64,000 nucleotides of DNA from Arthrobacter sp. Leaf69 (lineage in GTDB: Bacteria; Actinomycetota; Actinomycetes; Actinomycetales; Micrococcaceae): contig NZ_LMLR01000011.1 of assembly GCF_001422645.1 (NCBI RefSeq), positions 317,701-381,700 of the forward strand, written 5' to 3'. Positions 1 to 64,000 of the stretch are shown here, piece by piece (position 1 is the stretch's first letter; the number at the start of each line of letters is the position of its first letter). The translations under genes and the position numbers were made by a program. The notes beneath the pieces are model-generated. The model was not told the DNA's origin and made no database searches. It worked only from the letters and a program-made list of their open reading frames with translations.

Positions 1-255
1 GATTCCCCAAGGGAACCCATGAGCTATCCCGTGGACAATCGCACCCGAAATCGAGCGGAGAGTCCTCAAGGTCATAACCCAAGTGTTGGCGTAAGCACCG
101 AAGGTCTAGACTACGCTAATTTTGCCTTCGGCCGCAAATGAGGCTGGTTCCGGAGTGAGGTACGTGATAGGCGCCACTCTGTATGGACAGAGCCTGCCGC
201 AACGACTTCCGGAACCGTGCCCACCTATCGTACAGGCTCCTCCCGGTCACCACGG
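1..255. other. left-edge stretch without a recognisable gene
   Basis: No convincing coding frame, tRNA or terminator is visible here. The stretch lies downstream of the ThiD-TenA stop codon, and its base composition is lower in GC than its neighbours, as expected for intergenic DNA. A minus-strand frame runs through it into the tenA part of the neighbouring gene, but it has no family resemblance and is a shadow. Confidence 0.4.
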
Positions 256-1923
256 TCAGGCGTGCAGCCGCGGCGCGTCGAAGAATTCGACCTCGTAGCG
301 GGCGGACTGCCGGAAAGCCAGAGCCATGGCGTGCCTCTCGCCCGCCGAGGCCGACCGCGCCGCGGCGTCGGTGTACGCGATGGCCTGCCGGGTGGCGGAG
401 GCAAAGTCCTCGTCCGCGTAGGTGGCCAGCCACACGGCGTAGGGATGTGCCTCCGGTGCTCCCGCGGCGAGGAACTGGGCGTGCAGGGACTCCCCGACCT
501 CGGCATAGAGCCAGAAGCACGGCAGCACGGCGGCTACCAGGACCCCGTAGCTGCCGGACACCGAGGCGGCCAGCAGGTGGTCCACATACGACTTGGTGAC
601 GGGTCCGGGCGTTACCTGGGCCGGGCGGGTACTCAGCCAGGTCCGGTGCAGCTCCGATTCCACTTCGAGGCAGTTCTGCGCGGAGCGGGCCCAGAAGAGC
701 TGCTCCGCCTCAGTGGGTGAGATCGCGGCGGCGCGCGCCAGCACACGGGAATAGCCGTTGAGGTAAAGCGCGTCCTGGCCGAGGTAGTAGGCGAAGTCCT
801 TCTCCGGCAGGGACCCGTCGGCCAGGGCCTTGATGAACTCCAGTCCGTAAATCGCCTCAAGGTCGGGGGCGGCCACTTCGCGGAGCGCGACGGCGAACTC
901 ACCCTCGGCCGGTTCCCTCACGATGGTGCCATGGTCCTGGGTGTGCCGCTGGACGTGGTGGAAGTGATGGACCGGTCCGTTCCCGGTTCCGACGTCGAGA
1001 GCCTCCGAGGCGCGCAGCGCCTCCCGCAGCCAGGGCTTGACCTCGCGGAGCGCGGCCTCCCAGTCCCCCGGCCCTGCCTGCAAAGTCTTACTCGCTTGCC
1101 CTGCACTCCCGGGTTGGGCAGTACTTCTCGCTTGAACGGTATTTCTGGCTTGCACGGTGGCGATCGCCGAGGACAGCGAACACCCGGTGCCGTGGCTGTT
1201 GCGGGTGTGTACCCGCTCCCCCGGCACCACGATGACGTCCTGCGCCAGGAGCCCAACGGTGTTGACCAGAGCATCGGGGCACCCGTCACCAGCGTTGGCG
1301 TCGGCGCCGCTGCCGCCGTTGCCGGCGTCGAGGTGGCCGCCCTTCACCAGGACCGTCGTGCCGGTCCTGGCGGCGAGCCGCTTGCCCTGGTCCAGCGCAG
1401 CGGCCCAGTCCGCGGCGGCAGATTCTCCGAGCAGGACCGCGAGTTCGGCGAGGTTGGGTGTGATCAGGTCCGCGAACGGCAGCAGCGCCTGAAGCGCCGC
1501 CTCATCCGCCTCCTGCAGCAGCCGGTCGCCGCTCGTCGCCACCATCACGGGATCCAGGACCACGACGCCGGGGCGGGTCTTCTCCAGCCAGCTGCGGACT
1601 GCGTCAATCACGGACGCGTCCCCCAGCATCCCGATTTTGACGGCGTCGATGGTGATGTCCTGGCTGAGGGCTTCCAGCTGGGCGGTCAGGAAGGCCGCCG
1701 GCGGGACGTGGACCGCGCTGACGCCGCGGGTGTTCTGGGCGGTCAGGGCGGTGATGGCCGCCATGCCGTAGCCGCCGTGTGCGGCGATGCTCTTGAGGTC
1801 GGCCTGGATCCCCGCGCCGCCGGAGGGGTCGGAGCCGGCGATGGCCAGCACCCGCGGGATCCGGGGCGCCGCAAGAGCAGGGACAGGCGGAAGAAGCGAT
1901 GAGGCGGTGGTCACGAGAGACAT
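256..1923 (-). CDS. thiD: ThiD-TenA fusion: HMP/HMP-P kinase with C-terminal TenA domain
   Basis: Bifunctional cytosolic thiamine enzyme of 555 aa. Residues about 25-270 are ThiD, which phosphorylates hydroxymethylpyrimidine and its monophosphate: the substrate/nucleotide motif AGSDPSGGAG is at residues 29-38 and the anion-hole motif HGTGCSLSSA at about 242-251. Residues about 335-555 are TenA (aminopyrimidine aminohydrolase, salvage), with the active-site stretch LPCFWLYAEVG near residue 467. ThiD-TenA fusions are known. Between GTGC and the last ThiD helix sits an extra Thr/Gln/Ala/Ser-rich insert (see the repeat entry). A TPP riboswitch lies directly upstream. The ATG at 1923 touches the end of the riboswitch with no ribosome-site spacing; GTG at 1914, 9 nt after AAGGG, may be the true start. 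Confidence 0.93.
   Translation of the reverse strand: MSLVTTASSLLPPVPALAAPRIPRVLAIAGSDPSGGAGIQADLKSIAAHGGYGMAAITALTAQNTRGVSAVHVPPAAFLTAQLEALSQDITIDAVKIGMLGDASVIDAVRSWLEKTRPGVVVLDPVMVATSGDRLLQEADEAALQALLPFADLITPNLAELAVLLGESAAADWAAALDQGKRLAARTGTTVLVKGGHLDAGNGGSGADANAGDGCPDALVNTVGLLAQDVIVVPGERVHTRNSHGTGCSLSSAIATVQARNTVQARSTAQPGSAGQASKTLQAGPGDWEAALREVKPWLREALRASEALDVGTGNGPVHHFHHVQRHTQDHGTIVREPAEGEFAVALREVAAPDLEAIYGLEFIKALADGSLPEKDFAYYLGQDALYLNGYSRVLARAAAISPTEAEQLFWARSAQNCLEVESELHRTWLSTRPAQVTPGPVTKSYVDHLLAASVSGSYGVLVAAVLPCFWLYAEVGESLHAQFLAAGAPEAHPYAVWLATYADEDFASATRQAIAYTDAAARSASAGERHAMALAFRQSARYEVEFFDAPRLHA
1069..1158 (-). repeat. five degenerate 18-bp repeats inside thiD-tenA
   Basis: In frame, the fusion protein reads TVQARN, TVQARS, TAQPGS, AGQASK, TLQAGP: five hexapeptides with Gln fixed at position 3. 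The DNA copies are diverged and poorer in GC than the flanks. They fall in the loop between the ThiD GTGC helix and the following helix, where ThiD proteins normally have only a few residues. Confidence 0.7.
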
Positions 1924-2003
1924 CCCTTCGCCGGTACTAGCCGGACAGGTTCAACGGGTCTGGATCTCAGCCGGCTCGATGCGCGGCACCCCGTGTCAGG
2001 GAT
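1921..2003 (-). promoter_or_regulatory. TPP riboswitch (THI element)
   Basis: On the minus strand the conserved blocks appear in order: ACGGGGTGCC, GGCTGAGA, ACCCGTTGAACCTG, and GGCTAGTACCGGCGAAGGGA. These are the signature strings of the thiamine pyrophosphate aptamer. The last helix contains the AAGGG that would serve as ribosome site, and no terminator hairpin separates aptamer and gene, so translational control of thiD-tenA is inferred. Confidence 0.95.
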
Positions 2004-2121
2004 CCAGCCTAGCCGCATGCCTTAACGAAGTCGCGGGCACGGCCCGAACCAGGCGTATTGCTACGCCGGCCGGACCGCACCCGCGGCCTTGCTGAAGTGT
2101 TCCGGTGCTAGAGCCCGATTC

Positions 2122-5100
2122 CTAGAGCTCCGAGGCCGGAACGCCGACACCGAGGATGATCGGTTCACTGGCGGCCGGTTTGGCCGCCGGCGTCGTCGCT
2201 GCCGGGACCTTCGCCTCGTGCACCGAAACGGCTGCCGCCTGCGGGGATTCCTGGCGCTGTTCCACCGAGGTCTCGTTCGCTGCACCCTGGGCGCGGCTGG
2301 CGCTCCGGTTGCGGCGGCCACGGCGGGCCCGGGACGTGCCTGCCCCGGCTTCCGCCTCGGTCTGCGAACCCGGCGCCTGGGCGGCGCGCCCCGGTCCGGT
2401 TCCGCCGGTGCGCGCCGGAGCGGCGGGCGCGGCCCGGCCTGCCGGTTCACGTGTTGCCGGTTCACGTGTTGCCGGTGCCTTCGCTTCCTCGGTTTCACCC
2501 AGGTGGGCGAAGGCCTCGGTCAGCAGGTCCAGCGTTAATGCAGGCGAACTGGCCTCGTCCGCGTGCTCCACGAAGGGCAGGGCGACCTGCTCGCCGCCGA
2601 ACGTCAGCACGGCGGCGGGGCGTCCGGCTGCTTCCTCGGATGCTGCCAGGTCCACAGCTGCCTCGACAGCGGCTTCGACGGCTGCCTCGCGGGCCCCGGC
2701 GTCGGCAGCGGTGCCCGCCTCGTCGTCGTGCAGGTGGGCGGCGTGCGCCGCTGCTGCGATGTTCGCCAACGCGGCCCGGGTTGCCTCGGCCTTGGCGTGG
2801 CGCTCAGCTTCCGTGGGTTCGGCGTGTGCAACTGCCGGGGCGGACTGCACGTCCGTGCCCTGGCCCCCCCGGCCGCGGCGGCGGCTCTTGCGTTCGGTCC
2901 GCGCGGCCGGCTGCTGCTCGGTCCGCGGGATGTGGTGCTCGGCGGCCACCACGTTGGCGCGGCGGTGTTCCACCGGCTCGTCATGGGTAACGATGCCGCG
3001 GCCAGCGCAGGTTTCGCACTGTTCACCGAAGACTTCCAGCAGACCGGTGCCCATGCGCTTGCGCGTCATCTGCACGAGGCCCAGCGAGGTCACCTCAGCC
3101 ACCTGGTGTTTGGTCCGGTCCCGGCCGAGGCACTCCACCATGCGGCGCAGCACCAGGTCGCGGTTGGACTCGAGCACCATGTCGATGAAGTCGATGACGA
3201 TAATGCCGCCGATGTCGCGCAGGCGCAGCTGCCGGACGACTTCCTCGGCCGCTTCAAGGTTGTTCTTGGTGACGGTTTCCTCAAGGTTGCCGCCGCTGCC
3301 GGTGAACTTGCCGGTGTTGACGTCCACCACGGTCATGGCTTCGGTGCGGTCGATCACGAGGGAGCCGCCAGAGGGCAGGAAGACCTTGCGGTCCAGGGCC
3401 TTGTGGATCTGTTCGTCGATGCGCCAGGCCGCGAAGATGTCCGTGTCCTTGGTCCACTTCTCCAGCCGGCCCACGAGGTCGGGGGCCACGTAGGTGACGT
3501 AGGCCTCGATGGTGTCCCAGGCTTCCTCGCCGGAGACGATCAGCTTGGAGAAGTCCTCGTTGAAGACGTCACGGACCACCTTGATGGTCAGATCGGGTTC
3601 GCCGTAGAGCAGCTCGGGCGCGAGGATCTTCGTCGAGGTCGACTGACCCTCGATCCCTTCCCACTGGGCGCGGAGGCGGTTGATGTCATGCGTGAGTTCT
3701 TCCTCGGACGCGCCCTCGGCGGCGGTGCGGACAATGACGCCCGCATCTTCCGGCAGGCGGTCCTTGAGGATCCGCTTGAGGCGGTTGCGTTCGACGTCGG
3801 GCAACTTGCGGGAGATGCCGGTCATGGAACCGCCGGGAACATACACGAGGTAGCGGCCGGGCAGGGAGATCTGGCTGGTGAGCCGGGCGCCCTTGTGGCC
3901 CACCGGATCCTTGGTGACCTGGACCAGTACGGAGTCGCCGGACTTCAGCGCGTTTTCAATCCGGCGCTGCTTGCCCTCGAGGTTCACGGATTCCCAGTTG
4001 ACTTCACCGGCGTAGAGCACGGCGTTGCGGCCGCGTCCGATGTCGACGAAGGCGGCTTCCATCGACGGCAGCACGTTCTGGACCTTGCCCAGGTACACGT
4101 TGCCGATCAGGGAATCCTGCTGGGTCTTCGACACGAAGTGCTCGGCCAGGACGCCGTCCTCGAGGACGCCGATCTGGATTCTGTCGTCGCGCTGGCGGAC
4201 GATCATCTGGCGGTCCACGGATTCGCGCCGGGCCAGGAACTCGGCCTCGGTGATGACGGTGCGGCGGCGGCCGGTATCGCGGGACTCGCGGCGGCGCTGC
4301 TTCTTCGCCTCCAGCCGGGTGGAACCCTTGAGGGACGTGACGCGGTTGTTGACCGGGGCCTCGGCGGCCGCACGGGGCGCGCGGACCCGGGTCACGGTGT
4401 TGGGCGGATCGTTGTCTTCCCCGCCGGTCAGTTCGAGGTCCTGGTCGCCGCGGCGGCGACGGCGACGGCGGCGCGAGGTCACGCCGTCTTCGAGCGTCCC
4501 CTCGGAGCCTTCTTCTGCCTCTTCTGCTTCGTCTTTGTCGCCTTCAGCCGAATCGGAATCGGCACCGGACTCGCTGTCGGACCCACGGCTGCTGCGTCCG
4601 CGGCGTCCGCGGCTGCGCCGGCGACGGCGGCTTCCGGCGTCCTCGCCGTCGCCCTCCTCGGTCTCTTCTTCCTCAGCCTCTGCGACGGCGGCGGCCGGCG
4701 CCGGGCGCACGACGGCGTTCAGGTCCGGCGCCTGGAAGATCATCGAGGTGACCGCTCCCGGCTCCAGGAACAGCGAGGCGGCGGCGGAGGGCGCTTCGGC
4801 AGGTGTGTCTGTGGCTTCTGTTGCTACAGAGGCAGCGGCTGCTGCTTCCGGAGTCTGCGCGGCGGCTTCCGCTGCCAGGGTCGCGTCCGGGGTTTCGACA
4901 GCCGGAGCCTCAGCGACAGCGACTTCAGGGACAACCGTCTCCGCTACAGGGGTCTCCGCTACAGGGGCGGCGGCCTTGGCGCGGCTCGCGCGGCGGCGGA
5001 CCGGCTTCTCAACGGGCGCTTCGGCGGCGGCTACTGCCGGCGCCTCAGCGGCCGGCGCCTCGGCCGCGGTGTCCTCAGCGAAGGCCGGCAGGGGTTCGGC

Positions 5101-5370
5101 CGGCTCGGCGACCTTGCGGGCCCGGGTGCGGCGCGCAGGCGCCTTGGCTTTGGCCTCGGGAGCGGGAGCCTCTGCGGCGACAGCTGCATCCGGCGCGGGC
5201 ACTGCAGCGTCCGGCGCGGCCTCCGCTGCGGCTTCCTTCTTCGGCAGGGCCTTGCGGCGGGTCCGGACCGGCCGCTTCGGCGGTGTGGCTACAGCAGCCT
5301 CTGCCGTTTCTACTGCTTCTTCGGCAACGAGAGAATCTCCGTTACCCGTGACAACCTGGTCATTATCCAT
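2122..5370 (-). CDS. rne: ribonuclease E/G family endoribonuclease
   Basis: Main endoribonuclease for mRNA decay and rRNA/tRNA processing; 1082 aa. Residues 1 to about 390 are an Ala/Glu/Pro-rich region with basic patches (KPVRRR, runs of Arg after acidic blocks). The catalytic core starts with an S1-type RNA-binding domain near residues 410-490 (YLGKVQNVLPSMEAAFVDIG). The two catalytic aspartates are seen in VVDVNTG (about 680) and VIDFIDM (about 726), and the zinc-link cysteines in CETCAGRG (about 785). The tail from about 800 on is again low-complexity. The extended tails flanking the core match actinobacterial RNase E and probably act as scaffold. AGGAG lies 11 nt before the ATG. VKOR is divergent; no terminator is evident at the 3' end. 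Confidence 0.96.
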   Translation of the reverse strand: MDNDQVVTGNGDSLVAEEAVETAEAAVATPPKRPVRTRRKALPKKEAAAEAAPDAAVPAPDAAVAAEAPAPEAKAKAPARRTRARKVAEPAEPLPAFAEDTAAEAPAAEAPAVAAAEAPVEKPVRRRASRAKAAAPVAETPVAETVVPEVAVAEAPAVETPDATLAAEAAAQTPEAAAAASVATEATDTPAEAPSAAASLFLEPGAVTSMIFQAPDLNAVVRPAPAAAVAEAEEEETEEGDGEDAGSRRRRRSRGRRGRSSRGSDSESGADSDSAEGDKDEAEEAEEGSEGTLEDGVTSRRRRRRRRGDQDLELTGGEDNDPPNTVTRVRAPRAAAEAPVNNRVTSLKGSTRLEAKKQRRRESRDTGRRRTVITEAEFLARRESVDRQMIVRQRDDRIQIGVLEDGVLAEHFVSKTQQDSLIGNVYLGKVQNVLPSMEAAFVDIGRGRNAVLYAGEVNWESVNLEGKQRRIENALKSGDSVLVQVTKDPVGHKGARLTSQISLPGRYLVYVPGGSMTGISRKLPDVERNRLKRILKDRLPEDAGVIVRTAAEGASEEELTHDINRLRAQWEGIEGQSTSTKILAPELLYGEPDLTIKVVRDVFNEDFSKLIVSGEEAWDTIEAYVTYVAPDLVGRLEKWTKDTDIFAAWRIDEQIHKALDRKVFLPSGGSLVIDRTEAMTVVDVNTGKFTGSGGNLEETVTKNNLEAAEEVVRQLRLRDIGGIIVIDFIDMVLESNRDLVLRRMVECLGRDRTKHQVAEVTSLGLVQMTRKRMGTGLLEVFGEQCETCAGRGIVTHDEPVEHRRANVVAAEHHIPRTEQQPAARTERKSRRRGRGGQGTDVQSAPAVAHAEPTEAERHAKAEATRAALANIAAAAHAAHLHDDEAGTAADAGAREAAVEAAVEAAVDLAASEEAAGRPAAVLTFGGEQVALPFVEHADEASSPALTLDLLTEAFAHLGETEEAKAPATREPATREPAGRAAPAAPARTGGTGPGRAAQAPGSQTEAEAGAGTSRARRGRRNRSASRAQGAANETSVEQRQESPQAAAVSVHEAKVPAATTPAAKPAASEPIILGVGVPASEL

Positions 5371-5839
5371 ATATGGCGATGCTCCTGCCCCTGACGTGCC
5401 GCCACATCCGGCACCCGTTGGGGCAAATATTTGTCAGCACCCGCAGGCATTGACAGAAGTCAATTGGATACCCTCAGGTTCGCACCGGCAGTGGGGTGCG
5501 GCAGCCCTGGAGGGCCGGCGGAATTGTTCTGAAACCCGTTGATCTACACGCCACAACCAGGTGCCGTCCAATGGCATTGCGGGACAGCCTGGATCAGAGG
5601 ATCCGTAGCTCCCTGCTCATCATTGGCGGTCTTGGGAACAAAGTCGCCGGACCGGGACCCGGATGTGGATCGGGTTCCAGCCACGATCATTGTCTCACAG
5701 GAGCCGTCAAAGCAGGCGTAACCAAGGCATCCGGACCGCACTGTGGAAACGAATCCCCGGGGAAGGCATGGGCCTTCCCCGGCTTCGTCCAGTCACCGGC
5801 GATAGAATCGGACCAGTTGCACCGACCCGAAGGACTTTC
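5371..5839. promoter_or_regulatory. rne / VKOR divergent intergenic region
   Basis: A 469-bp stretch with no convincing gene. It holds a palindrome CAAATATTTG (5424-5433) and an inverted repeat TTGAC-agaa-GTCAA (5450-5463) on the rne side. On the VKOR side an 11-bp hairpin (5757-5767 with 5772-5782) precedes a TAGAAT -10 hexamer at 5803-5808 on the plus strand. The length suggests a long rne 5' untranslated leader, which would be in keeping with leader-mediated autocontrol known for enterobacterial rne; that part is inference. Confidence 0.45.
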
Positions 5840-6511
5840 ATGCCCAGCATCTCCAGCGCCACCGGCGAGGCAGCCGCGCAGCAGCAAGACACCAGCCCGT
5901 CCGCTGCGGAACGGCCGTTGCCTCCGATGACCCGCGACCGGCCGTTCGCGTGGCTCCTGCTTATCACCGGCGTCGTCGGCTGGCTCGCCTCCGGAATTCT
6001 GGTGCTGGAGAAGCTTGAGGTCCTCAAGGATCCCGGCCACGTCACGGTCTGCGATGTAAATCCCTGGATCTCCTGCGGCCAGGTCATGCAGACACCGCAG
6101 AGTTCGGTGTTCGGATTCCCCAACATGTTCATCGGCATCGTGGCGTTCGCCGTCATCATCACCACTGCGATGGGGATGCTTGCGGGTGCCAGGTTCGCCC
6201 GCTGGTACTGGCTGGGACTGCAGGCCGGGGTGACACTGGGCTTCGCGTTTGTGGTGTGGCTCTGGTCCCAGGCGCTGTACTCCATCCACATCCTGTGCCC
6301 GTTCTGCATGGTGGTCTGGGCCGCGATGATTCCGCTGTTCGTCTGGGTCACGGTCCGCAATGTGAGCCACGGTGTGATCCGGCTGCCCGCGGGCCCTACG
6401 AGGGTCCTGGGCGACTCCGGCTGGATCATCACGGCGCTGCTCTATGTCGCCGTCATCGCCACCATCTTCTTCGCCTTCATCCAGGTTTTCATCGGGACGT
6501 CCGGCTACTGA
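5840..6511 (+). CDS. vitamin K epoxide reductase (VKOR) family membrane protein
   Basis: Quinone-coupled membrane oxidoreductase that in actinobacteria re-oxidises DsbA-like proteins for disulfide formation outside the membrane. 223 aa with about five hydrophobic segments. The loop cysteine pair is in VCDVNPWISCGQ (about residues 70-80) and the active-site CxxC is CPFC at about 153-156, as in bacterial VKOR. The ATG at 5840 is chosen over an upstream in-frame ATG (5663) because AAGGA lies just upstream, a TAGAAT -10 sits at 5803, and the family fold begins after it. It is convergent with ndk across a long hairpin. Confidence 0.9.
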   Translation: MPSISSATGEAAAQQQDTSPSAAERPLPPMTRDRPFAWLLLITGVVGWLASGILVLEKLEVLKDPGHVTVCDVNPWISCGQVMQTPQSSVFGFPNMFIGIVAFAVIITTAMGMLAGARFARWYWLGLQAGVTLGFAFVVWLWSQALYSIHILCPFCMVVWAAMIPLFVWVTVRNVSHGVIRLPAGPTRVLGDSGWIITALLYVAVIATIFFAFIQVFIGTSGY

Positions 6512-6536
6512 GGAGATGGACCCCGGTTAACCGCCG

Positions 6537-6593
6537 CGAGGTGACAGTTAAGGCCCATGTTCACGTTGAACATGGGCCTTAACTGTCACCTCG
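6537..6593. terminator. perfect 27-bp hairpin between convergent VKOR and ndk
   Basis: Arms 6537-6563 and 6567-6593 are exact reverse complements around a 3-nt loop. No T-run follows on either strand. The position between two convergent genes suggests a bidirectional terminator or 3'-end stabiliser. Confidence 0.7.
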
Positions 6594-6618
6594 GTGACTC
6601 TCACACGGCGGGAACCGT

Positions 6619-7038
6619 TTAGTTCTGGAACCAGATCTTGATCTCGCGTTCCGCGGAATCCACGGAGTCCGAGCCGTGGACCAGGTTCTGCTGCACCTTC
6701 AGGCCCCAGTCGCGGCCGAAGTCACCGCGGATGGTGCCGGGCGCCGCCGTCGTCGGGTCCGTGGTGCCGGCGAGGGAGCGGAAGCCCTCGATGACGCGGT
6801 GGCCCTCGAAGATCGCGGCGACAACGGGGCCGCTGAGCATGAACTCGACCAACGGCTCGTAGAACGGCTTGCCCACGTGCTCCTCGTAGTGCTGCTCCAG
6901 CAGTTCGCGGCTCGCGTCGACCTTCTTGAGCTCGGCCAGGGTGTAGCCCTTGGCTTCGATGCGGGCGATGATGCTGCCGGTCAGGTTGCGGGTGACGCCG
7001 TCGGGCTTGATCAGGACGAGGGTGCGCTCAATGCTCAC
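6619..7038 (-). CDS. ndk: nucleoside diphosphate kinase
   Basis: Transfers the gamma-phosphate from ATP to other NDPs through a phosphohistidine. 139 aa, the usual length. The catalytic histidine is H121 in NLVHGSDS, and the N-terminal [12 protein letters not shown] and the C-terminal WF ending are typical. The start is GTG at 7038 with GGAG about 6 nt upstream. It is last in the minus-strand series ileS-folC-DUF4233-ndk, 40 nt after the DUF4233 gene. Confidence 0.97.
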
Positions 7039-7078
7039 AGCTGCTCCAATGTGTTTGGGGTGGGATTCGGAAATAAGT

Positions 7079-7522
7079 CTAGTTGCTCTGGTCTTCGGGG
7101 TGCGCGGCGTCCCAGGCGGCCTGCTCGCGTTCCCGCTGCGAGGCCTCCCGGTCGATCCGGATGCCGGTGCGGATCCCGTACCACCAGGCCACGGCGAAGA
7201 GGCCGCCCACCAGGAACATCGCCGGTTCCAGGAGGCCGGTCAGGATCAACACGATCTGCAGGATCCAGCCCAAAGCCACGCCCCACGGTTTGGAGAGCAC
7301 CGCACACGTGAAGACGTAGACGAGCGCCAGTCCGATCCCGACCGAGAAGATCAGGACCGGCGGGAACTCGTCCCGCCGCAGCCCGAAGACGGTGAGGGTG
7401 CCAAAGACCACCACAAAGGCCTCCAGCAGCAGCACCGTCGAGGCGAACATGACCTTGGTGGAACGGCGCTTCTTGGGCATGCCCGGACGCCATTCGCGCT
7501 GGGCCTTGGTGAGTTTCGCCAT
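7079..7522 (-). CDS. DUF4233 family small membrane protein
   Basis: 147-aa protein of the DUF4233 family; function unknown. A basic N-terminus is followed by about four hydrophobic segments (two from residue 24 on, then [10 protein letters not shown] and [12 protein letters not shown] regions), ending in a charged cytoplasmic tail rich in Arg/Glu. The gene starts 3 nt after the folC stop, so it is probably translationally coupled. The folC-DUF4233-ndk order is common in Actinobacteria, which ties this protein to the block but does not say what it does. Confidence 0.85.
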
Positions 7523-7525
7523 GGC

Positions 7526-8884
7526 TTACGCATCCGCCTTTCCGAGCAGGATCCGGGCGTCCGCGACGAGCGTGATGGAGCCCGTGACGAGGACGCCGCC
7601 GGCGAGGTCGTCGTTGGATTCGGCGCGTTCCACCGCCCATTCGAGGGCGTCGTCGAGCTTCTCGGCCACGTGGATGTTGTCCTCGCCGAAGCCCAGCTCG
7701 ACGGCGAGTTCCGCGAGGTCTTCGGCCGGCACGGCGCGCGGCGAGTTGGACTGGGTGAAGCAGTACTCGGCGGCCAGGTCGCCCAGGGATTCCTTGAGCT
7801 GGCGGAGGATCTCCTCGGCGTCCTTCTCCCGCAGGACACCGACCACAACCACGAGTTTGGTGAAGCTGAACGCCTCGTGGATGGCCTCGGCGGACACTCG
7901 GATGCCTTCGGGGTTGTGCGCGGCGTCCACGATGATGGTCGGCGCCGTGCGCACCACCTCGAGCCGGCCGGGCGAGGTGACGGAGGCGAAGGCCTCCTGG
8001 ACCACCTCGGCGTCGAGCGCCTTTTCGGCGCCGAAGAAGGCCTCCAGCGCGGCGATCGCGACGGCGGCGTTCTCGGCCTGGTGGGCGCCGTGCAGCGGCA
8101 CCAGGAGGTCCTCGTAGCGGCCGGCGATGCCCTGGATGGTGACCATCTGCCCGCCGACGGCGACGGTGCGGGACTCGACGCCGAACTCGACGCCCTCGAA
8201 GCGGAACGGCACGTTCGTTTCCTTGGCCTTTTCCAGCAGCACCTGGGCCGCGTCACGGGGCTGCGCGGCACTGACCAGGAAGCCGCCGGGCTTGATGATG
8301 CCGGCCTTTTCGTGCGCGATGTCCTCGGTGGTGTCACCGAGGAGGTCCGTGTGGTCCAGCGAGATCGGCGTGACCACAAAGACCTGGCCGTCGCCGACGT
8401 TGGTCGCGTCGGTGATGCCGCCCAGGCCCACTTCGATGACGGCGACGTTGACCGGCTGGTCCGCGAAGACCGCGAAGCCCAGGATGGTGAGGCACTCGAA
8501 GTAGGTCAAGCGGGGCTGGCCCTGGGCCTCGAGTTCGCTGTCCACGATCGCCAGGTACGGGCGGATTTCGTCCCAGATCCGGACGAAAGTCTCGTCCGGT
8601 ACCGGTTCGCCGTCGATGCTGATCCGTTCGGTGACTTTGGACAGGTGCGGGCTGGTGTACCGGCCCGTGCTCAGCCCGTGGGCCCGCAGCCCGGCCTCGA
8701 TCATCCGTGCGGTGGAGGTTTTGCCGTTGGTGCCGGTGACGTGGATGATCGGGAACGCCTTGTTCGGCTCCCCCAGGATGTCCATGGCCCGGTGCAGCGG
8801 GGCCAGCCGGGGCTCCATCTTGTTTTCCGGCGCCCGGCCCAGCAGCTCGGCGTAGACGCTTTCTACGGAGAATTCATCGGTCAT
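7526..8884 (-). CDS. folC: bifunctional folylpolyglutamate / dihydrofolate synthase
   Basis: Adds glutamate to dihydropteroate and to tetrahydrofolates in an ATP-dependent ligase reaction of the Mur-ligase superfamily. 452 aa, normal length. The P-loop GTNGKTST is at residues 51-58, followed by GRYTSPHL and the Mur-ligase VDAAHNPEG segment in the C-terminal domain. Its ATG lies 3 nt downstream of the ileS stop codon, so it is co-transcribed with ileS and would share its T-box control. The adjoining DUF4233 gene starts right after its stop. Confidence 0.96.
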   Translation of the reverse strand: MTDEFSVESVYAELLGRAPENKMEPRLAPLHRAMDILGEPNKAFPIIHVTGTNGKTSTARMIEAGLRAHGLSTGRYTSPHLSKVTERISIDGEPVPDETFVRIWDEIRPYLAIVDSELEAQGQPRLTYFECLTILGFAVFADQPVNVAVIEVGLGGITDATNVGDGQVFVVTPISLDHTDLLGDTTEDIAHEKAGIIKPGGFLVSAAQPRDAAQVLLEKAKETNVPFRFEGVEFGVESRTVAVGGQMVTIQGIAGRYEDLLVPLHGAHQAENAAVAIAALEAFFGAEKALDAEVVQEAFASVTSPGRLEVVRTAPTIIVDAAHNPEGIRVSAEAIHEAFSFTKLVVVVGVLREKDAEEILRQLKESLGDLAAEYCFTQSNSPRAVPAEDLAELAVELGFGEDNIHVAEKLDDALEWAVERAESNDDLAGGVLVTGSITLVADARILLGKADA

Positions 8885-8887
8885 GGA

Positions 8888-11800
8888 TTAGGCCTCTACT
8901 TTTTCTGCAGCGGTCTTGACGACGCTGACCTGGGGTTCCTTGACGTCGGCCGCCACCGTGTCCAGCCGGACCGTCAGGGTTTCGGTCTGGACGAGCCCGG
9001 CGTTGGCCAGCAGGGCATCCACAACGTCCTGCCGGGCGGTGACGGTGGTGTGGATCCGGTCGCTGACGTTGAGCCCGGCGTCCTTGCGGGCCTGCTGGAT
9101 GGCGCGGACCATGTCGCGGGCGGCACCTTCGGCTTCCAGTTCCGGGGTGACCTCGGTGTTGAGGACCACGAAGCCGCCGCCGGGCAGCACGGCGGCCGCC
9201 CTTGTGGCAGGTCCAGCTCCCTCGCCTTCCGCGGCTTCTGCCACGACGGTTTCCAAGGTGTACTCCTGCGGTTCCAGCTCGAGGCCGCCTGCGGTCACCA
9301 CACCGGCTTCGCTGACGGACCAGTCGCCGGACTTGGAGCCCTTGATGGCCTGCTGGACGTTCTTGCCGAGACGCGGACCCGCGGCCCGGGCGTTCACCAC
9401 AAGCTTCTGTTCGATGCCGAACTCCTCCGGGGAGGCGTTGCCGGCGTCGAGCAGGCGGACGGAGCGCAGGTTCAGTTCATCGCGGACGACGGCGGCGAAG
9501 CCGTCCAGCGCGTCCGCGCCGGGCGCCACGACGGTGAGTTCCTGCAGCGGCAAGCGCACGCGCAGGTTGGCGGCTTTGCGCAGCGAGGAGCCGGTGGAGC
9601 AGATCTGCTGGATCCGGTCCATGGCCTCAACAAGTTCCGGGTTGGCGGGGAACAGGTCCGCGTCCGGCCAGTCGGCCAGGTGCACGGAGCGCCCGCCGGT
9701 GAGGCCGCGCCAGATCTCTTCCGAGATGAGCGGCAGCAGGGACGCGGAGACCCGGCAGACCGCTTCCAGGGCGGTGTAGAGCGCGTCGAAGGCGTCGACG
9801 TTCTCGTCGAAGAACCGCTGGCGGCTGCGGCGGACGTACCAGTTGGTGAGCATGTCCAGGTAGCTGCGCAGTTCGTCGCAGGCCCCGGAGATGTCGTAGG
9901 CGTCCAGCTGCGTAGTCATGTTCCGGACGAGGTCCCCGGTGTTGGCCATCAGGTACTGGTCCAGGGTGTCGGCATAGCCGTCGTAGCGGAGCTTTGCGTC
10001 GTACCCCCGCGCTCCGTCAGCCGCGTTCGTGTAGAGCGTGAAGAAGCTGTACACGTTCCACAGCGGCAGGATGACCTGGCGGACGCCGTCGCGGATGCCC
10101 TGCTCGGTGACCACGAGGTTGCCGCCGCGCAGGATCGGGCTGGACATCAGGAACCAGCGCATCGCGTCGGAACCGTCGCGGTCCAGGACCTCGGAGACAT
10201 CCGGGTAGTTGCGGAGGCTCTTGGACATCTTCTGCCCGTCCGAGCCCAGCACGATTCCGTGGCTGATGACGTTGCGGAAGGCCGGACGGTCGAACAGCGC
10301 GGTGGAGAGGATGTGCAGCATGTAGAACCAGCCGCGGGTCTGGCCGATGTACTCGACGATGAAGTCCGCCGGGTTGTGGGTGTCGAACCATTCCTCGTTC
10401 TGGAACGGGTAGTGGACCTGGCCGTAGGGCATGGAGCCGGAGTCGAACCAGACGTCCAGGACGTCCTCGACGCGGCGCATCACGGACTGGCCCTCCTCCG
10501 GGGTGCGGGGGTCGTCCGGGTTCGGGCGGGTGAGCTCGTCGATGAACGGCCGGTGCAGGTCTACCTGGCCGGCCTTGTTCAGCGGCAGCCGGCCGAAGTC
10601 GGCCTCGATCTCGGCGAGCGAGCCGTAGACGTCCGTGCGCGGGTAGTCCGGGTCGCTGGACTGCCACACCGGGATGGGGCTGCCCCAGTAGCGGTTGCGG
10701 CTGATGGACCAGTCCCGGGCGTTGGCGAGCCACTTGCCGAACTGGCCGTCCTTGACGTTGCCCGGGATCCAGTTGATGTCCTGGTTGAGCTCGGACATGC
10801 GGTCCTTGAACTTGGTCACCTCGACGTACCAGGAGGACACGGCACGGTAGATGAGCGGGTTCCGGCAGCGCCAGCAGTGCGGGTAGCTGTGCTCGTAGCT
10901 GGCCTGGCGGACCAGGCGGCCCTGGGCGCGGAGCACCTGGGTGATGGGCTTGTTCGCGTCGAAGACCTGGAGTCCGGCGATCTCGGCGAGGTCGCCGTGG
11001 CCGAACAGCGGCAGGAACTTCGCGCCTTCGTCCACGGAGAGGACCACCGGGATGCCGGCCTCTTCACAGACCTTCTGGTCATCTTCACCGTAGGCGGGCG
11101 CCTGGTGAACGATGCCGGTGCCGTCGGTGGTGGTGACGTAGTCGGCCACGAGGAAACGCCAGGCGTTCTCCGTGCCGAACTTCTCGGCGTCGCTGAAGTA
11201 GTCCCACAGCGGCTCGTAGCTCAGGCCGTCGAGCTCGGCGCCGGTGTGGCTGGACGTGACGGCGGCCTCGGCGGCGGCAACGCCCTCGGCACCGTCGCCA
11301 TAGCCAAGGTCCTTGGCGTAGGCGCCCAGCAGCTCGGCGGCGAGCAGGAAGCTGCCCGTGACCGGGGCCTCGGCCGAGGCGGCCTTGATCCCGTGCGGGC
11401 CAGCCGGCAGGACGACGTAGGTGATGGCGGGCCCGACGGCGAGCGCCAGGTTGGTGGGCAGCGTCCAGGGCGTCGTGGTCCAGGCGAGTGCCTGCACGCC
11501 GGCGAGCTGCCGGGACAGCTCCGACTCCCCTGCCGTGATCGGGAACGTCACCGTGACGGTCTGGTCCTGGCGGTTCTTGTAGACGTCGTCGTCCATGCGC
11601 AGTTCATGGTTGGACAGCGGCGTCTCGTCCTTCCAGCAGTACGGCAGCACGCGGTAGCCGTTGTAGGTCAGGCCCTTTTCGTGCAGCTGCTTGAAGGCCC
11701 ACAGCACGGACTCCATGTACTCGACGTTGAGCGTCTTGTAGTCGTTCTCGAAGTCGACCCAGCGCGCCTGGCGGGTGACGTAGCTCTTCCATTCGTCGGC

Positions 11801-12268
11801 GTACTTCATCACCGACGCGCGGCAGGCGTCGTTGAATTTGTCGATGCCCATGGCCTCGATCTGGGTCTTGTCCGTCATGCCCAGCTGCTTCATGGCCTCC
11901 AGCTCGGCGGGCAGCCCGTGGGTGTCCCAGCCGAAGCGGCGCTCCACCCGGCGGCCTCGCTGGGTCTGGTAGCGGCCCACAAGGTCTTTGGCGTAGCCGG
12001 TCAGCAGGTGGCCGTAGTGCGGCAGGCCGTTGGCGAAGGGCGGGCCGTCGTAGAAGACGAATTCGTTGGACCCATCTTTGCCAGCATCGCGCTGGTCGAT
12101 GCTGGCCTGGAAGGTGCCGTCCGCTTCCCAGTACTTGAGGATGCGTTCTTCGATTTCCGGGAACTTCACGGAGGCGGATACGCCTGCTGCGTTGGAGGCA
12201 GCGTTGGAATCAGAGGTGCGGGCGCCGGCGCCGGACGGTGCGGCGGAGGCCTTCGGGTAATAAGTCAT
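8888..12268 (-). CDS. ileS: isoleucyl-tRNA synthetase
   Basis: Class I aminoacyl-tRNA synthetase charging tRNA-Ile. 1126 aa from the chosen start, the long form usual in Actinobacteria and related to eukaryote-like enzymes. The HIGH-type signature is HYGH (about residue 83, in [14 protein letters not shown]), a CP1 editing domain follows, and KMSKS is near residue 678. An in-frame ATG 30 nt further upstream exists, but ATG 12268 has AGGA at proper spacing and starts the conserved MTYYPKAS. The gene is preceded by a T-box leader and heads the operon ileS-folC-DUF4233-ndk. The long type is often less sensitive to mupirocin; that is family knowledge only. Confidence 0.96.
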
Positions 12269-12299
12269 CTCGACATCCTGGGTTGAGCTAGTGAACAAA

Positions 12300-12547
12300 T
12301 GGATTCATTCAGGATGCGAGGACGGCTCCTGCGTTGTCTTTAGACACCACCGGCACCGCGGTACCACCTCACTTACCGTCGCCGGATCCTCTCCCCGTGG
12401 GGAAGCACCGGCGTCGGCCGCTCATTACTGCTGTGACGGGCTTACCCGTCCGGTTCTACCGGCCCTGGCACGTGCTGACGTTGCGCCGGGGCGTTCTTCC
12501 GGAAGCTCACCGGTGATGGCCGGGTCGAAGCTGTTACGAGAAGTCTA
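12300..12547 (-). promoter_or_regulatory. T-box leader of ileS
   Basis: On the minus strand the T-box core GTGAGGTGGTACCGCGGT is at 12372-12355, with the UGGU bulge that pairs with the tRNA acceptor end. Upstream, CCATCACCGGTGAGC followed by CGGAAGAACG matches the short stem I of actinobacterial ileS T-boxes, with ATC (12517-12515) as isoleucine specifier. A TAGACT -10 hexamer is at 12547-12542. No U-tract terminator is visible before the gene, so the translational type of control (uncharged tRNA-Ile frees the ribosome site) is inferred, as known for mycobacterial ileS. Confidence 0.93.
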
Positions 12548-12604
12548 ACAACTGTCGCGGGGACGCAATGCCTGCACCGCGTCCCCGCATCGCCGCCGGT
12601 CCCG

Positions 12605-13366
12605 TCAGCCCTTGCGGATGAGCTTGTAGTTGGCGGCCTGCGCCACCGGGCGGATCACGATCTGGTCGAGGTTGACGTGGTGCGGAGCCATGACGGCATA
12701 CCGGACGACGTCGGCGACGTCCGCGGCGGTCAGGGGCTTCTCGACGCCGGCGTACACCTTCGCGGCGGCGTCGGAGTTGCCGCCGAGGCGGTTCAGCGCG
12801 AACTCCTCCGTCTGGACCAGGCCGGGGGCCACCTCGATCACGCGAAGGTTGTGCTCGGCCTCTTCAAGGCGCAGCGCCCCGGTGAGCGCGTGCTGGGCGA
12901 ACTTCGCCGCGTTGTAGCCGCCGCCGCCCTCATAGGCGGACAGTCCCGCCGTCGAGGTCAGGTTCAGGACGGTGCCTTCACCGCAGGCGCGCAGCATGGG
13001 CAGGAATGCCCGGGTGAGTTTCATGGTGCCCAGGACGTTGACCTCGAACATCCATTCCCAGTCCTCGGTCTTGGCCTCGGCCACTCTGTCCGCGCCACGG
13101 GCACCGCCGGCGACGTTAATGAGTGTGTCGATGCCGCCGGCCCGCGTTACCTCGTCGACCAGCCGGGCGACGTCGGCGTCGTCAGTCACGTCGGCCGGCA
13201 GCGCGACGGCGCCGGTTTCCGCGGCGAGCGCCTCAAGCCGGTCCGCGCGGCGGGCGACCGCGTACACGGTCCAGCCCTCAGTCCGGAGCGCACGCACGGT
13301 GGCCTCGCCGATCCCGGTGCTGGCGCCGGTGACAACTGCTGCTTTGTTCTGGATTCCCTCAGTCAT
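12605..13366 (-). CDS. short-chain dehydrogenase/reductase (SDR)
   Basis: 253-aa NAD(P)-dependent oxidoreductase; substrate unknown. The Rossmann glycine motif TGASTGIGEA is near residues 13-22. NVAGGA replaces the usual NNAG, and the catalytic Ser/Tyr/Lys are seen in NLTSTAG and YNAAK. The closest named class by motif pattern is the SDR family that includes YdfG-like serine/3-hydroxy acid dehydrogenases, but this is not certain. A TAGTGT hexamer ends 6 nt before the ATG, predicting a leaderless transcript. Convergent with no partner; ileS is next on the same strand after the T-box leader. Confidence 0.88.
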   Translation of the reverse strand: MTEGIQNKAAVVTGASTGIGEATVRALRTEGWTVYAVARRADRLEALAAETGAVALPADVTDDADVARLVDEVTRAGGIDTLINVAGGARGADRVAEAKTEDWEWMFEVNVLGTMKLTRAFLPMLRACGEGTVLNLTSTAGLSAYEGGGGYNAAKFAQHALTGALRLEEAEHNLRVIEVAPGLVQTEEFALNRLGGNSDAAAKVYAGVEKPLTAADVADVVRYAVMAPHHVNLDQIVIRPVAQAANYKLIRKG

Positions 13367-13372
13367 GGCACC

Positions 13373-13378
13373 ACACTA
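13373..13378 (-). promoter_or_regulatory. -10 hexamer TAGTGT, leaderless SDR start
   Basis: The hexamer ends exactly 6 nt before the ATG at 13366, so transcription would start on the start codon. Confidence 0.6.
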
Positions 13379-13435
13379 ACGGCTCTGCGGCGGGCCACTG
13401 CGCCTGCCCGCGGCGGACCGTGAAAGAATTGACCC

Positions 13436-16045
13436 ATGGCTGAAGACACGCAGGGTACAGACACGCCCACCACCGCCCCCATCAACGTTCCGGACAAGCC
13501 CGCCTTGGAGGGGCTGGAAGACGCCCTCACCCGGCGCTGGCTTGACGAAGGGACCTACAAGTTCAACCCGGACACCACCCGGGCGCAGGTCTACTCGATC
13601 GACACTCCCCCGCCCACGGCGTCGGGTTCGCTGCACGTGGGGCACATGTTCTCCTATACGCAGACGGACGTCCTGGCCCGCTACCAGCGCATGACCGGCA
13701 AAAACGTCTTCTACCCCATGGGCTGGGACGACAACGGCCTGCCCACCGAGCGCCGTGTGCAGAACTACTATGGTGTGCGCTGCGACCCCACCACCGCGTA
13801 CGACGCCGGCTACCGGCCCCCGGCGGAGCCCGCCAAGAACCAGCGCGACTTCGACGTCGTCTCGCGCCGGAACTTCATCGAACTGTGCGAGGAACTCGCC
13901 GTCGAAGACGAAAAGGTCTTCGAGAACCTCTTCCAGACCCTCGGTCTGTCCGTGGACTGGGACCTGACCTACCGCACCATCGATGACAAGTCCCGCGCCA
14001 TCTCCCAGCGCGCCTTCCTGGCCAACCTCGCCGCCGGCGACGCGTACATGGCCGAGGCTCCCACGCTGTGGGATGTCACCTTCCGCACCGCGGTGGCCCA
14101 GGCCGAGCTCGAGGACCGGGAAGTCGCGGGCGCCTACTACCGCTACCCGTTCTTCACCGAAGACGGCGACAAGATCTACATCGAGACCACCCGCCCCGAG
14201 CTGCTGGCCGCCTGCGCCGCGCTCGTGGCGAATCCCGACGACGAACGGTACCAGCCGCTGTTCGGCAAGAAGGTCACCTCCCCCCTGTTCGGCGTCGAGG
14301 TGGAGGTCAAGGCCCACCCGCTCGCGAAGGCGGACAAGGGCTCCGGCATCGCCATGGTCTGCACCTTCGGTGACCTCACCGACGTCACCTGGTGGCGGGA
14401 ACTGCAGCTCCCCACCCGCGCGATTGTGGGCCGCGACGGCCGCATCATCGGCGACACCCCGGAGTGGGTCACCACCGCCGAAGGCCGCGAGGCCTTCGCT
14501 GCCATCGCCGGCAAGACGGTCTTCAGCGCCAAGGAAACGGTGGTGGAGCTCCTTACCGCCGCGGAGCTCCTCGACGGCGAGCCGAAGAAAATCATGCACC
14601 CGGTCAACTTCTTCGAAAAGGGCGATAAGCCCCTCGAGGTGGTGACCTCGCGCCAGTGGTACATCCGCAACGGCGGCCGGGACGCGGAACGCCGCGAACG
14701 GCTCATCGCCCGCGGCCACGAGATCGATTTCCACCCGGCATTCATGCGCTCACGCTACGAGAACTGGATCTCCGGGCTGAACGGCGACTGGCTCGTTTCG
14801 CGCCAGCGTTTCTTCGGCGTGCCGGTGCCCGTCTGGTACCCGCTGGACGCCGACGGCAACCCGGACTTCGCCGCTCCGATCGCCCCGTCCGCCGCGCAGC
14901 TGCCGGTGGACCCGGCCGCCGACGCCGCCCCCGGCTATGAGGAAGCCCAGCGCGATGTGCCGGGCGGCTTCACCGGCGACGCCGATGTGCTGGACACCTG
15001 GGCAACTTCCTCGCTGACCCCGCAGATCGTGGGCGGCTGGAGCACCGACGAGGCGCTCTTCGCCAAGGTCTACCCCTTCGACGTGCGCCCGCAGGGCCAC
15101 GACATCATCCGGACCTGGCTGTTCTCCTCCGCCGTGCGCGCCGACGCCCTGCAGGGCTCCGCGCCGTGGAAGCACGCGGCCATCTCCGGCTGGATCCTGG
15201 ACCCAGACCGCAAGAAGATGTCCAAGTCCAAGGGCAATGTGATCGTCCCGACCGACGTGCTCGAGGAATACGGCTCGGACGCCGTCCGCTACTGGGCGGC
15301 CTCGGCCAAGCTCGGCGCGGATACAGCCTACGAGATCGCCCAGATGAAGATCGGACGGCGGCTGGCCATCAAGCTGCTCAACGCCTCCAAGTTCGTGCTG
15401 AATCTGGGCGCCACCGAGGACTCTGTGGTGTCCTCGGACCTGTCCGTGCTCGGCAACCCCCTGGACCGGGCCGTGCTGTCCCAGCTGGCCGATGTGGTCC
15501 AGCAGGCCACGAAGGCGTTCGAGAACTACGATTACGCGCGGGCCCTGCAGATCACGGAGAGCTTCTTCTGGCACTTCACCGATGACTATGTGGAGCTCAT
15601 CAAGGACCGCGCTTACGGTGCGGCGGGAGAGGCCGAGCAGGCGTCCGTCCTCGCGGCGCTGGCAACAAGCCTGGACACGCTGCTGCGACTGTTCGCCCCG
15701 TTCCTGCCCTTCGCCACGGAGGAAGTCTGGAGCTGGTGGCGCACCGGTTCCGTGCACCGCGCGGCCTGGCCGTCCGCCATCGAGATCGACGGCGACACCA
15801 CCCTGCTGGCCACCGTGGGGACCGCGCTCAGCGGTATCCGCAAAGCCAAGTCCGAGGCCAAGGTCAAGCAGCGCACCGAGGTGCTGTCCGCGACCATCAC
15901 GGCCTCGGAGTCCCTCATTACGCAGCTGAAGGCCGGCTTGGCCGACCTCAAGGCTGCAGCCAACGCGCGCGAGCTGGCCCTGGTGGGCGGCGAGGGCGAA
16001 CTGACCGTGAGCGACGTCGTCCTGGCGCCGCCCGGGGAGGCCTAG
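13436..16045 (+). CDS. valS: valyl-tRNA synthetase
   Basis: Class I synthetase charging tRNA-Val. 869 aa, full length. The HIGH motif is HVGH near residue 66 (GSLHVGHMFSYTQ), the editing domain lies between about 200 and 350, and KKMSKSKGN is near 591-599. A C-terminal anticodon-binding domain ends in the short arm with IRKAKSEAKVKQRTEV. The start codon ATG 13436 has AAGAAT ending 6 nt upstream, a weak version of the leaderless pattern seen elsewhere in the window. It is followed by a hairpin terminator. Confidence 0.97.
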   Translation: MAEDTQGTDTPTTAPINVPDKPALEGLEDALTRRWLDEGTYKFNPDTTRAQVYSIDTPPPTASGSLHVGHMFSYTQTDVLARYQRMTGKNVFYPMGWDDNGLPTERRVQNYYGVRCDPTTAYDAGYRPPAEPAKNQRDFDVVSRRNFIELCEELAVEDEKVFENLFQTLGLSVDWDLTYRTIDDKSRAISQRAFLANLAAGDAYMAEAPTLWDVTFRTAVAQAELEDREVAGAYYRYPFFTEDGDKIYIETTRPELLAACAALVANPDDERYQPLFGKKVTSPLFGVEVEVKAHPLAKADKGSGIAMVCTFGDLTDVTWWRELQLPTRAIVGRDGRIIGDTPEWVTTAEGREAFAAIAGKTVFSAKETVVELLTAAELLDGEPKKIMHPVNFFEKGDKPLEVVTSRQWYIRNGGRDAERRERLIARGHEIDFHPAFMRSRYENWISGLNGDWLVSRQRFFGVPVPVWYPLDADGNPDFAAPIAPSAAQLPVDPAADAAPGYEEAQRDVPGGFTGDADVLDTWATSSLTPQIVGGWSTDEALFAKVYPFDVRPQGHDIIRTWLFSSAVRADALQGSAPWKHAAISGWILDPDRKKMSKSKGNVIVPTDVLEEYGSDAVRYWAASAKLGADTAYEIAQMKIGRRLAIKLLNASKFVLNLGATEDSVVSSDLSVLGNPLDRAVLSQLADVVQQATKAFENYDYARALQITESFFWHFTDDYVELIKDRAYGAAGEAEQASVLAALATSLDTLLRLFAPFLPFATEEVWSWWRTGSVHRAAWPSAIEIDGDTTLLATVGTALSGIRKAKSEAKVKQRTEVLSATITASESLITQLKAGLADLKAAANARELALVGGEGELTVSDVVLAPPGEA

Positions 16046-16082
16046 CCGGGACAATCCTGCCCGCCCGTATTCGGGCAAAGGG

Positions 16083-16124
16083 GAAGCCCCATCAGCGTTT
16101 TGCCGTTGGTGGGGCTTCGACTTT
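16083..16124 (+). terminator. valS terminator
   Basis: Arms GAAGCCCCATCA (16083-16094) and TGGTGGGGCTTC (16107-16118) pair with one G-U, followed by GACTTTTCG. Confidence 0.75.
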
Positions 16125-16318
16125 TCGATTGTCACGTGACGTCTTAGACAATCTGGCAGAATCCTCGGATTTCCAGGTCTTCCTACCTCGTCACTGGTAG
16201 CCATCATCTGACTTTGCCGAAGGCTGCGTCGGATGAGTGTCACTGAATCTTTGGTTTCTGCGTCCCGCTTCTTTCGAAGTGGGTAAGTTCTATTGTGATC
16301 CCCGGGTTTGGGATGCAC
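16125..16318. other. 194-bp gap between two terminators
   Basis: A stretch with lower GC than its surroundings and no credible reading frame. It opens with an imperfect inverted repeat GATTGTC...GACAATC (about 16128-16153). It sits after the valS terminator and before a strong bidirectional hairpin. No -35/-10 pair with good spacing was found, so a small RNA here is only possible. Confidence 0.3.
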
Positions 16319-16364
16319 AAGAGCCCCGGAAGAACTACATCAGAGTAATTCTTCCGGGGCTCTT
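16319..16364. terminator. bidirectional hairpin before the Rv2466c-like gene
   Basis: Perfect 16-bp arms 16319-16334 and 16349-16364 around a 14-nt loop. The plus side ends with GGCTCTTTG and the minus side also ends in AAGAGCC/CTT, so it can serve both strands. Confidence 0.75.
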
Positions 16365-16402
16365 TGCAGGCCGGGCAGCTGCCCGGCGCGGTGTCTACGG
16401 GC

Positions 16403-17035
16403 CTAGTTGAAGACCGGGCTTTCGGTACGGCTGCGCTTGATCTCGAAGAAGTACGGGAACGACGCCAGGGTCACGGTGGCGTCCCAGATCTGTCCGGCTT
16501 CCTCGCCACGCGGGATGCGGGTCAGGACCGGGCCAAAAAAGGCCGTTCCGTTGAAAGCGACGACCGGCGTGCCCACGTCCTGCCCGACCAGGGAGATGCC
16601 TGCCTCGTGGCTGGTGCGGAGCTGCGCATCGAATTTGTCGCTTTGGCCGGCCGCCGCAAGCTCGGCCGGCAGTCCTGCCTCGGCGAGCGATTTGGCGATG
16701 ACCTCGTCGATGTCCTTGTTGCCTTCGTTGTGAATCTTGGTGCCCATGGAGTCATAGAGCGGCTTGATGTACTGCGCACCATGCTGTTCAGCGGCGGCAG
16801 TGATGACGCGAACTGGAGCCCACGCCTTCTTCATGAACTCCCGGTACTGCTCGGGGAGCTCCTCGCGGCCCTCATTCAGCACCGAGAGGCTCATGACGTG
16901 CCATTCAGTGCTGATGTCGCGGACTTCCTCCACCTCGTTGATCCACCGCGAGGTCACCCAGGCAAAGGGGCACATCGGATCAAACCAGAAGTCGGCTTTG
17001 TTGGTTGTTGCTGGAGTGTTCAGGGTTTCAGGCAC
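16403..17035 (-). CDS. Rv2466c-like DsbA-family (mycothiol-linked) protein lacking the second active-site Cys
   Basis: 210-aa thioredoxin-fold protein that closely follows M. tuberculosis Rv2466c, a mycothiol-dependent reductase, over the whole length (FWFDPMCP, TSRWI, HVMSLSVLNE, LPEQYREFMKKAW, DVGTPVV, FFGPVLTRIPRGEEAG). Rv2466c has CPWC; here the motif is C22-P-F-A25, so the resolving cysteine is missing. A one-cysteine mechanism through a mixed disulfide with mycothiol is possible, but this is inference. GTG at 17035 is chosen because AGGAG lies 7 nt upstream; a longer frame (to 17104) has no such site. It is flanked by a bidirectional terminator downstream and by clpX on the same strand beyond. 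Confidence 0.88.
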   Translation of the reverse strand: MPETLNTPATTNKADFWFDPMCPFAWVTSRWINEVEEVRDISTEWHVMSLSVLNEGREELPEQYREFMKKAWAPVRVITAAAEQHGAQYIKPLYDSMGTKIHNEGNKDIDEVIAKSLAEAGLPAELAAAGQSDKFDAQLRTSHEAGISLVGQDVGTPVVAFNGTAFFGPVLTRIPRGEEAGQIWDATVTLASFPYFFEIKRSRTESPVFN

Positions 17036-17140
17036 AGGTGATCTCCTAGGGGAAGTCTGCGGGGGGAACAGGTGCACCGCTGGCTCAATGACCGGGCACG
17101 CCAAAGATGTCAGCGGCCCGTGCGGCCTATTTATTCCGGT

Positions 17141-18421
<1,281 letters not shown>

Positions 18422-18505
18422 ATGTGAACCCCTTTAGTATCTTGCTGCGGCCTGTGACATGTTCCACTCTAGGTCACTTTAGGCGTGTTGGGTGGAAAGC
18501 CAACA

Positions 18506-18537
18506 CCGGTGCGGCCACTTAAGGCGGGCCGCACCGG
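18506..18537 (-). terminator. hairpin between clpP2 and clpX
   Basis: An 11-bp perfect stem (18506-18516 with 18527-18537, 10-nt loop) lies in the clpP2-clpX gap. There is no clear U-tract, so partial termination or mRNA processing between the genes is more likely than a full stop. Confidence 0.5.
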
Positions 18538-18569
18538 CGTCGGGAACTTCTTGTTACGTACTTGTTGCG

Positions 18570-19229
18570 CTACTTGGCAATGGCCTGCGGCTTGATCTTG
18601 CGGGAATCCAGCACCTGGTCGATCAGGCCGTACTGCATGGCCTCGGCCGCGGTGAGGATCTTGTCGCGTTCGATGTCGTTGTTGACCTGCTCCGGCGTCC
18701 GGCCGGAGTGCTTGGCAAGCGTGTCTTCGAGCCATGAACGCATCCGCATGACCTCGGCGGCCTGGATCTCCAGGTCCGAGGCCTGCCCGCCCTGGCCTCC
18801 GGACAGGGAGGGCTGGTGGATCAGCACGCGGGCGTTCGGCAGGGCCAGGCGCTTGCCGGGCGTTCCGGCCGCGAGGAGCACGGCGGCGGCACTGGCGGCC
18901 TGGCCGAGGCAAACGGTCTGGATCTCCGGGCGGATGTACGTCATGGTGTCGTAGATCGCCGTCATGGCGGTGAAGGAGCCGCCCGGGGAGTTGATGTAGA
19001 GCGTGATGTCGCGGTCCGGGTCGGTGGACTCGAGCACCAGCAGCTGGGCCATGACGTCGTCGGCCGACGCGTCGTCCACCTGGACGCCGAGGAAGATGAT
19101 GCGGTCCTCGAACAGCTTGGTGTACGGGTCCTGGCGCTTGAAGCCGTAGGGGGTGCGCTCCTCGAACTGCGGCAGCACGTAGCGGCTGCTCGGCAGGTTG
19201 CCGGCAGTCGAACCGAAGTTGTAGTTCAT
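18570..19229 (-). CDS. clpP2: ClpP2, Clp protease proteolytic subunit
   Basis: Serine peptidase subunit of the ClpP1P2 double ring. The catalytic serine is in [11 protein letters not shown], the histidine in LIHQPS, and the aspartate in the NNDIERDK segment. N-terminal [35 protein letters not shown] resembles mycobacterial ClpP2 in outline. ATG 19229 is preferred because AGGAG is 8 nt upstream, while ATG codons at 19235 and 19250 are too close to or upstream of that site; the protein is then 219 aa. It starts 32 nt after the clpP1 stop. Confidence 0.96.
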
Positions 19230-19261
19230 GTTCATTGCTCCTGAATTCATTGCTGTGCCGG

Positions 19262-19921
19262 TCAGTTCTCGGTGGCTGCGTCGGCGGCCGCGTTACCGCC
19301 GTTGGCGTTGGTTCCGCCGCCGCCGGCGACCGATCCCGCGTGGGCCGCGATCTTGTCGAAGAAGCCGTACTCAAGGGCTTCCTTGGCCGTGAACCACTTG
19401 TCGCGGTCGTTGTCCTTGAGGATGGTGTCCACCGTCTGCCCGGTCTGGTCGGCCGTCAGTTCGGCCATGACCTTCTTCATGTGCAGGATGAGCTCGGCCT
19501 GGATCTTGATGTCCGAGGCCGTGCCGCCGATGCCGCCCGAGGGCTGGTGCATCAGGATGCGGGCGTTCGGGGTGGCGTAACGCTTGCCCTTGGTGCCGGA
19601 GGAGAGCAGGAACTGTCCCATCGAGGCGGCGAGGCCGGTGGCGACGGTGACGACGTCGTTCGGGATGAACTGCATGGTGTCGTAGATGGCCATGCCGGCG
19701 GTGACGGAGCCGCCCGGTGAGTTGATGTAGAGGTAGATATCCTTCTCGGGGTTCTCGGCCGAGAGCAGCAGCAGCTGCGAGCAGATCGCGTTGGCGTTCT
19801 CGTCGCGGACCTCGGAGCCGAGCCAGATGATGCGCTCTTTCAGCAGGCGGTTGTAAATGTAGTTATCCTGGGCGGCCGGATCGACAGTAGCCATCCGGGG
19901 TGCCCCTGCTTGCTGTGACAT
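19262..19921 (-). CDS. clpP1: ClpP1, Clp protease proteolytic subunit
   Basis: Second Clp peptidase subunit, 219 aa. The catalytic serine is in [11 protein letters not shown], the histidine in MHQPSGG, and the aspartate in KDNDRD. It has a Gly/Asn/Ala-rich C-terminal tail. It is the first gene of clpP1-clpP2-clpX and lies 219 nt after tig, separated by the tig terminator; the spacer probably holds the clp promoter. GAGG precedes the ATG at 19921; an internal ATG at 19894 with AGGGG upstream is an alternative start. Confidence 0.96.
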
Positions 19922-20074
19922 ATGTACTTACCTCTCGCTGGCGACGGTGACGCCACTGGACGACATCACTGAACTTTCCTACATGGACACTAACGGTTTT
20001 CCCGCCCGCTTTGTGCTCAGGCACGGGGCTGTTCGCTGACGGCGCACGATTGCCCGGGAGGGTTCATCGCGGGC

Positions 20075-20116
20075 TTAAAAAGCCGCACCCCCGGATCATG
20101 GATCCGGGGGTGCGGG
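20075..20116 (-). terminator. tig terminator
   Basis: On the minus strand a 14-15-bp stem (CCGCACCCCCGGATC with its complement) around ATGGATC-type loop ends in GGCTTTTTAA. This is a classic intrinsic terminator for tig. Confidence 0.92.
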
Positions 20117-20140
20117 CAGGAACCGCGGGAACAGGAAGTG

Positions 20141-21553
20141 TTAGAACTTCACTGCTGCCGGGTCATCGTTCTTTGCGGTGGCTGCTTCTTCGGCAGCCGC
20201 TTCCTCGGAGGCGACTTCCTCGACGTCGGCCTCGGCACCTGCCTCAGCGGGAGCTTCCTCGCCGCCGGGGCGGACGAAGTCGCTGAGGTCAACCGTGTTG
20301 CCCTCGGAGTCGGTGACCTCGGCCTGGCCCAGGACCACGGCCAGCGCCTTGCGGCGGCGGACCTCGGAAACCATCATGGGAACCTGGCCGCTCTGATCGA
20401 TGATCTGGGCGAACTGGTTCGGGTCCATGCCGTACTGGCTGGCGGTGGTGACGATGTAGTCGATCAGCTCGTTCTGGCTGACATTGACTTCTTCCTTTTC
20501 CGCGATGGCGTCAAGGATGATCTCGTTCTGGAAGGCACGCTCGGTGTTGGCCTTGACCTCGGCGCGGTGCTCCTCGGTGTCGTGCTCGCCTTCGCCGTGG
20601 GCGTTCTCGGCGTTGAAGTGTTGCTCCAGCTGCTCTTCGACGACGGATTCCGGCACGGGAACCTCTACGAGCTCAACGAGCTTGTCGAGGACCTTGTCGC
20701 GGGCTTCAACGCCCTGCTCAACAACCTTGGATTCTGCAGCCTGCTTGGCGAGGTCCTCGCGGAGTTCAGCCAGCGTGTCGAACTCGGAGGCCAGCTGGGC
20801 GAAGTCATCGTCGGCCTCGGGGAGCTCGCGCTCCTTGACGGACTTGACGACGACCTTGACCTGCGCGGCCTCGCCGGCGTGCTCGCCGCCCACGAGGGTG
20901 GTGTCGAAGATGGCGTCCTCGTCGGCGCTGAGGCCGGTGACGGCCTCGTCGAGGCCCTCGAGCATGGTGCCGGCGCCGACCTGGTAGGACAGGCCCGTGG
21001 CGGAATCAACTTCGGCGCCGTCGATGGAGGCGGTGATGTCGATGGTCAGGAAGTCTTTGTCGGCCGCCGGGCGGTCGATGGACTTCAGCGTGCCGAAGCG
21101 GCCGCGGAGTTCGTCCAGGGCCTTGTCGACGTCGGCGTCGGTGGACTCAGCGGCGGCGACCTCTACCTTGATGCCGGCGTAGTCGGGCAGCTCGATCTCG
21201 GGGCGCACGTCAACCTCGGCGTGGAACTTGAGTTCACCGTCGGTGGCGGACGGGTCCGGAACCTCGGTGATTTCGACCTCGGGACGGCTCAGCGGGCGGA
21301 TGCCGGTTTCCTGGACGGCCGCCTGGTACCAGCCGTTGAGGCCTTCGTTGATGGCCGTCTCCAGCACGTAGCCGCGGCCAACGCGCTGGTCAATGAGCTT
21401 GGAGGGGACCTTGCCCTTGCGGAAACCGGGGACCTGGATCTGCGAAGCAACAGTCTTGTATGCCTCTGCGATGCTGGGCTTCAATTCCTCAAAGGGGACC
21501 TCAACATTGAGCTTGACCCGCGTGGGGGTGAGGTTCTCGACAGCGCTCTTCAC
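20141..21553 (-). CDS. tig: trigger factor
   Basis: Ribosome-associated chaperone and peptidyl-prolyl isomerase that meets nascent chains at the exit tunnel. 470 aa. The ribosome-docking signature GFRKGKVP is at about residues 44-51, the FKBP-type domain lies around 155-240, and a long helical C-terminal chaperone region follows, ending in an acidic Ala/Glu-rich tail. The start is GTG 21553 with AGGAG 11 nt upstream. tRNA-Pro is 68 nt upstream on the same strand, and clpP1 follows after the terminator, the usual tig-clp grouping. Confidence 0.97.
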
Positions 21554-21620
21554 AGTCTAAGTACTCCTGGTTTTAGGGGGTGGGGTTCTGCACCGCCAAG
21601 GTCTGGCAGTACCTGCAGAG

Positions 21621-21695
21621 TCGGGGTGACAGGATTTGAACCTGCGACTTCCTGCTCCCAAAGCAGGTGCTCTAGCCAAGCTGAGCTACACCCCG
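21621..21695 (-). tRNA. tRNA-Pro (TGG)
   Basis: A full cloverleaf is seen on the minus strand: acceptor CGGGGTG/CACCCCG, D-arm AGCTCAG...GAGC, anticodon loop with TGG, T-loop GTTCAAATC, discriminator A. No CCA is encoded. Confidence 0.96.
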
Positions 21696-21709
21696 TAAGT
21701 GCACAGAAC

Positions 21710-21715
21710 AGTCTA
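21710..21715 (-). promoter_or_regulatory. -10 hexamer TAGACT of tRNA-Pro
   Basis: TAGACT ends 14 nt before the mature 5' end of tRNA-Pro on the minus strand; the -35 side is not clear. Confidence 0.45.
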
Positions 21716-21741
21716 CGGTCATATTGTGCCGGTTTGCACAT

Positions 21742-21771
21742 TTGACAGCGGGGCCCTGAATTGGGTTTAGT
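21742..21771 (+). promoter_or_regulatory. promoter of tRNA-Gly
   Basis: TTGACA at 21742-21747 is a perfect -35; TTTAGT at 21766-21771 after an 18-nt spacer is the likely -10. Mature tRNA-Gly begins 57 nt further on. Confidence 0.5.
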
Positions 21772-21828
21772 TGTATCCGGCTTCAACAGCCGCCCGGAAG
21801 TTTCGCAGGAAAGTTCCTGCAAATTCCC

Positions 21829-21899
21829 GGGGACGTAGCTTAATGGTAAAGCCTCAGTCTTCCAAACTGATTACGCGGGTTCGATTCCCGTCGTCCCCT
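21829..21899 (+). tRNA. tRNA-Gly (TCC)
   Basis: 71-nt cloverleaf with acceptor GGGGACG/CGTCCCC, D-arm TAGCTTAATGG, anticodon loop CTTCCAA (TCC), T-loop GTTCGATTC, discriminator T. No CCA is encoded. An intrinsic terminator follows. Confidence 0.96.
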
Positions 21900-21912
21900 C
21901 AGAAATATGACG

Positions 21913-21941
21913 AAAAAGCCCCTCCGCGGAGGGGCTTTTTT
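21913..21941 (+). terminator. tRNA-Gly terminator
   Basis: AAAAAGCCCCTCCGCGGAGGGGCTTTTTT-type stem-loop: the palindromic GC core with a run of six T. Confidence 0.93.
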
Positions 21942-21959
21942 CGTGTCCAAGCCATCGAC

Positions 21960-22007
21960 TGCTCCATAACTGCCCTTCTGGCGGGTCAGAAGGGCAGTTA
22001 TGGAGCA
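21960..22007. terminator. perfect 20-bp hairpin between convergent tRNA-Gly and nei-like gene
   Basis: Arms 21960-21979 and 21988-22007 are exact complements around an 8-nt loop; no T-run follows. The plus side already has its own terminator, so this one may serve the minus-strand gene or act as a 3'-end barrier. Confidence 0.65.
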
Positions 22008-22035
22008 ATCGACGCGGCTGGCCCCACGGGCAGGC

Positions 22036-22971
22036 TCACGGCGCCTGGCAGGCCGGGCACCAGTAGAGCTTGCGGGCGCCGAGTTCGGTCAGGGCCACCG
22101 GGGTTCCGCAGTCACGGCAGTCGAGGCCGTGCCGGCGGTAAACGAAGTGTGACTGCTCCGGAACGGGCAAAGATGCGGGCAGGCCAACCGGAGATGCGCC
22201 GCCGGACGCATCCCCGCCTACCCCGCTCCAGTAGCGCGGGGGTGTGGTGATGATCCGGCCGTCGCGGACGCCGTCGGACATCATGCCAACGGTGTCGTCC
22301 CAGAGCCGCCGCGCCGTGTCCGCGGGGAGTCCGGCCCCGGGCAGCCACGGGTGCAGGCCCTGCCGGAAGAGCAGCTCGGCGCGGTAGACATTGCCGATCC
22401 CGGCTATCACTTTCTGGTCCATCAGCAAGGCAGCGAGCGGCGTCCGCCTGGCCAGGATCGCGGCGGCAAAGGCGTCCCGGTCGCCGGGAAGGTTCCGCAG
22501 CGGATCGGGGCCGAGCCGTGCCAGCACGGCGGCCGCCTCGGCCTCCGTGATCGCCGCGCACGTGGTGGCGCCCCGGAGGTCGGCCCAGCCGTGGGTGCCG
22601 GCGAGCCGGACGCGGACGGCCCCGACCGGAGCGGGCGGGCCCGCGTACGCTGCCGGCCCGCCGCCGTCGTCGTAGAGCTCCCGCTCCCCCACCTTGCGGG
22701 GCGCGCCGATACTGGACGCGCCGCGGAAGTGGTCGTCGCCGCCGAAGTCCCAAGCGCCGTAGAGCCCCAGATGGACGTGCAGGATGAGCCCGTGCTCGAA
22801 CTCCAGGAAGAGGTGCTTCCCGTGCGCCACGGAGCCGGTGAGCGTGTGGCCGTCCAGCAGCGCCGCGCCCTGGGTGAACCGGCCCTGCGGACTGGAGACC
22901 GCGAGCCGCTCCCCGACAAAAACGTCCCCGAACTGGCGGGCCAGCCGGTGGACGGAATGCCCTTCCGGCAC
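22036..22971 (-). CDS. Fpg/Nei-family DNA glycosylase-AP lyase
   Basis: Base-excision repair enzyme of 311 aa acting on oxidised bases. After removal of the start residue, Pro2 is the catalytic nucleophile and Glu3 the partner (PEGHSVHRLARQ). The helix-two-turn-helix is around KVIAGIGNVYRAELLFRQG, and a C-terminal zinc finger is present as CRDCG...CPAC. The PEGHSVHR beginning is typical of actinobacterial Nei2-type proteins rather than MutM (PELPEVE). The start is GTG 22971, which shares one base with the rpiB stop (TAGTG), so the two are translationally coupled. Confidence 0.93.
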   Translation of the reverse strand: MPEGHSVHRLARQFGDVFVGERLAVSSPQGRFTQGAALLDGHTLTGSVAHGKHLFLEFEHGLILHVHLGLYGAWDFGGDDHFRGASSIGAPRKVGERELYDDGGGPAAYAGPPAPVGAVRVRLAGTHGWADLRGATTCAAITEAEAAAVLARLGPDPLRNLPGDRDAFAAAILARRTPLAALLMDQKVIAGIGNVYRAELLFRQGLHPWLPGAGLPADTARRLWDDTVGMMSDGVRDGRIITTPPRYWSGVGGDASGGASPVGLPASLPVPEQSHFVYRRHGLDCRDCGTPVALTELGARKLYWCPACQAP

Positions 22972-23477
22972 TAGTCGACGACCTCGCCGGTGCGCTCGTA
23001 GGTGGCGATCTTGCCAATGCGGCGGACGTGGCGCTCGTCGTTGCTGAAGGGTTCGGCCAGGAAGGCCTCGATGATGTCGGTGGCTTCCGCGACGCTGTGC
23101 TGGCGGCCGCCGACGGCCACCACATTGGCATCGTTGTGCTCACGCGCCAGCTTCGCGGTGGAGAGGTTCCAGGCCAGCGCGGCGCGGACTCCCTTGACCT
23201 TGTTGGCGGCAATCTGCTCGCCGTTGCCGGAGCCGCCCAGCACGATGCCGAGGGCGCTGGTGCCGGCTTCCTGGTCCGCCACAACAGCGAGGGCGGCGTT
23301 GATGCAGAAGGAGGGGTAGTCATCCAGCGCGTCATAGGCCTTGGGTCCGTGGTCGACTACCTCGTAGCCCTGGGCGGTGAGGTGGCTGACGAGGTGGGCG
23401 CTGAGTTCCATGCCGGCGTGGTCGGTGGCGATGTGCACGCGCGGGAGGTCGGAGGGGGTCACGGCGGATCCGTTCAA
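22971..23477 (-). CDS. rpiB: ribose-5-phosphate isomerase B
   Basis: Interconverts ribose-5-phosphate and ribulose-5-phosphate (RpiB/LacAB fold). Substrate-binding motifs IATDHAGMELS and VLGGSGNGEQIAANKV are seen; the latter has Glu where the E. coli enzyme uses a Cys region, as in the mycobacterial type. The C-terminus is R/E-rich with HVRRIGKI. The frame opens with TTG 23477 (168 aa), but GTG 23462 would give the usual N-terminal length, and neither has a strong ribosome site. It overlaps the following glycosylase gene by one base. Confidence 0.93.
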   Translation of the reverse strand: MNGSAVTPSDLPRVHIATDHAGMELSAHLVSHLTAQGYEVVDHGPKAYDALDDYPSFCINAALAVVADQEAGTSALGIVLGGSGNGEQIAANKVKGVRAALAWNLSTAKLAREHNDANVVAVGGRQHSVAEATDIIEAFLAEPFSNDERHVRRIGKIATYERTGEVVD

Positions 23478-23581
23478 TCGGGCAGGCCCGTGCGGTCACG
23501 TGGGCTGCTGGTGCGGGTTGGGGGCTGCTTCCAGCCTACTAGGGCCCGGGCCGGCAGGGAGGGCCGCCGGCGTCGCGGACT

Positions 23582-24583
23582 TCACATATCTGCGGAGCCG
23601 CCGGTCCGGCGGGCCCGTGCTGCCACCCGCGAGAGCACCTGCGCCACGTTGTCCGCCGTCGTGGCACTGCCGCCGCTGACGGTCAGGGTCCGCCCGTCAG
23701 AGCGGTCGACGACGACGGCGGGCCCGCTGCTGACCAGCAGGGCCGTCGCCGTGCCGCGGCTCCGGTAGCCCCAGCCGCCATAGTCAGCCGCTTTGACCTC
23801 TTTCGGCGTCGCCGCCTCAATGGCAGCGGCCGGCACGTCCATCACCCTGACGAAACCCGCGGCGAAAACCCGCAGGCCGCTCCGGTCCACCCTGATCCGG
23901 GCGAACAGGCACGCGGCAGCCAGCAGGGCAAGGGCTACCAGCAGGGCAGCCAGCCAGGGCACGGCGATCGTGAGGAGGGCGGCAGGAAGCACGGTTGCGA
24001 TTCCGAGCATCACAAAGACCGAGCTGCGGGCGTGGACCCACAGGCTCACGTAATCACGGGCCAGGTCCGGATCCAGTTCGCGGGCCAGCGCCGCTTCCAT
24101 GGCGCGGTCGTCATCCGTGGACCAGCGCTCGTCGGCTTTGAAGACGAAGCCCATCACAAAGCCCAGGCCCACGGCGGCGCCGCTGCCCATGGCGAGCACG
24201 GCGACGTCCACCTGCGCCTGGTCTGCCTCCTCCAGCCCCAGTTGCCCGACCAGCACGGCGGCAAGGACTGTGACGATGAAGAGGCTCACGAACAGGCCGG
24301 TACCCATCATGATCCGGCGCATAATGGCCGGGCGGGACAGCGGGACGGCCTGGACCAGCACCGCCCAGCCGATCAGCACGATCATGGCCGCACCGGCCCC
24401 GACGACGGCCCCGAAGGGCGCGAAGTCCACGGCGGTTCCCCCGGCCCAGCGCACCGCCAGCGGCTCGGGCAGATCCGGGCGGACGAGGAAAGCGCACACC
24501 ACAAACGCGGCTGCGAGCATCAGGGGGAACCCCACAGCGAAACGCAGCGCCCTGGCATCGACGGAGTCTCGAAGCTTTCCCAT
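23582..24583 (-). CDS. DUF1648-containing membrane protein
   Basis: About 333 aa from ATG 24583. A first hydrophobic segment is followed by a DUF1648-like segment (PDLPEPLAVRWAGGTAVDF), then two or three membrane helices (VVGAGAAMIVLIGW, SLFIVTVLAAVLVG), a helix pair near 210-245, and a C-terminal cytoplasmic domain with alternating beta pattern. Related proteins include the SdpI/DUF1648 group, but the match here is partial and no function can be given. A longer frame to 24640 reaches into the pepN promoter zone and has no ribosome site. pepN is divergent. Confidence 0.8.
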   Translation of the reverse strand: MGKLRDSVDARALRFAVGFPLMLAAAFVVCAFLVRPDLPEPLAVRWAGGTAVDFAPFGAVVGAGAAMIVLIGWAVLVQAVPLSRPAIMRRIMMGTGLFVSLFIVTVLAAVLVGQLGLEEADQAQVDVAVLAMGSGAAVGLGFVMGFVFKADERWSTDDDRAMEAALARELDPDLARDYVSLWVHARSSVFVMLGIATVLPAALLTIAVPWLAALLVALALLAAACLFARIRVDRSGLRVFAAGFVRVMDVPAAAIEAATPKEVKAADYGGWGYRSRGTATALLVSSGPAVVVDRSDGRTLTVSGGSATTADNVAQVLSRVAARARRTGGSADM

Positions 24584-24719
24584 ATCCCTAACGCTACTCC
24601 CGGCGATTCCACGTTCGGTAACCGGGTGTGACGCAGGCAACTTGCCAAGAGCCGCAGAAGTGAAAGAATGATTTCACAGTATCGAGTTCCCACCCCTAAG
24701 CATCCCTGGAGGCCCCACT

Positions 24720-27284
24720 TTGCCCGGAATGAACCTGACGCGCGCCGAGGCACGCGACCGCGCCGAACTTATCGCCGTCGACTCCTACGAGGTCGAACTC
24801 GACCTGACCCGCGGGGAGAAAGTCTTCGGCACCACCACCGCCGTGAAGTTCACGGCCAAGCCGGGGTCCTCGACCTTCATCGACGCGGTCACCGACGCCG
24901 TGCAGAGCGTGACCCTGAACGGCCGCGAACTCGACCCGGCCGAGGTCTCCGACGGCGTCCGCATCCAGCTGCCGGATCTCGCGGCGGACAACGAGCTGCT
25001 GGTCGTCGCCGAAGCCCCGTACATGAACACGGGCGAAGGGCTGCACCGCTTCGTGGACCCGGTGGACCACGAGGTATACCTCTACACCCAGTTCGAGGTT
25101 CCGGATTCCCGCCGGATGTTCGCTGTGTTTGAACAGCCCGACCTCAAGGCCAGCTTCACGTTCACAGTCATCGCCCCCTCACACTGGGATGTCATCTCCA
25201 ACTCCCCCACCCCGGCGCCGGTGGAGACCATCCCCGGCACGGACGGCGGCGCCCGCTCCGTCTGGGAATTCACCCCCACGCCGCGGCTCTCCTCCTACGT
25301 CACGGCCCTGATCGCCGGGCCGTACCAGTCCGTCCGCAGCGAAGTGGTCTCCGCCGACGGAAAGGTCACGCCGCTGGGCGTCTTCGCCCGCAAATCGCTG
25401 ATGCAGTACCTGGACGCGGACAACATCTTCGAGCTCACCCGCCAGGGCTTCGAGTTCTTCGAGGCACAGTTCGGCTGCCCGTACCCGTTCGAGAAGTACG
25501 ACCAGCTCTTCGTCCCGGAGTTCAACGCCGGGGCCATGGAGAACGCCGGCGCCGTCACCATCCTGGAAGGCTACGTCTTCCGCAGCAAGGTCACAGACGC
25601 CCAGGTGGAACGCCGTGCCATTACCGTGCTCCACGAACTCGCCCACATGTGGTTCGGGGACCTCGTGACGATGCGCTGGTGGAACGACCTCTGGCTCAAT
25701 GAGTCCTTCGCCGAGTACATGTCCCACCTGGCCGCCGTGGAAAACACCCGGTTCGACCACGCCTGGACCACCTTCGCCTCGGTGGAGAAGTCCTGGGCCT
25801 ACCGGCAGGACCAGCTCCCCACAACACACCCGATCTTCGCCGAGATCAACGACCTAGAGGACGTTGAGGTCAACTTCGACGGCATCACTTACGCCAAGGG
25901 CGCCTCGGTGCTGCGCCAGCTGGTCGCCTGGGTGGGTCCGGAGGAGTTTATGGCCGGCGTCCGCGAGTACTTCAGCAAGCATGCCTGGCAGAACACCGAG
26001 CTCAGCGACCTCATGGCCGAACTCGAAAAGTCCAGCGGCCGCGACCTGGACCAGTGGGGCCGGCTCTGGCTGGAGACCGCCGGGGTCAACACGCTCAAGC
26101 CCGAGCTGTCCGTCGGCGGGGACGGCACCATCTCCTCCTTCGCGATCCTGCAGTCCGCCACCGAGGCCCAGCCCACCCTGCGCCCGCACCGGCTCGCCGT
26201 CGGCTTCTACAACCTCAACGGCGCCGGGAAGCTGGAACGCGTCCACCGCGAGGAACTCGACGTCGATGGCGCGCGCACCGAGGTGCCGGCGCTGGCCGGA
26301 CTGGCCCAGCCGGACCTGATCCTGCTCAACGACGACGATCTCGCCTACGCCAAGGTCCGGCTCGACCCGAAGTCGCTGGCCACCGCCACGGCTCACCTCA
26401 AGGACTTCAGCCAGAGCCTCCCCCGCACCCTCGTGTGGGGCTCGGCCTGGGATGCGGCCCGCGACGGCGAAACCCCCGCCCGCGGCTACGTGGAACTGAT
26501 CCTGGCCAACATCGCCGAAGAATCCGATTCGTCAGTGATCCTGGTCCAGCTGCGCCAGCTGGCCACCGCGCTGAACTTCTACGTGGCCGCGGAACACAAG
26601 GAAGCCACCGCAATCGCGGCCGCCGACCGGCTCTGGGACCTCGCCTCGGGCGTCCCGGCCGGCTCCGACGCGCAGCTGCAGTTCGTCAAGTCCTATGCCC
26701 TGCTGGCCCGCAGCGCGTCCCAGCTGGACACCGTGTCCGGGCTGCTGGAGGGCAGCCTGACACTGGAGGGCCTCACCATGGACCAGGACCTGCGCTGGGA
26801 ACTGATCACCTCCCTCGTTGTCGGCGGCCGGGCCGGGCAGGACGCGATCGATGCCGAACTCGAGCACGACAACACCGCCACCGGGCAGAACGCGGCGGCC
26901 CTCGCCACGGCGGCCATTCCGACACCCGAGGCCAAGGCCGCGGCCTGGGACTCGATTGTGGTCAAGGGCGAGCTGTCCAACGCTCTCCAGGGCTCGGCCG
27001 TCAGCGGCTTCACCCGGGTGCTCGACACGTCCCTGCTGGAGCCCTACGCCGGGAAGTACTTCGACGCCGTCCCGGGCATCGTCAAGGAGCGCACGCACGC
27101 GCTGGCGCAGCAGATCGTCGTCGGGCTCTACCCGGCGCAGCTGACCACGCAGGCCACCGTCGACCGGACCGATGAGTTCCTTGCCGCGCTGCCGGAGGAC
27201 AGCGCCGCCCTGCGGCGGATGATGCTGGAGAACCGCGACGGCGTGGCGCGCGCCTTGCGCGCCCGCCAGGCCGACGCCGGGTAG
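24720..27284 (+). CDS. pepN: aminopeptidase N (M1 metallopeptidase)
   Basis: Zinc aminopeptidase that removes N-terminal residues from peptides in the cytosol. 854 aa. The exopeptidase motif GAMEN is near residue 271, the zinc motif HELAHMW near 304-310, and the third ligand Glu in NESFAEY near 327. The large helical C-terminal ERAP1-like domain follows. TTG 24720 is chosen as start because GGAGG lies 7-8 nt upstream and the next ATG (24729) is too far from it; the length fits M. tuberculosis PepN. AAGAAT at 24664 is a likely -10. A terminator follows. Confidence 0.96.
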   Translation: MPGMNLTRAEARDRAELIAVDSYEVELDLTRGEKVFGTTTAVKFTAKPGSSTFIDAVTDAVQSVTLNGRELDPAEVSDGVRIQLPDLAADNELLVVAEAPYMNTGEGLHRFVDPVDHEVYLYTQFEVPDSRRMFAVFEQPDLKASFTFTVIAPSHWDVISNSPTPAPVETIPGTDGGARSVWEFTPTPRLSSYVTALIAGPYQSVRSEVVSADGKVTPLGVFARKSLMQYLDADNIFELTRQGFEFFEAQFGCPYPFEKYDQLFVPEFNAGAMENAGAVTILEGYVFRSKVTDAQVERRAITVLHELAHMWFGDLVTMRWWNDLWLNESFAEYMSHLAAVENTRFDHAWTTFASVEKSWAYRQDQLPTTHPIFAEINDLEDVEVNFDGITYAKGASVLRQLVAWVGPEEFMAGVREYFSKHAWQNTELSDLMAELEKSSGRDLDQWGRLWLETAGVNTLKPELSVGGDGTISSFAILQSATEAQPTLRPHRLAVGFYNLNGAGKLERVHREELDVDGARTEVPALAGLAQPDLILLNDDDLAYAKVRLDPKSLATATAHLKDFSQSLPRTLVWGSAWDAARDGETPARGYVELILANIAEESDSSVILVQLRQLATALNFYVAAEHKEATAIAAADRLWDLASGVPAGSDAQLQFVKSYALLARSASQLDTVSGLLEGSLTLEGLTMDQDLRWELITSLVVGGRAGQDAIDAELEHDNTATGQNAAALATAAIPTPEAKAAAWDSIVVKGELSNALQGSAVSGFTRVLDTSLLEPYAGKYFDAVPGIVKERTHALAQQIVVGLYPAQLTTQATVDRTDEFLAALPEDSAALRRMMLENRDGVARALRARQADAG

Positions 27285-27304
27285 GCATCTGCCCCCGCAA
27301 CCCC

Positions 27305-27345
27305 GGAACCCCGGCGCTCTCATAGGGCGCCGGGGTTCCTTCGTT
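27305..27345 (+). terminator. pepN terminator
   Basis: 13-bp stem GGAACCCCGGCGC / GCGCCGGGGTTCC (27305-27317, 27327-27339) followed by TTCGTT. It ends just before the OsmC promoter. Confidence 0.85.
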
Positions 27346-27346
27346 C

Positions 27347-27352
27347 TAGGCT
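27347..27352 (+). promoter_or_regulatory. -10 hexamer TAGGCT, leaderless OsmC start
   Basis: Ends 6 nt before ATG 27359. Confidence 0.65.
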
Positions 27353-27358
27353 GGACCC

Positions 27359-27844
27359 ATGAGCCTCGATGAACACCGCTACGCGCTGACCGTCCGCTGG
27401 ACCGGGAACCTGGGCGAGGGGACGGCGTCGTACCGCGGCTATTCCCGCGACCACGACGTCGAGATCCCCGGGCTGCCCGTGCTGCACGGCTCCGCGGACC
27501 CCACCTTCCACGGGGACCGGACCCGCTACAACCCGGAACAGCTGCTGCTCGCGGCCCTGTCGCAGTGCCACATGCTGTCCTTCCTGCACGTCGCCGTGAA
27601 GCACGGGGTGGTGGTGACGGCGTACGAGGACCGGGCCGAGGGACTGATGCGGACCAACCGGGACGGCAGCGGACAGTTTGAATCGGTGACGCTCAAGCCC
27701 CGGGTGACCCTGGCGGCTCCGGCGACGGAGGAACTCCTGGAGGAACTCCACGCCGGGGCCAACCAGGTCTGCTTCATCGCCCGGAGCGTCAACTTCCCGG
27801 TGCTGCACGAGCCGAGCGCCGTGGTCGCCGGCCAGGCGGGCTGA
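27359..27844 (+). CDS. OsmC/Ohr family protein
   Basis: 161-aa protein of the OsmC peroxidase fold, which reduces organic hydroperoxides with two conserved cysteines. The first is in LSQCHMLSFLHVA (about residue 69) and the second in NQVCFIARSVN (about 139). The N-terminal strand block and PEQLLLAALSQCH are typical. It is closer to the YhfA/OsmC-like branch than to Ohr. The start codon sits right at the predicted transcription start. Confidence 0.9.
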   Translation: MSLDEHRYALTVRWTGNLGEGTASYRGYSRDHDVEIPGLPVLHGSADPTFHGDRTRYNPEQLLLAALSQCHMLSFLHVAVKHGVVVTAYEDRAEGLMRTNRDGSGQFESVTLKPRVTLAAPATEELLEELHAGANQVCFIARSVNFPVLHEPSAVVAGQAG

Positions 27845-27900
27845 ACGGACCAGCCGGCCTGAAGGGCCCAGCCGTGCCCTCGGCCGGAACCGGGAAGCCC

Positions 27901-28911
27901 CTATTGGGCGTTGGCGGCTTGGTACTCGGACAGGATCCGGCGTTCCGTTTCCGGGCTCATCCCGGCTTTGCGTTCACGGCCGAGCCCGCGGCGGCGCTCG
28001 TCCGTCAGCATGTCCCGCAGCGTGTCCGTCCACGGCCGGGTGCGCAGCCCGGCTGCACGGGCGGCTGCGTTGCTGCGGGTCGCGAATCCCTCGTGGCCCG
28101 GCGGCAGCCATAAGGGCAGCGAGTCCGGGCCCGCCCAGTAGTTCGCACCGCGGGACGCCAGCCAGTCCGACGGAGCGGCAACCATCCCGGCGTCGCCCCC
28201 GGCGAGCTGCCGGGATTCCTCGAGGTACGCAGCGAACTGCACCGGCTCACCGACCGCGTTCAGCGCCCCGGTGGTCCCGCTTTCGGCAGCGGTGAGAATC
28301 CAGGCCGCGAGGTCACGGACGTCAATGACCTGGGTGGCGTCCGCGGGGATGTCCGGGACCAGGACGGGACCGGCGTCCCGGGCGAAGCGGGCCGGCCAGT
28401 ATCCGTAGCGGTCCGAGCCGTCGCCCGGGCCGCCGATGAGTCCGGCCCGGCAGAGGTGGGCCCTGTCCCCGGCGAGCTCCGTGGTCCAGTGCTCGATCGC
28501 CGCCTTGGCCTCGCCGTAGTTCCCGGCGGTGAGCTCCGTGCCGGGCGGGAGCGGCGCCAAAACACCGGCGTCTTCGGCCGCGCCGGCCACGGAATGGTCC
28601 GCGTAGACGGAGCAGCTGGAGACGAAGGTCCAGTGCCCGGCGGAGCGCGCCAGCGCCTCCAGCGCCTCCCGCGCCTGGTCCGGGTCCCGGGACACGTCGA
28701 CGACGGCGTCCCACCCGCCGTCGGACGCCTCCGTGGCGGCCGAATACGCGGCGGCCCCCTCCGAGCGGTCGGCCCTCAGCCAGGCGGCGCCGTCGGGCGG
28801 GACGGACACTGTTCCGCGCGCCAGGCAGGTGACGTCGTGACCGGCGGCCACTGCCTGCCGGGCTATTTCTGCTGAGAGGAAGGCCGTGCCCCCAAGTACC
28901 AGGATGCGCAT
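27901..28911 (-). CDS. NAD-dependent epimerase/dehydratase family protein
   Basis: 336-aa extended-SDR protein. The nucleotide motif is GGTAFLS (residues 8-14) in place of GxxGxxG, a variant common in the isoflavone-reductase/CSP41-like branch. Later segments include FVSSCSVY (active-site Ser region), NYGEAKAAIE (YxxxK-type Tyr/Lys) and DVRDLAAWIL. Substrate is unknown; the sequence does not point to a particular sugar. TACCGT ends 6 nt before the ATG, so the mRNA is probably leaderless. It is divergent from the MscS gene. Confidence 0.88.
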   Translation of the reverse strand: MRILVLGGTAFLSAEIARQAVAAGHDVTCLARGTVSVPPDGAAWLRADRSEGAAAYSAATEASDGGWDAVVDVSRDPDQAREALEALARSAGHWTFVSSCSVYADHSVAGAAEDAGVLAPLPPGTELTAGNYGEAKAAIEHWTTELAGDRAHLCRAGLIGGPGDGSDRYGYWPARFARDAGPVLVPDIPADATQVIDVRDLAAWILTAAESGTTGALNAVGEPVQFAAYLEESRQLAGGDAGMVAAPSDWLASRGANYWAGPDSLPLWLPPGHEGFATRSNAAARAAGLRTRPWTDTLRDMLTDERRRGLGRERKAGMSPETERRILSEYQAANAQ

Positions 28912-28917
28912 GGGGCC

Positions 28918-28923
28918 ACGGTA
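28918..28923 (-). promoter_or_regulatory. -10 hexamer TACCGT, leaderless epimerase start
   Basis: Ends 6 nt before ATG 28911. Confidence 0.5.
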
Positions 28924-29047
28924 CGGCGCTAATGTTGAATGAGACCAGAGTGTTATGCGCCCGGCGAACGCCGGCCGGCCCTCAGGACGCGAAGCCCGGC
29001 GCTACCGGCCGGCAGCAGAAACACAGCCACTAGGAGTACCCCCGCCG

Positions 29048-29713
29048 ATGTTCAGCATGACCACCGAACCCATCACCCCGCCGGACATGTCGGCCATGTC
29101 GGAAATCAACGTGGCGGGTGTCCTCATCAGCCTGGGGGTCGGCATCACCGTGTGGTTGGTGGCGTCCTTCATGATCTCCGTCATCACCAAGCGCATCGCC
29201 GCAGGATCCACCTTCTTCAAAAAACCGTACTTCCGCTGGGCGGCGCCCGCGCTCCGCGCGCTGGAGCACGAACGCCGGGTCCAGCGGGCCCACACCATCG
29301 GAGCGTTGCTCCGGAGCGTCGTGGGCGTCCTCATCTCGGTCCTCACCAGCGTGTACGTGCTCAAGAACCTGAACGTGGACGTCGCTCCCATCCTGACCAG
29401 CGTCGGAATCCTCGGTATCGCCATCGGCTTCGGCGCCCAGCAGCTCATCCGTGACTTCCTCGCCGGCGTCTTCATCACCATCGAGGACCAGTACGGCATC
29501 GGCGACATCATCGAGACCTCCGAGGTGGTGGGCACGGTGGAGGCCATGAACCTGAGGATCACCCGGGTCCGGTCGGAGGACGGCACTATCTGGTACCTGC
29601 GCAACGGTGAAATCCTGCGGGTGGGCAACCGCTCCCAGGGCAACTACATCCCGCCCGTCACACCGCCGGAGGGCGAGGCGGACAACGCCCCCCAGCAGAA
29701 AGCCGGAGAATAG
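29048..29713 (+). CDS. MscS-type mechanosensitive channel
   Basis: About 221-aa small-conductance channel protein. A first transmembrane helix (VAGVLISLGVGITVWLVASFM) is followed by two more, the last being the pore-lining Gly/Ala-rich helix ILTSVGILGIAIGFGAQQLIRDFLAG. The beta domain IEDQYGIGDIIE...VGTVEAMNLRIT...GTIWYLRNGEI is the MscS signature. It ends shortly after that domain, so the C-terminal alpha/beta vestibule is absent or very short. AGGAG lies 11 nt before the ATG at 29048; a second ATG at 29057 is possible. The globin gene starts 4 nt after its stop. Confidence 0.93.
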   Translation: MFSMTTEPITPPDMSAMSEINVAGVLISLGVGITVWLVASFMISVITKRIAAGSTFFKKPYFRWAAPALRALEHERRVQRAHTIGALLRSVVGVLISVLTSVYVLKNLNVDVAPILTSVGILGIAIGFGAQQLIRDFLAGVFITIEDQYGIGDIIETSEVVGTVEAMNLRITRVRSEDGTIWYLRNGEILRVGNRSQGNYIPPVTPPEGEADNAPQQKAGE

Positions 29714-29717
29714 GGCC

Positions 29718-30176
29718 ATGACGATACCCAGCGCCGGCGAACCCCGCCAGCCCAAGCAGCTGCTGCAAAACGATCCCTTCAGCCAGCCCGGCTACACGGA
29801 CAACTTCTACGACGCCGTGGGCGGCCACGAGACCTTCGTGAAGCTCATCGACGTGTTTTACGACGGTGTGGCGGCTGATCCGCTGCTGCGGCCGATGTAT
29901 CCGGAGGAGGACCTGGGACCCGCGAAGCGGCGCTTCCTGATGTTCCTTGAGCAGTACTGGGGCGGCCCGACGACGTACGGCGAGGAGCGCGGGCACCCCC
30001 GGCTCAGGATGCGCCACATGCCGTTCCGGGTCACCCCCGAAGCGAAGGACCGGTGGCTGGACCACATGCGCACCGCGGTGGATTCCCTGGACCTCCCGCC
30101 CCTCTACGAGGGGACGCTCTGGGACTACATGGAGCGGGCGGCCCTGTCCATGGTGAACAGCCCGTCCGGCGCCTGA
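29718..30176 (+). CDS. truncated (2/2) haemoglobin, group II type
   Basis: 152-aa haem protein of the GlbO/trHbO class. Seen are the FYDAVGGHETFVKLIDVFYDGV helix region, PMYPEEDLGPAKRRFLMFLEQYWGGP (distal side with Tyr/Trp-rich turns), the proximal His in RMRHMPF, and the conserved Trp in DRWLDHM (G8), which marks group II. O2 or NO handling is the family role. ATG 29718 directly follows the mscS stop; the longer frame overlapping mscS is not used. Probably co-transcribed with the channel gene. A strong terminator follows. Confidence 0.94.
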   Translation: MTIPSAGEPRQPKQLLQNDPFSQPGYTDNFYDAVGGHETFVKLIDVFYDGVAADPLLRPMYPEEDLGPAKRRFLMFLEQYWGGPTTYGEERGHPRLRMRHMPFRVTPEAKDRWLDHMRTAVDSLDLPPLYEGTLWDYMERAALSMVNSPSGA

Positions 30177-30192
30177 GGACCAACATGGAAAT

Positions 30193-30230
30193 ACCCCGGA
30201 GGCACTTGGGGGAATGCCTCCGGGGTCTTT
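30193..30230 (+). terminator. globin terminator
   Basis: 12-bp perfect stem (30193-30204, 30215-30226; ACCCCGGAGGCA and complement) followed by CTTTCT. Confidence 0.9.
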
Positions 30231-30298
30231 CTGGGTTTAAGGATACCCAGCAGGGTATTGGACGGCAAGTGGTTTGCGCGGTAACCGCCGTACGTCCC

Positions 30299-30970
30299 CT
30301 AAAGCGGAAGCTTGAGTCCTGAACCGGTGCGGGCCAGGACATGCCCGCGGGGTCCGCTGAGCCGGAACCAGCGTCCCGCCCGGAAAAGCTGCTGCTCGCC
30401 GTCGGCCAGGAAGCCGAGCGTGAGGGCCGCGAACGCGGCACCCAGCGGGAGCCCGGCGGCACCGGGCAATTCCCGGCCCCAGACTGTGGCCCGGGCGTTG
30501 TTGACGATCAATGCGCCGGGTTTGTCCGGGATGATGGCGGCGATCTCGGTGATGCCGGCCTCGGCAGACTGGCGCAGCGCCGAATCCTGCAAAGTGGCGA
30601 CGGCTTCCCAGCCGCTGCGGGGCGCTCCGACACCAGCCCACGATTCTGTAACGGTTACCGGAGGCAGCGGCAGTTCGACGTCGCCCTCCCCTGCACGTGC
30701 CAGCCGGTCAAGCACCGCCGAGATCGGGACGGTGACATCGGTGTCCGCCGGCTGCGCCAGGGCCATGGTCCGCAGCCCGAGGATCGTCGGCGTCGACTCC
30801 CCCAGCAGCCGCGGCCGCAGCACGCAAACGTAGGCGGCGAGCACCGGGCCGGACGCCTGGAGGCGGATCGCGCCGTCGTCAATCGATTTGGCGCGGGTCG
30901 CGAAAGTGCGCAGATCGGCGAGGTCGCGGGGATCGGTGAACTGCAGGGGCTGGGTGAGGACATCAGACAC
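30299..30970 (-). CDS. conserved-looking hypothetical protein
   Basis: 223-aa soluble protein I cannot assign to a family. It has no signal peptide or membrane segment. Visible blocks are LQFTDPRDLADLRTFATRAKSIDDGAIRLQA near the start, then VYVLR-type strands, a block of beta strands, and AIIPDKPGALIVNNARATVWGREL before a helical stretch and the C-terminal RWFRLSGPRGHVLAR. GTG 30970 is chosen over a frame open to 31267 because TAGAGT ends 7 nt before it (leaderless) and the upstream part is antisense to tesB. It is divergent from tesB with 63 bp between start codons. Confidence 0.78.
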   Translation of the reverse strand: MSDVLTQPLQFTDPRDLADLRTFATRAKSIDDGAIRLQASGPVLAAYVCVLRPRLLGESTPTILGLRTMALAQPADTDVTVPISAVLDRLARAGEGDVELPLPPVTVTESWAGVGAPRSGWEAVATLQDSALRQSAEAGITEIAAIIPDKPGALIVNNARATVWGRELPGAAGLPLGAAFAALTLGFLADGEQQLFRAGRWFRLSGPRGHVLARTGSGLKLPL

Positions 30971-30977
30971 AATATCG

Positions 30978-30983
30978 ACTCTA
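30978..30983 (-). promoter_or_regulatory. -10 hexamer TAGAGT, leaderless GTG start
   Basis: Ends 7 nt before GTG 30970; decides the start of the hypothetical gene. Confidence 0.6.
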
Positions 30984-31021
30984 CCGGCTGTGCCTCTTTG
31001 GGACGGCGCCGGAGGGACGTC

Positions 31022-31027
31022 TAGAGT
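31022..31027 (+). promoter_or_regulatory. -10 hexamer TAGAGT, leaderless tesB start
   Basis: Ends 6 nt before ATG 31034; back-to-back with the opposite promoter 39 nt away. Confidence 0.65.
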
Positions 31028-31033
31028 CGAACC

Positions 31034-32014
31034 ATGACTGAAGCCGAAGCCGGATTGCAGGGTCCGCCGACCCAGGACCCCACCTCCTCGCTCCTCCAAT
31101 TGCTGAACCTCGGTGAACTGGAGGGTGCCCGGACGGACGAGGACATCTTTATGGGTCCTTCCCAGCAGCAGCCCCGGCACCGCGTGTTCGGCGGCCAGGT
31201 GCTGGCGCAGTCGCTGATTGCCGGGAGCCGGACCGTTCCTGAGGGGCGCGGCGTGCACTCCATGCACGGATACTTCCTGCGTCCGGGAGACGCCAACAAG
31301 CCCATCACCTTCGGCGTCCAGCGGCTCCGGGACGGCCGCTCATTCTCGGCGCGGCGCGTGCACGCGTACCAGGAGGGCATGCCCATCCTGTCCATGATCG
31401 CCTCGTTCCAGGATGAGGACGAGGGAATTGAGCACCAGACCGAGATGCCGGCCGGTATCCCCGGGCCGGAGTCGCTGCCCAGCACGGCTGACCTTCTGGG
31501 CAAGTACGACCACCCGGTGGCCCGCCACTGGGCCTATGAGCGGCCGTTCGATATCCGGCACGTTGACCCGGCCCTGTACGTCTCGGCGAAGGGCGACAAG
31601 GAACCGCGCAACGCGGTCTGGATGAAGACGTTCGGGCCGATGCCGGATGATCCGGAGCTGCACCGCGCGGCCCTGGCCTACGCGAGCGACTACACCATCC
31701 TGGAGTCCATCCTCCGCAAGCACGGGATGAGCTGGATTACCCCGGGGATGTCGGTGGCCAGCCTGGACCACGCCATGTGGTGGCACCGTCCCCTCCGCGT
31801 GGACGAATGGCTGCTCTACGTGCAGGAGTCCCCCAGCGCCCAGGGAGCCCGCGGCCTGGCCACCGGCAAGATCTTCAGCCGCGACGGCGTGCACGTGGCC
31901 ACGGTGGCGCAGGAAGGCATGATCCGGATTCCCACGGACCTCAAGAACAAGGTCAAGGGCGCAGTCCAGTCCAAGGTCCTGCAGCACCAGATGCGCAAGG
32001 CCGACCGCGGCTGA
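31034..32014 (+). CDS. tesB: acyl-CoA thioesterase II (TesB type)
   Basis: Hydrolyses acyl-CoA to free acid and CoA in the cytosol. 326 aa, forming a double hot-dog fold: the N-terminal repeat contains RVFGGQVLAQSLIAGSRTVP and MHGYFLRPGD, and the C-terminal repeat contains SLDHAMWWHRPLRVDEWLLY and GRIFSRDGVHVATVAQEG-like residues (here GKIFSRDG). The active-site Asp is expected in the SLDHAMW segment, with Ser/Thr and Gln partners further on (VAQEGMIR). The transcript is probably leaderless. Convergent with ettA across a terminator. Confidence 0.94.
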   Translation: MTEAEAGLQGPPTQDPTSSLLQLLNLGELEGARTDEDIFMGPSQQQPRHRVFGGQVLAQSLIAGSRTVPEGRGVHSMHGYFLRPGDANKPITFGVQRLRDGRSFSARRVHAYQEGMPILSMIASFQDEDEGIEHQTEMPAGIPGPESLPSTADLLGKYDHPVARHWAYERPFDIRHVDPALYVSAKGDKEPRNAVWMKTFGPMPDDPELHRAALAYASDYTILESILRKHGMSWITPGMSVASLDHAMWWHRPLRVDEWLLYVQESPSAQGARGLATGKIFSRDGVHVATVAQEGMIRIPTDLKNKVKGAVQSKVLQHQMRKADRG

Positions 32015-32124
32015 ACCGCGGCGCCTCGCGTACCGGCGGCCCGCGTAGGCCGGTGGCCGGCATTCGGGTGGCTGCGGTCCGCCGGTGGCCATTGTCGGCC
32101 GGCGGCAGGTGACGGTGGCATGCG

Positions 32125-32166
32125 AAAGGCTGGCTCCCCCGGTGGGGGGCCAGCCTTTTGTTTTTC
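32125..32166. terminator. tesB / ettA terminator
   Basis: Stem AAAGGCTGGCTCCCC with its complement (one G-U pair), then TTTTGTTTTTC on the plus strand. Serves tesB; the stem can also stop minus-strand transcription. Confidence 0.9.
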
Positions 32167-32184
32167 GCTTGGTGCGCCGCGGGT

Positions 32185-33867
32185 TTAGTCGCGGGTGAGG
32201 CGGCGGTGGGTCACGCGGTGCGGCTTGGCCGCATCCGGGCCCAGGCGCTCGATCTTGTTCTCCTCGTAGGATTCGAAGTTGCCCTCGAACCAGTACCACT
32301 TGGAGGGGTTCTCCTCGTCACCTTCGTAGGCGAGGATGTGCGTGGCCACCCGGTCCAGGAACCAGCGGTCGTGCGAGACGACAACGGCGCAGCCCGGGAA
32401 TTCGAGCAGGGCGTTTTCGAGGCTGCTGAGGGTTTCGACGTCGAGGTCGTTAGTCGGCTCGTCGAGGAGCAGCAGGTTTCCGCCCTGTTTGAGGGTCAGT
32501 GCCAGGTTCAGGCGGTTGCGCTCACCACCGGAGAGCACCCCGGCCTTCTTCTGCTGGTCCGGGCCCTTGAAGCCGAAGGCGGCGACGTAGGCGCGGGACG
32601 GCATTTCGACGTGGCCGACCTGGATGTAGTCGAGGCCGTCGGAGACGACCTCCCACAGGGTCTTGTTCGGGTCGATGCCGCCGCGGCTCTGGTCCGCGTA
32701 AGAGATCTTGACCGAATCGCCGATCTTCAGCTCACCGCCGTCGAGGGGTTCGAGCCCGACGATCGTCTTGAACAGCGTGGACTTGCCGACGCCGTTGGGG
32801 CCGATGACACCGACGATGCCGTTGCGCGGCAGGCTGAAGGACAGCCCGTCGATCAACGTGCGGTCCTCGAAGCCCTTCTGGAGGTTCTTGGCCTCCAGGA
32901 CGAGGCCACCCAGGCGCGGTCCCGGCGGAATCTGGATCTCTTCGAAGTCCAGCTTGCGGGTGCGGTCGGCTTCGGCAGCCATTTCCTCGTAGCGGGCCAG
33001 GCGGGCCTTCGACTTGGTCTGGCGTCCCTTGGCGTTGGAGCGGACCCACTCGAGTTCCTCGGTGAGGCGCTTGGCCTGCTTGGCGTCCTTCTTGCCCTGG
33101 ACTTCCAGGCGGGCGCGCTTCTTCTCGAGGTACGTGGAGTAGTTGCCCTCGTACGGGTAGAGGTGGCCGCGGTCCACTTCGGCGATCCATTCGGCCACGT
33201 GGTCGAGGAAGTACCGGTCGTGGGTGACGGCGAGGACGGCGCCCGGGTAGCTGGAGAGGTGCTGTTCGAGCCAGAGGACACTCTCGGCATCGAGGTGGTT
33301 AGTGGGCTCGTCGAGGAGCAGCAGGTCCGGCTTCTGCAGCAGGAGTTTGCAGAGGGCGACGCGGCGGCGCTCACCACCGGAAAGCAGGGTGACGTCGGCT
33401 TCCGGCGGCGGGCAGCGGAGGGCGTCCATGGCCTGCTCCAGCTGGGAGTCGAGGTCCCAGGCATCGGCGGCGTCGATCGCTTCCTGCAACTGGCCCATCT
33501 CCTCGAGGAGGGCATCGTAGTCAGCGTCGGGGTTGGCCATCTCTTCCGAGATTTCGTTGAAGCGCTGGATCTTGCCGAAGATCTCGCCGACGCCTTCCTG
33601 GACGTTGCCCAGGACGGTTTTGTCCTCGTTCAGCGGCGGTTCCTGCAGCAGGATACCCACCGTGTAGCCGGGGCTGAGCCTGGCCTCGCCGTTCGAGGGC
33701 GTGTCCAGTCCGGCCATGATCTTGAGAATGGTGGACTTACCTGCACCATTCGGTCCGACGACGCCAATCTTGGCCCCCGGGAAGAAGGACATGCTTACGT
33801 CATCGAGGATAAGTTTTTCGCCAACAGCCTTACGGGCCTTGGTCATTGTGTAGATAAATTCCGCCAT
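32185..33867 (-). CDS. ettA: energy-dependent translational throttle protein EttA (ABC-F)
   Basis: Soluble ABC-F ATPase that binds the ribosomal E site and gates entry into elongation. 560 aa. There are two ABC cassettes: Walker A GPNGAGKST (about 39) and GPNGVGKST (about 363), each with an LSGGE(R) signature and a LLLDEPTN Walker B. The arm and linker (WIAEVDRGHLYPYEGNYSTYLEKK, then KAKQAKRLTEELEWVRSNAKGRQTKSKARL) are the EttA/YjjK marks. TAGATT ends 7 nt before the ATG, predicting a leaderless mRNA. A lipoprotein-like gene and ssb lie upstream on the same strand. Confidence 0.96.
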   Translation of the reverse strand: MAEFIYTMTKARKAVGEKLILDDVSMSFFPGAKIGVVGPNGAGKSTILKIMAGLDTPSNGEARLSPGYTVGILLQEPPLNEDKTVLGNVQEGVGEIFGKIQRFNEISEEMANPDADYDALLEEMGQLQEAIDAADAWDLDSQLEQAMDALRCPPPEADVTLLSGGERRRVALCKLLLQKPDLLLLDEPTNHLDAESVLWLEQHLSSYPGAVLAVTHDRYFLDHVAEWIAEVDRGHLYPYEGNYSTYLEKKRARLEVQGKKDAKQAKRLTEELEWVRSNAKGRQTKSKARLARYEEMAAEADRTRKLDFEEIQIPPGPRLGGLVLEAKNLQKGFEDRTLIDGLSFSLPRNGIVGVIGPNGVGKSTLFKTIVGLEPLDGGELKIGDSVKISYADQSRGGIDPNKTLWEVVSDGLDYIQVGHVEMPSRAYVAAFGFKGPDQQKKAGVLSGGERNRLNLALTLKQGGNLLLLDEPTNDLDVETLSSLENALLEFPGCAVVVSHDRWFLDRVATHILAYEGDEENPSKWYWFEGNFESYEENKIERLGPDAAKPHRVTHRRLTRD

Positions 33868-33874
33868 GCCTACA

Positions 33875-33880
33875 AATCTA
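33875..33880 (-). promoter_or_regulatory. -10 hexamer TAGATT, leaderless ettA start
   Basis: Ends 7 nt before ATG 33867. Confidence 0.55.
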
Positions 33881-33943
33881 GTGGTTCAGCCGGGATAACT
33901 CACATTCATGCGGTCCCTCTGCCCACCCGCGACGGCGCCGCGC

Positions 33944-34513
33944 TCAGCCCGCCGCACCCACGAGGCAGCGTCCGTCGGCGAGTGGCGGAAGGACTGCGGA
34001 CGTCACGCTGCCGTCGCGAAGTTGCCCAACGATGCAGTCCTGTCCAGCGCTGACAGCCACTTCGACGGCGTCCGCGTCCAGGCCCGTGGGGGTCCGGCTG
34101 GCGGTGACCTCCACACTGCCTGAAGGGAACCCGGCGTCTATCAGGGCTGAGCGGACCTGCTCCGTGTCCAGCCTCCGGTCGGCGGCGGTCACCCTGTTGA
34201 GTGCGGCCTCAACCCGGGCTTTCGTGTCGGACGTGGCCGCGTCCTCGGTGGCACCGGGGACGGCGCCAGGCGTTGCGCCGAGAGCTGCATCGAGTGCGGC
34301 GCCGGAACTGGGTCGCGCCCCGGATCCCCCAGCGCCGCCCTCAACCGTCCCGTCGACACTTGAAGACGTAGTGCCCGCGGCAACCGCCTCCGACGGTGCC
34401 GAACACGCGACCGCCGAAGTCAGCACCAGCCCCAGTGCCAGGACCAGCGCCGGAAGCCCGCTCCCGCCAGGGGCCAACGTCGCCGTGTGGCTGAACGTCC
34501 CGGCTTGCTTCAT
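33944..34513 (-). CDS. putative lipoprotein, DUF6993-like
   Basis: 189-aa exported protein. A hydrophobic stretch (LPALVLALGLVLTSAVAC, residues 19-36 approximately) ends in a lipobox-like AVAC, although the position -3 residue is Ala rather than Leu. A Gly/Ala/Ser-rich linker follows, then a small domain from about residue 95 (DTKARVEAALNRVTAADRRLDTEQVRSAL) with two cysteines (QDCIVGQ, GRCLVG) that may pair. The C-terminal domain resembles DUF6993 proteins found at this place in Arthrobacter; I assign it with moderate confidence. A CAGAAT hexamer ends 6 nt before the ATG, a weak leaderless signal. Confidence 0.75.
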   Translation of the reverse strand: MKQAGTFSHTATLAPGGSGLPALVLALGLVLTSAVACSAPSEAVAAGTTSSSVDGTVEGGAGGSGARPSSGAALDAALGATPGAVPGATEDAATSDTKARVEAALNRVTAADRRLDTEQVRSALIDAGFPSGSVEVTASRTPTGLDADAVEVAVSAGQDCIVGQLRDGSVTSAVLPPLADGRCLVGAAG

Positions 34514-34614
34514 CCGGCAATTCTGTCACGTCGGCAGTCCTGTCCCGAAAGCAGCCCTGCCGTGGCCCCACGCCTCCTTCGCCCCGGTTCTACCGCCACG
34601 CAGCCGATTCCCTT

Positions 34615-35217
34615 TCAGGCGGCAGCCCCTTTCAGTTCACCCGTCTCCTGGTCGAGTTCTTCCGCCTCGCCGCTGGCGTCATTGATGAATACGGTGTGGG
34701 ATCCGGACGCGTCGTTGTCGTCGGCGTCGTCGTCGTTGTTGGTGTCGTTGTCGCCGTGGTGCCCCGCACGGGCCTGGTCATCCTCATCGCTCCCCTCACG
34801 GCCGCCGTCCGGGAAAGCCGGGGACGAACCGGAATGCCCGGCGGCGTCCTGGGGACCGTTGGTGGCCGTGCGGATGAAGTTGGCAGAGCCCCACATGAGG
34901 TCGTGGCCGACGGACTCGGCGGCGATTTCGGCCACGTGGTAAATCCGGCCGTCATTCTCCCAGCTCCTCATCTTGAGCCGTCCCATGACGATGACCCGCT
35001 GTCCCTTCTTGATGCTGCAGCCGATGTTGCCGGCCAACTGCCGATAGCCCTGGACGGTGAACCAGTTGGTGTTCCCGTCGATCCACGCGCCCGTGGCGCG
35101 ATCGTAGCGCCGGTCGGTTGAGCCCAGCCGGAACGACGCCGTCGCTACCCCGCCCGGTGTAGTCGAACTCTTGATCTCCGTGGCAACGAAGCCACGGACT
35201 GTGATGTTGTCACTCAT
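34615..35217 (-). CDS. ssb: single-stranded DNA-binding protein paralogue
   Basis: OB-fold ssDNA-binding protein, 200 aa. The fold is seen in ITVRGFVATEIK, TASFRLGSTDRRYD, NTNWFTVQGYRQLAGNI, GQRVIVMGRLKMRSWEN and YHVAEIAAESVGHDL. A Gly/Asp/Asn-rich acidic linker follows, but the end (ELDQETGELKGAAA) lacks the DDxPF tip through which housekeeping SSBs recruit partners. It is therefore probably an accessory SSB, not the replication copy that normally lies with rpsF/rpsR. ATG 35217 is preferred: AGGA is 7 nt upstream, while ATG 35223 is too close to it. Confidence 0.92.
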   Translation of the reverse strand: MSDNITVRGFVATEIKSSTTPGGVATASFRLGSTDRRYDRATGAWIDGNTNWFTVQGYRQLAGNIGCSIKKGQRVIVMGRLKMRSWENDGRIYHVAEIAAESVGHDLMWGSANFIRTATNGPQDAAGHSGSSPAFPDGGREGSDEDDQARAGHHGDNDTNNDDDADDNDASGSHTVFINDASGEAEELDQETGELKGAAA

Positions 35218-35660
35218 TCTCATGTCCTGTCTCGAAATGTCGTGCCTTAGCAGGCTCCTTCAGCTTCGCGCCGGGGACAGAACTCCGCGAGAGCCCGCCT
35301 ACGCCATGTGGAAAACCCAAGCGGGACGGCACGGAAGTCGCGGCACAATGCCGGTGCGCGAAAGCGCCGCAGGCACCAAGTCCTGGCTAGGAACACAGGA
35401 GCCGCCCCGTCGTCGGCAAACACGACTGGCACGCCGCCGCCCCTCACCCATTCGCCACAAACGGCCGCCATACACCCACCCAAAGCGGCCATTTCCGGCG
35501 AACCGGCGAGCGCGGCGCAATACGTTGCAGAGATTCCGGACATCGCGCGGCCCGGCACGGGGGCGGCATGCCCTCCGGGCGGACCTGACAGCGGACGGGC
35601 GCAGGGCACGGTAAGCTTTTTGAGGCGTCCCCCGGCAGCAGCCGGGCAGTACGTCGGCAT
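35218..35660. other. intergenic stretch before tRNA-Arg
   Basis: About 440 bp without a supportable gene. It holds the ssb ribosome site at its left end and a TAAGCT hexamer at 35612-35617, followed by a short T-run, which is a candidate -10 for tRNA-Arg. Reading frames across it have no family features; one minus-strand frame simply translates the tRNA gene. Confidence 0.45.
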
Positions 35661-35736
35661 GCCCCAGTAGCTCAGGGGATAGAGCAGCGGCCTTCTAATC
35701 CGCCGGTCGGGGGTTCGATTCCCTCCTGGGGCACCA
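35661..35736 (+). tRNA. tRNA-Arg (TCT)
   Basis: Cloverleaf with acceptor GCCCCAG/CTGGGGC, D-arm GCTCAGGGGATAGAGC, anticodon loop CTTCTAA (TCT), T-loop GTTCGATTC, discriminator A, and an encoded CCA. The anticodon stem has one mismatch next to the loop. Confidence 0.95.
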
Positions 35737-35743
35737 GAGTGCG

Positions 35744-35778
35744 GCTCTGGCCTGCCGGAACTTCCCGCAGGCCAGGGC
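35744..35778. terminator. hairpin between tRNA-Arg and corA
   Basis: 12-bp stem (35744-35755, 35767-35778; one G-U) without a T-run, between convergent units. Confidence 0.55.
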
Positions 35779-35816
35779 CGTGATCTCCGCAGGCGTTCGC
35801 CCACGTGAGGAGCACG

Positions 35817-36833
35817 CTAGATCCACTTGTTGCGCTTGAACGTCCAGTACAGCGCCACGCCCATGCCGATCATCAGCCCCAGAGCCATCGGGTAGCCGAA
35901 GACCCAGTCCAGTTCCGGCATGCTACGGAAATTCATTCCATAGATGGTCCCAATCAGTGTCGGCGCGAACAGAATGGCCGCCCACGAGGAGATCCGCTTG
36001 ACCTGCTCGTTCTGGGCGTAGCTCGACTCCGTCAGCAACCGCATTTCGTCGTTCTGCCGCTGGGCCACCAGCGCCGCATTGACTGCGAGCGCATTTTGCA
36101 ACAGGGCACGGAAGGCCGTGATGCGTTCACTCAGCCGCAGCACATGGTCCAGGACGTCCCGGTAGTGGTCCTGCAACTCCGGCTCGGGCTGGTGGTCCTC
36201 CGTGGCGGCCATCAGTGACTGCAGGATCCCCACAAGCGGAGCCGTCGCCCGCTGGAACATGATGACCTGGCGGGAGAGTTCGTAGATCCGGCGGGACACC
36301 CCCGGGTCCGCGGCGAAGAGATCGTCCTCAATTTCATCCACGTCGTTCTCCAGGCCGGCAGCAACCGGCTCATACTCGTCCACCACCTGGTCCAGGATCG
36401 CGTAGAGCACGGCGTCCGGACCAAGTGCCAGGAACGCAGGCTGGGACTCCATCCGGTGGCGGACCCGCGCCAAATCCGGCGATTCGGCCCGGCGCACTGT
36501 GACCACGAAGTCCGCCCCGCGGAAGACATGGATCTCGCCGAACTCCACCTTTTCCACGTCGTCGAGGTACCGGGCGGGGCGCAGGACAAGGAAGAGCGTG
36601 TCACCGTAGTGTTCCAGCTTGGCCCGCTGGTGGCCGGCGAGCGCATCGTCCACAGCCAAGTGGTTGAGATCGAATTCCCCGGCCACGGACCGCAGCTCTT
36701 CGGCATCCGGCCGGTAGAGCCCTATCCAGGCCATACCCTGGCGCTGCCGCAGGATGAAGTACGTCTCGTCCAGGCTTTCCGGGTCCGCAGTCCGGTAACC
36801 GTCTACGTACACGGCGTTGTCGACGATACTCAC
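35817..36833 (-). CDS. corA: CorA family magnesium/cobalt transporter
   Basis: Pentameric divalent-cation channel, 338 aa. A cytosolic alpha/beta domain is followed by the long stalk helix and two C-terminal membrane helices. The signature GMN occurs in IYGMNFRSMPEL at the end of the first membrane helix, and the periplasmic loop MPEL matches CorA. The gene ends with the basic TFKRNKWI. The reading frame is open far upstream, but GTG 36833 has GGAGG at proper spacing and begins the family's N-terminus; the upstream part overlaps the LapA-like gene antisense. Confidence 0.94.
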   Translation of the reverse strand: MSIVDNAVYVDGYRTADPESLDETYFILRQRQGMAWIGLYRPDAEELRSVAGEFDLNHLAVDDALAGHQRAKLEHYGDTLFLVLRPARYLDDVEKVEFGEIHVFRGADFVVTVRRAESPDLARVRHRMESQPAFLALGPDAVLYAILDQVVDEYEPVAAGLENDVDEIEDDLFAADPGVSRRIYELSRQVIMFQRATAPLVGILQSLMAATEDHQPEPELQDHYRDVLDHVLRLSERITAFRALLQNALAVNAALVAQRQNDEMRLLTESSYAQNEQVKRISSWAAILFAPTLIGTIYGMNFRSMPELDWVFGYPMALGLMIGMGVALYWTFKRNKWI

Positions 36834-37067
36834 GGCCGGCCCTCCTTCACCAGGCATCCTTGGCTGCGACGCTATACCGTCGTCCGCCCGGTGCCAACAG
36901 CCCTCGCCTTGCCGGTCTTCGCATATTTCAGCCGCGCCCGCACGGCTCTCCTGCGCACACTCGCCCCTCCTCCCTCTGTTAGCGGTCAGCACGCTTAGGA
37001 TTGAGTTGACAGGCAGGACAGCAGGGAACCCTGCCCGCCCTGCCCGCAACCGAAAGGTACGGCCGCT

Positions 37068-37589
37068 ATGACCCAGACTCCCCGCGAATTCGATCCCCAA
37101 GATCCCAACGACGACTTGACCGCCCCGTACCCCGAGCAGGCTGACGCCCCGCAAGGGTCCGCCGGGGCGGGGCAGCTCGCCGATAGCCCGGCCGGAGGGA
37201 CCGATGTGGTGTCCGGGGCCTCTGGTGCCGCAATGCCGGCCCCAAGCGCCGAGACGCCGCGCGAAGAAACTCCGCGGACAGAGACGCCCGCCCCGGCCCC
37301 TGAACCGCGCCAGGTGACCCGCGCTGGAATGGTCTGGGCCGCCGTCGCGAGCGCACTCGTGGTGCTGATCCTGCTCATCGCGTTCATCCTGCAGAACCAG
37401 GAATACGTGCTGGTGAAGTTCTTTGGCCTCGAAGGCTCGGTCCCGCTCGGAATTGCGCTGTTCATTGCCGCGGTCGGGGGCGGCGTCCTGGTTGCCATCG
37501 CCGGAGCCGCCCGCATCATCCAACTCCGGCTCGCGGCGCACCGCACGCGCGCAAGCCGACAGCCAACCCAAGGCACGCAGACCCGCTGA
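37068..37589 (+). CDS. LapA/DUF1049-domain membrane protein
   Basis: 173 aa. Residues 1 to about 80 are a Pro/Ala/Thr/Glu-rich, probably disordered N-terminal region. Two transmembrane helices follow (MVWAAVASALVVLILLIAFIL and IALFIAAVGGGVLVAIAGAARI), joined by a short QNQEYVLVKFFGLEGSVPLG loop, the pattern of lipopolysaccharide assembly protein A-like (DUF1049) proteins. In Gram-positives the role is unknown. AAAGG lies about 10 nt upstream, and TAGGAT at 36996-37001 is a likely -10. corA is divergent. Confidence 0.87.
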   Translation: MTQTPREFDPQDPNDDLTAPYPEQADAPQGSAGAGQLADSPAGGTDVVSGASGAAMPAPSAETPREETPRTETPAPAPEPRQVTRAGMVWAAVASALVVLILLIAFILQNQEYVLVKFFGLEGSVPLGIALFIAAVGGGVLVAIAGAARIIQLRLAAHRTRASRQPTQGTQTR

Positions 37590-37602
37590 AATCCGCAGGC
37601 GC

Positions 37603-37608
37603 TAGCCT
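37603..37608 (+). promoter_or_regulatory. -10 hexamer TAGCCT, leaderless GNAT start
   Basis: Ends 6 nt before ATG 37615. Confidence 0.55.
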
Positions 37609-37614
37609 CATTCC

Positions 37615-38259
37615 ATGAACGCAGAAACCAGCGGGCCATCCGCTATTGCCACCGCGCCGGCGGGCTGGCCCGACGTCGAGCGTCTCTTCGGCAGCCGAGG
37701 CGAGCCGTCGCGCTGCTGGTGCCGTTTCTTCGCCCTCACCGGACCGCAGTGGTCGGCGTCCACGCCGGAGCAGCGGAAAAACCAGTTGCGGGACAAGTTC
37801 GACGGCGGCGCCCCGGCTCCGGGGGTGCTGGCTTTCCGCGACGGGAACCCCGTGGGCTGGTGCGCGGTGGAACCCCGCGGTTGCTGCCCGCGGATCCTGC
37901 GCTCGAGAGTCCTGACAGCGGCGGGTCCGGAAGTGGCCCGCGACCATGGGAACAACGTGTGGTCGGTCACGTGCTCCGTGGTCTCCCCCGGCCACCGCCG
38001 CACCGGTGTGGCGCAGGCACTGCTCAGGGCCGCGGTCGGGCACGCCTTCGCCCACGGCGCCGAAGTGGTGGAGGGGTACCCCGTCGATCCCGCGCAAAGG
38101 CCCAAAGCCGGCCCGGCCGACCTCTATCACGGCACCGTGGGCCTCTTCCTGGCGGCCGGCTTCGAGGTGGCCAGCGAGGCGGTGCCCGGACGCGCCGTCG
38201 TCCGGCTGGCGGCGTCACGCCCGGGCGGCGCCACCAGCCGGATAGCCGCGGCCGATTAG
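37615..38259 (+). CDS. GNAT family N-acetyltransferase
   Basis: 214-aa acetyltransferase-fold protein. The segment WSVTCSVVSPGHRRTGVAQALLRAAVGHAFAHGAEVVEGYPV carries the acetyl-CoA-binding motif (R/Q-x-x-G-x-A, here HRRTGVA) and the following helix. The N-terminal RCWCRFFALTG and GWCAVEPRGCCP segments resemble GNAT proteins of unknown substrate (DUF-type YedL group). Substrate cannot be deduced. The HTH gene is convergent, 10 nt away. Confidence 0.85.
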   Translation: MNAETSGPSAIATAPAGWPDVERLFGSRGEPSRCWCRFFALTGPQWSASTPEQRKNQLRDKFDGGAPAPGVLAFRDGNPVGWCAVEPRGCCPRILRSRVLTAAGPEVARDHGNNVWSVTCSVVSPGHRRTGVAQALLRAAVGHAFAHGAEVVEGYPVDPAQRPKAGPADLYHGTVGLFLAAGFEVASEAVPGRAVVRLAASRPGGATSRIAAAD

Positions 38260-38269
38260 CCGCGGCCTC

Positions 38270-38572
38270 TTACGAGGCCAAACGCTCCCGCGGCCGGTGG
38301 CCGGAGTTGGTCGGTGCGCTACCGCGTCCCGGCGGGTTGATCTCGGCCCATACCGCGTCGAGGGAGAGACCGAGGACATCGGCGATCGCCGCGATGGTCG
38401 GGAAGGCAGGGGTCGCAACACGGCCTGTCTCGATCTTCCGGAGGGTCTCCGGTGAGACACGCGCCTCGAGCGCGGTCTCAAGCATCGAGCGCTCTCCCCT
38501 GGCGCGACGCAGCAGGGCGCCGAGGCGTTGTCCGCGCTCGACCTCTTCGGGTGTGAGGGGCAATCTGACCAT
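38270..38572 (-). CDS. small XRE-type helix-turn-helix regulator
   Basis: 100-aa DNA-binding protein made of little more than a HTH_3/XRE domain: RLGALLRRARGERSMLETALEARVSPETLRKIETGRVATPAFPTIAAIADVLGLSLDAV, i.e. five helices with the recognition helix around SPETLRKIETG. It has no second domain except a short Pro/Arg-rich tail. A TAGAAT hexamer ends 7 nt before the ATG (leaderless). It is divergent from an extra methionine aminopeptidase gene, and duplicated octamers in the shared 66-bp region are probable binding sites, so autoregulation and control of map are likely. Confidence 0.88.
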   Translation of the reverse strand: MVRLPLTPEEVERGQRLGALLRRARGERSMLETALEARVSPETLRKIETGRVATPAFPTIAAIADVLGLSLDAVWAEINPPGRGSAPTNSGHRPRERLAS

Positions 38573-38579
38573 GGCTCCG

Positions 38580-38585
38580 ATTCTA
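38580..38585 (-). promoter_or_regulatory. -10 hexamer TAGAAT, leaderless HTH start
   Basis: Ends 7 nt before ATG 38572. Confidence 0.65.
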
Positions 38586-38588
38586 GTA

Positions 38589-38610
38589 CCGGGATAATAT
38601 GGCCGGGATA
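38589..38610. promoter_or_regulatory. paired CCGGGATA octamers in HTH/map divergent promoter
   Basis: Identical octamers CCGGGATA at 38589-38596 and 38603-38610, 14 bp apart, each followed by an A/T-rich step (ATAT, GTTAT). They overlap the likely promoters of both genes and are candidate operators for the HTH protein. Confidence 0.5.
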
Positions 38611-38638
38611 GTTATTGGTTGCGTGAGAAAGGCGCCAC

Positions 38639-39421
38639 ATGATCGAGATCCTGAACTCCACGGAACTGGCCCGGGCACGAGAGGCCGGTGCCCTGGTCGC
38701 GCATATCCTGCAGACGCTGAAGAGCCGCAGCGCAGTAGGCACGAACCTCCTGGACATCGACCGGTGGGCCCGTGCCATGATCACCGAGGCCGGAGCCCTG
38801 TCCTGCTACGTCGACTACGAGCCATCGTTCGGACGCGGGCCGTTCGGACACTACATCTGCACGGCCGTCAACGACGCCGTCCTCCACGGACTGCCCCACG
38901 ACTACAGACTTGCCGACGGCGACCTGCTGACACTCGACCTCGCCGTCTCCAAGGGCGGAGTTGCTGCCGACGCCGCCATCAGCTTCCTCGTGGGCGACTC
39001 ACAGCCTCCGGAAAGCGTCGCGATGATCAGGGCAACCGAACGCGCATTGAGCGCTGGGATTGCGGCCGCCGTGCCCGGAGCCCGCATCGGCGACATCTCC
39101 CACGCCATCGGCTCGGTCCTCAGCGGGGCCGGGTATCCGATCAATACCGAGTTCGGAGGTCATGGCATCGGATCCACGATGCACCAGGATCCGCACGTCG
39201 CAAACACCGGACGGCCCGGCCGTGGCTACAAACTGCGCCCCGGGCTGCTGCTCGCGCTGGAACCGTGGGTCATGGCCGACACCGCCGAACTGATCACCGA
39301 TGCCGACGGGTGGACGCTCCGAAGTGCAACAGGCTGCCGAACAGCCCACAGCGAGCACACGATCGCCATCACCAGCGACGGAGCCGAAATCCTGACCCTG
39401 CCGAAACACGCGCAGCCGTAG
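38639..39421 (+). CDS. map: type I methionine aminopeptidase (paralogue)
   Basis: 260-aa Met aminopeptidase, removing the start Met from new proteins. All five metal ligands of the family are present: Asp in LLTLDLAV (about 100), Asp in AADAAISF, His in GGHGIGSTMH, Glu in LALEPWV and Glu in AHSEHTIAI. It has no N-terminal SH3-binding extension. A second, quite different map lies 100 bp downstream on the other strand. AAAGG precedes the ATG. The divergent HTH gene and the octamers suggest conditional expression. Confidence 0.93.
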   Translation: MIEILNSTELARAREAGALVAHILQTLKSRSAVGTNLLDIDRWARAMITEAGALSCYVDYEPSFGRGPFGHYICTAVNDAVLHGLPHDYRLADGDLLTLDLAVSKGGVAADAAISFLVGDSQPPESVAMIRATERALSAGIAAAVPGARIGDISHAIGSVLSGAGYPINTEFGGHGIGSTMHQDPHVANTGRPGRGYKLRPGLLLALEPWVMADTAELITDADGWTLRSATGCRTAHSEHTIAITSDGAEILTLPKHAQP

Positions 39422-39516
39422 GGCCGGAGCCACGCGTCCCTCCGTACTCCCGGCACCTCACCGCGAATCAAAGGTGAGAACGCGACTTTCCGTTTCCGGC
39501 CAGGTCGACCTTCCCG

Positions 39517-40284
39517 TCAGGGCAGGGTCAGAATGACCGGCCCGTCCTTCGTGATGGCCACGGTGTGCTCGCTGTGCGCGGCACGACGGCCGTTGGCCGA
39601 GCGAAGGGTCCATTCGTCGTCGTCGTGGAAGTAGTCGTCCTTGCCGCCCAGGATCAGCATCGGCTCGATCGCGATGACCAAGCCCTCGGTCAGCTTGATG
39701 CCGCGGCCGGGCCGGCCGTCGTTGGGAACGTGCGGCTCGGCGTGCATGGTCGTGCCGATCCCGTGCCCGCCGTGGTCCGCCAGCAGCCCGTAGCCGGCGC
39801 GGCGCGATGCCCCGCCGATCGCATAGCCCAGGTCCCCCATCTTGTTCCCGATCCGGGCCGCCTCGATCCCGCGGGCGAGGGCCGCCTCGGTGGCTTCGAT
39901 CAGCGCCTGGTCCACCGGGTCCGATGCACCCACGATGAAGCTGATCGCTGCGTCCCCGCACCAGCCCTCAAGAAACGCACCGCAGTCCACGCTGAGCAGG
40001 TCACCGTCCTGGAGCCGGTAGTCGTTGGGGATGCCGTGCACCACGGCGTCGTTGACCGACGTGCAGATCACCCCGGGAAACGGCACTGACGCCCACCGCG
40101 GTTTGTAGTTCAGGAAGGCCGGAGTGGCCCCTGCGGCGGCAATGGTCGCGGCGGCCAGCTGGTCCAGTTCTTTCAGGGACACGCCGACGGCGGCGGCCTC
40201 CCGGACGCGTTCCAGCGTGTTGGCCACCACCCTGCCGGCCTCGCGCATCAGGGCAATCTCGGCGGGGCTCTTGATCATCGACAT
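39517..40284 (-). CDS. map: type I methionine aminopeptidase
   Basis: 255 aa, likely the housekeeping-type or a second MetAP. Ligands: Asp in LLSVDCGAF, Asp in CGDAAISF, His in GGHGIGTTMH, Glu in IAIEPML and Glu in AHSEHTVAI. N-terminus MSMIKSPAEIALMREAGRV is the normal beginning of short MetAPs. TAGAGT ends 7 nt before the ATG, so it is probably leaderless. It is convergent with the paralogue and divergent from the AlkD-like gene. In many actinobacteria the housekeeping map sits beside secY-adk; that region is not in this window, so which copy is essential cannot be said. Confidence 0.93.
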   Translation of the reverse strand: MSMIKSPAEIALMREAGRVVANTLERVREAAAVGVSLKELDQLAAATIAAAGATPAFLNYKPRWASVPFPGVICTSVNDAVVHGIPNDYRLQDGDLLSVDCGAFLEGWCGDAAISFIVGASDPVDQALIEATEAALARGIEAARIGNKMGDLGYAIGGASRRAGYGLLADHGGHGIGTTMHAEPHVPNDGRPGRGIKLTEGLVIAIEPMLILGGKDDYFHDDDEWTLRSANGRRAAHSEHTVAITKDGPVILTLP

Positions 40285-40291
40285 GCGTCCA

Positions 40292-40297
40292 ACTCTA
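40292..40297 (-). promoter_or_regulatory. -10 hexamer TAGAGT, leaderless map start
   Basis: Ends 7 nt before ATG 40284. Confidence 0.55.
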
Positions 40298-40316
40298 GGG
40301 CCAGCCCGTGCGTGGC

Positions 40317-40322
40317 TAAAGT
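40317..40322 (+). promoter_or_regulatory. -10 hexamer TAAAGT, leaderless AlkD-like start
   Basis: Ends 6 nt before ATG 40329; divergent from the map promoter 20 nt away. Confidence 0.6.
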
Positions 40323-40328
40323 TGCCCC

Positions 40329-41009
40329 ATGGCCAACGCTGAACTGATGTCCGCGATCCGAACGCGGCTGCACCGTGCCGCCGACCCGGCCCGGGCGGCG
40401 GGCGCGCAGGCCTACCTGAAGTCCGAGATGCCCTCGCTGGGCGTCCGGGTGCCGGAAGTCCGGCGGATCGTCAAGGCCGCCGCCCGGGAGTTGCCACCCG
40501 GTTCCCTGCCGGAATTGCAGTCCACCGTGCTGGCGCTGTGGCGGGACGCCGGCTGGCGGGAGGAACGTTATGCTGCCATCGACCTCACGGGGCTGCGGCT
40601 GGCCGCCGGTGAGTGGAGCATGCTGCCGGTCTACGAGGAAATCATCCGCAGCGGCGCGTGGTGGGATCTGGTGGACGGCGTCTCGCACCGGCTTTGCGGG
40701 CTGCTGCAGACCCACCGGGAGGACATGTCCAGCGTGCTTCGCCGCTGGAGCACGGACGCGGACCTATGGATCCGGCGGGCCTCCATCACGGCGCAGCTGG
40801 GAGCAAAATCGGAGACGGATCCTGCCCTGCTGGCGGCCGTCATCGAACCCAACCTGGCCGACCCGGAGTTTTTCATCAGGAAGGCGATCGGCTGGGCCCT
40901 GCGTGACTTCGCCGCCACGGATCCGGACTGGGTCCGGGACTTCGTCGCACGGCACGGCGGGGCGCTGAGCCCGCTGTCCCGCCGGGAGGCCCTGCGCAAG
41001 ATCACGTGA
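40329..41009 (+). CDS. AlkD-like DNA alkylation repair protein
   Basis: 226-aa HEAT-repeat-like (ALK) DNA glycosylase, expected to excise bulky or positively charged alkylpurines. Helical repeats are seen from YLKSEMPSLGVRVPEVRRIVK on; the catalytic Trp/Asp region appears as WWDLVDGVSHRL (AlkD has WDxVD), and Trp/Arg follow in DLWIRRASITAQL and FFIRKAIGWALRDFAATDPDWV. This matches AlkD's one-repeat-per-40-aa layout and its length. Convergent with mptB. Confidence 0.92.
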   Translation: MANAELMSAIRTRLHRAADPARAAGAQAYLKSEMPSLGVRVPEVRRIVKAAARELPPGSLPELQSTVLALWRDAGWREERYAAIDLTGLRLAAGEWSMLPVYEEIIRSGAWWDLVDGVSHRLCGLLQTHREDMSSVLRRWSTDADLWIRRASITAQLGAKSETDPALLAAVIEPNLADPEFFIRKAIGWALRDFAATDPDWVRDFVARHGGALSPLSRREALRKIT

Positions 41010-41037
41010 CGGCGCAGAATCAGTTGAACGGGGAAAC

Positions 41038-42594
41038 TCAGATGACCGGGCGGGTGGTGACCGGTTCCTCGGACTTGCTGAAGAGCAGCTTGGTTTTTGG
41101 GTCCAGGAAGATCAGGTACAGGGCGAAGAGCAGGGCAATGACCGCCGCGGCGTTGCGGGCCAGGGCCAGGGCAAGGCCCAGATCCGCGGTCTGCAGGTAC
41201 GGGAAGACTTCCAGCTGGTCCGAGATCGCGTAGACCATAAAGAACGACACGATGAAGTACAGCGCCTTGACCTGCCAGTCGTCCCGGATGCCCGTGACGG
41301 CGAAGAGCGGAATGAGCCAGACGACGTACCAGGACTGGATCATCGGGGCGAGGACCACGACGGCGGCGAACGCCAGTGTGAGGCGGCGGATCAGCCGGTC
41401 GTAGTCGCCGCGGAAAATCAGCCAGGCGATAATACCGACCGCCAGCAGTTTGCCGGCGTCGTATACCCACTTGGCCAGCCCCCACCCGTCGAGTCCGAAG
41501 GCGTTGAAGATGGACGCGACCACCAGCCCCAGCAGTCCCACCGGCGCGTACCAGATCCAGATGCTGCCCGGGGCGGAGAGCCCGTTGATCCAGCCGAATC
41601 CGAAGCCGTTGACCATGCTCATGGCGTACAGCAGGGCCAGGCTGATGCCGGCAGTGAGTCCCCAGAAGACAAACTTCCGCGGCCAGCTGGCGCCCCTTCC
41701 TGCCCACAGCAGGCCGATGAACGGCAGGAAGACGATGGTGATGGGCTTGACCGAGATGGACAGGGTCACCAGGACCAGGCCGAAGATGACCCGCCGGGTG
41801 GCGCAGTAATACAGCCCGGCCAGGGCCAGGCCGATCATCAGGGCGTCGTTGTGGACGCTGGCGATGAAGTTGGTGAGGAACAGCGGGTTAGCGGCGGTGA
41901 GCCACAAGGCGCGGTGCGGGTTGACCCCATGCAACTCGGCGAGCTTCGGAACGTAGATGATGCACAGCACAATCCCGACCAGCGCGGCAAGGCGGAACAG
42001 CATGATGCTGGCTTCCGGGTGCACGTTGGTGGACCAGACCACGAACTGCTCGATCCAGAGGAACAGCTGGCCGTACGGCACGGGTGCCTCGGTCCACATC
42101 TTGTCGGCCCCGAGCTGGAAGTAGTTCGACAGCGCCGAAATGCCGTTTTCGTAGGGGTTGAACCCCTCTACCATCAGCCTGCCCTGCCCGATATAGGCGT
42201 AGACGTCACGGCTGAACAGCGGCACCGAGAACATCAGGGGCAGCCCCCACAGGACAACCGCCTGCAGCGTGGCCTTGCGGGCCGCCGTTCCCCAGACCCG
42301 CACGCGCTGGCCGAGCCTCAGCCAGGCCCGCACCAGGAGCATCCCGCCGACGGCCAGCAGCACGATGCACAGGCCGACGCCGACGGCTTCCGTACGCATC
42401 CAGATGAACAGTGGAACGCGGCGGAGCTCCGAGGCCGGGGCCAGCCAGCCGACGCCCAGCGAACCGATCGCCATAAAGAGCGAGCCGACGAACCCGGCGA
42501 GCAGCGGGGAACGGGCATTGTCCACGTCAGCGACTTCCGCGTCCGGGGACGTGCCGGCAGCCGTTTTTCCTGCCGCAGGCACAGGCGCCGTCAT
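41038..42594 (-). CDS. mptB: polyprenol-phosphomannose-dependent alpha-1,6-mannosyltransferase (MptB-like)
   Basis: 518-aa multispanning GT-C glycosyltransferase with about 12-13 membrane helices, probably extending the alpha-1,6-mannan backbone of lipomannan/lipoglycans from polyprenyl-phosphomannose. The first extracellular loop carries the GT-C acidic motif region after PLFSRDVYAYIGQGRLMVEGFNPYENG, as in MptA/MptB. Sequence later includes NDALMIGLALAGLYY. ATG 42594 is used; the frame upstream to 42993 overlaps orn on the other strand and is a shadow. Ribosome site is weak. Orn is divergent. Confidence 0.88.
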   Translation of the reverse strand: MTAPVPAAGKTAAGTSPDAEVADVDNARSPLLAGFVGSLFMAIGSLGVGWLAPASELRRVPLFIWMRTEAVGVGLCIVLLAVGGMLLVRAWLRLGQRVRVWGTAARKATLQAVVLWGLPLMFSVPLFSRDVYAYIGQGRLMVEGFNPYENGISALSNYFQLGADKMWTEAPVPYGQLFLWIEQFVVWSTNVHPEASIMLFRLAALVGIVLCIIYVPKLAELHGVNPHRALWLTAANPLFLTNFIASVHNDALMIGLALAGLYYCATRRVIFGLVLVTLSISVKPITIVFLPFIGLLWAGRGASWPRKFVFWGLTAGISLALLYAMSMVNGFGFGWINGLSAPGSIWIWYAPVGLLGLVVASIFNAFGLDGWGLAKWVYDAGKLLAVGIIAWLIFRGDYDRLIRRLTLAFAAVVVLAPMIQSWYVVWLIPLFAVTGIRDDWQVKALYFIVSFFMVYAISDQLEVFPYLQTADLGLALALARNAAAVIALLFALYLIFLDPKTKLLFSKSEEPVTTRPVI

Positions 42595-42739
42595 CTCAGG
42601 ATCGTCCAATCTGTTGTGGGGCTCATCTCTGCCCGCAGCCAGCCGCAAATACGGCCCGGGGCACGCCGCGAGGGCGAAAAACTTCGCGACCCGCGTACCG
42701 GGAATCCTAGCATCGGACCGCCCGGGGGCGACGAAACGG

Positions 42740-42745
42740 TAGGCT
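42740..42745 (+). promoter_or_regulatory. -10 hexamer TAGGCT, leaderless orn start
   Basis: Ends 6 nt before GTG 42752. Confidence 0.6.
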
Positions 42746-42751
42746 GGGCGG

Positions 42752-43405
42752 GTGCCTATTTCTAATGAACGCATCGTCTGGATCGACTGCGAAATGACCG
42801 GCCTCGACACCGTTAACGACGCCCTGATCGAGGTGGCCGCGCTGGTGACGGACTCGGAGCTCAATATCCTCGGTGACGGCGTCGACGTCGTCATCAAGCC
42901 CGACGACGCGGCCCTGGCGCAGATGAACGACTTCGTCCGCGACATGCACACCCGTTCCGGGCTGCTGGCGGAACTCCCCCACGGCAAGACCATGGCCGAG
43001 GCCCAGGCAATCGTTCTGGACTACATCAAGAAGTGGGTACCGGATCCCAAGAAGGCGCCGCTGGGCGGCAACTCCGTGGGCACCGACCGCGTCTTCCTGG
43101 TCCGTGACATGCCCGAACTGGTGGAGCACCTGCACTACCGGGTCATCGACGTGAGCACCATCAAGGAACTTTCCCGGCGCTGGTACGCGCGGGCCTACTT
43201 CCAGTCCCCGGCCAAGCTCGGCGGTCACCGTGCCCTCGGCGACATCCAGGATTCCATTGACGAGCTGCGGTATTACCGCGAGGCCGTTTTCGTCCCCGCC
43301 CCAGGTCCGGATAGCGCCACGGCGCAGCGCATCGCCAAGAAGGTGATGGGCACGGCGGATGAAACGGCGCCGGTCGAGGCGTCCTCCGGGACTCCGGCGC
43401 AGTAG
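42752..43405 (+). CDS. orn: oligoribonuclease
   Basis: 3'-to-5' exonuclease that finishes RNA decay by degrading 2-5-mers and linear dinucleotides such as pGpG. 217 aa with a C-terminal extension. DEDDh residues: Asp12 and Glu14 in VWIDCEMTGLD, Asp in GNSVGTDRVFL, and His/Asp in GHRALGDIQDSI. The start is GTG at the predicted transcription start. The tail (about 25 aa, Ala/Glu/Pro-rich) goes beyond the usual 180-190 aa core. tRNA-His lies downstream. Confidence 0.96.
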   Translation: MPISNERIVWIDCEMTGLDTVNDALIEVAALVTDSELNILGDGVDVVIKPDDAALAQMNDFVRDMHTRSGLLAELPHGKTMAEAQAIVLDYIKKWVPDPKKAPLGGNSVGTDRVFLVRDMPELVEHLHYRVIDVSTIKELSRRWYARAYFQSPAKLGGHRALGDIQDSIDELRYYREAVFVPAPGPDSATAQRIAKKVMGTADETAPVEASSGTPAQ

Positions 43406-43570
43406 CGGCTGCGACTTCTGGCCCGCCTCCGGATGTAATCTGCGCCACCTTTTGCAGAAAATTTTGGCGAAAACCCGGAAAGTGGCAAAAGCGGCCCCGA
43501 AGAGCAGGTAAGCTATTTGTCGTTGCCTTTTCAGTCAGCCGGTTCACCGGAAGGCATGGCGGGGCACATG

Positions 43571-43643
43571 GTGGGCGTAGCTCAGTTGGCAGAGCGCCTG
43601 GTTGTGGTCCAGGAGGTCGCGGGTTCAACCCCCGTCGCTCACC
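43571..43643 (+). tRNA. tRNA-His (GTG)
   Basis: Cloverleaf with acceptor GTGGGCG/CGCTCAC, D-arm GCTCAGTTGGCAGAGC, anticodon loop TTGTGGT (GTG), T-loop GTTCAACCC and discriminator C. The base before it is G, supplying the G-1 that HisRS needs. No CCA is encoded. Confidence 0.96.
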
Positions 43644-43680
43644 CTCATGAAGGACGGCAGTGATTGTTCGACCTTAGACG

Positions 43681-43715
43681 AAGGCCGTACCGGATATCCG
43701 GTGCGGCCTTTGTTG
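43681..43715 (+). terminator. tRNA-His terminator
   Basis: AAGGCCGTACCGGAT paired with ATCCGGTGCGGCCTT (one G-U), followed by TGTTGT. 15-bp stem with a minimal loop. Confidence 0.8.
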
Positions 43716-43749
43716 TCTGTCCATGGAACCGTGAAGGGAACGAGACGCC

Positions 43750-44904
43750 ATGAAGCGCACGCTTTTTGAAGAAGACCACGAGATGTTCCGTGAGATGGCC
43801 GCTGAGTTCAACACACGTGCCGTCGCCCCGCATTACGCCCGGTGGGACGAGGACCACATGATGTCCCGGGAACTGTGGACGTCCGCCGGCGAGCAGGGAC
43901 TGCTGGGCCTGGCCGTTCCGGAAGAGTTCGGCGGCATGGGCATGGTGGACTACCGCTTCCGCGCCGTGCTGGATGAGGAGTTCGCCAAGAGCAACCACCT
44001 CGCCGTGGGCCTGGCCTTCCACCTGCACGATGACATGGTCCTCCCCCACCTGCTGGCCTACGGCTCCGACGACCTCAAGAGCCGCTGGCTCCCCGGCATG
44101 GTCTCCGGCGAGAAGGTCACCTCCATCGCATGGACCGAGCCCGGAGCGGGTTCGGACCTGCGCGGCATCCGCACCAAGGCAGTGCGCGACGGCGACGACT
44201 GGCTGATCAGCGGCCAGAAGACCTTCATCGGCAACGGCATCTCCGGGGACGCGTCCCTGGTCCTGGCGCGCACTGACGGCAGCACCGGCCGCGGAAAGCA
44301 CGACTCCTTCTCCCTGTTCATGGTCGGCAGGGGCGAGGGCTACAACACGGGCAAGCAGCTGGACAAGATGGGACTCAAGGCCTCCGATACGGCCGAACTG
44401 TTCTTCGACAACGTCCGTGTACCGCACGCGGACCTCGTTGGTGAGGAGGGCAAGGGCCTGCAGTACGCCGCCGAGCAGCTCCCCCAGGGCCGGCTCGCGA
44501 TCGCGGTGGCAAGCTCCGCCGTCGTCCGCGCCGTCTACGAGGCGACCGTGGCGTACACCAAGGACCGCAACGCCTTCGGTGAGCGGATCATCGACTTCCA
44601 GAACACCCGGTTCGAACTGGCGGACATCCTCACCGAGGTCGAGGTCACCGAAACGTACGTGGACCAGGCCATCCAGGCCTTCAACGCCGGAGAGCTCGAC
44701 GCCGCCTCCGCCGCCCGCGCGAAGCTGTGGGCGTCCGAACGCGCGAAGTCCGTCACCGACCGCTGCCTCCAGTTGCACGGCGGGTACGGCTACATCCTGG
44801 AATACCCCGTGGCGCAGGCCTTCCTGGCCGCCCGGCTGCTGACCATCTTCGGCGGCACCAACGAAATCATGCGCGACGTCGTCGGCCGCACCATCGCCGA
44901 CTGA
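43750..44904 (+). CDS. acyl-CoA dehydrogenase (long-chain type)
   Basis: FAD enzyme that introduces the alpha-beta double bond in acyl-CoA; 384 aa. The N-terminal helical domain, the middle beta domain with SIAWTEPGAGSDLRGIRTKA and ISGQKTFIGNG, and the C-terminal domain with RNAFGE and LHGGYGYILEYP are clear. The C-terminal FGGTNEIM has Gly where MCAD has its catalytic Glu; the base is probably Glu264 in VYEATVAYTKDR, the position used by LCAD/IVD-type enzymes. GAAGGGAA precedes the ATG. It is followed by a CAGCAA repeat and def. Confidence 0.94.
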   Translation: MKRTLFEEDHEMFREMAAEFNTRAVAPHYARWDEDHMMSRELWTSAGEQGLLGLAVPEEFGGMGMVDYRFRAVLDEEFAKSNHLAVGLAFHLHDDMVLPHLLAYGSDDLKSRWLPGMVSGEKVTSIAWTEPGAGSDLRGIRTKAVRDGDDWLISGQKTFIGNGISGDASLVLARTDGSTGRGKHDSFSLFMVGRGEGYNTGKQLDKMGLKASDTAELFFDNVRVPHADLVGEEGKGLQYAAEQLPQGRLAIAVASSAVVRAVYEATVAYTKDRNAFGERIIDFQNTRFELADILTEVEVTETYVDQAIQAFNAGELDAASAARAKLWASERAKSVTDRCLQLHGGYGYILEYPVAQAFLAARLLTIFGGTNEIMRDVVGRTIAD

Positions 44905-44909
44905 CCCAC

Positions 44910-44949
<40 letters not shown>

Positions 44950-44964
44950 AGGAACTTTCCTGCC

Positions 44965-45537
44965 ATGACCGTCCTGCCCATCACGATCTGGGGCGAACCC
45001 GTGCTGCACCGCCGGGCCGCCGAGGTTGAAGTCTTCGACGACGAGCTCCGGACCCTGATCGCCGACATGTTCGAGACCAACGACGCCGCCAATGGCGTCG
45101 GTCTCGCCGCGCCCCAGGTGGGGGTCGGCAAACGGCTCTTCGTCTACAAGTTCGACAACGACGACGGCACCCCGCCGTCCGGGGTCGTCGTCAACCCGGT
45201 CCTGACCCTTTCCAAGGTCTCCGGCGCGCTGCCGGATCCGGATGAGGAAGAGGAGGGCTGCCTGTCCTTCCCGGGCGGGCAGTACCCGCTCAAGCGCGCG
45301 GAGTGGGCCCGGGTGCAGGGCTTCGACGGGGACGGCAACCCGGTCGATTTTGAGGCGACGGGCTGGTTCGCCCGGGTCCTCCAGCACGAATATGACCACC
45401 TAGACGGCAAACTCTACGTCAACCGCCTCCTTGACCGGTACGCCCGCAAGGCCATGAAGCTGGCCAAGAAAAGCGGCTGGGGTGTCCCCGGGCTGACCTG
45501 GATGCCCGGCGTGGATCCAGACCCGTTCGGGCACTAG
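44965..45537 (+). CDS. def: peptide deformylase
   Basis: Removes the formyl group from nascent N-terminal fMet; Fe2+/Zn2+ metalloenzyme. 190 aa. Motif 1 GVGLAAPQVG (about 43-52), motif 2 EGCLSFPG with the Cys ligand (about 97), and motif 3 QHEYDHLDG with the two His ligands (about 140) are all intact. The ribosome site GAGGAA follows the CAGCAA repeat directly. It probably shares its transcript with the preceding acyl-CoA dehydrogenase. Confidence 0.97.
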   Translation: MTVLPITIWGEPVLHRRAAEVEVFDDELRTLIADMFETNDAANGVGLAAPQVGVGKRLFVYKFDNDDGTPPSGVVVNPVLTLSKVSGALPDPDEEEEGCLSFPGGQYPLKRAEWARVQGFDGDGNPVDFEATGWFARVLQHEYDHLDGKLYVNRLLDRYARKAMKLAKKSGWGVPGLTWMPGVDPDPFGH

Positions 45538-45581
45538 GTTCTGGGCGGTCCCCCATGTTCGGCGTCGACGTGGCCGGCATG

Positions 45582-45680
45582 CGGCGAATTTCCCCGCCTT
45601 TGATGCCGAGGCGCCGGAAATCCCCGGCGGTTTGGCAGGACACGCCGGCGGCGGGTCCCAAAAGTGGGGAATTTCCGCCG
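45582..45680. repeat. imperfect inverted-repeat element between def and hydrolase
   Basis: The arms 45582-45602 (CGGCGAATTTCCCCGCC and on) and 45659-45680 (GTGGGGAATTTCCGCCG) are imperfect complements around a core that holds a third related block (GCCGGAAATCCCCGGCGG, 45613-45630). It separates convergent genes. Confidence 0.55.
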
Positions 45681-45685
45681 CGGAA

Positions 45686-46387
45686 TTAGCTGCGGTCGAC
45701 GGCGGCAAGGATCGCCGCGCCCAGCTCGGCCGGCTTGGTGAACTGCGGCCAGTGCCCGGTGGGCAGGTCCACGTAGTCGACGTCGCGAACGCGCCCGAGT
45801 TCCGCAACGTACGGGTGGCCGCCGGCGATCATTTCAATGAGCATTGACGACGGGAACTCGCAGGCGATGACGGTCGCCGGGACGTCGTAGCGGCGCTCGT
45901 CGTTCAGCCGCTGCTGGTCCTGGGCCACGCCCTTGGGCTGCGGGATGGCACGGGCCCGGAACATGGACCGCAGCTCCTCGTCGAGGTCGGTGAGGTCTTC
46001 GTCCTCGAACAACTCCCACGGCGGAAGCGGCACCGCGTCGCCGTCGTCCGGCAGGTCGTCGTTGATGACGCCGCCGTCTCCCAGCGGCCCGCTGTCCACG
46101 TAGATCGCCCGGACCACCCTGTCCGGGCGGGCGTCGACGGCGCCGTGGATGATGGCGCCACCGCCCGAGTGGCCCACCAGGACCACGGGGTCATCGAAGG
46201 CGTCGATTATCGCCACCACGGCGTCGATATGCGTCCGCAAGCCGATGCCGGCCCGCGGCGCGTCTGCCGATTCCAGCCCGGGCAGCGTCAGCGGGTGGAC
46301 GTGATGTCCGGCCGCAACCAGCGGCGGGGTCACCTCCTCCCACGATGAGGCGTCCAACCAGAAACCGGGTACCAGGATGATGTCCAT
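45686..46387 (-). CDS. alpha/beta hydrolase
   Basis: 233-aa cytosolic alpha/beta-hydrolase-fold protein. N-terminal IILVPGFWLDASSWEEV gives the oxyanion strand, the nucleophile Ser is in GHSGGGAI (about 94-101), and the catalytic His is probably in DLPTGHWPQFTKP near the C-terminus. The acid is expected between them. Substrate unknown; it resembles small esterase-like proteins of the pimeloyl-ACP/EstC type. TAGGGT ends 6 nt before the ATG (leaderless). Convergent with def. Confidence 0.9.
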   Translation of the reverse strand: MDIILVPGFWLDASSWEEVTPPLVAAGHHVHPLTLPGLESADAPRAGIGLRTHIDAVVAIIDAFDDPVVLVGHSGGGAIIHGAVDARPDRVVRAIYVDSGPLGDGGVINDDLPDDGDAVPLPPWELFEDEDLTDLDEELRSMFRARAIPQPKGVAQDQQRLNDERRYDVPATVIACEFPSSMLIEMIAGGHPYVAELGRVRDVDYVDLPTGHWPQFTKPAELGAAILAAVDRS

Positions 46388-46393
46388 GCCGGT

Positions 46394-46399
46394 ACCCTA
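46394..46399 (-). promoter_or_regulatory. -10 hexamer TAGGGT, leaderless hydrolase start
   Basis: Ends 6 nt before ATG 46387. Confidence 0.6.
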
Positions 46400-46466
46400 C
46401 CTTCCCGGTCCGACGAAACGGCCGTGGAGCGTGGAAATGCCGCCTCACGGATTTCCCGCTGCGCGG

Positions 46467-47414
46467 TTATCCCTCGTCCGGCCTCTGCAGCATGGCGGCG
46501 TGATCCGGAACGTAGCGGAACAACTCCCGGGGTGGGCGCGTGTAGTTGACGGCCTTGGGCCGTTCCGGCAACGTCACCGGCTCCATCCGGACTTCCGTGT
46601 AGTCGATGCTGGAGAGCAGGTGGGCGATCATGTTGATCCTGGCCCGGCGTTTGTCCTCCGCCTCGACCACGTACCAAGGCGATTCGGCGGTGTCTGTCTG
46701 CATGAACATGTCATCCTTGGCCCGGGAGTAGTCTTCCCAGCGGAGGATCGACTCCCGGTCCATCGGCGAGAGTTTCCACTGCCGCATCGGATCATCCAGC
46801 CGTGACTTGAAGCGCCGTTCCTGTTCCGCGTGGCTGATCGAGAACCAGTACTTGAACACGAGGATGCCGTCCTGGACCAGGAGGCGTTCAAAGACCGGGC
46901 ACTGCGCCATAAAGCGTTTGTGTTCGGCGGGCGTGCAGAATCCCATCACGTGTTCGACGCCGGCCCGGTTGTACCAGGAACGGTCCATCAGGACGATCTC
47001 CCCCGCGGCGGGGAGGTGCGCCACGTAGCGCTGGAAATACCATTCGCCCCGCTGCCGCTCCGTCGGGGCCGGCAGTGCCACGATGCGGGCCACGCGCGGA
47101 TTCAGGTACTGGGTGACCCGTTTGATGGCACTGCCCTTGCCTGCGGCGTCGCGCCCTTCGAAGATCACCAGCACCCGCGCGCCCGAGCTGCGGACCCATT
47201 CCTGGAGCGCGACGAGCTCGGCCTGGAGCCGGAAGAGCTCTTCCTCGTACACGCCGAGGGGCAGCCGCGCGGGCCTCGAGGACTTGCGGCCCGACCCGCC
47301 TTTCCGGGCTGCGTTTTTCTTGCCGGTGCCGTCCTTTTTCTTGCCAGCGCCGTCCTTGCCGGAGGCGGCCGTGTCGGAGCCGGCTGTGTCGGAGCCGTCT
47401 ATGTTCTGTGCCAT
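46467..47414 (-). CDS. ppk2: polyphosphate kinase 2
   Basis: Transfers phosphate between polyphosphate and nucleotides, of the PPK2 family. 315 aa, with a Lys/Gly/Ser-rich N-terminal 50-residue extension. Walker A FEGRDAAGKGSAIKR is near residues 83-97, the lid and Walker B region VLMDRSWYNRAGVEHVMGF near 141-159, and the C-terminal SPWYVVEAEDKRRARINMIAHLL matches the class I arm. The extension is basic and likely unstructured. No good promoter was seen near the ATG. It is divergent from the PfkB gene. Confidence 0.94.
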   Translation of the reverse strand: MAQNIDGSDTAGSDTAASGKDGAGKKKDGTGKKNAARKGGSGRKSSRPARLPLGVYEEELFRLQAELVALQEWVRSSGARVLVIFEGRDAAGKGSAIKRVTQYLNPRVARIVALPAPTERQRGEWYFQRYVAHLPAAGEIVLMDRSWYNRAGVEHVMGFCTPAEHKRFMAQCPVFERLLVQDGILVFKYWFSISHAEQERRFKSRLDDPMRQWKLSPMDRESILRWEDYSRAKDDMFMQTDTAESPWYVVEAEDKRRARINMIAHLLSSIDYTEVRMEPVTLPERPKAVNYTRPPRELFRYVPDHAAMLQRPDEG

Positions 47415-47542
47415 GGCGCCCGTCCCATTTCATCGCGGCGTGGCGGACCTTCTGCCGCTTTTCCTGCCGCGCCCATTCTCGCCGAGCGGTTGACTGCCCA
47501 CAAGGGGACGGCGGACCCGGGACAGCCCCGGGCCCGTGCTCC

Positions 47543-47548
47543 TATGCT
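47543..47548 (+). promoter_or_regulatory. -10 hexamer TATGCT, leaderless PfkB-family start
   Basis: Ends 6 nt before ATG 47555; used to choose that start over ATG 47579. Confidence 0.6.
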
Positions 47549-47554
47549 GGGGCC

Positions 47555-48511
47555 ATGGAAGCCCCCGGACGGAGCATGATGCAGCCCATTCTCACGCTTA
47601 CCGTCAATCCCGCGCTGGACGTAAGCACTGCAACGGAGCGCGTTACCAGCGGCCACAAACTGCGCTGCGGCGCCAGCCGCCTTGATCCGGGCGGCGGGGG
47701 CGTGAACGTGTCCCGGGTGGTGCAGCGCCTGGGCGGGCGGACACTGGCGGTCTACACCGCCGGCGGACCCACCGGAGAGGCTTACCGCCGCCTCATCGAG
47801 GCCGAACGCATCCCCACCCTGGCGGTGCCCATCCAAGGCAGTACGCGCGAGGACTTCACGGTGGACGAGACGACGACGGGCAAGCAGTTCCGCTTTGTGC
47901 TTCAGGGCCCCGAACTGAGTGAACCCGAGTGGCGGCTGTGCCTGGCGCTCGTGGCGGATTCGATTCCCGTGGGTGGGTACGTCGTGGCCAGCGGCAGCCT
48001 GCCGCCGGGGGTCCCGGATGATTTCTATGCCCAGGTGGCGCGGCTGGCGCGCCGGCATGAGGCCCGCTGCATTGTGGACGCCTCCGGCCCGGCGCTGGCC
48101 GAAGCCCTCGCTGAGGGGGTGTTCCTGGTGAAGCCGAGCCGGCGGGAGTTGGGGCTGCACTTTGGCACAACGCTGGAGAGCGGTGAGAGCCAGGTTGAGG
48201 CCGCCGCGGGGCTCGTCGCGGACGGGTCCGCGGAGCATGTCGCCCTGACCCTGGGTGCGGAAGGTGCCGTGCTGGCCTCGAAGTCCGGGATCCTTCGGCT
48301 GGCCGTGCCGGAGGTGGAGGTGCGAAGCACCGTCGGTGCGGGCGACAGCTTCCTGGCCGCCTTCGTCCTCCGCCTGGCGCAGGGCCGCACCCTCGCGGCG
48401 GCGCTCCGGGCCGCCGTCGCCGCCGGAAGCGCCACGGTGACGACGCAGGCCACCGAACTCTGCCACCGGGAGGATGTGGAGCGGCTGGAGGCGGGACTCG
48501 CCGCCGGGTAG
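47555..48511 (+). CDS. PfkB-family kinase (1-phosphofructokinase / hexose kinase-like)
   Basis: 318-aa sugar kinase of the ribokinase fold. TLTVNPALDVSTATE is the FruK/LacC-type beginning, DPGGGGVNVSRVVQRLG the sugar-binding motif and AGDSFLAAFVLRLAQG the catalytic motif with Asp. 1-Phosphofructokinase or 6-phosphofructokinase II are the named relatives; the sequence cannot separate them, and no PTS genes are near. ATG 47555 lies 7 nt after a -10 hexamer; ATG 47579 is an internal alternative. Convergent with the HNH gene (1 nt apart). Confidence 0.88.
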   Translation: MEAPGRSMMQPILTLTVNPALDVSTATERVTSGHKLRCGASRLDPGGGGVNVSRVVQRLGGRTLAVYTAGGPTGEAYRRLIEAERIPTLAVPIQGSTREDFTVDETTTGKQFRFVLQGPELSEPEWRLCLALVADSIPVGGYVVASGSLPPGVPDDFYAQVARLARRHEARCIVDASGPALAEALAEGVFLVKPSRRELGLHFGTTLESGESQVEAAAGLVADGSAEHVALTLGAEGAVLASKSGILRLAVPEVEVRSTVGAGDSFLAAFVLRLAQGRTLAAALRAAVAAGSATVTTQATELCHREDVERLEAGLAAG

Positions 48512-48512
48512 T

Positions 48513-49316
48513 TTACTGAGTCTCGGGAACAACCGTCTGCTGCCCGGGGCAGGAGGCGAGGACCCTTTTCATGGCGTCCTTCTCCGCCGGAGTGACCCAC
48601 AGACGGTAGGCGGCTTTGACGGAGATCTGCCGGGCGACATAGTGGCAGCGGAAGTTCTTGTTGGGCGGCAGCCAGGTGGCGGCGTCGGACGCGCTTTTGT
48701 CCTGGTTCGCGGGGCCGTCGACAGCGATCAGGTTCAGCGGATCGTTCGCCAGGTGCTCGCGTTGCGCGGGTGTCAGCAGCTGGGCACCCTTTTGCCAGGC
48801 ATCCCCCAGCGCCACGACGTGATCGATCTGCACTGCTTTGCTGCTCCCGGATCCCCGTCGGAAGGTGAGCTGGCGGCCGGTGTAGGGTTCCCGGAAGGTC
48901 CCGCCAGCCACCCGGCACTGGGATTCCTCGGTGAATTCGGCGCCGGAAAGGTCCCGGCGGAGGATGTCGTTGCGGGTGTCGCAGCCGTTGCGGTCCACGT
49001 CCAGCCAGGCCTGTCCGTACGCGCTGCGGTCGTAATTGTCCTTGGCGGCCCGGCCTTTGACGGGAAGTGTGTCCAGCAGCGCCGCCGCGGGACCCCGCGT
49101 AACAGGGCGCACGGAAGGGACCGCGTCCATCCAGCCGGTTGCCAGGACGGGAGCTTCGCTGGGTCCTCCCGCCGGCGGCTCGACGGCGGCAAACTGCCCG
49201 ACGGTGAAGAACCAGCCGAGTCCCGCGACGACGGCGAGTGCCGCAGCGGCAAGCAGGGCCCACGCCTGGCGGGACCGGCGTCGTTCCCTCCGGAACTCCG
49301 CCCAGGTGAGCGTCAT
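48513..49316 (-). CDS. membrane-anchored HNH endonuclease family protein (DUF1524)
   Basis: 267 aa. A basic N-terminus (RRERRRSRQ) and one hydrophobic helix (ALLAAAALAVVAGLGWFFTV, about 20-40) predict a signal-anchored or secreted enzyme. The nuclease domain has the His-Asn-His style motif IDHVVALGDAW (about 163), then NDPLNLIAVDGPANQDKSASDAATWLPPNKNFRCHYVARQ, as in DUF1524/GmrSD C-terminal-like nucleases. Four cysteines in the domain could form disulfides outside the cell. DNA scavenging or defence at the surface is possible, without evidence from neighbours. Confidence 0.9.
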   Translation of the reverse strand: MTLTWAEFRRERRRSRQAWALLAAAALAVVAGLGWFFTVGQFAAVEPPAGGPSEAPVLATGWMDAVPSVRPVTRGPAAALLDTLPVKGRAAKDNYDRSAYGQAWLDVDRNGCDTRNDILRRDLSGAEFTEESQCRVAGGTFREPYTGRQLTFRRGSGSSKAVQIDHVVALGDAWQKGAQLLTPAQREHLANDPLNLIAVDGPANQDKSASDAATWLPPNKNFRCHYVARQISVKAAYRLWVTPAEKDAMKRVLASCPGQQTVVPETQ

Positions 49317-49415
49317 GCCGGCTTCCGGGCGGGGTGAAGTCTCTTCACCCCCGAAGCCTAGGCCGCTCCCCCGGCGCCCCGGGGGTTGTCCACAGTGTGG
49401 AGGACGGGTGCCCTG

Positions 49416-49625
49416 TCAGTTCTCCCTGGTCACGCGTACCAGGTCTTCGTTGGCGAGGGCCATCAGCGATTCGAGCTGCTGGACCCGCGCCTCGTCGACG
49501 TCACCGGCCGCATACTTGGCGCGGGCGTCGTCGAGGAGCCGTTTGGCTTCCTTGGCGTTCGCGCGGGCGACGTCCAATGCGTGTTCCAGGGTGGTTTCGT
49601 GCTCCACTGCCGAGTTCTGTTCCAT
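49416..49625 (-). CDS. small coiled-coil hypothetical protein
   Basis: 69 aa, almost entirely helical with heptad-like Ala/Leu/Glu repeats (LEHALDVARANAKEAKRLLDDARAKY). No known family seen. CACAAT ends 6 nt before the ATG, a weak form of the leaderless -10. Codon use is normal for the genome. It lies behind the GAPDH gene, separated from it by a hairpin. Confidence 0.6.
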   Translation of the reverse strand: MEQNSAVEHETTLEHALDVARANAKEAKRLLDDARAKYAAGDVDEARVQQLESLMALANEDLVRVTREN

Positions 49626-49642
49626 TGCACCATTGTGGTGCT

Positions 49643-49678
49643 CTTTCCCGGCCGATTCCAGAGGATCGGCCGGGAAAG
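49643..49678 (-). terminator. hairpin downstream of GAPDH gene
   Basis: Perfect 14-bp stem (49643-49656, 49665-49678) with an 8-nt loop; no long U-run. Confidence 0.65.
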
Positions 49679-49709
49679 GCAGAACGGCACAGAATTCAGG
49701 CGTGGGATC

Positions 49710-51206
49710 TCAGGCGTCGACCTCGACGGGCAGGCCGGCCGCTTCCAAGGTGGCGGCAGCGTCCTTGGCGGGGAATGACGGCGGGTTCACGCCGGCCATT
49801 TCCTCCATCACGCGGACCACCTGGCAGCTGTAGCCGAATTCGTTGTCGTACCAGACGTAGAGAACCAGGTTCTTGTCGTTGGAGATCGTGGCGAGGCCGT
49901 CGACGATGCCCGCGCGGCGCGAGCCGACAAAGTCGGTGGAGACCACTTCGGGAGAATCGATGTAGTCGATCTGCTTGCGGAGGTCCGAGTGCAGCGACAT
50001 TTCCCGCAGGTAATCGTTGACTTCGTCCTTGGTGGTGCCGTTTTCCAGGCTCAGGTTCAGGATGGCCAGCGACACGTCGGGGGTGGGGACGCGGATGGAG
50101 CTGCCGGTGAGCTTGCCCAGCAGTTCGGGCAGCGCCTTGGCGACAGCCTTGGCGGCGCCGGTCTCGGTGATGACCATGTTCAGCGCGGCGGAGCGTCCGC
50201 GGCGGTCGCCCTTGTGGAAGTTGTCGATCAGGTTCTGGTCGTTCGTGAACGAGTGGACCGTCTCCACGTGGCCGTGCACCACGCCGTACCGGTCGTTGAT
50301 GGCCTTCAGCACGGGGGTGATGGCGTTGGTGGTGCAGGAGGCCGCTGACACGATTGTGTCCGAGTCGGCGATGGTGCCGTGGTTGATGCCGTGAACGATG
50401 TTCTTCAGCTCGCCCTTGCCCGGCGCCGTGAGCAGGACCCGGGAGACGCCCTTGCTCTGCAGGTGCTGGGACAGGCCCTCGGCGTCGCGCCAGCGTCCCG
50501 TGTTGTCGACCACCAGGGCGTCGTGGATGCCGTAGGCGGTGTAGTCGACCGTGGCGGGGTTGTCCGAGTAGATGACCTGGATCTGGACACCGTTGGCGGT
50601 GATGGTGTCGTTTTCGAGGTCCACCTTGATGGTGCCTTCGAAGGAGCCGTGGACCGAGTCGCGTCGCAGGAGGCTGGCGCGCTTGGCGAGGTCGTTGTCC
50701 GAACCGCGGCGCACCACGATGGCGCGCAGGCGCAGGCCGTGGCCTCCGCCGGCCTTTTCGATCAGGAGGCGGGCCAGGAGCCGGCCGATGCGGCCGAAGC
50801 CGTAGAGGACGACGTCGGTGCTGGTGCGGTCATCGCCGCCGCGCTTGCCCACGACGTCGGCGAGTTCGGCACGGAGGAACTCGTCCAGGGTGGCGCCGTT
50901 GCCCTCGGCCCGGTACTTCTCGGTGAGGCGGGCAATGTCGATGGCTGCGGCGCCGAGCTCCAGCTTGGTCAGGGCATCCAGCAGCGGGGCGGTCTCTTCG
51001 AGGCGCAGTTCTTCCTTGCTCATCCGGCGCGCGAAGCGATGGGCCTTGAGGATGTTCATGGTGGACTTGTTGATCAGGCTGCGGCCGTGGATGGAGGTGA
51101 CCACGTTGTTTTCCCGGTACAGCCGGCCGATCACCGGAATCATGGCCTCGGCGAGCGCCTCCCGGCCCATCCACGTATCAAGACAAGAATCTGACGTCTG
51201 GCTCAC
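49710..51206 (-). CDS. gap: glyceraldehyde-3-phosphate dehydrogenase, long (GapB/480-aa) type
   Basis: 498-aa GAPDH. An N-terminal domain of about 120 residues absent from ordinary 335-aa GAPDH precedes the Rossmann fold, which starts at VVLYGFGRIGRLLARLL (about 130). The catalytic Cys is in SAASCTTNAI (about 291), with the His further on in the SVHGSF/HTF region context. Long GAPDHs of corynebacteria (GapB) favour NADP and act in gluconeogenesis; applying that here is inference. GTG 51206 has GGAAGG 7 nt upstream. A perfect 16-bp palindrome lies 26 bp upstream of the start. rnpB is next on the same strand. Confidence 0.94.
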   Translation of the reverse strand: MSQTSDSCLDTWMGREALAEAMIPVIGRLYRENNVVTSIHGRSLINKSTMNILKAHRFARRMSKEELRLEETAPLLDALTKLELGAAAIDIARLTEKYRAEGNGATLDEFLRAELADVVGKRGGDDRTSTDVVLYGFGRIGRLLARLLIEKAGGGHGLRLRAIVVRRGSDNDLAKRASLLRRDSVHGSFEGTIKVDLENDTITANGVQIQVIYSDNPATVDYTAYGIHDALVVDNTGRWRDAEGLSQHLQSKGVSRVLLTAPGKGELKNIVHGINHGTIADSDTIVSAASCTTNAITPVLKAINDRYGVVHGHVETVHSFTNDQNLIDNFHKGDRRGRSAALNMVITETGAAKAVAKALPELLGKLTGSSIRVPTPDVSLAILNLSLENGTTKDEVNDYLREMSLHSDLRKQIDYIDSPEVVSTDFVGSRRAGIVDGLATISNDKNLVLYVWYDNEFGYSCQVVRVMEEMAGVNPPSFPAKDAAATLEAAGLPVEVDA

Positions 51207-51487
51207 AGAAATACCTTCCTAGAATCCACCACATACGACGTCGTATGCGGAAGTCGGCGGCCGGAGGTTCTCCGGCACCTCGGCGCCGGGGATTCGGTCC
51301 ACCCCGGGCGCCTGTCGAGCAAAGAAAAGCCACCGGCTGCGAACGCAGACCCGGCGGCAGAACTTCTACGTTCACCATCCATTCTACGGGCGGGCCGGCG
51401 GGGTCCGGTGCCCGGTGACGCGTGAAATGACTCACACGGGGCCAGACCGGGCAGGATCGGGGCGCGAGGCAGAGCCGCGGCGATGTG
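51207..51487 (-). promoter_or_regulatory. upstream region of gap, downstream of rnpB
   Basis: 281 bp without a gene. It holds the gap ribosome site, the palindrome, and a hairpin-forming GC-rich stretch that may be the rnpB 3' terminator. No clear -35/-10 pair was identified near the palindrome. Confidence 0.4.
51232..51247. promoter_or_regulatory. perfect 16-bp palindrome CATACGACGTCGTATG
   Basis: An exact self-complementary 16-mer placed 26-41 nt upstream of the gap start codon. Dyads of this kind (TACGACGTCGTA core) are typical operators for dimeric repressors, for example GntR- or LacI-family sugar regulators. Confidence 0.65.
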
Positions 51488-51887
51488 GGTGGATGGGTTG
51501 ACCGATACGCCGGGTTCTGTGTTCCCGTGCCGTTACCAGCACAGGAGTAGCGGCCATCCATCTACGAACGCCGTTGCCGACGCCCTCCAGCAGCCTACCC
51601 GGACACTCGGGCGGGCAGCCCTCAAACGTGTCCTGTCTGGCCTTGCTCCGGGTGGGGTTTACCTAGCCTTCCCGGTCACCCGGGAAGCTGGTGGTCTCTT
51701 ACACCACCGTTTCACCCTTACCTGCCCTGCGGCCCGTGCAAGCACACGCCGCATGCAGGCGGTCTGCTCTCTGTGGCACTGGCCTGCGGGTTACCCCGAG
51801 TGGGCGTTACCCACCACCCTGCCCTGCGGAGCCCGGACGTTCCTCGAGCCACTTCCGTGGCGCGCGGCCGCCTGGTCAACCCATCCG
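51488..51887 (-). ncRNA. rnpB: RNase P RNA (M1-type)
   Basis: Catalytic RNA that trims tRNA 5' ends. On the minus strand the type-A landmarks appear: GAGGAACGTCCGGGCTCC near the 5' end (CR I), the GC-rich P-domains, GGTTACCCG-like stretches, and CACAGAACCCGGCGTATCGGTCAACCC at the 3' end, which pairs with the 5' GGGTTGACC. The upstream minus-strand TAGAAT hexamer (51899-51894) fits a start near 51887. A protein frame open across this region is meaningless. Confidence 0.94.
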
Positions 51888-51893
51888 CCGTCC

Positions 51894-51899
51894 ATTCTA
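51894..51899 (-). promoter_or_regulatory. -10 hexamer TAGAAT of rnpB
   Basis: Ends about 6 nt before the predicted 5' end of RNase P RNA. Confidence 0.55.
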
Positions 51900-51994
51900 C
51901 GGTCTCCCCCGGCGGAGCCCTCCCACCAGCGTATTTTGGGGCCGCCGGTGGGAGAATTGGAGGAGTATTCCTGCTAGTCAAGGAAACGATTGAA

Positions 51995-52843
51995 GTGAAC
52001 TGGACAGCCATCATCATCTGGGTCCTCGCCATCATCCTGGTGCTCATCCTCGCCAGGATGTCGATCAAAATTGTCCGTCAGTATGAACAAGGCGTCCTGT
52101 TCCGGCTGGGCCGGGTGGTCGCGGTCCGGATGCCCGGCCTGCGGTTTATCATCCCGGTGGTGGACCGGCTTCAGCTGGTGAGCCTGCGGATCGTGACAAT
52201 GCCGATCCAGTCACAAGGGATCATCACCCAGGACAACGTCAGCGTCGACATCTCGGCAGTGGCGTATTACCGGGTGGTCGACGCCGTGAAGTCCGTCGTA
52301 GCGATCGAAGACGTCGCGGCGGCCATCAACCAGATCGCCCAGACCACCCTGCGGAAGGTGGTGGGCCGGCACAGCCTGGACCAGACGCTGTCCGAGACCG
52401 AGCGGATCAACAGCGACATCCGGGAAATTTTGGACGCCCTCACCCTGGAATGGGGCGTCGAAGTGACACTCGTTGAACTCAAGGACATCCAGCTCCCGGA
52501 CAGTATGAAGCGGGCGATGGCCCGGCAGGCGGAGGCCGAGCGGGAGAAGCGGGCCAAGATCATCGCGGCCGAAGGAGAGGCGATCGCTGCCGTGGCGCTG
52601 GGCGCGGCATCAGACACGATGATGGCCCACCCCGTCGCCCTGCAGTTGCGGAATCTTCAGTCCCTCGTGGAGATCGGGGTCGACAAGAACTCAACGGTCG
52701 TCTTCCCCGCGCCCTTGATGAGCACCATCGCCGAACTGGCAGCATTTCTGGCACGCGAGGACCACGCGGCCAAGACAGGGATTGCGGGAACGCCGGCGAC
52801 GCCACCGGCGGAGTCACCGGCGCCACCATTTAGGGCCGCGTAG
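51995..52843 (+). CDS. slipin / SPFH (stomatin-like) membrane protein
   Basis: 282-aa protein of the stomatin/prohibitin (SPFH) family. One N-terminal transmembrane helix ([17 protein letters not shown]) is followed by the SPFH/band 7 domain: [62 protein letters not shown], and [43 protein letters not shown]. Scaffold role in membrane microdomains is the family idea. GTG 51995 is chosen: AAGGAAA lies 8 nt upstream, and the frame before it runs into rnpB. The C-terminal 40 residues are Ala/Pro-rich. Confidence 0.92.
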
Positions 52844-52857
52844 CCCGCGGCCGGGCC

Positions 52858-52863
52858 TAGGAT
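52858..52863 (+). promoter_or_regulatory. -10 hexamer TAGGAT, leaderless esterase start
   Basis: Ends 6 nt before ATG 52870. Confidence 0.6.
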
Positions 52864-52869
52864 CGATGC

Positions 52870-53745
52870 ATGGACCAGTCCGCCCTGACCCGGCGCAGGC
52901 TGCTTGAGCTGGCAGCTATTGGCTTTGGTGCGTCCGCGCTCACAGCGTGCACGGAAGGCCTCACACCGGTCGAGACATCCCTTCCCGCCGCTACCGCACC
53001 GACGGCCGCCGCCCCGCTGACCGTCCGGACCAGCGCCGGCTCCTTCGTCTCCGCCTACCGGCCCGGGGTCGCCACGCGCTGGTCCCTGGCCGCGCCCGAT
53101 ATGCCGCCCGGCAACGCTCAGCCCGAACTGCCCGTGGCGATCTTTCTGCACGGACTCGGCGGTGACCACTCCGTCCTGCTGGAGAGCCTGGCTGCCGACG
53201 AGGCCCTGCGGCGGCACCTCGACGCCGGCGGCGCGCCCTTCGCGATCGCGGCCGTGGACGGCGGGGACAACTGGTGGCATCCGCGCGCGAACGGCACCGA
53301 CACCCAGTCAATGCTGGTGAAGGAATTTGCGCCGTTCCTCGGACGGCGGGGCTACGACCTCGGCAGGATCGGCCTCGTCGGCCTCTCGATGGGAGGTTTC
53401 GGGTCCCTCCTGCTCGCCTCCCAGGGCAGGCTGCCCGGGGTCCGGGCCGTCGCGGCCATGAGTCCGGCGGTCTGGAAAGCGTACGATCCTCGCTTGAACA
53501 ACGCCTTCGACGGCCCGGCCGACTTCGCGGCACACGACGTGTTCGCGCTCCGCTCCGGCCTCGCGGCACTGCCCAAACGGATCGATTGCGGCACGGGAGA
53601 CGACCTTGCCGCCACGGTTCGTGACTACCGTGCCGGTCTGCCGGGTGCCGTCGAGGGTGGTTTCCAGCCCGGCGGCCACGACGACACCTACTGGCGTTCC
53701 GTCCTGCCCGGCGTGTTGTCCTTCCTGGGCCGCAACCTCGGCTGA
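52870..53745 (+). CDS. Tat-exported lipoprotein, esterase-D-like alpha/beta hydrolase
   Basis: 291 aa. The N-terminus has a twin-arginine pattern (LTRRRLLELAAIGFGASALTAC) ending in a lipobox ALTAC, so it is probably exported folded and lipidated. The mature part is an alpha/beta hydrolase of the esterase D / antigen 85 type: PVAIFLHGLGGDH (oxyanion), nucleophile GLSMGGFGSLLLA, and His in GGHDDTYWRSVLP. Surface ester hydrolysis or acyl transfer is possible. It follows the slipin gene and is leaderless by its -10 position. Confidence 0.92.
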   Translation: MDQSALTRRRLLELAAIGFGASALTACTEGLTPVETSLPAATAPTAAAPLTVRTSAGSFVSAYRPGVATRWSLAAPDMPPGNAQPELPVAIFLHGLGGDHSVLLESLAADEALRRHLDAGGAPFAIAAVDGGDNWWHPRANGTDTQSMLVKEFAPFLGRRGYDLGRIGLVGLSMGGFGSLLLASQGRLPGVRAVAAMSPAVWKAYDPRLNNAFDGPADFAAHDVFALRSGLAALPKRIDCGTGDDLAATVRDYRAGLPGAVEGGFQPGGHDDTYWRSVLPGVLSFLGRNLG

Positions 53746-53819
53746 CCCCGCGGCTTCCGGGCCGGCCAGTCCGAGCAGGCGCAGTGCCGGACGGCGGGCC
53801 GCCACCGGGATCGGACGGC

Positions 53820-53825
53820 TAAGAT
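53820..53825 (+). promoter_or_regulatory. -10 hexamer TAAGAT, leaderless yaaA start
   Basis: Ends 6 nt before GTG 53832. Confidence 0.6.
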
Positions 53826-53831
53826 TGGCCA

Positions 53832-54596
53832 GTGCTGATTCTGCTGCCGCCCTCCGAAGGCAAGACCCCCGCGACGGCCGGCAACGCCGTCGACTGGACC
53901 TCCCTGAGCTTTCCCGAACTGAACACGTACCGGGCCAAGGTGCTGGACGGCCTCGGAACGGTTAGCGCCCACGAAGATGCCCTCGCGCTCCTGGGCGTGG
54001 GCGCCTCGCTGCGCGCCGACGTCGAACGCAACACGCGGCTGCACGCCGAGCCGGCCGCCCCGGCCCATCAGGTCTACTCCGGCGTGCTGTATGACGCGCT
54101 GGGCTATGACTCGCTGACGGCCGCGCAGAAGCGCAAGGCGGATGAATCAGTCATGGTCATTTCCGCGCTCTGGGGTGCCATCCGCTTCGGGGACAGCGTG
54201 CCTGCTTACCGGCTGTCGATGTCCACCGCACTGCCCGATGTCGGACGGCTGGCGTCGTTTTGGAAACCGCAGCTCACGGCGGCCCTCGCCGGGGTCGTGG
54301 ACGGTGAACTGCTGGTGGACTGCCGTTCCAGCACCTACGCCGCGGCGTGGGCTCCCCCGCCCCAGCTGACCGTGGCCGTGAACGTCTTCACCGAGGTGGA
54401 CGGCGTGCGTAAGGTGGTCAGTCACTTCGCCAAGCACACTCGAGGCGAGCTCGCCCGGCACCTGCTGACCCGGCGGGGCAGGGCGCCGCGGACACCGGCG
54501 CAGCTGAGACAAGCTGCGGCCGAAAAGTGGACCGCGGAGCTGGTCGAGGGCACGGCCCGGAAGCCGCACGCCCTGAACATCATCCTGCCCAACTAG
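53832..54596 (+). CDS. yaaA: YaaA family peroxide-stress protein (DUF328)
   Basis: 254 aa. LILLPPSEGKT is the conserved beginning of YaaA/DUF328, followed by YSGVLYDALGYDSL, MVISALWGAIRFGDSVPAYRLSM and the C-terminal FTEVDGVRKVVSHFAKHTRGELARHLL. The E. coli protein lowers intracellular iron and binds DNA under H2O2. The gene starts with GTG on the predicted transcription start. Convergent with the zinc-ribbon gene across a hairpin. Confidence 0.92.
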   Translation: MLILLPPSEGKTPATAGNAVDWTSLSFPELNTYRAKVLDGLGTVSAHEDALALLGVGASLRADVERNTRLHAEPAAPAHQVYSGVLYDALGYDSLTAAQKRKADESVMVISALWGAIRFGDSVPAYRLSMSTALPDVGRLASFWKPQLTAALAGVVDGELLVDCRSSTYAAAWAPPPQLTVAVNVFTEVDGVRKVVSHFAKHTRGELARHLLTRRGRAPRTPAQLRQAAAEKWTAELVEGTARKPHALNIILPN

Positions 54597-54605
54597 CTCG
54601 CATCA

Positions 54606-54635
54606 GGGGCCGTTTTGAGCCCCCAAAACGGCCCC
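54606..54635. terminator. 12-bp hairpin between convergent yaaA and zinc-ribbon gene
   Basis: Perfect arms 54606-54617 and 54624-54635 (GGGGCCGTTTTG and complement), 6-nt loop, no T-run outside. Confidence 0.65.
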
Positions 54636-54656
54636 AACTGCCAGTCAGTCGGGTGG

Positions 54657-55394
54657 CTACGCCCACTCGGAGGAGCGGACCAGGATGCAGCCGGAGTCCG
54701 GGCAGAAGACGATGTCGTCCTCGGCCGCGGCCTTTATTTCGGCGAGGTCGCCCGGGCTGAGCTGCATGCCGGATCCCTCGGACGTGCCGTGGAACAGCCG
54801 CGCCGCACCGACGCCGCGCTTGGCCAGGGTCTTCTCGTAGACGGCGAGCATGCCCGCGTCGAGGCCCTCGGCGAATTCGGCACGCTTGCCGCGCACCACC
54901 GTGGCCTCGGCGGCGACCTCGGCGAGCTGTTCGTCCAGCTCGGCACGGATGGAGCCGAAGGAACCCTGGATGTCGTCGACGATCTGCTGCTGGGCGGCCT
55001 GGCGCAGGCGCAGGGAATCGAGCCGCTCAAGGACCTCCAGCTCCACGTCTTCAAGGTCGGAGCGGCGCTTGTTCAGGGACACGAGGTCGCGCTGCAGGGC
55101 CACGAGGTCCTTGGACAGGCCGGTGCCGCTGTTGAGCTTCGCCTCGTCGCGTTCGATCCGGGAGGCCACCTGCTCCACGTCCGCCTCGGCCCGCTTAAGC
55201 TCGAGTTCGGCGTCGTGGACGGCCACCTTCGCGGAGCCGAGTTCGCCGTTGGCCACGCTGAGGGCTGCTTCAAGATCGGTGATCCGGGAGTCGCTTTCAA
55301 GGCTTCGGCGGCGGTTGGACAGGGATTTGAGCTTCGCATCAAGTCCCTGCAATTCGAGCAACTTCAACTGTTCCGCCGGTGCTGCCTTGGCCAC
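54657..55394 (-). CDS. zinc-ribbon/coiled-coil protein of the Nif3-linked family
   Basis: 245 aa. Residues about 5-170 form a long coiled coil (LELQGLDAKLKSLSNRRRSLES... with regular heptads). The C-terminal part is the C4-type zinc-ribbon domain, but only one half remains: CPDSGC near residues 233-238; the usual first CxxC appears as GSGM. Family members act as partners of Nif3-like proteins in unknown processes. GTG 55394 has GGAGG 6 nt upstream. It follows nif3 on the same strand with 123 nt between. Confidence 0.87.
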   Translation of the reverse strand: MAKAAPAEQLKLLELQGLDAKLKSLSNRRRSLESDSRITDLEAALSVANGELGSAKVAVHDAELELKRAEADVEQVASRIERDEAKLNSGTGLSKDLVALQRDLVSLNKRRSDLEDVELEVLERLDSLRLRQAAQQQIVDDIQGSFGSIRAELDEQLAEVAAEATVVRGKRAEFAEGLDAGMLAVYEKTLAKRGVGAARLFHGTSEGSGMQLSPGDLAEIKAAAEDDIVFCPDSGCILVRSSEWA

Positions 55395-55517
55395 TATTTA
55401 CCTCCGCTTGTTCCCTGCCGGCCGGAGCCGGGCACCTAATCGGCGCTCCCTAGACTCTAGCGCCTAGCGTACTCCCCGGCCTCGCTACGCTCACCCGGGG
55501 CCCCTCGCACGCCAGGC

Positions 55518-56441
55518 CTAGCCCGGAGTCAGAATGAAGTCCCACGGATCGCTGTTGGTGCTGCTGACCCGGATCTCGACGTCATGGCCCTGGTCGCTCA
55601 GCACGTTACCCAGCGCATCCGCCGCGGCCGGCAGCCACAGCCACTCGCTGGCGAAGTGCGAAACGTCGATCAGGTACGGCCTGTCATTGACGGCCGCCTC
55701 ACGGGCTTCCGACGCCGGATGGTGCCGGAGATCGGCGGTCAGGTACACGTCGGCGTTGCTCGCCCGGACCTCGCCGAGGAGGGAATCGCCGGCGCCGCCG
55801 CACACCGCCACGCGGCGGACCAAGCCGTCCCGGTCCCCGGAGACACGCACTCCCCCGGCCACCGAGGGAAGGATCCCGAAGACGCGCGCGGCGAAGTCGC
55901 CCAGGGTCAGGACTTCCTCAAGGTCCCCGACGCGCCCGATGCCTTCCTCCGGCAGGCCGTTGGCCGCCGGGGTCAGCGGGGCCACGTTCTGCAGTCCCAG
56001 CGCATCGGCCAGGACATCCGAGACGCCGCCGACGGCGGAATCACCGTTGGTGTGCACCGTCAACAGCCCGGTCCCCGACTCGATCAGGCGGTGCACGGCC
56101 CGGCCCTTGGCAGTGGTCGCCGCGACCGAGGTGACGCCCTTGAGCAGCAGAGGATGGTGGGTGATAAGAAGTTCGGCGCCAAATTCAATGGCTTCCTCGA
56201 TCACCTCAAGGGTCGGATCGACGGCGAAGAGGATCCTGTTGACCGCGGCGGAGGGGTGGCCGGCCACGAGGCCCACCTCGTCCCAGTCCTCCGCGAGGGA
56301 CTCCGGCCAGAGCTCTTCCACGGCCAGCAGGATCATGCCAAGGGTGGGCGCCCCGGGCGTTTCCCCGGATCCGTTGCCGGCAGCAGTGCTTCCGTCGGCA
56401 GGGCCGGCTGAAACGTCGGTGTTTTCAGGTTCCATACCCAC
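55518..56441 (-). CDS. Nif3-like dinuclear metal centre protein
   Basis: 307 aa (GTG 56441; ATG 56435 two codons later is possible). Hexameric fold of the NIF3/YbgI family with two metal sites: GLVAGHP, LLITHHPLLLKG (two His ligands), HTNGDSAVGGVSDVLA (His/Asp) and DVSHFASEW (His/Glu-type). About 30 N-terminal residues before the fold are Gly/Thr/Ser-rich. The cellular function is unresolved; GTP cyclohydrolase-like and tRNA roles have been proposed. TAGGGT ends 6 nt before the GTG. It is upstream of the zinc-ribbon gene, as often seen. Confidence 0.93.
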   Translation of the reverse strand: MGMEPENTDVSAGPADGSTAAGNGSGETPGAPTLGMILLAVEELWPESLAEDWDEVGLVAGHPSAAVNRILFAVDPTLEVIEEAIEFGAELLITHHPLLLKGVTSVAATTAKGRAVHRLIESGTGLLTVHTNGDSAVGGVSDVLADALGLQNVAPLTPAANGLPEEGIGRVGDLEEVLTLGDFAARVFGILPSVAGGVRVSGDRDGLVRRVAVCGGAGDSLLGEVRASNADVYLTADLRHHPASEAREAAVNDRPYLIDVSHFASEWLWLPAAADALGNVLSDQGHDVEIRVSSTNSDPWDFILTPG

Positions 56442-56447
56442 ATTTTT

Positions 56448-56453
56448 ACCCTA
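56448..56453 (-). promoter_or_regulatory. -10 hexamer TAGGGT, leaderless Nif3 start
   Basis: Ends 6 nt before GTG 56441. Confidence 0.6.
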
Positions 56454-56514
56454 TCGGCCGGCCGGCCCCGCAGACGCCGGGAATCATCGGAGCCCTTGAA
56501 CCATTGAAGAGAGC

Positions 56515-57039
56515 ATGAGAACTTTTGTCCTCGGCGGAGGCTGCTTCTGGTGCCTCGACGCCGTCTACCAGAAAACCAAGGGTGTCAGCGCGGTCGTTTC
56601 GGGCTACACCGGAGGCCATCACCGCGACCCCGACTACTACGCCGTCTGCTCCGGAACCACCGGCCATGCCGAAGTCGTGGCCGTAACGTTCGATGAGGAC
56701 GTCATCCCGGCGGAGGTCATCCTGGACATGTTCTTCGCCCTCCACGACCCCACGACGCTCAACCGTCAGGGCTACGACGTCGGCACCCAGTACCGCTCCT
56801 CGATGTTCTACGAGACAACCGAGGAGAAGATCATTTTCGAGGAAGCCATCGAACGGAACCAGCAGCTCTGGGCGCATCCGATCGTCACGGAAGTCAGCCG
56901 GCTGCCCGTGTTCCACCGGGCGGAGGAAATCCACCAGGACTACTTCGCCAAGTTCCCGGAGCAAGGTTACTGTCAGGTGATCATCAATCCGAAGCTGGCC
57001 AAGGCCAGGAAATATTACTCTGCATGGCTTAATGCTTAG
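56515..57039 (+). CDS. msrA: peptide methionine (S)-S-oxide reductase
   Basis: Repairs oxidised methionine; 174 aa. The catalytic motif GGCFWC is at residues 8-13 (Cys10 nucleophile, Cys13 nearby), followed by GVSAVVSGYTGGH, PTTLNRQGYDVGTQYRS and the C-terminal EQGYCQVIINPKLAKARK with a recycling Cys. The GAAGAGAG stretch serves as ribosome site. It is divergent from the Nif3 gene and upstream of cysK. Confidence 0.96.
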   Translation: MRTFVLGGGCFWCLDAVYQKTKGVSAVVSGYTGGHHRDPDYYAVCSGTTGHAEVVAVTFDEDVIPAEVILDMFFALHDPTTLNRQGYDVGTQYRSSMFYETTEEKIIFEEAIERNQQLWAHPIVTEVSRLPVFHRAEEIHQDYFAKFPEQGYCQVIINPKLAKARKYYSAWLNA

Positions 57040-57109
57040 CTAGGCCCTGCAGGCCCTCGTTAGGCTGACCTCAGTATTCCCCTTCTTCAACAGACAGGCG
57101 CAGACACCC

Positions 57110-58045
<936 letters not shown>

Positions 58046-58082
58046 GGCCGGCCTTGTCCCAAGATTTCGTAGAAAGGTCTTT

Positions 58083-58667
58083 GTGAGCTTCTTCGCAAGA
58101 CTGAAGGAAGACCTCGACGCCGCCCGGTCCCACGACCCGGCGGCTCGAGGTTCTTTTGAGAACTTCTTCGCCTACTCCGGCCTGCACGCGATCTGGTTCC
58201 ACCGCGTGACGCACCGGCTCTGGCAGAATCCGGCGCTGCGCTTTCCGGCACGGCTGATTTCCCAGCTGGCCAGGTTCCTCACCGGAATCGAGATCCATCC
58301 CGGCGCCACGATCGGCCGCCGGTTCTTCATCGACCACGGCATGGGGGTCGTCATCGGCGAAACCGCCGAAATCGGCGAGGACGTCATGATCTACCACGGC
58401 GTGACCCTCGGCGGCCGCTCCCTGGCCAAGGTCAAGCGGCACCCCACCATCGAGGACCGCGTCGTGATCGGCGCCGGAGCCAAGATCCTGGGCCCCATCA
58501 CCATCGGCCGGGACAGCGCCGTGGGCGCCAACGCCGTGGTGGTCAAGGACGCCCCGGCCGAATCGATCCTCACCGGCGTGCCGGCCACGTGGCGGCACCG
58601 GGACGCGCAGCGCGAGACCAAGCCCGCCGTCGACCCCGCCGAATACCTGATCGAGTACCGGATCTAA
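58083..58667 (+). CDS. cysE: serine O-acetyltransferase
   Basis: Makes O-acetylserine from serine and acetyl-CoA, the first step of cysteine synthesis. 194 aa, the short EpsC-type. The left-handed beta-helix hexapeptide repeats run from [41 protein letters not shown] to [14 protein letters not shown]; the catalytic His is in the HG pair of DHGMG / YHGVTLGG. The end ...EYLIEYRI carries the C-terminal Ile that inserts into CysK's active site in the cysteine synthase complex. GTG 58083 with AAAGG upstream. Confidence 0.96.
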
Positions 58668-58712
58668 CTGACGCGTCCCCGCCGGAGCAGCTGGAAACTG
58701 GAAACGGGAAGG

Positions 58713-59546
58713 CTACGCGGGAAACCGCTGGTAGATTTTCCAGATCACGACGTCGAACGCCCGGTCCGGCAGCAACCGCCGCAGCAGCAGGATCGCCCGC
58801 GCGCCCTTGCCCACCGGATAGCGGGTCTTGGGCCGTGGCGACGTCGCGGCGTGGACGATGGCGTCGGAAATGACCTCCGGCGGTGTGGACATGGTGGAAC
58901 CCACGGTGGAAGCCAGCGCCGCCGCCACCACCTTCGCCTGGTCCATGTAGGGCCCGTGGCCGGACGTGGCCAGCAGGCTGTCGCCGGAGATGGCGCCCCA
59001 CTCCGATTCGGTTCCCGACGGCTCGATGATGCACACGTCGATGCCATGGGGCTTGAGTTCGATCCGCAGTGAATCGCTCAGGCCCTCGACGGCGAACTTT
59101 GTGGCGTGGTACCAGGCGCCCAGCGGCTCGTACATCTTGCCGCCGATCGAGGACACATTGATGATCCTCCCCCGCCCGGCGGTCCGCATGCCGGGGAGCA
59201 CCAGCTGGGTCATCCGCGCGAGCCCGAAGAGGTTGACGTCGAACTGCCGGCGCCCCTCGGCGATTTCCACTTCCTCCAGCGATCCGTAGGAGCCGTAGCC
59301 GGCGTTGTTCACCAGGACGTCCACCCGGCCGTGAGTGGCAATGACCTGCTCGACGGCTGCGGCCATGGATTCCTCGTTGGTGACATCCAGCGCCATGACC
59401 GTTACGCCGTGGGCCTTGAGCGGCTCCATTTTCTCGACGCGGCGCGCCCCGGCATACACGGTGAATCCCCGGGCGGCGAGTTTCCACGCGGTCTCAAAAC
59501 CGATGCCGGTGGAGGCACCGGTGACAAACGCTACGGGCTGGCTCAT
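58713..59546 (-). CDS. short-chain dehydrogenase/reductase
   Basis: 277-aa SDR. The cofactor motif TGASTGIGFE is near residues 9-18, followed by NNAGYGSYGS, the active site Ser in NVSSIGGKMYE and YHATK for Tyr/Lys. The pattern (TGASTGIG, VNNAGYG, long C-terminal helix region ending RAFDVVIWKIYQRFPA) resembles the oxidoreductase group near 17-beta-hydroxysteroid/retinol-type SDRs; substrate unknown. ATG 59546 has GGAG 8 nt upstream; the longer frame runs into gnd's terminator. It is convergent with cysE and downstream of gnd. Confidence 0.9.
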   Translation of the reverse strand: MSQPVAFVTGASTGIGFETAWKLAARGFTVYAGARRVEKMEPLKAHGVTVMALDVTNEESMAAAVEQVIATHGRVDVLVNNAGYGSYGSLEEVEIAEGRRQFDVNLFGLARMTQLVLPGMRTAGRGRIINVSSIGGKMYEPLGAWYHATKFAVEGLSDSLRIELKPHGIDVCIIEPSGTESEWGAISGDSLLATSGHGPYMDQAKVVAAALASTVGSTMSTPPEVISDAIVHAATSPRPKTRYPVGKGARAILLLRRLLPDRAFDVVIWKIYQRFPA

Positions 59547-59607
59547 CTGCTGCACTCCTGGGACGGTGACGGGACGGGGCCAGGGACGGGTTTCCGGGAA
59601 AACGCGT

Positions 59608-59645
59608 ACGGCCGGTGCTCCCAGAGTAACGGGAGCACCGGCCGT
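59608..59645 (-). terminator. gnd terminator
   Basis: Perfect 15-bp stem (59608-59622, 59631-59645) with an 8-nt loop; on the minus strand ACGCGTTTTCCC follows. Confidence 0.8.
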
Positions 59646-59661
59646 GGCGTCAGGTACGGAA

Positions 59662-61098
59662 CTAGTGGGTGTCCACTGCCTCGATTTCAGACTTGTCCTC
59701 GCCCCACAGGGTGTGGAAGGTTCCTTCGGCGTCGACACGGCCGTAGGTGTGCGCGCCGAAGAGGTCGCGCTGTCCCTGGATCACGGCGGCCGGGAGGCGC
59801 TTGCGGCGCAGGCCGTCGTAGTAGGCCAGCGAGGAGGAGAACACCGGCACCGGGATGCCCAGCTGCACGGCGGTCGAGACCACCCGGCGCCAGGCCGGGA
59901 GGACGTCGGCGATCGCCTTGGTGAAAGCCGGGGCGAAGAGCAGGTTGGCCGGCTTCTCCTCCGCGGCGTACGCCTTGGTGATCTCCTTGAGCAGTTCGGC
60001 CCGGATGATGCAGCCGCCGCGCCACAGCGAAGCGATCTCGTCCAGCTTCAGGTCCCAGCCGTATTCCTTCGCCGCGGAGGTGAGCATGTCCAGCCCCTGA
60101 GCGTAGGAGACCAGCTTGGAGGCGTACAGCGCCTGGCGGACGTCCTCGACGAAGCCCTCGGGAACCTCGACGTCGGCTTCCGCGCCAGCCAGCAGTTCCT
60201 GGGCCAGCTTGCGCTGCTCCGTCTGGGAGGACAGAGCGCGGGCGAAGACCGATTCGGCGATGCCCGACGTCGGGGAGCCCAGTTCCAGCGCGGAGATGAC
60301 CGTCCAGCGGCCGGTACCCTTCTGGCCGGCGGCGTCCACGACGACGTCGACGAACGGCTTGCCGGTCTTCGCGTCCACGTGGCCGAGGACCTCGGCGGAG
60401 ATTTCGATCAGGAAGGAGGCAAGGTCTCCCTTGTTCCACTCTTCGAAGATCTTGGCCTGGTCGGCCGGTTCGATGCCCGCGCCGGAGCGCAGCAGGTCGA
60501 ACGCTTCCCCGATGACCTGCATGTCGGCGTATTCGATGCCGTTGTGGACCATCTTGACGAAGTGACCGGCGCCGTCGGTGCCGATCCAGGCGCAGCAGGG
60601 CTTGCCGTCGACGTGGGCGGCGATCTTTTCCAGTAGCGGGCCGAGGGCGTCGTAGGACTCCTTGGAGCCGCCGGGCATGATCGAGGGGCCGTTGAGCGCG
60701 CCTTCCTCGCCGCCGGAGACGCCGATGCCGACGAAGTGCAGGTCCTTCTTGGCCAGGGCTGCTTCGCGGCGGCGGGTGTCCTCGTAGTGGGAGTTGCCGG
60801 CGTCGATAATGATGTCACCCGGTTCCAGGAGCGGCTCAAGCTGCTCAATCACGGAGTCGACCGGCTGGCCGGCTTTGACCATGATGAGCACGCGGCGCGG
60901 CTTCTCCAGCGAGTCAACGAGTTCCTGCAGGGTTTCCGTGCGGACAAAGTCGCCGTCCTGGCCGTGCTTGGCCAGCAGGGCGTCGGTCTTCTCGACGGAC
61001 CGGTTGTGCAGGGCAACGGTGAAGCCGTTCCGGGCCAGGTTGCGGGCGAGGTTGGCCCCCATCACCGCAAGGCCGGTGACACCGATGTGTGCTGACAT
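59662..61098 (-). CDS. gnd: 6-phosphogluconate dehydrogenase, NADP-type
   Basis: Oxidises 6-phosphogluconate to ribulose-5-phosphate with CO2 release; 478 aa, the long homodimeric class. The NADP motif GLAVMGANLARNLARNG is near residues 8-24, followed by ISGGEEGALNGPSIMPGG (substrate loop) and HNGIEYADMQ with the catalytic Lys region FVKMVHNGIEY. The C-terminal tail with AHTYGRVD is typical. ATG 61098 has GGAG 5 nt upstream; the TTG one codon earlier is not used. It is divergent from a GntR/FCD regulator in the gluconate/idonate cluster. Confidence 0.97.
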   Translation of the reverse strand: MSAHIGVTGLAVMGANLARNLARNGFTVALHNRSVEKTDALLAKHGQDGDFVRTETLQELVDSLEKPRRVLIMVKAGQPVDSVIEQLEPLLEPGDIIIDAGNSHYEDTRRREAALAKKDLHFVGIGVSGGEEGALNGPSIMPGGSKESYDALGPLLEKIAAHVDGKPCCAWIGTDGAGHFVKMVHNGIEYADMQVIGEAFDLLRSGAGIEPADQAKIFEEWNKGDLASFLIEISAEVLGHVDAKTGKPFVDVVVDAAGQKGTGRWTVISALELGSPTSGIAESVFARALSSQTEQRKLAQELLAGAEADVEVPEGFVEDVRQALYASKLVSYAQGLDMLTSAAKEYGWDLKLDEIASLWRGGCIIRAELLKEITKAYAAEEKPANLLFAPAFTKAIADVLPAWRRVVSTAVQLGIPVPVFSSSLAYYDGLRRKRLPAAVIQGQRDLFGAHTYGRVDAEGTFHTLWGEDKSEIEAVDTH

Positions 61099-61154
61099 CA
61101 AAACTCCAATTCATTCTGTGCAACGAGTGCAGTTCGTCCCGCGCGTGAGGCGGC

Positions 61155-61184
61155 ACTATCTTCTTGGGGATCAGTGGCTGTCAA
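61155..61184 (-). promoter_or_regulatory. gnd promoter
   Basis: On the minus strand TTGACA (61184-61179), an 18-nt spacer, GATAGT (61160-61155). The gnd start lies about 57 nt downstream. The sequence beside it (CATATG, 61190-61195) is A/T-rich and may hold operators for the divergent regulator. Confidence 0.6.
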
Positions 61185-61258
61185 TAAACCATATGTATTT
61201 CCGCGGGCTACGGGAAAGCAGTGCCCACGTGGCGGAATATGGCGCGTCACAAACAGTC

Positions 61259-61264
61259 TATGAT
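61259..61264 (+). promoter_or_regulatory. possible second -10 (TATGAT) upstream of the FCD regulator
   Basis: TATGAT at 61259-61264 matches the consensus closely and would give a leader of about 65 nt for the regulator gene, beside its leaderless promoter. It could instead serve an unannotated transcript. Confidence 0.35.
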
Positions 61265-61324
61265 TTCCGGCGCCGTCCGCGCCCGTCCGTGCCGAAACGT
61301 CGGCTGGAACAGCGTCCGCCGCAC

Positions 61325-61330
61325 TATGCT
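61325..61330 (+). promoter_or_regulatory. -10 hexamer TATGCT, leaderless FCD-regulator start
   Basis: Ends 7 nt before ATG 61338; used to choose that start over ATG 61326. Confidence 0.55.
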
Positions 61331-61337
61331 TACGACT

Positions 61338-62066
61338 ATGTCAACCAGCCTCCACCACCGCGCCATTGAGCACCTCGGCACCCGCATCGTCGCGGGCGAG
61401 CTCCCGGCCGGCCACATCATGCTGGCCGAGCACCTCGAAGAAGAACTCCAGGTTTCCCGTTCGGTGGTGCGCGAGGCCGTGCGCGTCCTGCAGTCGCTCG
61501 GCCTGGTCGAAACGACCAAGCGCGTGGGCATCCGCGTGCTGCCGGCCAACCGCTGGAACCCCTTCGATTCCCAGGTGATCCGCTGGCGCCTCGCCGGCGA
61601 AGGCCGCGGCGCACAGCTGCGCTCCCTCGCCGAGCTGCGCACCGCCGTCGAACCCGTGGCTGCCGAGCTGGCCGCCACCAACGCCCCGGAAGAGATCCGC
61701 CGCGAGCTTGTGGAGGTCTCGCACGCGATGCGCGACGCCGGCCGGGCCGGTGACGTGCCGAGGTTCCTGGAGCTGGACATCCACTTCCACTCCCTGCTCC
61801 TGACCGGGTCCGGGAACGAAATGTTCGCCAACATGGTGGGCCAGGTGGCGGAGACGCTGACCGGGCGCACCGTGCACGGCCTGATGCCGGACCGCCCGCG
61901 CGACACGGCGCTGCAGTGGCACGTGGACGTGGCCGAGGCGATTGCCGCCGGAAACCCGGCCGGCGCCCGGGAGGCCTCGGACCGGATCATGCGGCAGACC
62001 ATCGCGGAGATGGAACCTGAATGGAAGGACCAGCCGCGGGTCTTCGTCCCGGTCACACGGCCCTAG
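61338..62066 (+). CDS. GntR/FadR-family (FCD) transcriptional regulator
   Basis: 242 aa. The N-terminal winged HTH of the GntR family (HLGTRIVAGELPAGHIMLAEHLEEELQVSRSVVREAVRVLQSLGLVETTKRVGIRVLP, residues about 10-70) is followed by an FCD ligand domain with LAELRTAVEPVAAELAA, the metal/ligand histidines in FHSLLL and WHVDVAEAIAAGN. FCD regulators of this type sense sugar acids such as gluconate. Neighbours gnd (divergent) and two idonate/gluconate dehydrogenases (convergent) support that role. The start at 61338 follows TATGCT by 7 nt. Confidence 0.9.
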   Translation: MSTSLHHRAIEHLGTRIVAGELPAGHIMLAEHLEEELQVSRSVVREAVRVLQSLGLVETTKRVGIRVLPANRWNPFDSQVIRWRLAGEGRGAQLRSLAELRTAVEPVAAELAATNAPEEIRRELVEVSHAMRDAGRAGDVPRFLELDIHFHSLLLTGSGNEMFANMVGQVAETLTGRTVHGLMPDRPRDTALQWHVDVAEAIAAGNPAGAREASDRIMRQTIAEMEPEWKDQPRVFVPVTRP

Positions 62067-62106
62067 CTGTACTGCGGCGCCCGCCGCACGGACCCGCAGC
62101 CACTGT

Positions 62107-63189
62107 TCAGCCCTTCGCTTCCGGCGCGAAATCGAGCAGCACTTTCCCGGAAACCGCCGCGTTCCTGGCAACGTCGAACGCTTCCAGTGCGTTGTCCAGC
62201 GCGAAGGTGTGGGTGACCACCGGATCCACCAGCAGCGATCCGTCGGCGAGCGCATCAATGACGTCATCGATTTCGTCGTTGAAGCGGAAGGAACCCAGCA
62301 GCTCCAGCTCGCGGGTAATGGCCAGGGAGATCAGGACCGGCTGCGGCCCGGAGGGCAGGAGCCCCACCATCACCACTTTGCCGCCGCGCACAGCTCCCTT
62401 TATCGCGGAGGCCAGGCCGTGGTGGCTGCCGGAGGATTCAATGACAATGTCCGCCGCGACGGCCTCGATGGACGCTGCGTCGTCGCCCTTGAGGACCTCG
62501 TCGGCGCCCACCGCACTGGCTATTTCCAGCGGCCGGGTGTGCATGTCCACGGCCACGATCCGCCGCGCACCCGCGCGTTTGAGGACAGCCACGGCCAGTG
62601 CGCCGATGGGACCGCTGCCGATCACAAGGGCGGTCTTGCCGGTCACGTCCCCGGCGCGCGAGACGGCATGCCAGGCGACGCTGGCAGGTTCCACCAGCGC
62701 GGCTGTCCTGAGCTCAAGGCCGGCCGGCAGGGTGCGGAGCATCCGGGCGGGCAGGGCGGCGTAGCGGCTGAACGCGCCGTCGGTATGCGGGAAGCGCGCG
62801 GCGCTGCCGAGGTAGGTGCAGCCCGGTGAAAGGTTGGGACGGTCTTCCGGATACGGCGCGGCACCCGGTCCCGGCGTCGCGGGGTGCACGGCGACCCGGC
62901 TGCCGGCCGCCGGACCGCTCCCGTCGCCGGCCGCCAGGAGGACCGTTCCGACAATTTCGTGCCCGAGGATCATCGGCGCTTTGAGGACGGACTCGCCCGC
63001 GGCCCCGTGCAGCCAGTAATGCAGGTCGGAGCCGCAGATGCCGCCGAAGGCCACCTCGATGACCGCTTCGTCAGGCTTCGGTGCGGGGACCGGGATGTCC
63101 TCGATCCGGAGGTCGCCGGCAGCGTGGGCCACGACGGCGGCCGCGGTGGCCGGCAGTGCCGTCACGGTGCCCGTCAGAACGGCGCCCAT
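62107..63189 (-). CDS. L-idonate 5-dehydrogenase-like zinc MDR
   Basis: 360-aa medium-chain dehydrogenase. The catalytic zinc Cys52 (GGICGSDLHYW) and His77-Glu78 (LGHEIVG) are present, and NAD motif GSGPIGAL is near 195. The segment that in IdnD carries the four structural-zinc cysteines is shortened here and keeps only one (LSPGCTYLG), so the structural zinc is lost. SAARFPHTDGAFSRYAAL matches IdnD closely. The ATG at 63189 shares a base with the stop of the preceding SDR gene (TGATG), indicating coupling; the longer frame upstream is antisense-free but overlaps that gene. Confidence 0.88.
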   Translation of the reverse strand: MGAVLTGTVTALPATAAAVVAHAAGDLRIEDIPVPAPKPDEAVIEVAFGGICGSDLHYWLHGAAGESVLKAPMILGHEIVGTVLLAAGDGSGPAAGSRVAVHPATPGPGAAPYPEDRPNLSPGCTYLGSAARFPHTDGAFSRYAALPARMLRTLPAGLELRTAALVEPASVAWHAVSRAGDVTGKTALVIGSGPIGALAVAVLKRAGARRIVAVDMHTRPLEIASAVGADEVLKGDDAASIEAVAADIVIESSGSHHGLASAIKGAVRGGKVVMVGLLPSGPQPVLISLAITRELELLGSFRFNDEIDDVIDALADGSLLVDPVVTHTFALDNALEAFDVARNAAVSGKVLLDFAPEAKG

Positions 63190-63959
63190 CAGACCACCAC
63201 CGTCATGCCGCCGTCGATGAAGATCGTCTGGCCGTTGACGAAATTCGAGCCGTCGGACGCGAGCCAGACCGCCGGACCGGCCAGGTCCTGCACGGTCCCC
63301 CAACGGTGCGCCGGCGTCCGGCCCAGGATCCAGGCGTTGAACTGCTCGTCGTCCACGAGGTTCTGCGTCATTTCGGTGTGGATGTAGCCCGGTGCGATGC
63401 CGTTGATCTGCAGGCCCGCGCCGGCCCACTCGGCCGTCATCGCCCGGGTGAGGTTCCGGAGTCCGCCCTTGGCCGCAATATAGGGGGCAATGGTGGGCCG
63501 GGCGAGGTCCGTCTGGACCGAGCAGATGTTGATGATCTTGCCGCGGCCGCGCGGAATCATGTGCCGCGCCGCCTCCCGCCCCACCAGGAAGGCGCTGGTC
63601 AGGTCGGTGGAAATCACCCGCTCCCAGTCGGCGACGTCCAGCTCCAGCATAGGCACGCGGTGCTGGATGCCGGCGTTGTTGACCAGAATTTCCAGCGGAC
63701 CCACGTTCTCCTCGACCCAGGCGACGCCCCGGGCCGCCTCAAGGTCGCTGGTGACGTCGAAGGCGCAGCTGTGGATCCGGCCTGGCGGGTACTCCGCGGC
63801 CATGGCGGTTTCGGCGGCCTTCAGCCGTTCGGCGTTGATGCCGTTGAGCACCACCGTGGCCCCGGCGTCCGCCAGTGCCCGGGCCAGGGCGTTGCCGATC
63901 CCCCGGCTGGAGCCGGTGACCAGCGCGGTCCGGCCGGTCAGGTCAAAAAGTCCACTCAT
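63189..63959 (-). CDS. SDR, gluconate 5-dehydrogenase-like
   Basis: 256-aa NAD(P) oxidoreductase. TGSSRGIGNALARALADAG at about residues 15-33 holds the cofactor motif; catalytic residues Ser/Tyr/Lys are in NICSVQTDLARPTIAPYIAAKGG. The sequence follows IdnO (5-keto-D-gluconate reductase) and 2-dehydro-3-deoxy-gluconate 5-dehydrogenase-like SDRs. With the adjoining IdnD-like enzyme it would interconvert idonate, 5-ketogluconate and gluconate, which then enters the pentose phosphate route through gnd after phosphorylation. It is coupled to the dehydrogenase gene and follows another gene upstream. Confidence 0.9.
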   Translation of the reverse strand: MSGLFDLTGRTALVTGSSRGIGNALARALADAGATVVLNGINAERLKAAETAMAAEYPPGRIHSCAFDVTSDLEAARGVAWVEENVGPLEILVNNAGIQHRVPMLELDVADWERVISTDLTSAFLVGREAARHMIPRGRGKIINICSVQTDLARPTIAPYIAAKGGLRNLTRAMTAEWAGAGLQINGIAPGYIHTEMTQNLVDDEQFNAWILGRTPAHRWGTVQDLAGPAVWLASDGSNFVNGQTIFIDGGMTVVV

Positions 63960-63973
63960 TGGTTTGCTGATCC

Positions 63974-64000
63974 TTACTGGGTGTTGGCGGCTGTGTTGAC
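63974..64000 (-). CDS. 3' end of an upstream gene (cut by window edge)
   Basis: On the minus strand the last 27 bases read VNTAANTQ-stop, followed 14 nt later by the start of the SDR gene with AAGGA in between. This is the spacing of an operon, so a gene of the same catabolic cluster (a permease or kinase would be usual) probably ends here. Eight codons cannot identify it. Confidence 0.4.
   Translation of the reverse strand, partial: VNTAANTQ

Follow-up and report, generated by a model that had tools for sequence, protein, structure and literature searches.

We consider it likely that a 100-residue XRE-type helix-turn-helix protein (HTH), encoded in a 64,000-nt stretch of DNA from Arthrobacter sp. 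Leaf69 (the window), is the dedicated local regulator of an auxiliary type I methionine aminopeptidase (MetAP), which we designate map2, and that it most likely represses map2 together with its own gene. The two genes are divergent across a 66-bp spacer, which contains a putative operator overlapping each of the two -10 elements. Features of this region are collected in Table 1.

Table 1. Features of the HTH-map2-map3 region, in window positions
Feature	Position	Strand	Remarks
XRE-type HTH regulator	38270..38572	-	100 aa; N-terminus Met-Val-Arg
HTH-gene -10 element TAGAAT	38580..38585	-	7 nt ahead of ATG
Putative double-box operator core, 35 bp	38584..38618		present in 64/65 promoters
Octamer box 1, CCGGGATA	38589..38596	+	recurs in orthologous promoters
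Octamer box 2, CCGGGATA	38603..38610	+	overlaps map2 -10
map2 -10 element GATAGT	38607..38612	+	conserved columns; relatives mostly TATAGT or GATAGT
map2, auxiliary type I MetAP, 260 aa	38639..39421	+	TIGR00500; ligand positions intact
map3, resident related MetAP, 255 aa	39517..40284	-	TIGR00500; without operator; outside cassette
Inserted cassette (GNAT stop to map3 stop)	38260..39516		~15 bp in empty sites L292, L294

The divergent pair and its relatives

A sequence-only reading of this DNA had described two complete type I map genes, convergent and 95 bp apart, one of them divergent from a 100-aa XRE-type regulator, with twin identical octamers in the shared promoter and all metal ligands intact in both enzymes. 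The coordinates in Table 1 bear out this arrangement (the gap between map2 and map3 is 39422-39516), and both proteins exceeded the cut-off of 171.35 bits for TIGR00500, the NCBIfam model of type I MetAP, with 212.7 bits for map2 and 253.4 bits for map3. The seven ligand and catalytic positions (metal ligands plus the catalytic His), named after those of E. coli MetAP, to which we take them to correspond, are kept in map2, in map3 and in 195/195 aligned homologues and, because of this invariance, map2 should be an active enzyme. The map3 protein is 51% identical to map2. In the 4.14-Mb source genome we found seven M24-family matches, and 2 of the 5 others (L003 and L004) are, from their alignment with map2 and map3, also type I MetAPs.

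The domain of the regulator scored above the Pfam cut-offs for HTH_31 (PF13560, 37 bits against 27) and HTH_3 (PF01381, 32.1 bits against 23), and the protein is the sole member of its family in the source genome. Its closest solved structure was 2ofy (E 3.4e-27), a putative Rhodococcus XRE regulator of the same family, solved without a function, which was matched by Foldseek at E 3.7e-8 (70% identity over 74 columns, 0.9 A) and in structural comparison at Z 15.0; the 2ofy chain, of 86 residues, lacks the tail of the 100-aa HTH. After 2ofy, HTH was structurally nearest to ClgR and to restriction-modification controller proteins (3f52, 5woq, 1y7y, 3clc), which share the small XRE fold but have low sequence identity to HTH and different targets. 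Such controller proteins autoregulate from paired boxes. 2ofy has served as a control in folding simulations (PMC9861041). Ala-Ser C-termini were common among HTHs of the 100-aa type (45/64; 27/28) and occurred in only 21 of 118 in the broader set described below; we considered the C-terminal Leu-Ala-Ser of HTH as a possible ClpP-type degron. Phage records searched with HTH gave no match. Among the PADLOC defence models, map2 had no match at E <= 0.01, and HTH matched one HTH model at E 0.0053.

Conservation of the pair was examined from both sides. In a scan of species genomes, HTH lay directly upstream of and divergent from map2 in 65 of the best 80 of 557 map2 loci, a count that includes two frameshifted HTHs (L008, L019) and one without a start (L068); the nearest named locus among the same best 80 was that of Arthrobacter sp. 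OVS8, with a map2 95% identical to ours. With HTH as query, matches at E <= 1e-3 were present in 143 of 296 genomes drawn from the class Actinomycetia. Of the 125 matches listed at E <= 1e-15, 118 were read (those left out were G233:C1:1915291, G181:C250, G249:C240, G196, G241, G250 and G159), and 91 of these HTHs were divergent from a type I MetAP, with spacings of 32-180 bp (median 65), the other 27 (for example, L122, L124, L167 and L168) being without a divergent MetAP neighbour. A draw of 296 genomes from the whole phylum gave 16 matches at E <= 1e-15, all in Actinomycetia. The conserved loci span eight orders, and the hosts include Streptomyces, Micromonospora, Frankia and Arthrobacter. 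The sequence-only reading had staked the pair on a conserved neighbourhood outside this species, and such a neighbourhood was found in both surveys. HTH and map2 thus form a divergent two-gene cassette that is common to many actinobacteria.

A putative operator and its retention with the regulator

The octamer CCGGGATA, whose two promoter copies start 14 bp apart at 38589 and 38603, occurs 3 times in the window against 1.05 copies expected; since 7 of 100 shuffles also reached three, this count alone is weak evidence. Chance was ruled out by conservation: all but one of the 65 orthologous promoters have CCGG[G/T] boxes with the same 14-bp spacing, the exception being L020, which lacks a regular double box and was excluded from the operator matrix. 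A 35-bp core is likewise conserved in 64/65 double-box promoters, where the CCGG columns were fixed by the search anchor and the remaining columns alone constitute free evidence. Allowing up to 3 mismatches, the double box was found at one site in the 4.14-Mb genome (0 in the reversed control), and we therefore rejected a double-box regulon in this organism. For single boxes, the same genome (G000) was scanned with one palindrome pattern, allowing two mismatches, and gave no match.

The -10 of map ([T/G]ATAGT) sits within box 2. With a spacer of 43 bp, map in L013 and L049, both from Arthrobacter sp. ok362, starts 6 nt downstream of TATAGT, which places its transcription start. On the other strand, 116 of the 118 HTH genes have TAnnnT upstream at a distance of 6 or 7 nt from the start codon, a motif seen at 2 of 944 control positions farther from the gene, and because of this short distance the HTH gene is predicted to be leaderless. 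The map3 ATG is preceded at 7 nt by TAGAGT, and the CCGG box is absent there.

Two main kinds of pair could be distinguished. In the first, HTH accompanies a map2-type MetAP, in many cases with the double box; in the second, an HTH of the 2ofy kind accompanies a MetAP nearer to map3, and 54 of 56 such pairs have a single CCGG palindrome, with the consensus AATAACTATACCGGTATTAGTATC from 47 loci. In 6 of the 91 pairs (L204, L206, L211, L215, L217 and L218, from families f10 and f25), the CCGG palindrome is replaced by GGTAT-n-ATACC, a variant operator with outward-facing half-sites.

Using a matrix built from the 64 double-box loci, we compared promoter scores between loci with and without the regulator. 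The 28 genus loci with HTH, which were the best-scoring of the 71 genus genomes with matches at E <= 1e-24, all scored 55 to 68 and thus keep the operator. Of 12 genus genomes chosen for lack of HTH, nine have a map2-type MetAP (67-83% identical), two have map3 only and one has neither, and all nine map2-type promoters scored -61 to -23, that is, the operator has been lost; mononucleotide shuffles gave a median of -52 and a 99th percentile of -29, which L300 alone of the nine exceeded. Similar results were obtained for the 16 loci, from the best 80 of 557, that lack an intact local HTH and whose whole genomes were searched for one. Where an unlinked HTH was present elsewhere (E <= 6e-22), 7/7 promoters scored 28 to 61; where the genome had no HTH (a weak 35% match in one of the nine genomes was disregarded), 8/9 scored -52 to -12. 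The difference was significant by the Mann-Whitney test (p = 0.001, uncorrected for relatedness), and several of the losses may represent a single event. The exception, L073, has a full operator (score 52), and the search of its genome found no HTH. Operator remnants were seen in three of the eight low-scoring loci, L018, L062 and L087; the last of these keeps one box and is, like L073, an exception to the co-retention.

Separation of the two genes gave a comparable picture. In four of the five such genomes whose map promoter was inspected (G075, G134, G174 and G200), the site persists at the distant map, with HTH and map ~9 kb apart in G134, ~10 kb in G174 and 2 kb in G200, where the site reads CGGTATAGTTATTGG; the fifth, G132, has a partial site only, ~100 bp upstream. 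In L008, L019 and L068, a defective HTH stands beside an intact map with its boxes kept, as though the regulator were at times the first to go; further HTH copies that are frameshifted, truncated or split were seen in G346 and G407. With adjacency so widely conserved (91/118), and with a dependence of operator on regulator that is judged by co-retention only, the pair has the character of a putative divergent autoregulator-enzyme module.

Insertion of the cassette beside map3 and its spread

The sequence-only reading suggested that the regulator-map pair could be a conditional switch of N-terminal processing. This remains the reading that we prefer, and the results above agree with a widely conserved unit in which the octamers behave as operator. 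The convergent second map gene is not part of that unit. The order GNAT-cassette-map3 was found in the window, in L008, and in L240/L288 and L310 (the last three from one genome), whereas GNAT adjoins map3 without the cassette in five genus loci (L290-L294), of which L292 and L294 have ~15 bp between the GNAT and map3 stops. Three of the five empty-site genomes (G387, G421 and G430) carry the pair elsewhere, and among the 28 genus loci L240-L267, map3 lies beside map2 only in L240. We therefore rejected a designed convergence; because GNAT-map3 sites without the cassette exist, the cassette was inserted beside a resident map gene, and the convergent pair is an accident of that insertion in this lineage. 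No clear terminal repeats were seen at the cassette ends, and an imperfect inverted pair (I1), with one arm at the end of map2 and the other at that of map3, reflects the homology of these genes.

Within the genus the cassette is patchy (71 of 150 genomes at E <= 1e-24). In 18 genomes from outside the genus, map2 was 76-90% identical, versus 47-56% for another MetAP of the source genome (C1:442270), a contrast that is somewhat biased because the genomes were picked for a good HTH match; the corresponding values in G002, of the same genus, were 88% and 90%, and no C1:442270 ortholog was found in G022. A relative at E <= 1e-60 was present in 27 plasmid records, in 21 of them over 80% identical, and in the two of these records whose loci were inspected, HTH was nearly whole (residues 1-93) in one and cut (1-37) in the other. 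A tree of 80 map2 proteins needed 25 changes of taxonomic order where 7 suffice. Transfer of the cassette between lineages is likely on these grounds, and falls short of proof because good support was obtained for only 8 of the 77 inner branches of the tree.

Other features of the window may be recorded here. A peptide deformylase gene (PF01327; 44965-45537) lies ~5 kb from the cassette; this enzyme acts just before MetAP. The intergenic region between acyl-CoA dehydrogenase and deformylase contains a perfect ACAGCA hexamer tandem repeat (6.7 copies, 44910-44949), ~15-55 bp ahead of the deformylase ATG, whose copy number might vary. An RNase P RNA (class A; 51490-51883) and a TPP riboswitch (1906-2003) are both on the minus strand.

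Proposed control of map2 and candidate signals

In the scheme that we favor, an HTH dimer would bind the CCGG-centred boxes across both divergent -10 elements and, while bound, would silence map2 along with its own gene; release of HTH would then provide extra MetAP and keep up N-terminal methionine excision. Repression is the simplest reading because a protein on the boxes would cover both core promoters. Movement of the pair among actinobacteria as a small cassette would fit a conditional benefit, for example survival under inhibition or metal starvation of the housekeeping MetAPs, with map2 as a backup; nothing in our results pointed specifically to either fumagillin-like inhibitors or a shortage of metal as inducer.

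A rival explanation, which we think somewhat unlikely, is that map2 is a resistant duplicate, less sensitive than its housekeeping counterparts to some soil MetAP inhibitor or chelator, and that this inhibitor, directly or indirectly, releases HTH. The patchy occurrence of the cassette, its presence on plasmids and its hosts in lineages rich in antibiotic makers are consistent with such a role. So are 2 differences among the enzymes: map2 has Trp after the Glu-Pro ligand motif, as do 118 of the 195 homologues, where map3 and the genome's two other aligned MetAPs have Met; and in map2 and map3 the loop before the conserved Cys is six residues longer than in L003 and L004. A parallel may be drawn with Streptomyces, which has an inducible, resistant second tryptophanyl-tRNA synthetase, so that there too an essential actinobacterial enzyme has a conditional paralogue; the enzyme and its control are different, however, and resistance is only conjectured for map2. 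Against the proposal, searches of the open-access literature for self-resistance through MetAP and for MetAP inhibitors from actinomycetes gave no such case.

A special form of the autorepressor reading, rather improbable in our estimate, would make the N-terminus of the repressor itself the sensor. HTH consists of an arm (residues 1-7), helices (8-78) and a low-confidence tail from residue 84, and has no ligand domain. All 118 HTHs begin with Met-Val-Arg, while position 4 is occupied by ten different residues; the Val2 and Arg3 codons are freely chosen among the relatives, and therefore the constraint acts on the protein. HTH shares its fold with lambda repressor (1lmb), whose N-terminal arm contacts DNA. 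Valine is a second residue that permits cleavage by MetAP and, because the invariant Met-Val, although cleavable, is processed poorly by MetAP, the repressor may sense methionine excision. The evidence on substrate quality comes from human cells, in which proteins that start with M[V/T] are reported to be poor substrates; when MetAP is limiting, they are cleaved less efficiently and are the first to fail (PMC5325365). Methionine-free HTH would bind the operator; at low MetAP capacity, HTH retaining its methionine would accumulate and let go, and map2 would be induced until processing recovers, giving a closed feedback loop on a mobile two-gene cassette. However, an invariant arm is also expected from DNA contact alone, and solo HTHs carry the identical arm. 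For a repressor that senses MetAP through its own N-terminus, we found no precedent in the open-access literature.

The autorepressor reading must also be weighed against activation, in which HTH on the boxes would recruit polymerase to a map2 promoter without a -35 element. Our promoter and terminator scan returned 0 and 0, with no sigma-70-type site, and no -35 is conserved ahead of the map2 -10 in the aligned double-box promoters; without a clear -35, an activator would fit too. In addition, HTH-less loci of the genus differ upstream, where a CTTG conserved in most of them might be a new -35. Nevertheless, the box centres lie at ~-14 and ~-28 from the inferred map start, within the core promoter, and intact map genes stand beside the frameshifted or truncated HTHs of L008, L019 and L068, so that we judge an activator improbable. 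That HTH and map2 are functionally unlinked neighbours and the octamers meaningless, as their unremarkable count in the window might suggest, is scarcely credible given that pair, operator and co-retention are conserved across loci of eight orders.

Auxiliary MetAPs are not new. S. coelicolor is credited with three map genes and S. avermitilis with four, and YflG of B. subtilis is described as a second, dispensable MetAP of low expression with YvoA as a possible weak repressor (PMC1266368). YflG thus resembles map2 as a second functional type I MetAP with a possible repressor, the activity of map2 being predicted; YvoA, unlike HTH, is of GntR type and is associated with N-acetylglucosamine genes, and neither a dedicated divergent partner nor a cassette is described for YflG. 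We found no description of the HTH-map pair in the open-access literature and, as far as our searches show, this regulated MetAP module is apparently undescribed, although its general kind is already known.

MetAP is usually viewed as a drug target, and N-terminal methionine excision as a constitutive housekeeping process. The wide occurrence and apparent mobility of a switch that serves a spare MetAP suggest that in soil the capacity of this enzyme is frequently under challenge; where MetAP inhibitors are used, the spare enzyme is a possible bypass that deserves attention. If the repressor does sense through its N-terminus, there would be a homeostat for a co-translational modification.
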